From Candidatus Hydrogenedentota bacterium (lineage in GTDB: Bacteria > UBA8481 > J006): DNA of 14,064 nt. Positions 1 through 14,064 of this stretch are shown here, piece by piece. The position numbers were made by a program, and so were the translations under genes. The DNA is taken from NCBI GenBank assembly GCA_003697085.1, contig RFFU01000131.1, positions 1 through 14,064 of the forward strand, written 5' to 3'. The notes below the pieces were generated by a model. The model saw only the letters and a list, made by a program, of their open reading frames with translations. It ran no database searches and was not told the origin of the DNA. Position 1 is the stretch's first letter. Each line of letters begins with the position of its first letter.

Positions 1-497
1 TCATTCTCGACCCAGGCTTCTCCCGTGGAGGTACGCCGCACCGGTCCGCAGTGCCCGTGATCCGTATATTCGCAGAGACAAACATCGGCGATCGTAACGA
101 GTTCGGGGAACCGTTTTTTGAGAAGCCGCAAGGCCTCGGGAACCGGCCCCTTCTCGTCCCACGCTCCCGAACCCTCCGCATCCTTCCTCTCAGGTATTCC
201 GAAGAGAATGACCGAGGCGAGACCGCGGGAGACGAGCGGTTCGAGATGAGCCTCGAGGCGGTCGACGGTGAATTGAGAAATGCCCGGCATCGAAGCGATC
301 GGACGTTTCTCGTTTCGGCCGGCCCGCACAAAGAGCGGATAGACCAGGTCCTGCGGCCGAATCTCCGTCTCCGCCGTCATTTCCCGCAACAATCTCTTCG
401 CACGCAGACGGCGCGGCCGAAAGACCCCTTCGATCACCCCCGATTCTTCCGCCGAACCGGGGTTTTCTCTTCCCCTTTCTTCGCTTTCTTCTCGCAT
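1..497 (-). CDS. hemB: 5-aminolevulinate dehydratase (porphobilinogen synthase), 5' part
   Basis: HemB condenses two 5-aminolevulinate molecules to porphobilinogen in the cytoplasm, an early step of haem, sirohaem and cobalamin synthesis. The minus-strand reading gives 165 codons before the window edge, about half of the usual 320-340 residues. Family hallmarks are RPRRLR (27-32), DLVYPLFV (50-57), IASMPG (67-72) and the zinc-site stretch DVCLCEYTDHGHCG (138-151). That stretch carries Cys140, Cys142 and Cys150, the Zn-dependent type of active site. The catalytic lysines lie beyond the edge. ATG at 497 is chosen because GGGAGG (504-509) sits 6 bases upstream. The first 25 residues are a Glu/Arg-rich extension before the conserved RPRR. 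It lies downstream of the PKS operon on the same strand, 341 bases away, so co-transcription is possible but unproven. Confidence 0.95.
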   Translation of the reverse strand, partial: MREESEERGRENPGSAEESGVIEGVFRPRRLRAKRLLREMTAETEIRPQDLVYPLFVRAGRNEKRPIASMPGISQFTVDRLEAHLEPLVSRGLASVILFGIPERKDAEGSGAWDEKGPVPEALRLLKKRFPELVTIADVCLCEYTDHGHCGPVRRTSTGEAWVEN

Positions 498-838
498 CCG
501 GTTCCTCCCGTCCTTTCGCTCAGCCCATTCCCGCGTAACCGGGAATCGATTTGGATATTCAGCCCTTCTTCGGCCCTCCCCCCGGATCTTGTGACGCGCG
601 AAGTTTCCACGCTGGTTTTTCCGATTTTCTTCGTCTTCTTCTCACAGGGCGGCGAAACTCGCGCTAGAAACAGCCCGATTCCTCTTTCCTTCATCCCTTG
701 GGTTTAGTCTAACCCGCCTCAACCAAAGAAAAAACCGGGAAAAATGGAAAAACGTATTACGTCTCCTTAACCCCGAGTTCGGCGAAAGACGAGGAAGGGA
801 AAGAATCGAAAAAGGACGAAGACCTTCTGCGAATGCGG
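498..838. other. intergenic region between U32 gene and hemB
   Basis: I see no convincing gene here. An open frame on the minus strand (434-694) is low in family-like content. Part of it reads across a palindromic repeat, giving the DSRLRGN-type peptide typical of such repeats. The stretch holds that palindrome (527-546), a short GGGTT/AACCC hairpin near 700-716, and T-rich tracts on the minus strand around 720-770. No clear rho-independent terminator or consensus promoter for hemB is visible. Confidence 0.6.
527..546. repeat. REP-like palindrome
   Basis: ATTCCCG (527-533) and CGGGAAT (540-546) form a perfect 7-bp inverted repeat with a 6-base loop, in the hemB leader. This core resembles the dispersed ATTCCCGC...GCGGGAAT palindromes seen in many bacterial genomes. 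Only one copy occurs in the window, so dispersal is not shown. Confidence 0.45.
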
Positions 839-2032
839 TTACTCGCCCAGAACAAGCCTCCTCTGGAACGCCTCCAACGCCTCGGGATACTCCTCGGGGA
901 ATCGTACCGCGTTCCTCCCCCACTCACGGCAGAGGGAACAGCGGAAACATTTTTCCGGCAGGCATCCCCCTTTTCGAAAGACCGCTTCGAGGTAGCCGTC
1001 GAGTGCGCGGTTTTCGATCCAAAGATCCTTCTCTATCCGATCGGCGGTTCGCGACGCCTGACGAAGCAATCGAAGGTGCCGCAGTCCTGAGAGAAAGAAG
1101 GTACTGAATGCGGTACGCGGGTCGAGGTGAACGTTACCTCTCGCCAGGAGGTCGAGCAGATTACCGTCAAAGCGCCGCGAAGAGTACGCCTGCACACGTT
1201 GAACGAGCCGTTCCGTGGAACAACCGCGGCCGGCAATCTTGAACCGTCTGTACCCCAGTTCCTCATAAAGGTGTAAATCTTCCGGACGGATCCAGTCCTG
1301 CATCATCAAACGCGCAGGATCCCTCGCGAATTCGGCTTGGCACTGGAAATAACAAGCATCCGGACGCGGAATAAGATTTCGGGAAGCCTCCCCGATATCC
1401 TTGGCGTGACACGGGGCCCAGGCACATCCGAGTTCACAGCGATTGTTCACGAAGATTTCCAAGGTATTCGAGTCGAATTTTTTCGCCAAACGGGCCAGCC
1501 GTTTCGGATCCCGATTCACCAACATCGAATCGAGAACAACGATCGAGGCTCCGAGATCCAGCCATGACGCGACCTTTCTCTCGTCATCCGCTCGAGCGAA
1601 GACACTCACACGAACCTTCAGGGGAGTATGTTCTTTGACGACGCGAAGAAGAAACGGCGAGACGACGGTGACGGATTCCACGCCGATCTCAACAAGCCAG
1701 GACAGAAACCTCCGGAGCCGGCGAAAGCCGGAGGGGGTTACGGCGTCACCGGTTCCTCCATCCGCGGCATTGAGAAGATAGTTAAAGCCGATTCCTTTTT
1801 CGCGGGCGTCCGCGACGTGCCTTTCCAGGCGCCGGCGACCGATCTTCGGAACGAGGAAGCGGTGTCTTCCCCCACCGTAGCCGTCGTCTTCCATTCTCCC
1901 GTAAATCTCAATGACACCCTTTCCCTCGATGCGATCGAGAAACTCCTTCTCGAAACTCGTAGCCACCGAGAAACCGGTTCCGCCCTTCTTCGCGATATTT
2001 TCCCCGTATTTCCTTGTCTCCGCGTTCCGCAT
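839..2032 (-). CDS. U32 peptidase-family protein (UbiU/UbiV/YhbU-like), probable Fe-S protein
   Basis: This 397-residue protein looks like a member of the peptidase U32 superfamily. That superfamily includes proven non-proteases such as the O2-independent ubiquinone hydroxylases UbiU/UbiV and RNA hydroxylation factors. Visible features are a barrel-like N-terminal half (GIGFNYLLNA 81-90, VTVVSPFLLR 121-130) and a cysteine cluster C199-x3-C203-x4-C208 followed by C227-x3-C231. Next come the typical DLHLYEELGYRRFKIAGRG stretch (252-270) and a second cluster near the C-terminus, C357-x4-C362-x2-C365-x2-C368. The clusters suggest one or two iron-sulfur clusters. The start (ATG 2032) lies 6 bases after the PKS stop, with AGGAAGGA a little far upstream, so translation is probably coupled. 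I infer a redox or hydroxylation step on the PKS product. Family assignment is fairly sure; substrate is unknown. Confidence 0.75.
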   Translation of the reverse strand: MRNAETRKYGENIAKKGGTGFSVATSFEKEFLDRIEGKGVIEIYGRMEDDGYGGGRHRFLVPKIGRRRLERHVADAREKGIGFNYLLNAADGGTGDAVTPSGFRRLRRFLSWLVEIGVESVTVVSPFLLRVVKEHTPLKVRVSVFARADDERKVASWLDLGASIVVLDSMLVNRDPKRLARLAKKFDSNTLEIFVNNRCELGCAWAPCHAKDIGEASRNLIPRPDACYFQCQAEFARDPARLMMQDWIRPEDLHLYEELGYRRFKIAGRGCSTERLVQRVQAYSSRRFDGNLLDLLARGNVHLDPRTAFSTFFLSGLRHLRLLRQASRTADRIEKDLWIENRALDGYLEAVFRKGGCLPEKCFRCSLCREWGRNAVRFPEEYPEALEAFQRRLVLGE

Positions 2033-2038
2033 CCTTCG

Positions 2039-3112
2039 TCAATCCTTCCTCAAGACGGCCATATCCGCCTGAAATCCCGGGCCGACCGCAATAATCCCGT
2101 GGAACCTCCCATCCTGTTCTGCTTTCAGGAAACGTTCGAGGATGAAGAAGATTGTAGCGGAGGACATATTGCCGAAATCCCTGAGCACGCCTCGGCTGAG
2201 AGAAAGATCTTCCGGAGACAAACCGAGCGATTCCTCGATCGCCTCCAAAATCTTCGGCCCCCCGGGGTGCACGAGCCAGGAGCGAACCGGTTCGGGAAGT
2301 TGAAAGCCATCGAGTATTTCGCGGACGGCGGGAATCAGGTCGGTTCGAATGAAGCGTGGGATTCGAGGCGAAAGAAAGATGTGAAATCCTGTTTCCTCGA
2401 GATCGAATCCCATAAAAGATTCCGTACCGTCGAAAAAGCGTGTCCCCACCTCCTCGAGAGCAAAGCCGCCTTCTCCGCGGCAACCGAGCACCAGCGCGGC
2501 GGCCCCGTCGCCGAAGATGGCACACGAGACCAGATGATCACCGGTTCCGTCCGTCGGCTGAAAATTCATCGTCGGCGTTTCGGCTGCGACGATGAGAACG
2601 GTGCTGGTCGGATTTCCCCGCAAATAATCACGCGCGATGCGTAATGCGGCGACCCCCGCCGCACAGCCCAATTCCGTGACCGGAAGACGCCCCACATCCC
2701 GCCGAAACGGATATTCGGCAAGAAGAAAGGCATCCAACGAAGGAATCATAAAGCCCGTGCATGACGTCGTGATGATGAGATCGATCTCTTCAAAGGAACA
2801 CCCTGCGTTTTCCATCGCCCTTTTCACCACCTCGGAGCCGAGCCGTCGACAGGCGTCGATGTAGAGGCGGTTCTTCTTCCCCAACGGCCTCGGGTTCAAG
2901 AGATCTCTGACGGGAAGCACGCTGTAGCGACGACCGACCCCCGCGTTCCGGAAAACCCGCTCACATCGTTCGAGAGAAAGATCGAAATTCTCTTCTCCCA
3001 CGCGAGAATACCATTCCCGCAAGGCTTCGATGGCTTCTTCCTGAGAAAAAGATTTTTCTGGATTGGCGGTCGCCAATCCCAGGATGCGGATCGGGTCCGC
3101 GCCTCGAGTCAC
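2039..3112 (-). CDS. type III polyketide synthase (chalcone synthase-like)
   Basis: This 357-residue protein has the usual length of a bacterial type III polyketide synthase, a homodimeric ketosynthase that extends an acyl-CoA starter with malonyl-CoA. The catalytic triad is visible: Cys150 in ELGCAAGVAAL, His282 in WLVHPGGPKIL, and Asn315 in DFGNMSSATI. The thiolase-fold motif TTSCTGFMIPSLDA (115-128) and the C-terminal GPGFQAD loop (344-350) are also intact. It overlaps the yceI-like stop by 4 bases (ATGA) and is followed after 6 bases by the U32 gene, so the three are one translationally coupled operon. The GCAAG-type active site fits the bacterial PKS18/alkylresorcinol/RppA-like group rather than a FabH or HMG-CoA synthase. 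Starter, number of extensions and product cannot be read from sequence. Confidence 0.93.
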   Translation of the reverse strand: MTRGADPIRILGLATANPEKSFSQEEAIEALREWYSRVGEENFDLSLERCERVFRNAGVGRRYSVLPVRDLLNPRPLGKKNRLYIDACRRLGSEVVKRAMENAGCSFEEIDLIITTSCTGFMIPSLDAFLLAEYPFRRDVGRLPVTELGCAAGVAALRIARDYLRGNPTSTVLIVAAETPTMNFQPTDGTGDHLVSCAIFGDGAAALVLGCRGEGGFALEEVGTRFFDGTESFMGFDLEETGFHIFLSPRIPRFIRTDLIPAVREILDGFQLPEPVRSWLVHPGGPKILEAIEESLGLSPEDLSLSRGVLRDFGNMSSATIFFILERFLKAEQDGRFHGIIAVGPGFQADMAVLRKD

Positions 3113-3717
3113 GAGGCCGTGGACTCTCGAGTCAATCTCCCCTGCGCGTGAAATTTAACCTCGACGTTGTCTCCCACCCTCAAAAAAAGGAAGCCGGGAC
3201 GTTCCATTCCGAAATCGGTGATCCGCAAATCGGCACGCCCGTCCACAACGGCATAATCGTCCGTCAAACCCGCGCGAATCCTCAACCCCGTCTTTCGAAC
3301 GACCCCGTGAATGGTCAGCGTCCCAACCGCTAAAGCGGTGAACGTATCGGCCGTCTCCCATTTGACGTCTCTGAGTTCCTCAAGATGAAAGCGGATATTC
3401 GGATACTTCCTGGCTTCAAATGTCTTGTACATATTCTTGTCGCGAGCGGAGATTCCCGTCTTGAGTGACTTGACGGGAATAATGACGTCCGCGTACGCGG
3501 TTTCCGTCAGTTTCTCCTTGTCCGCCCCGAATTTTCCCAGCACGGTGCTCGTTCTTCCCTCGAAATTGTGAGCGGTCGAATGGCCGAAAAAGACGATTTC
3601 ATTTCTCCCTGAATCGCGGGTCGTATAGTCCAGGATCCCGGCGGAAGTGGCGGCGATAAAGACCGCCATCCCAACCGCGATCACGAAACCACGCCTGACG
3701 AAAGACTGCACCGGCAT
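3109..3717 (-). CDS. YceI-family exported lipocalin-like protein
   Basis: A 202-residue exported protein of the YceI family. Members form an extended beta-barrel that holds polyisoprenoid or similar amphiphilic molecules in the periplasm. Residues 1-26 form a signal peptide: positively charged VRR, a hydrophobic stretch 10-23, and ATSA before the likely cleavage site. The mature part has the family motifs: FFGHSTAHNFEG (43-54), the ARDKNMYKTFEARKYPNI block (91-108), LTIHGVVRKT (134-143) and the closing VGDNVEVKF strand (181-189). ATG 3717 has an excellent AAGGAGG (3725-3731) 7 bases upstream. The stop overlaps the type III PKS start by 4 bases. Close coupling to a lipid-like polyketide synthase suggests it may bind or carry the product or a quinone precursor; this is inference. 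Confidence 0.92.
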   Translation of the reverse strand: MPVQSFVRRGFVIAVGMAVFIAATSAGILDYTTRDSGRNEIVFFGHSTAHNFEGRTSTVLGKFGADKEKLTETAYADVIIPVKSLKTGISARDKNMYKTFEARKYPNIRFHLEELRDVKWETADTFTALAVGTLTIHGVVRKTGLRIRAGLTDDYAVVDGRADLRITDFGMERPGFLFLRVGDNVEVKFHAQGRLTRESTAS

Positions 3718-3729
3718 TTCCTCTCCTCC

Positions 3730-3912
3730 TTACTTTTCTTTCTTCTCGATCAGCACCAAATCATACCATCCCGTCCGATAGATCCGAGTTTCTTCCTTCT
3801 CGATTGTCACCGAATTCCCGAATTTCGAGCAATGGGAAACCGCCACCTGAATGGAGGCAGCAAGAAATGTGCCACTCTGCTTACTTTCACGCCACTTCTT
3901 CCGCTTCTCCAT
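3730..3912 (-). CDS. small unrecognised ORF, possibly the 3' remnant of a longer gene
   Basis: A 60-codon frame ends 12 bases before the YceI start. Its TAA overlaps the YceI Shine-Dalgarno, as in a coupled operon. The C-terminal part, including VTIEKEETRIYRTGWYDLVL, looks like real protein. The same frame stays plausible upstream of the ATG, through IFEIIQPP, to about 3950, where it runs into the promoter and start region of the oppositely oriented dehydrogenase gene. A GGAGG lies near 3950 but with no standard start codon at proper spacing. It could be a genuine small protein or the tail of a truncated gene, perhaps an enzyme of the same pathway. I do not recognise the family. Confidence 0.35.
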   Translation of the reverse strand: MEKRKKWRESKQSGTFLAASIQVAVSHCSKFGNSVTIEKEETRIYRTGWYDLVLIEKKEK

Positions 3913-4002
3913 CGGCGGCTGGATGATTTCAAAAATCGAAATTCCTCCTTGCTCTTGCTCATTCCGTTTGCAGAAGACGCCAAAGAAGGAAAGAATGTTC
4001 CC

Positions 4003-5035
4003 ATGAAAGCCGTCTCACTCGAAAAACAGTCTCCCATTGAGGAACTCCCGTTGAATCTCTCTGAATTCCCCGTCCCCGAACCGAAGGCGGAAGAGGTCCT
4101 CGTGAAGGTGGAGGCCTGCGGTGTCTGCCGTACCGATCTCCATATCGTCGAAGGAGACCTTCCTCTCAGGGCCTCACCAACCATTCCAGGGCATCAGATT
4201 GTCGGCACCGTCGCGGAAGCCGGAGCCGGAGTGACACGCTTCACGGTTGGCGAGCGGGTCGGTATCGCCTGGTTGCATCATACTTGTTCGGAGTGTTTCC
4301 ATTGCCGGCGCGGGGAAGAAAACCTCTGCTCAGAAGCCCGGTTCACAGGGTGGGACGTGCCGGGAGGATTTGCGGAGTTCACGACCGTTCCCGAAACATT
4401 TGCCTACGCTCTTCCCTCTACAATTCCGGCTCCGACCGCGGCTCCTCTGCTTTGCGCCGGGATCATCGGATACCGCACACTCCGCCGCGCGGGGGTCGAA
4501 CCGGGGCGGCCGGCGGCCATTTGGGGGTACGGGGCGGCCGGACACATTGCTCTTCAATTACTGAAATATTGGGAATGCCCGACCCTTGTCTTCACGAGAA
4601 CACGGCGGCATCAGGAAGAAGCCAAGGCTCTCGGAGCGGAATGGGTCGGCACGGCCGATCAGATACCTCCCTTTCTCCCGCATTCCGCGGCGGCTTTCTT
4701 TCCCAACGGCTCCCTCGTTCCCCGCGCTTTGGAACTTCTGGAACCCGGTGGGATCCTGGCCCTGGGCGGCATCCACCTTTCGGAGATCCCTTCTCTGAAC
4801 TACGACAAACATCTTTACCGCGAACGAACTCTGACAAGTGTCACCAACGCCACACGACGGGACGGGGAGGACTTTTTGTTGTTGGGCCCAGGAGATCCCG
4901 ATTCGAACCCGGGTTAAGATTTTTCCCCTCGAGAAGGCCGCCGAAGCCTTGCAGGCGCTCAAGGAGAGTCGCCTCGCCGGAGCCGCGGTTTTGGTTATGA
5001 ATTCCAAAGATCCCTCCGGAGAAACTTCCCTTTGA
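4003..5035 (+). pseudogene. zinc-dependent alcohol dehydrogenase (MDR family), frameshifted near the C-terminus
   Basis: A medium-chain, zinc-dependent NAD(P)-linked alcohol dehydrogenase. Visible features are catalytic-zinc ligands Cys42 (ACGVCRTDLH) and His64 (PGHQIVG), with Cys151 in LLCAGIIGYRTL. Structural-zinc cysteines are 95, 98, 101 and 109, and the Rossmann motif is GYGAAG (175-180). The frame opened at ATG 4003 runs to a premature TAA at 4915-4917, leaving a non-family tail after LLL (residue 294). From 4886 the +1 frame supplies exactly the missing C-terminus (AQEIPIRTRVKIFPLEKA... to the TGA at 5033-5035). One extra G in GGG 4884-4886 explains the break, and the repaired length is about 343, normal for the family. 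ATG 4003 fits the family N-terminus MKAV; AAGGAAAG (3986-3993) lies upstream. It may be a true mutation or a sequencing error. Confidence 0.88.
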
Positions 5036-6417
5036 ATCTCCTTTTGTGCCCGCGACATTTTTCGATTCCGGTTTCCAAACGCGATTCTGCGGAAAATCGT
5101 TTTTTCTCGCTGGCGTGGGCGCTTTCACTCCTTCTTGTCCTCTCTCCTCCGCCCCTCTCTTCCGCCGTGGAAGTCCCCACCGATCAGACGATCCTTCGCG
5201 AAACAAACGCTCTTCTCCCGCGGAAGAATTCGCAAAGCCTCCTTGCGCTTGCCCGAGCGAACGAAGAATTCGAACGAATACTTGCCGAGGCTTCTTCTAA
5301 AAGGTATGCCACGGGCCAATCGCCCCGTCAAATCGCATTTTACTTCGAAAAACAACTTTCGGCCCTTCCAAACCCGCTGCCGGGAGACTCGGAGGAATTC
5401 CAACGCCTTCGTTCCTTGAAAATCCGCCGACTCCGGGCGCTCCTTGGAATCGAGCCTCTGGCGGAGGTAGAGGGAATAGAGATCTTTTCTTCTTCTGACA
5501 GTGACAGTTTTCGTCGAATCAAACAAGGAGAAATTACATTTTTTGAAATCACCCTCCGAAACAACGGAAGAAATCCCGTTCTCATACGCCGGGTCTTTCC
5601 CGTTGGAGTTCACTATGGCGAGGATGCCGTACTTTCGTTCCGCCCCTACGGCTCGATCGAATTCGACCCCGAGCGCAACCTTTTTCGACACAACACGCTC
5701 GATCAGCGCCTTGCAGGCTGGCCCATCGAACACGGACTCCTTCTTCCCGGCGATACGCTTTCCGTAACCATTCGTTTTTTGCTTTCCCATTCCGGTTTCC
5801 AATCGATCGAAGTCGGAATCGAGTATCTCCGGATCGATCCGCGTCGGCTTTCCACATCTCTCTACATTCCCGAAAGTAATCTTGATCCGACGGTGAAAGA
5901 ATACCGTCCGGCGGGCAAGAAAGTGCGGAACCTCCGAACCGGTAAGGAACTGATTCTCGGCGAGTTTGTTGAACAACCGAAGACCTCTGTCGCGCAGATC
6001 CCGATCTTCGTTCCGCCGCGCAAGGAGGGCTCCCTTCTCCCTCCCGATTTCATCGCCGCGTACTATTGGAAAACAATCTCCGGATGGCTGGTGGAAGAAG
6101 AGGACGGAGTTCATCTCATCTCGCCGAGTGCGGACACGCACTGGTATCGTTTGGAATTTCCCGCGGTCGTGGCAGCCGCGGACCAAGCCTCCAGAAACGG
6201 AACGATAAGGATTCTCATTGAAAAGCGTTTACAAAAACGTCTCTCCGGATGGCCGATTCGAGGTTGGAGACGTATGGAAATGGGGTATTCGGGGTTTTTA
6301 GACGAACGATGGCTTCTCGATCTCTTCGAACTCATTGAAAATGAGCGTCTTCTCCTTCAGCCTGTGGAAAACTTCGTTTCCGGAAAATTTTTTTCATTAA
6401 AAATGATGGATTTTTGA
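5032..6417 (+). CDS. exported protein of unknown function
   Basis: A 461-residue protein starting with TTG at 5032. The start overlaps the dehydrogenase TGA (TTGA), with GGAG (5018-5021) 10 bases upstream, which indicates translational coupling. The N-terminus has a basic segment followed by a hydrophobic core, LAWALSLLLVLSPPPLSSA (28-46), with a likely signal-peptidase site after SSA. Residues about 60-140 are helical and charged. Residues about 145-270 alternate short hydrophobic strands (EITFFEITLRNNGRNPVLI) and resemble an immunoglobulin-like beta-sandwich. The last 130 residues are rich in Trp and Tyr. No catalytic motif or known family is apparent. The long n-region leaves a later start possible. 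The gene is well formed and in normal codon use, so it is probably a real periplasmic or surface protein. Confidence 0.8.
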   Translation: MNLLLCPRHFSIPVSKRDSAENRFFSLAWALSLLLVLSPPPLSSAVEVPTDQTILRETNALLPRKNSQSLLALARANEEFERILAEASSKRYATGQSPRQIAFYFEKQLSALPNPLPGDSEEFQRLRSLKIRRLRALLGIEPLAEVEGIEIFSSSDSDSFRRIKQGEITFFEITLRNNGRNPVLIRRVFPVGVHYGEDAVLSFRPYGSIEFDPERNLFRHNTLDQRLAGWPIEHGLLLPGDTLSVTIRFLLSHSGFQSIEVGIEYLRIDPRRLSTSLYIPESNLDPTVKEYRPAGKKVRNLRTGKELILGEFVEQPKTSVAQIPIFVPPRKEGSLLPPDFIAAYYWKTISGWLVEEEDGVHLISPSADTHWYRLEFPAVVAAADQASRNGTIRILIEKRLQKRLSGWPIRGWRRMEMGYSGFLDERWLLDLFELIENERLLLQPVENFVSGKFFSLKMMDF

Positions 6418-6449
6418 TTTTTTCTCTGGCGCAGGCACGCGTATTGCTT

Positions 6450-6455
6450 TATAAT
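6450..6455 (+). promoter_or_regulatory. -10 box TATAAT of the sRNA candidate
   Basis: A perfect TATAAT lies just upstream of the structured region. The hexamer 17 bases upstream (TGGCGC, 6427-6432) matches the -35 consensus poorly. Predicted transcription start is about 6461-6463. Confidence 0.45.
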
Positions 6456-6460
6456 CTAAC

Positions 6461-6672
6461 CAAAAGGATCGGTTGTTTTGGATCCAGGTTCTTCTCCACC
6501 GGCGAGGTGACCACGAAAATCTCTCTCAGCCTCGTCGGCAAGCGACCGTTGGGAGAAAGTCCGGACCCGAAACAGCCCCCAATATGGCGAGCGTGTGGTT
6601 GGCCCTGACCCCAGGATCCCCCAAGCCCCCCCCAGGGTTTTACCACGTTATGCGCTCGCCATTATTTTTTTT
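6461..6672 (+). ncRNA. candidate structured small RNA, about 210 nt, family not recognised
   Basis: Between a consensus -10 box and a terminator lies a series of stems. CCAAAA/TTTTGG lies near 6460-6480. CCGGCGAGG (6499-6507) pairs with CCTCGTCGG (6530-6538), 9 bp with one G-U. TTGGG (6549-6553) pairs with CCCAA (6578-6582). A long terminal hairpin spans 6584-6662. A competing hairpin CACC/GGTG overlaps the second stem. No long open frame with a start signal is present, and neighbouring genes are a finished exported-protein gene and a convergent MarR gene, so this is not an obvious leader. Its length resembles 6S-class RNAs, but I cannot form the 5'-3' closing stem expected for 6S. Confidence 0.45.
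6584..6672 (+). terminator. rho-independent terminator with long hairpin
   Basis: ATGGCGAGCG (6584-6593) pairs perfectly with CGCTCGCCAT (6653-6662), 10 bp. Inside, GTGGT (6595-6599) pairs with ACCAC (6642-6646), and CCCTG (6603-6607) with CAGGG (6633-6637). The tail is TA followed by eight T (6665-6672). The C8 run at 6626-6633 lies in the loop. It ends the sRNA candidate and could also stop read-through from the upstream exported-protein gene. Confidence 0.7.
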
Positions 6673-6731
6673 AATCATCTCCTACACGGACGTGAGCCCG
6701 GAAACGTGAAGGATGGATGAGGTGGATGGAT

Positions 6732-6806
6732 CGCAAACTCTCCAGGCCGCCAAGGAAACGACGGCGAAAGGCGCGATATTTCGAGCGCGGAGCGCAGACT
6801 CTCCAG
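6732..6806. repeat. imperfect 14-bp direct repeat
   Basis: CGCA(A/G)ACTCTCCAG occurs at 6732-6745 and again at 6793-6806, differing at one base, with starts 61 bases apart. No gene overlaps it. Function is unknown; it may be a duplicated protein-binding site or chance. Confidence 0.4.
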
Positions 6807-6915
6807 TCAACAGGAAAAAAGTTTCGGAGTGTAACTTCCCGCTTCTCTTCTTTCCAATCCCTTCGATTCCAGTTTCGAAATTCCGATTGTCTCGGTCGAA
6901 TGCGGCTTTTTTCCT

Positions 6916-7377
6916 CTAGAGGTTCCTTGCCGTCGTGGAGATTTTCTCGAGGGATTTAACGAGCCGGGAGAGATCGGCCGCCCCAAGCGAACCAAATATC
7001 TTTTTCACGATTTGCGCGAAGACGGGCCGAGCCTCTTCCAGTTTCTTCCGGCCGCGCGGCGTCAGCGTGACGCGTCGAAACCTGCGATCGTGCTTAGATT
7101 TTTGGCGTTTCACGAGATTGGCTCGGTCGAGATTCTTCATCACCATCGTAATGTTACCCGGCGTCTGATTCAACAATTCAGCAAGCACCAACTGGTGTGT
7201 CTCGCCACGCTGTTCAATGAAATCCAGAACCAAAAACTGACTCAGTGTTAATTCGTATTCGTTAAGCGCCCGCTCCAATCCCACCGTAACCGCCGAAGCG
7301 GCGCTCCCCCAAAGGTGATACAATTCCCGTTCCTTGTCCGTTGCCTTCTTATTTTTCCCCCGCTTTCCTGTCGCCAT
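6916..7377 (-). CDS. MarR-family transcriptional regulator
   Basis: A 153-residue winged-helix regulator of the MarR type, which acts as a dimer and usually represses its own gene and neighbours. The N-terminal dimerisation helices are followed by LTLSQFLVLDFIEQRG (43-58), the recognition helix region GNITMVMKNLDRANLV (74-89), the basic wing (DRRFRRVTLTPRGRKKL, 97-113) and a C-terminal dimerisation helix. Two starts exist in frame. ATG 7377 is chosen over ATG 7419 because AAAGGAGG (7383-7390) lies 5 bases ahead of it and the conserved fold begins only after it. No target operon is adjacent on the same strand. The ligand cannot be told from sequence. Confidence 0.93.
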   Translation of the reverse strand: MATGKRGKNKKATDKERELYHLWGSAASAVTVGLERALNEYELTLSQFLVLDFIEQRGETHQLVLAELLNQTPGNITMVMKNLDRANLVKRQKSKHDRRFRRVTLTPRGRKKLEEARPVFAQIVKKIFGSLGAADLSRLVKSLEKISTTARNL

Positions 7378-7382
7378 AACCG

Positions 7383-7390
7383 CCTCCTTT
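7383..7390 (-). promoter_or_regulatory. ribosome binding site deciding the MarR start
   Basis: AAAGGAGG on the minus strand, 5 bases upstream of ATG 7377. The alternative upstream ATG at 7419 lacks such a site. Confidence 0.75.
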
Positions 7391-7499
7391 TCCTCGTCTG
7401 AATCTTGCTCAGAGGGCATCCGTCTCCTTCCCCCTCAGCGGCGCTGCTTGGCCGCAACCGAGGCCGCGGTTTCGAAAACACATCGGCTTCGCTCCGAAG

Positions 7500-7620
7500 G
7501 AAAATGTCCTTAGCGTAGTGCCCGGGCATGTTTCCAGGCCTGCGCCCTTCTCGGCCTCGCCAGGGCGGCTCCTCTCGGAGCCGGACCGTGGGCATCTCAG
7601 CAACCCCAGAGCGTTACAGA
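7500..7620 (-). other. structured GC-rich segment of the MarR 5' leader
   Basis: Stems visible in this stretch are GGCTCC/GGAGCC with a 4-base loop (7567-7582 region), CGCCCT/AGGGCG enclosing about 13 bases, GTGCCC/GGGCAT bracketing both, and CTTCG/CGAAG just beside at about 7487-7500. The nested arrangement resembles a riboswitch or cis-regulatory RNA, but no known riboswitch consensus is recognised in either orientation. Confidence 0.35.
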
Positions 7621-7635
7621 ACAAAGGAAAGCCGT

Positions 7636-7726
7636 TCCTTGAATCTTAAAGGAAAACCGAACGCCTTTCCCAACTGCGCCGCAATATCCGGTTCATTATT
7701 TCAAATGTTTCATTGAGATTCAAGGA
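7636..7726. repeat. 14-bp inverted repeat around the MarR promoter
   Basis: TCCTTGAATCTTAA (7636-7649) is the inverse of TTGAGATTCAAGGA (7713-7726), with one G-U type position. The loop is 63 bases and itself contains an AAAGG/CCTTT stem. The right arm overlaps the predicted -35 box of the MarR promoter. Confidence 0.55.
7695..7723 (-). promoter_or_regulatory. predicted MarR promoter with near-palindromic operator in the spacer
   Basis: On the minus strand TTGAAT (-35, 7723-7718), a 17-base spacer and AATAAT (-10, 7700-7695) give a good sigma-70-like promoter, predicting a leader of about 310 nt. The spacer contains the near-palindrome TCAAATGTTTCATTGA (7701-7716). MarR proteins commonly autoregulate through such sites, so an autoregulatory operator is inferred. 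Confidence 0.4.
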
Positions 7727-7792
7727 TAAAACTTTCGCGGATTGGGAATGCACAGGTACATGGTGAGCCACCTGGAGGGGGAGGGAAAGAGG

Positions 7793-7843
7793 GGGCTGGT
7801 GCAACGAAAGGAGGCCGTAGGCCGACTGGAGTTTCACCAGCCC
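7793..7843. repeat. 9-bp perfect inverted repeat forming a 51-base hairpin
   Basis: GGGCTGGTG (7793-7801) and CACCAGCCC (7835-7843) are perfect inverse copies. A small GGCC-GTA-GGCC hairpin (7813-7823) lies within. No T-run follows on either strand, so it does not look like a classical terminator. It may be a REP-like element or part of a leader structure. Confidence 0.5.
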
Positions 7844-7987
7844 GAACGCGAAAATTAGCTTGTTTCGGGAGCCAAACATGCGCGTTTCTCAGAGCCAAAG
7901 TCCACGAACTCCGCACTCTTGCCTTCGAAGGAAATAGCGATGATGAGCCCGGCAAATACGAAGCGAAGCCTTAAACGGAAGACATTA

Positions 7988-9121
7988 TTATGAGGGGCCT
8001 GGCAACGAGGGAGACGACGACTTTTCTTGGAGAATATGCTCCAAAAGTGATGCGTAATTCTGAGCCAATTTTTTGATCCCGGATTTCGAATAATGAACGT
8101 TATCCACGAAATATGAGGGATTTCCATCGAAAATCTTATCGTTATCAACGAAAAAAGACCCCGTCGATTTCGCTACTTTTTCGATGATTCGGTTATAAAT
8201 TTTATGGTGAGCAACATATTCGTGAAACATTGGATAGACTACGACGTTATTATAGGGACGTTGGGAGGTTTTCAAGAAAACTTCTTCGTTGGGAAAAATC
8301 GGTTGAGACCCGAAGACGACGGTGATGTGGTTGGCTGCAGCCAGGGTTTGGAAAGAACGCAAATTTCGTTCAAAAACGGCGGCAGCCAATTTTGGAACGG
8401 AATCGCCATAAGATCGTTGGCGAAGTTGATACCGGGCTGTCGAGAATTTCTTTTGATTCAACCAGTCTTTCAGGAACCAGTAGAATTCAAAATGCTGGAA
8501 GAGAAGATTCGTGGTTGTGAAACGCGATTGATAATTGGGGAATTGGTAGAAAGGGTGGGAGTATTTGTTCGAATAGTCAAAGCGGAAATTCGGCCAATAT
8601 ATCACGGACCGATCGTTGATATTATGGCTTATGATAACTAGATCAGGATGCCAGGATAAAACATCCAGTTCGAATAAAATCAGAGAATGAGGCGTCGCGT
8701 AGGCGGAATAACCGGCGTTGATGACCTCAAATCTATAATTCTTGAACCGCCGCCTCAATAACTTTTGTAATTCGAGGGGATAATGTGTTCCGGTATGGCC
8801 GGCTCGATTTTCGGTCGTTGAACCTCCCATACAAACGATTCGAAAGGTGTGCGGGGCTTTGTTGAGAGGATAGGTCTCGCCGCGGCTCGAGACGATAAAG
8901 ACTTTCTCATCGTGTACTTCATAGAAATCCGGTCCGAATGTTCGGAATGGAACAAGAGGTTTCAAGGGGCGGTTCAATTTGTTTCTGACATCGGTGAAAA
9001 AACTTTTTCCGGAAAAAACGTTTTCGAGACGAAGGACCACTTCGCAGAACATTAAGCTCAAGAAAAGCCCCCCCAGCATAACCAACAGCCGAGATTTCCA
9101 TCTTTTTGATCTTCGCGTCAT
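7988..9121 (-). CDS. membrane-anchored SGNH/GDSL-family hydrolase
   Basis: A 377-residue protein with a basic N-terminus and one membrane or uncleaved signal segment (RLLVMLGGLFLSLMFCEVVL, 11-30), then an SGNH hydrolase domain facing the periplasm. Conserved blocks are MGGSTTEN (98-105, nucleophile Ser101), NAGYSAYA (135-142, Gly137), HNIND (166-170) and FVDNVHYS (338-345) with Asp340 and His343 completing the triad. Relatives are carbohydrate or lipid esterases and acyl-modifying enzymes of envelope polymers; the substrate here is unknown. ATG 9121 is preceded by no clear Shine-Dalgarno, so initiation may be weak. Base composition is AT-richer than the flanks (24 G+C in the 60 bases from 8521, against 41 in the 60 from 4501), which suggests acquisition by transfer. 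Confidence 0.88.
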   Translation of the reverse strand: MTRRSKRWKSRLLVMLGGLFLSLMFCEVVLRLENVFSGKSFFTDVRNKLNRPLKPLVPFRTFGPDFYEVHDEKVFIVSSRGETYPLNKAPHTFRIVCMGGSTTENRAGHTGTHYPLELQKLLRRRFKNYRFEVINAGYSAYATPHSLILFELDVLSWHPDLVIISHNINDRSVIYWPNFRFDYSNKYSHPFYQFPNYQSRFTTTNLLFQHFEFYWFLKDWLNQKKFSTARYQLRQRSYGDSVPKLAAAVFERNLRSFQTLAAANHITVVFGSQPIFPNEEVFLKTSQRPYNNVVVYPMFHEYVAHHKIYNRIIEKVAKSTGSFFVDNDKIFDGNPSYFVDNVHYSKSGIKKLAQNYASLLEHILQEKSSSPSLPGPS

Positions 9122-9471
9122 TGAACCGATTTTAGTCGTAGCCGGAAGAGAAAAAAGGACAAATGGATGGACAGGAAGGGGAGAAGATCGAGACGTTCGC
9201 CGGTGAACTCGGGGAATTCCTCCTCGTCGCCGCTTTGCGTTTCATCACTCAACAAAAAACTCGGGACGGCCAGACGGCTGCTCCTCAGCCGGCCCAACGC
9301 CGCTGCAGGACATGGAGTAGGACTTGAACCCCGCTCGGCAAACGACCTATTGGCCACAAAGTGCCAATCCTGTGACGTACGCTTTTAGAGCCTGAAAACT
9401 CGTAAACCGTAGTTGCGGAACACGCTACACCGGCCAGAAGACGATAGAAAAAAACGTTGGCGCTGACACTC

Positions 9472-9494
9472 GGCGTTCCGCCGGGGAAAACGCC
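9472..9494. promoter_or_regulatory. GGCGTT/AACGCC inverted repeat, possible operator
   Basis: GGCGTT (9472-9477) and AACGCC (9489-9494) are inverse copies 11 bases apart, about 60 bases upstream of the predicted -35 box of the small Cys/His-rich gene. The same half-site recurs as a tighter palindrome before the receptor gene (10024-10038). A shared regulator is inferred only. Confidence 0.3.
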
Positions 9495-9550
9495 CCACGT
9501 GAGGAGAAAAGAAGAAGAAAGAAAGTGCCACCGACTCATTGGAAAACACC

Positions 9551-9579
9551 TTGCATGTTTCTGGGCCGCCTTCTAACAT
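9551..9579 (+). promoter_or_regulatory. candidate promoter of the metal-uptake module
   Basis: TTGCAT (9551-9556), a 17-base spacer and TAACAT (9574-9579) resemble a sigma-70 promoter of moderate quality. The expected start of transcription, about 9586-9587, coincides with the ATG at 9587. That would make a leaderless message and fits the absence of a Shine-Dalgarno there. Confidence 0.3.
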
Positions 9580-9586
9580 TCGCCTT

Positions 9587-9994
9587 ATGGTGCCTGTTTC
9601 ATCAAGAAGATGGTTTTATCGAAAAAACCTCCCCTTTTTCTTGGTGACGCTTTTGTTTCTTCTTCCCTCTGCGGAACTTGCCTCCACATCTACACTGTTA
9701 TCCGAAACGAAGTGTACCTGCCATCATTCGATGTGCCAAATGGGGAAGCACGGCGCACATGCTTGTTGTTGTAGAAAAATCTTAAAGAACGGCAGGGCGG
9801 CGATGAGGCCGTTTTGCAACACCCGAACGGTTTCTCTGTTGTCAAGCCGAACAGACGGGGCAAAAGAAGCCTGCAAAATTACGACATACAATGAAATGAT
9901 TTCGCTCGGGGGACTACCCCGTGAAGGCGATATTCCCCTTCCAGAGTTCAACTCTACTCCAGAACCGCCACCGCCGCGTACGACTCCTTTCTGA
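9587..9994 (+). CDS. small exported Cys/His-rich, probable metal-binding protein
   Basis: Taken from ATG 9587 this is 135 residues: a basic N-terminus, a signal-peptide core (LPFFLVTLLFLLPSAELA, 15-32), then a metal-ligand cluster CTCHHSMCQMGKHGAHACCC. In it Cys43, 45, 50, 60, 61 and 62, His46, 47, 55 and 58, and Met49 and 52 are packed. Further Cys are at 77 and 96, and the C-terminus is proline-rich (PEPPPPR). The Cys/His/Met mix suits copper. It stands directly upstream of a copper-type TonB receptor, so a periplasmic copper-binding or delivery role is inferred. The frame extends up to a TTG at 9539; I prefer 9587 because it begins a normal signal peptide. Neither start has a good Shine-Dalgarno. 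No characterised homologue is recognised. Confidence 0.7.
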   Translation: MVPVSSRRWFYRKNLPFFLVTLLFLLPSAELASTSTLLSETKCTCHHSMCQMGKHGAHACCCRKILKNGRAAMRPFCNTRTVSLLSSRTDGAKEACKITTYNEMISLGGLPREGDIPLPEFNSTPEPPPPRTTPF

Positions 9995-10023
9995 ATACTG
10001 TTCCATAGAGAGACCGCCAGAGG

Positions 10024-10038
10024 GAACGCCGGGCGTTC
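10024..10038. promoter_or_regulatory. 15-bp perfect palindrome before the receptor gene
   Basis: GAACGCC (10024-10030), one G, then GGCGTTC (10032-10038). It lies 30 bases after the small exported protein's stop and 193 bases before the receptor start. No T-run follows, so an operator is more likely than a terminator. It shares the GGCGTT half-site with 9472-9494. Confidence 0.35.
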
Positions 10039-10214
10039 GAGTGTAGGGCCTTCGCGCCTTGTTCGGTCTTAAAATCCACCACTCTATGAACGCATTTTGC
10101 CGTTTGTACCAGTAGTCGGAGATCCTTTCTTCTCAGCAGAATGCTCATCACTCCGAACGTCTTTTCCCTTCTTTTTGAAAATGGTCTCTCCAATTTCAAA
10201 CATCTGAAGTGTGA

Positions 10215-10220
10215 AAGGAG
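10215..10220 (+). promoter_or_regulatory. ribosome binding site deciding the receptor start
   Basis: AAGGAG lies 10 bases upstream of ATG 10231. The earlier in-frame ATG at 10141 has no such site and would place 30 non-signal residues before the signal peptide. Confidence 0.55.
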
Positions 10221-10230
10221 AAGTGCCTCA

Positions 10231-12354
10231 ATGAGAAAACGCTCAAATGAACTGTGGTTTAGTTCGGGGGTTAGTGTGTTGATTCGGCTTATGTTTTTGA
10301 GCACTTTCGTTTTGCCTTCGACCAGAGCGAATATGTTCGCGACGGAAATAGAAAAAACGAATCTGCAGGAAATCGTTGTCGAGGAGGAAGGTGATCTTTT
10401 TCGCTTTCACTCCGGTTCACTTGAAAGAGCGGCCCTTACCACGCCAAATACGGCAGAGGTCGTAGCGACCAGCCCTGGTGCAGCGGTGATCGAGAACGGA
10501 CCTATCACCGGCGATTTTCAATATCGCGGGCTGGATTCACAACGCGTTCAGGTCCTTATCGACGGAATGGAGATCACACCGGTGGGTCCGAACAGGATGG
10601 ATGCGCCCTTTCAGATTGCACCACCGGAACTCCTCCAGCAAGTCGAGGTCACCCGGGGAATAGCCCCGCTTTCGACAGCAGGCGGAGCATTTGGCGGCTC
10701 CGCAGAAGCCCGTTTCCGAACGAGTCACTATACGGATGCCGCTTCCCTGGTATTTGATTCCGGCGGAAGTTTTTTATTCGCCGGCGTCCGAACAAATCGC
10801 GCCGCGGAACGGACCGGCTTTCTTCTTTCCTTCGGATCGCATATCACACGACTTCATTTTCGAGGAAGTTTTGAAAACGGAGAGGACCGTAAGAGCTCCA
10901 GAGGGGTTGTTCTCCCCTCCGGGTACAAGAGAAAAACTCTTGGAATCGGTTTTGCGAGAAAAAGACCGGAAGGAGAATGGGGTGCTGATTATTACATGCT
11001 CCGAACCGACGATTTCGGAAATGCGTCTCTTCCAATGGATGCTCATCTTGTCGAGAGTCACATCGGACGCCTCTTCGCCTCAGGAATCGTGGCGGGTTTT
11101 GTTGTAGATGGAAATCTCTACTTTACCGCCCAACGCCACGTGATGGACAACTTTCGTCTTCGTCCAGATCCGGGAGCGGCATCGCGTCGAAACAGTGATC
11201 ATCAGGCGCGAAATATCGGTTGGAGCATTCAAGGAACAAGATCTGCAGGAAATGGAATCCTTTCTGTTGGTGCAGATGGACACTTCTATCGTCAACTCCA
11301 GATTATCACTAATCCCTCCAACCAAGCGTTTCAGATAACGAATTTCAACCATACCGAAAATAATCGGTACGGAATGTTTATCGAATGGAGCGGTTCCGTC
11401 AAAAACGGGTTCAACCTGGGATTAGGCGCCCGCCTCCACTATGTTCAGATGAACGCTGATCCGGTTTCGCCACCGCCAACGGCAGCGGCGCGTACACTGG
11501 CTGCACGCTTCAACAGCGCCAATCGAAGGAAAGACGAAAAAACTCTTGATTTGTTTACTTCAATAAACAAGGAAATCGCGGATGGACTGGAGGGGGAAAT
11601 CCAGTGGGCAAGGAAGTCGCGTTCCCCATCGTTTTTTGAACGTTTTTCCTGGCTACCGCTCGAGGTTTCTGGTGGATTGGCAGACGGTCACAATTACATT
11701 GGCAATATTGATCTAAAACCGGAAACCATCAATGAAATTGATGTCGGTCTGGATTGGCATTCCAAGAGATTCCGATTGACCCCCCGGGCGTTCTATCGAC
11801 GAGTCAATGGCTATATCCAGGGGACACCGACAGGTGACGCCACGGTTCTTATGGTGAGCACAATGAACGGAGACGCAAACCCCTTACAGTTTAACAACAC
11901 AGGAGCCGAGTTCTACGGTGCCGATGCAGCTTGGACCCTGGGACTAGGAGACCACTGGCATGCAAAAGGAACGCTCAGTTTCGTACGCGGATTAAGAACG
12001 GATATCGCGGACAATGTGTATCGCGTGGCGCCATTTCACGGGAACACAGAACTTGCCTATGAACAAAAACAAGGTGCGTTCGCACTGGAATGGGTTTTCA
12101 GCGGAAAGCAGGATAGAGTCTCAAAAACCAACGGTGAAACTCCTACCTCCGGATGGGGCGTGATCAACCTTCGAGGAGAATATCGTCCGACCCGAAACCT
12201 CAAAATATCACTGGCGGTGAACAACGTCTTTGACCATTATTACGCCTCTCATCTCAACGGTTTCAACCGGGTCTCCTCTTCTTCCGTTCCCCCCGGAAAC
12301 CGCATCCCGGAAGATGGACGCCACATCAGCGTTACAACGCAATACCGTTTTTGA
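10231..12354 (+). CDS. TonB-dependent outer-membrane receptor, copper (OprC/NosA) type
   Basis: A 707-residue TonB-dependent transporter: signal peptide (about 1-34), a TonB-box-like EIVVE (47-51), a plug domain (about 70-170, with VQVLIDGMEI and LQQVEVTRG), and a 22-strand barrel ending in ...TTQYRF with terminal Phe, as outer-membrane barrels do. Two signatures place it in the copper-receptor family. GPNRMDAPFQIAPPE (119-133) corresponds to the family's CPNxMDPP-like plug loop, and HVMDN (303-307) holds the HxM ligand pair. OprC binds copper through CxxxM and HxM. Here Met123, His303 and Met305 are kept, but the Cys position is Gly119. It forms a unit with the small Cys/His-rich gene upstream and tonB downstream. 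Transport of copper or a related metal is inferred; the altered site leaves the exact substrate open. Confidence 0.9.
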   Translation: MRKRSNELWFSSGVSVLIRLMFLSTFVLPSTRANMFATEIEKTNLQEIVVEEEGDLFRFHSGSLERAALTTPNTAEVVATSPGAAVIENGPITGDFQYRGLDSQRVQVLIDGMEITPVGPNRMDAPFQIAPPELLQQVEVTRGIAPLSTAGGAFGGSAEARFRTSHYTDAASLVFDSGGSFLFAGVRTNRAAERTGFLLSFGSHITRLHFRGSFENGEDRKSSRGVVLPSGYKRKTLGIGFARKRPEGEWGADYYMLRTDDFGNASLPMDAHLVESHIGRLFASGIVAGFVVDGNLYFTAQRHVMDNFRLRPDPGAASRRNSDHQARNIGWSIQGTRSAGNGILSVGADGHFYRQLQIITNPSNQAFQITNFNHTENNRYGMFIEWSGSVKNGFNLGLGARLHYVQMNADPVSPPPTAAARTLAARFNSANRRKDEKTLDLFTSINKEIADGLEGEIQWARKSRSPSFFERFSWLPLEVSGGLADGHNYIGNIDLKPETINEIDVGLDWHSKRFRLTPRAFYRRVNGYIQGTPTGDATVLMVSTMNGDANPLQFNNTGAEFYGADAAWTLGLGDHWHAKGTLSFVRGLRTDIADNVYRVAPFHGNTELAYEQKQGAFALEWVFSGKQDRVSKTNGETPTSGWGVINLRGEYRPTRNLKISLAVNNVFDHYYASHLNGFNRVSSSSVPPGNRIPEDGRHISVTTQYRF

Positions 12355-12388
12355 GCGCAAAAGAACATTGAATTTTTTTAGGAAAGCA

Positions 12389-13339
12389 ATGCACGGATTT
12401 CCGTCGTCCAAAACAAAGGCTGCGGAAGACAAGCATGTCTTCCGCACCGCACTGATTCTTTCGACCGTTATTCACCTCGCCTCCTTTCCATTTTGGCCGC
12501 ATCTTTCCGCCCCACACCTTCAGAATAAAATGAAACGAAACACCATATCCTACCTCTCTTCAGAAAGACCCGTGCCTCAACCGAAAACTTCAGGCCATCC
12601 GATTATGCGCGTGAAGCCGATCGAAACACACCCGGCCCAAAAATCACTAAAAAAGCGTGTATGGAAAAATCTGTCTCCCCCAAGATCCCACCCCTCATTT
12701 CAAAAAAGGACGCCACCGTTAAATACGATGTTGAACGAACGAAAGAAGCCTGCAGTCCAGCGAGAAGGCCAGTGCCCCCGAACCATACCCAAACACCAAC
12801 TCCACCCGGCCGTTTCTCAAAAACGTAAATCGGATTTTTTCATCAGCAAAACCGAAACGAAAAATAGATCGAATTCTGATAAAGTCCCGCCCCATTCAAA
12901 AAGGGCCAGAAGATTCGATGCCTCTTTCGAGGGAATACCTCCGCCGCCGATCACATCGAGTTTATCCATCACCTCAACACCGGGAAATCCGGGTTCGAAC
13001 AAAGAAAGAAGCCTTTTAAATCAAACAACACGTGATATTCGAAACGACAGTGGTATGAACGACTATTGGAAACTGGTGCGTAAAAAAATTGAAGACAAAA
13101 AATATTATCCTGAAATCTTGAAGCGAAAACACCTCGCGGGAACTGTTTTGGTACGCTTCAAAATTTTTTCGAACGGCACTGTCGAGAAGATACGGACGGT
13201 GGCAAAAGACCGAAACATCCTTTTCGCATCGGCGGCCCGTAATACCGTCCTCCGCGCCGCACCCTTTCCTCCACCGCCGGACGGGACATCTCATCTCGTC
13301 GAAATCCAAATTCGTTATAATCTGCGAGACAAAAGATAA
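12389..13339 (+). CDS. tonB: TonB-family energy transducer
   Basis: A 316-residue TonB protein, which couples ExbB/ExbD proton-motive energy to outer-membrane receptors. The N-terminal membrane segment (about 18-37) carries the SxxxH signature, Ser25 and His29 in LSTVIHL. The periplasmic linker (about 40-220) is long and unusually basic, rich in Lys, Arg, His and Pro, instead of the classic Glu-Pro/Lys-Pro repeats. The C-terminal domain (223-313) has YWKLVRKKIEDKKYYP, GTVLVRFKIFSNGTV and the APFPPPP end motif. ATG 12389 is chosen because AGGA lies 5-6 bases upstream and the gene then begins 34 bases after the receptor stop; an in-frame ATG at 12314 would overlap the receptor. It is probably dedicated to the adjacent receptor. 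No exbB or exbD is in the window. Confidence 0.9.
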   Translation: MHGFPSSKTKAAEDKHVFRTALILSTVIHLASFPFWPHLSAPHLQNKMKRNTISYLSSERPVPQPKTSGHPIMRVKPIETHPAQKSLKKRVWKNLSPPRSHPSFQKRTPPLNTMLNERKKPAVQREGQCPRTIPKHQLHPAVSQKRKSDFFISKTETKNRSNSDKVPPHSKRARRFDASFEGIPPPPITSSLSITSTPGNPGSNKERSLLNQTTRDIRNDSGMNDYWKLVRKKIEDKKYYPEILKRKHLAGTVLVRFKIFSNGTVEKIRTVAKDRNILFASAARNTVLRAAPFPPPPDGTSHLVEIQIRYNLRDKR

Positions 13340-13500
13340 AGAATGTCTGACCACGGCGGCATTGTATCTTTCAAGCCCGAAGGCGCTTTCACGCTCGACC
13401 GCAACCGAAATCTTTAGACGCCCTCCTTTAACATCTCCCTTTCTTTGCGACCACAATGAAACAACCGAAGAAAAATGTGAAACGACTTCCGCAAATGCTT

Positions 13501-13519
13501 TGACAGATCAATTCTGTCA
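13501..13519. promoter_or_regulatory. 7-5-7 palindrome, operator candidate
   Basis: TGACAGA (13501-13507) and TCTGTCA (13513-13519) are perfect inverse copies separated by TCAAT. TTGACA at 13500-13505 overlaps the left arm and equals a -35 consensus, though no good -10 lies 17 bases on. The palindrome sits about 25 bases before the alternative predicted -35 box at 13543, a place suited to a transcription-factor site. Confidence 0.4.
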
Positions 13520-13542
13520 TCGGATGAGTGAATCCCTTGTGC

Positions 13543-13571
13543 TTGAAGGCGCGACGGTTCGCCGGTAGCAT
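13543..13571 (+). promoter_or_regulatory. candidate promoter of the last gene
   Basis: TTGAAG (13543-13548), a 17-base spacer and TAGCAT (13566-13571). Each hexamer matches consensus at 4 of 6 positions. It would give a leader of about 160 nt. Confidence 0.22.
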
Positions 13572-13738
13572 CTCGGTATGATCGGCTCTCACAAATGGCG
13601 CCGGATGGATGAAGAGCCCGGAAGAACGCCGCGCCTTCGCACGACCACGCTCACAATATCGCCGCCTTCATTCTCTTCATCTTCGACAGCCGGCATCCGC
13701 GAACCGTTTCGCCGATATTGGCGCGGTTGCTTCTCGCG

Positions 13739-14064
13739 ATGAGAAGAGTTTTCTTTCTTCTCTTTCCTCTTCTCCTTGCGCTGTTGGCCGGTTCCTCCCC
13801 GATCACGGCTGATTCGACGACGAACACGGTTTCAAGCACCGGCGTTCATCCGATCTATCGAGAGATACGGCTTCACAATCAAAATCGCTCGAGTGTCACC
13901 GCGCGATTGAAATTCTCCACCGGCGCGGTCCGGACGGTGCTTCTGCCGCCGCAATCGCGGCGTCGCGTAACGCTTCCCGATGTTTCCTGGGTCCAAGTGG
14001 AGATTCAAAGCGATCAGTCAGTGGCGTACGCGACACGGATGAAGGAGAAGGAGACGGAACAGAA
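13739..14064 (+). CDS. exported protein of unknown function, 5' part
   Basis: The frame opens at ATG 13739 and is cut by the window edge after 108 codons. Residues 1-24 form a textbook signal peptide: MRR, then the hydrophobic FFLLFPLLLALLAGSSP, with a likely cleavage around PITA-D. The mature part begins Ser/Thr-rich and continues with alternating strands (REIRLHNQNRSSVTARLKFST, VRTVLLPPQSRRRVTLP, WVQVEIQS). That pattern resembles a beta-sandwich domain of the kind seen in fasciclin-like or pilus-assembly-associated exported proteins, but no family is recognised. No clear Shine-Dalgarno precedes the ATG. Confidence 0.7.
   Translation, partial: MRRVFFLLFPLLLALLAGSSPITADSTTNTVSSTGVHPIYREIRLHNQNRSSVTARLKFSTGAVRTVLLPPQSRRRVTLPDVSWVQVEIQSDQSVAYATRMKEKETEQ

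Follow-up and report, generated by a model that had tools for sequence, protein, structure and literature searches.

A type III polyketide synthase operon with a U32-family protein in the place of the flavin enzyme, and its candidate role in O2-independent phenolic-lipid synthesis

A type III polyketide synthase (PKS) gene of Candidatus Hydrogenedentota is encoded in one operon with a YceI-family lipocalin and a U32-family protein, and comparison with other genomes reveals that the U32 protein takes the place of the usual O2-using flavin enzyme beside related PKSs; the two never occur together. Pathways to phenolic lipids and quinones normally depend on O2 for hydroxylation of the ring. The best explanation of the operon, and one that we hold to be reasonably probable, is a phenolic-lipid pathway of the alkylresorcinol-to-alkylquinone type, in which the U32 protein would hydroxylate the ring without O2 via an Fe-S cluster and the YceI protein would serve as carrier. 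This explanation is built on the order and integrity of the genes, their recurrence across phyla, the mutual exclusion of U32 and FAD enzymes, and conserved cysteines, together with a predicted fold of the U32 protein. The original prediction of such a pathway is partly supported. Hereafter, the window denotes the whole 14,064-nucleotide stretch of DNA that was analysed (contig RFFU01000131.1).

The Operon and Its Known Counterparts

All three open reading frames (ORFs) are on the minus strand, in the order YceI, type III PKS and U32. The features are as follows:

3718..4002, no strand: divergent intergenic region between the operon and a plus-strand alcohol dehydrogenase gene (assigned by position only)
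3109..3717, minus strand: YceI-family lipocalin, 202 aa, with an AGGAGG-like ribosome site upstream (Pfam PF04264, 7.5e-20)
2039..3112, minus strand: type III polyketide synthase, 357 aa, GTG start (Pfam PF00195 and PF02797; 1u0m and Pks11; triad motifs)
839..2032, minus strand: U32-family protein, 397 aa, predicted Fe-S hydroxylase (Pfam PF01136; AlphaFold2 model; cysteine conservation)

The original prediction described three coupled and intact genes, and this is borne out by the 4-base overlap (the four bases GTGA are common to the YceI stop and the PKS start), the 6 bases between the PKS stop and the U32 ATG, the Pfam families, the triad motifs and eight cysteines of the U32 protein. The feature had been drawn to position 3912; as read from the ORF coordinates, the operon boundary is at 3717, and 3718–3912 is upstream region. 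The operon promoter is likely to be located in 3718..4002, judging from position. The genome assembly (3.2 Mb in 145 contigs, 94.6% complete) encodes a heme-copper oxidase (COX1), and strict anaerobiosis is therefore not to be assumed. An Rfam scan of the window gave no match, and neither the PKS nor the U32 gene is present in the one other genome of the phylum that was examined.

The PKS has both domains typical of type III enzymes (Chal_sti_synt_N, PF00195, 1.2e-23; Chal_sti_synt_C, PF02797, 3e-20) and a Cys-His-Asn triad in which all catalytic residues are intact, within the motifs GCAAG (about residues 147–153), VHPGGPK (about residues 281–287) and FGNMSS (about residues 313–318). Its best PDB sequence matches are 1u0m and Pks11. 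By analogy with the activity of the family, its product would be an alkylresorcinol-type ring.

The YceI protein combines the PF04264 domain with a signal-peptide-like stretch at the N-terminus (read by eye), and is likely, by analogy, to be a periplasmic carrier of lipids or quinones. Ligands of YceI proteins include ubiquinone-8 or octaprenylphenol, which are bound by BcnA and by GNA1030 of N. meningitidis, secreted or periplasmic members of the same family (PMC9113575). Whereas lipocalins of the BcnA/GNA1030 type are encoded with cytochrome b561, the YceI gene of the window is encoded with a PKS.

In srsABC of Streptomyces griseus, hidABC of cyanobacteria and the planctomycete methyltransferase–FAD–PKS alkylresorcinol operons, a PKS, a methyltransferase and a ring-oxidizing enzyme are encoded in one operon (PMC10896814; PMC8086630). 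PKSs of one tree clade occur both in operons of this type and in those with U32, and the flavoprotein slot is occupied by a U32 Fe-S-type protein in the window and in 27 other loci. The window operon further differs in that YceI is added and the methyltransferase is absent; a Pfam search of its three genes detected neither of the two usual PKS partners, methyltransferase or flavin oxidoreductase. The minus-strand frame at the window edge, downstream of U32, is what we take, by eye, to be the start of hemB, and hence no methyltransferase gene follows U32. In the genome as a whole, the best methyltransferase match is 33% identical, and no close ortholog that would point to relocation of the methyltransferase gene to another site was found (assembly 94.6% complete); a genome-wide flavoprotein search returned FAD_binding_3 matches of a generic kind only.

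A five-gene operon of Saltatorellus ferox is similar to that of the window in encoding a type III PKS with a lipid/isoprenoid-binding (YceI-like) protein, but it contains two methyltransferase genes and no reported U32, whereas the window has U32 and no methyltransferase (PMC10896814). In the searchable, open-access part of the literature, no description of the U32–PKS link was found, nor any paper that treats a type III PKS together with YceI, or peptidase U32 together with polyketides; three papers mention both a type III PKS and U32, incidentally as far as their titles suggest. Of the pathway that had been called unreported, only the U32 part appears to be new, as one case of a YceI-like gene next to a type III PKS was already known, in S. 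ferox.

Pairing of U32 with PKS, and Exchange with the Flavin Enzyme

With the window U32 as the sole query (E 1e-8 or better), an untargeted scan matched 23 of 386 genomes, and U32 adjoins a type III PKS at four loci besides the window (L067, L071, L072 and L081). When the same 386 genomes were scanned with the window PKS (E 1e-20 or better), 35 genomes were matched; six genomes are in both lists, and the two genes are adjacent in three of the six, against a chance expectation of about 0.3% of pairs. Because neighbouring PKS genes turned up again in other families in the untargeted U32 scan, the U32–PKS linkage is more than local chance. A targeted scan, in which an alignment of PKS-linked U32s was compared with named bacterial and archaeal genomes, returned 199 relatives, from which 80 loci were kept. 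A PKS is present within about 6 kb at 23 of these 80 loci (about 0.3% expected per pair), a fraction that is biased upward by the PKS-linked seeds and is no estimate of frequency.

The total thus comes to about 28 U32–PKS loci (the window, the four loci of the untargeted scan and 23 named loci), and the search for this gene order in other genomes that was proposed with the original prediction has found an association conserved across phyla. According to record titles and tree labels, the 23 named loci are distributed over eight phyla (Planctomycetota, Myxococcota, Bdellovibrionota, Thermodesulfobacteriota, Lentisphaerota, Verrucomicrobiota, Fibrobacterota and Pseudomonadota), to which the poorly sampled phylum of the window is an addition. 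The Thermodesulfobacteriota loci are those of six Geomonas species, which are cultured and have the order methyltransferase-U32-PKS, and of Desulfobacteraceae and Desulfohalobiaceae. Gene orders include the following:

L067: U32-YceI-PKS-methyltransferase
L072: U32-methyltransferase-PKS
L071: U32-methyltransferase-PKS, with the PKS truncated where the contig stops
L081: PKS-U32, at a contig end
L090 and L095: YceI-PKS-U32-methyltransferase, the order of the window with one gene added
L091 and L092: U32-PKS-methyltransferase-YceI-MMPL protein
L133: MMPL-YceI divergent from U32, with methyltransferase-PKS opposite
L102: PKS-MMPL-U32-methyltransferase
L124: YceI, methyltransferase, PKS and U32 together

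To count partner genes, every ORF up to 6 kb from each of 60 PKS genes (27 U32–PKS loci and 33 others) was searched with profiles. An FAD oxidoreductase gene is found at 0 of the 27 U32 loci and at 14 of the 33 others (Fisher 9e-5, a significance that is overstated as the loci are not independent). A methyltransferase (SAM) gene is present at 22/27 U32 loci and 11/14 FAD loci; the absence of a methyltransferase and an FAD hydroxylase noted in the original prediction holds for the window operon, but a methyltransferase is the rule in its relatives. Loci with either hydroxylase candidate have a methyltransferase gene in 33 of 41 cases and loci with neither in 1 of 19 (Fisher 3e-8, a guide only, given the non-independence of loci). 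YceI is enriched at U32–PKS loci (9/27, compared with 2/33 elsewhere), in support of the original prediction.

In the tree of the 60 PKSs, U32 and FAD labels interleave with at least five switches among the labelled rows, and the tree comparison originally suggested therefore reveals repeated exchange of the two enzymes beside related PKSs. Within the planctomycete-type clade, U32 is present at L088 and L089 and FAD at L177, L182, L185 and L188; the order in L182 and L185, methyltransferase-FAD-PKS, is that of the planctomycete alkylresorcinol operons (PMC10896814). In a well-supported clade, U32 accompanies the PKS in L067 and in four Myxococcota loci, while L191 has a flavoprotein. In addition, FAD-YceI-PKS-methyltransferase in L036 corresponds to the order in L067 with U32 in the FAD position and the rest of the order kept. 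The L191 flavoprotein scores as an aromatic-ring/ubiquinone-type monooxygenase. However, of the three flavoproteins that were scored, two have their best match among geranylgeranyl-reductase-like proteins and are not clearly monooxygenases, which counts against the best explanation. The window PKS is a long branch whose nearest relative, L167, has no adjoining U32, and the window U32 is likewise a long branch in the U32 tree; these features and the missing methyltransferase ortholog count against the best explanation.

A heme-copper oxidase is encoded in 22 of 28 U32–PKS genomes and in 14 of 14 FAD–PKS genomes (p 0.08, not significant). Obligate anaerobiosis as a simple rule is rejected on these 22 genomes and the COX1 of the window's genome, and it is not evident why an O2-free route would be needed, which counts against the best explanation.

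Family, Fold and Cysteines of the U32 Protein

The U32 protein (Pfam Peptidase_U32, PF01136, 2.8e-8, above the gathering score) consists of a TIM-barrel domain (about residues 16–290) and a C-terminal Cys domain. The best PDB fold for its AlphaFold2 model (pLDDT 85.5, pTM 0.88) is that of the U32 protein Mk0906 (5d88; Z 19.8, rmsd 3.1, 230 aligned residues), and both the Pfam domain and the predicted fold place it in the U32 superfamily. Among the PDB matches, 5d88 is the sole one from the U32 family; UbiU/UbiV structures are not among them, which is not proof of their absence. C199, C203, C231, C357, C362, C365 and C368 are invariant in 44 relatives, C227 is conserved in >90%, and all eight are intact in the window U32. 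One set of four (C199, C203, C227 and C231) is in the U32 domain, as in Fe-S U32 hydroxylases, and the pattern as a whole points to a single chain with two four-Cys sites, in which an Fe-S cluster would probably be bound.

UbiU and UbiV, O2-independent Fe-S hydroxylases of the ubiquinone ring, have one 4Fe-4S cluster apiece (PMC6747719; PMC10470549). They share with the window U32 the family, a conserved Cys set and the context of a phenolic-lipid ring pathway, but the window U32 is of another subfamily, is a single gene rather than a UbiU–UbiV pair, has an extra C-terminal CX4CX2CX2C set and is associated with a PKS-derived ring instead of 4-hydroxybenzoate. It matches no NCBIfam model, including those for UbiU, UbiV and TrhP; as controls, E. 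coli UbiU (560 bits), UbiV (363 bits) and TrhP match their own models. The TrhP model gives 23.8 bits with one U32 relative (cut-off 534). Judged by these profiles, the window U32 is neither UbiU nor UbiV and does not belong with TrhP/RlhA. The parallel originally drawn with UbiU/UbiV survives insofar as other U32 proteins are O2-independent hydroxylases (PMC6747719; PMC10470549; PMC6599085), but not as a family assignment.

TrhP and RlhA hydroxylate RNA and require prephenate, and TrhP needs Glu E162 (PMC6599085). This residue aligns with E192 of the window U32, but Gln or a hydrophobic residue is at this position in most relatives; the two Cys of the TrhP/RlhA motif are conserved among relatives and the Glu is not, which counts against the best explanation. 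Hydroxylation is a candidate role for the subfamily, proposed by analogy, and co-location with a PKS does not show chemistry.

The Proposed Pathway and Its Alternatives

In the proposed pathway, the type III PKS would form an alkylresorcinol-type ring from a fatty acyl starter and malonyl units, and the U32 protein, as an Fe-S TIM-barrel enzyme, would hydroxylate this ring without O2, doing the job of the flavin oxidoreductase/monooxygenase of srsABC- and hidABC-like clusters. By analogy with TrhP and RlhA, prephenate would probably donate the oxygen; this fits the presence of a chorismate mutase–DAHP synthase gene, a prephenate source, directly upstream of U32 in about 25 loci of a sister U32 clade. 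The hydroxylated ring could then oxidize to an alkylquinone, and YceI, exported to the periplasm, would bind the lipid and shuttle it between the membranes. As cited in PMC10896814, Streptomyces griseus and Myxococcus xanthus oxidize alkylresorcinols further, to alkylquinones, and mycobacteria short of oxygen use polyketide quinones to carry electrons (Anand et al., 2015). A more general proposal, made here tentatively, is that a widespread O2-independent polyketide quinone route joins a type III PKS ring, a single-chain, two-cluster U32 and YceI-carried non-isoprenoid redox lipids. If the pathway is as proposed, the UbiU/UbiV principle would extend beyond ubiquinone, and many uncultured phyla would be predicted to have phenolic lipids or quinones whose synthesis can proceed without oxygen. 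The poorly known U32 subfamily would gain a specific, testable substrate, and the presence of the genes in cultured Geomonas species opens the question to direct test.

The product may instead be a phenolic lipid of the envelope (an alkylresorcinol or alkylpyrone, not a quinone), which YceI and MMPL proteins would deliver to the outer membrane, where its role would be structural or protective. MMPL/RND-like and YceI genes occur among L091, L092, L102 and L133, and phenolic lipids affect beta-lactam sensitivity in S. griseus (PMC10896814); on its own, however, an envelope use leaves the methyltransferase and the hydroxylase candidate beside the PKS unexplained, and we regard it as possible but somewhat doubtful. 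The enzymes of this reading are compatible with those of the best explanation, from which it differs in end use alone.

The U32 protein could also act in the same pathway at a different step, an Fe-S redox or lyase reaction of the polyketide such as reduction, decarboxylation or deoxygenation, which is unlikely. Such a step would suit a subfamily that is outside the UbiU, UbiV and TrhP models and has a second conserved 4-Cys set, as well as the resemblance of some replaced flavoproteins to reductases and the other neighbours of the subfamily, namely terpenoid genes (squalene-hopene cyclase, polyprenyl synthase) and UbiD/UbiA-like genes. However, the U32 members of known activity in the cited papers are hydroxylation proteins, and at least one swapped flavoprotein, that of L191, scores as an aromatic hydroxylase.

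Finally, it is highly improbable that the U32 protein is a housekeeping, TrhP/RlhA-like RNA hydroxylase placed downstream of the PKS by accident: some U32 family members modify tRNA and rRNA (PMC6599085) and this U32 is the only one found in the window's genome, but the protein matches no TrhP, UbiU or UbiV model, U32 and FAD enzymes are mutually exclusive, and chance placement is rejected on the recurrence of the PKS linkage in at least eight phyla.

A U32 clade beside chorismate mutase/DAHP synthase and terpenoid genes

Within the subfamily of the window's Peptidase_U32-family protein (U32), a separate clade of 32 rows (including L099, L104, L107, L109, L112, L114-L116, L119, L123, L126, L134, L138, L145, L146 and other loci), hosted for the most part by Myxococcota and Spirochaetota, has a chorismate mutase/DAHP synthase gene nearby, which often immediately precedes U32. 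Further neighbors are a polyprenyl synthase, a squalene-hopene cyclase, an amine-oxidase-type flavoprotein (presumably HpnE-like) and another FAD oxidoreductase. This clade may hydroxylate a terpenoid O2-independently with locally supplied prephenate.

Other neighborhoods of U32 relatives

A B12-binding radical SAM gene adjoins the pair of U32 and type III polyketide synthase (PKS) genes in six Geomonas species and one Oligoflexia genome (L101, L106, L111, L113, L137, L139, L133). In the Nitrospirota loci L142 and L144 (about 9000-13000), the genes after U32 encode a polyketide cyclase/SRPBCC protein and a FabF-type ketosynthase; this may be a further pathway to an aromatic polyketide that includes a U32. 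UbiD- and UbiA-like genes (menaquinone-type) adjoin U32 relatives in L073, L074 and L075. L079, L080 and L085 share a conserved cluster that contains no PKS, in which U32 and a fatty-acyl-reductase/SCP2 protein are followed by an unknown protein of 362 aa and then by YceI, a hydrolase and an ABC transporter.

Other genes in the window

10141-13339, plus strand, TonB-dependent receptor overlapping a TonB-like gene
4003-4990, plus strand, zinc alcohol dehydrogenase (TIGR02822)

The copper-receptor model gave the top NCBIfam score for the receptor, below its cut-off. The dehydrogenase has a frameshift near 4880, beyond which its C-terminal end runs on in another frame, reflecting either an assembly error or a pseudogene.
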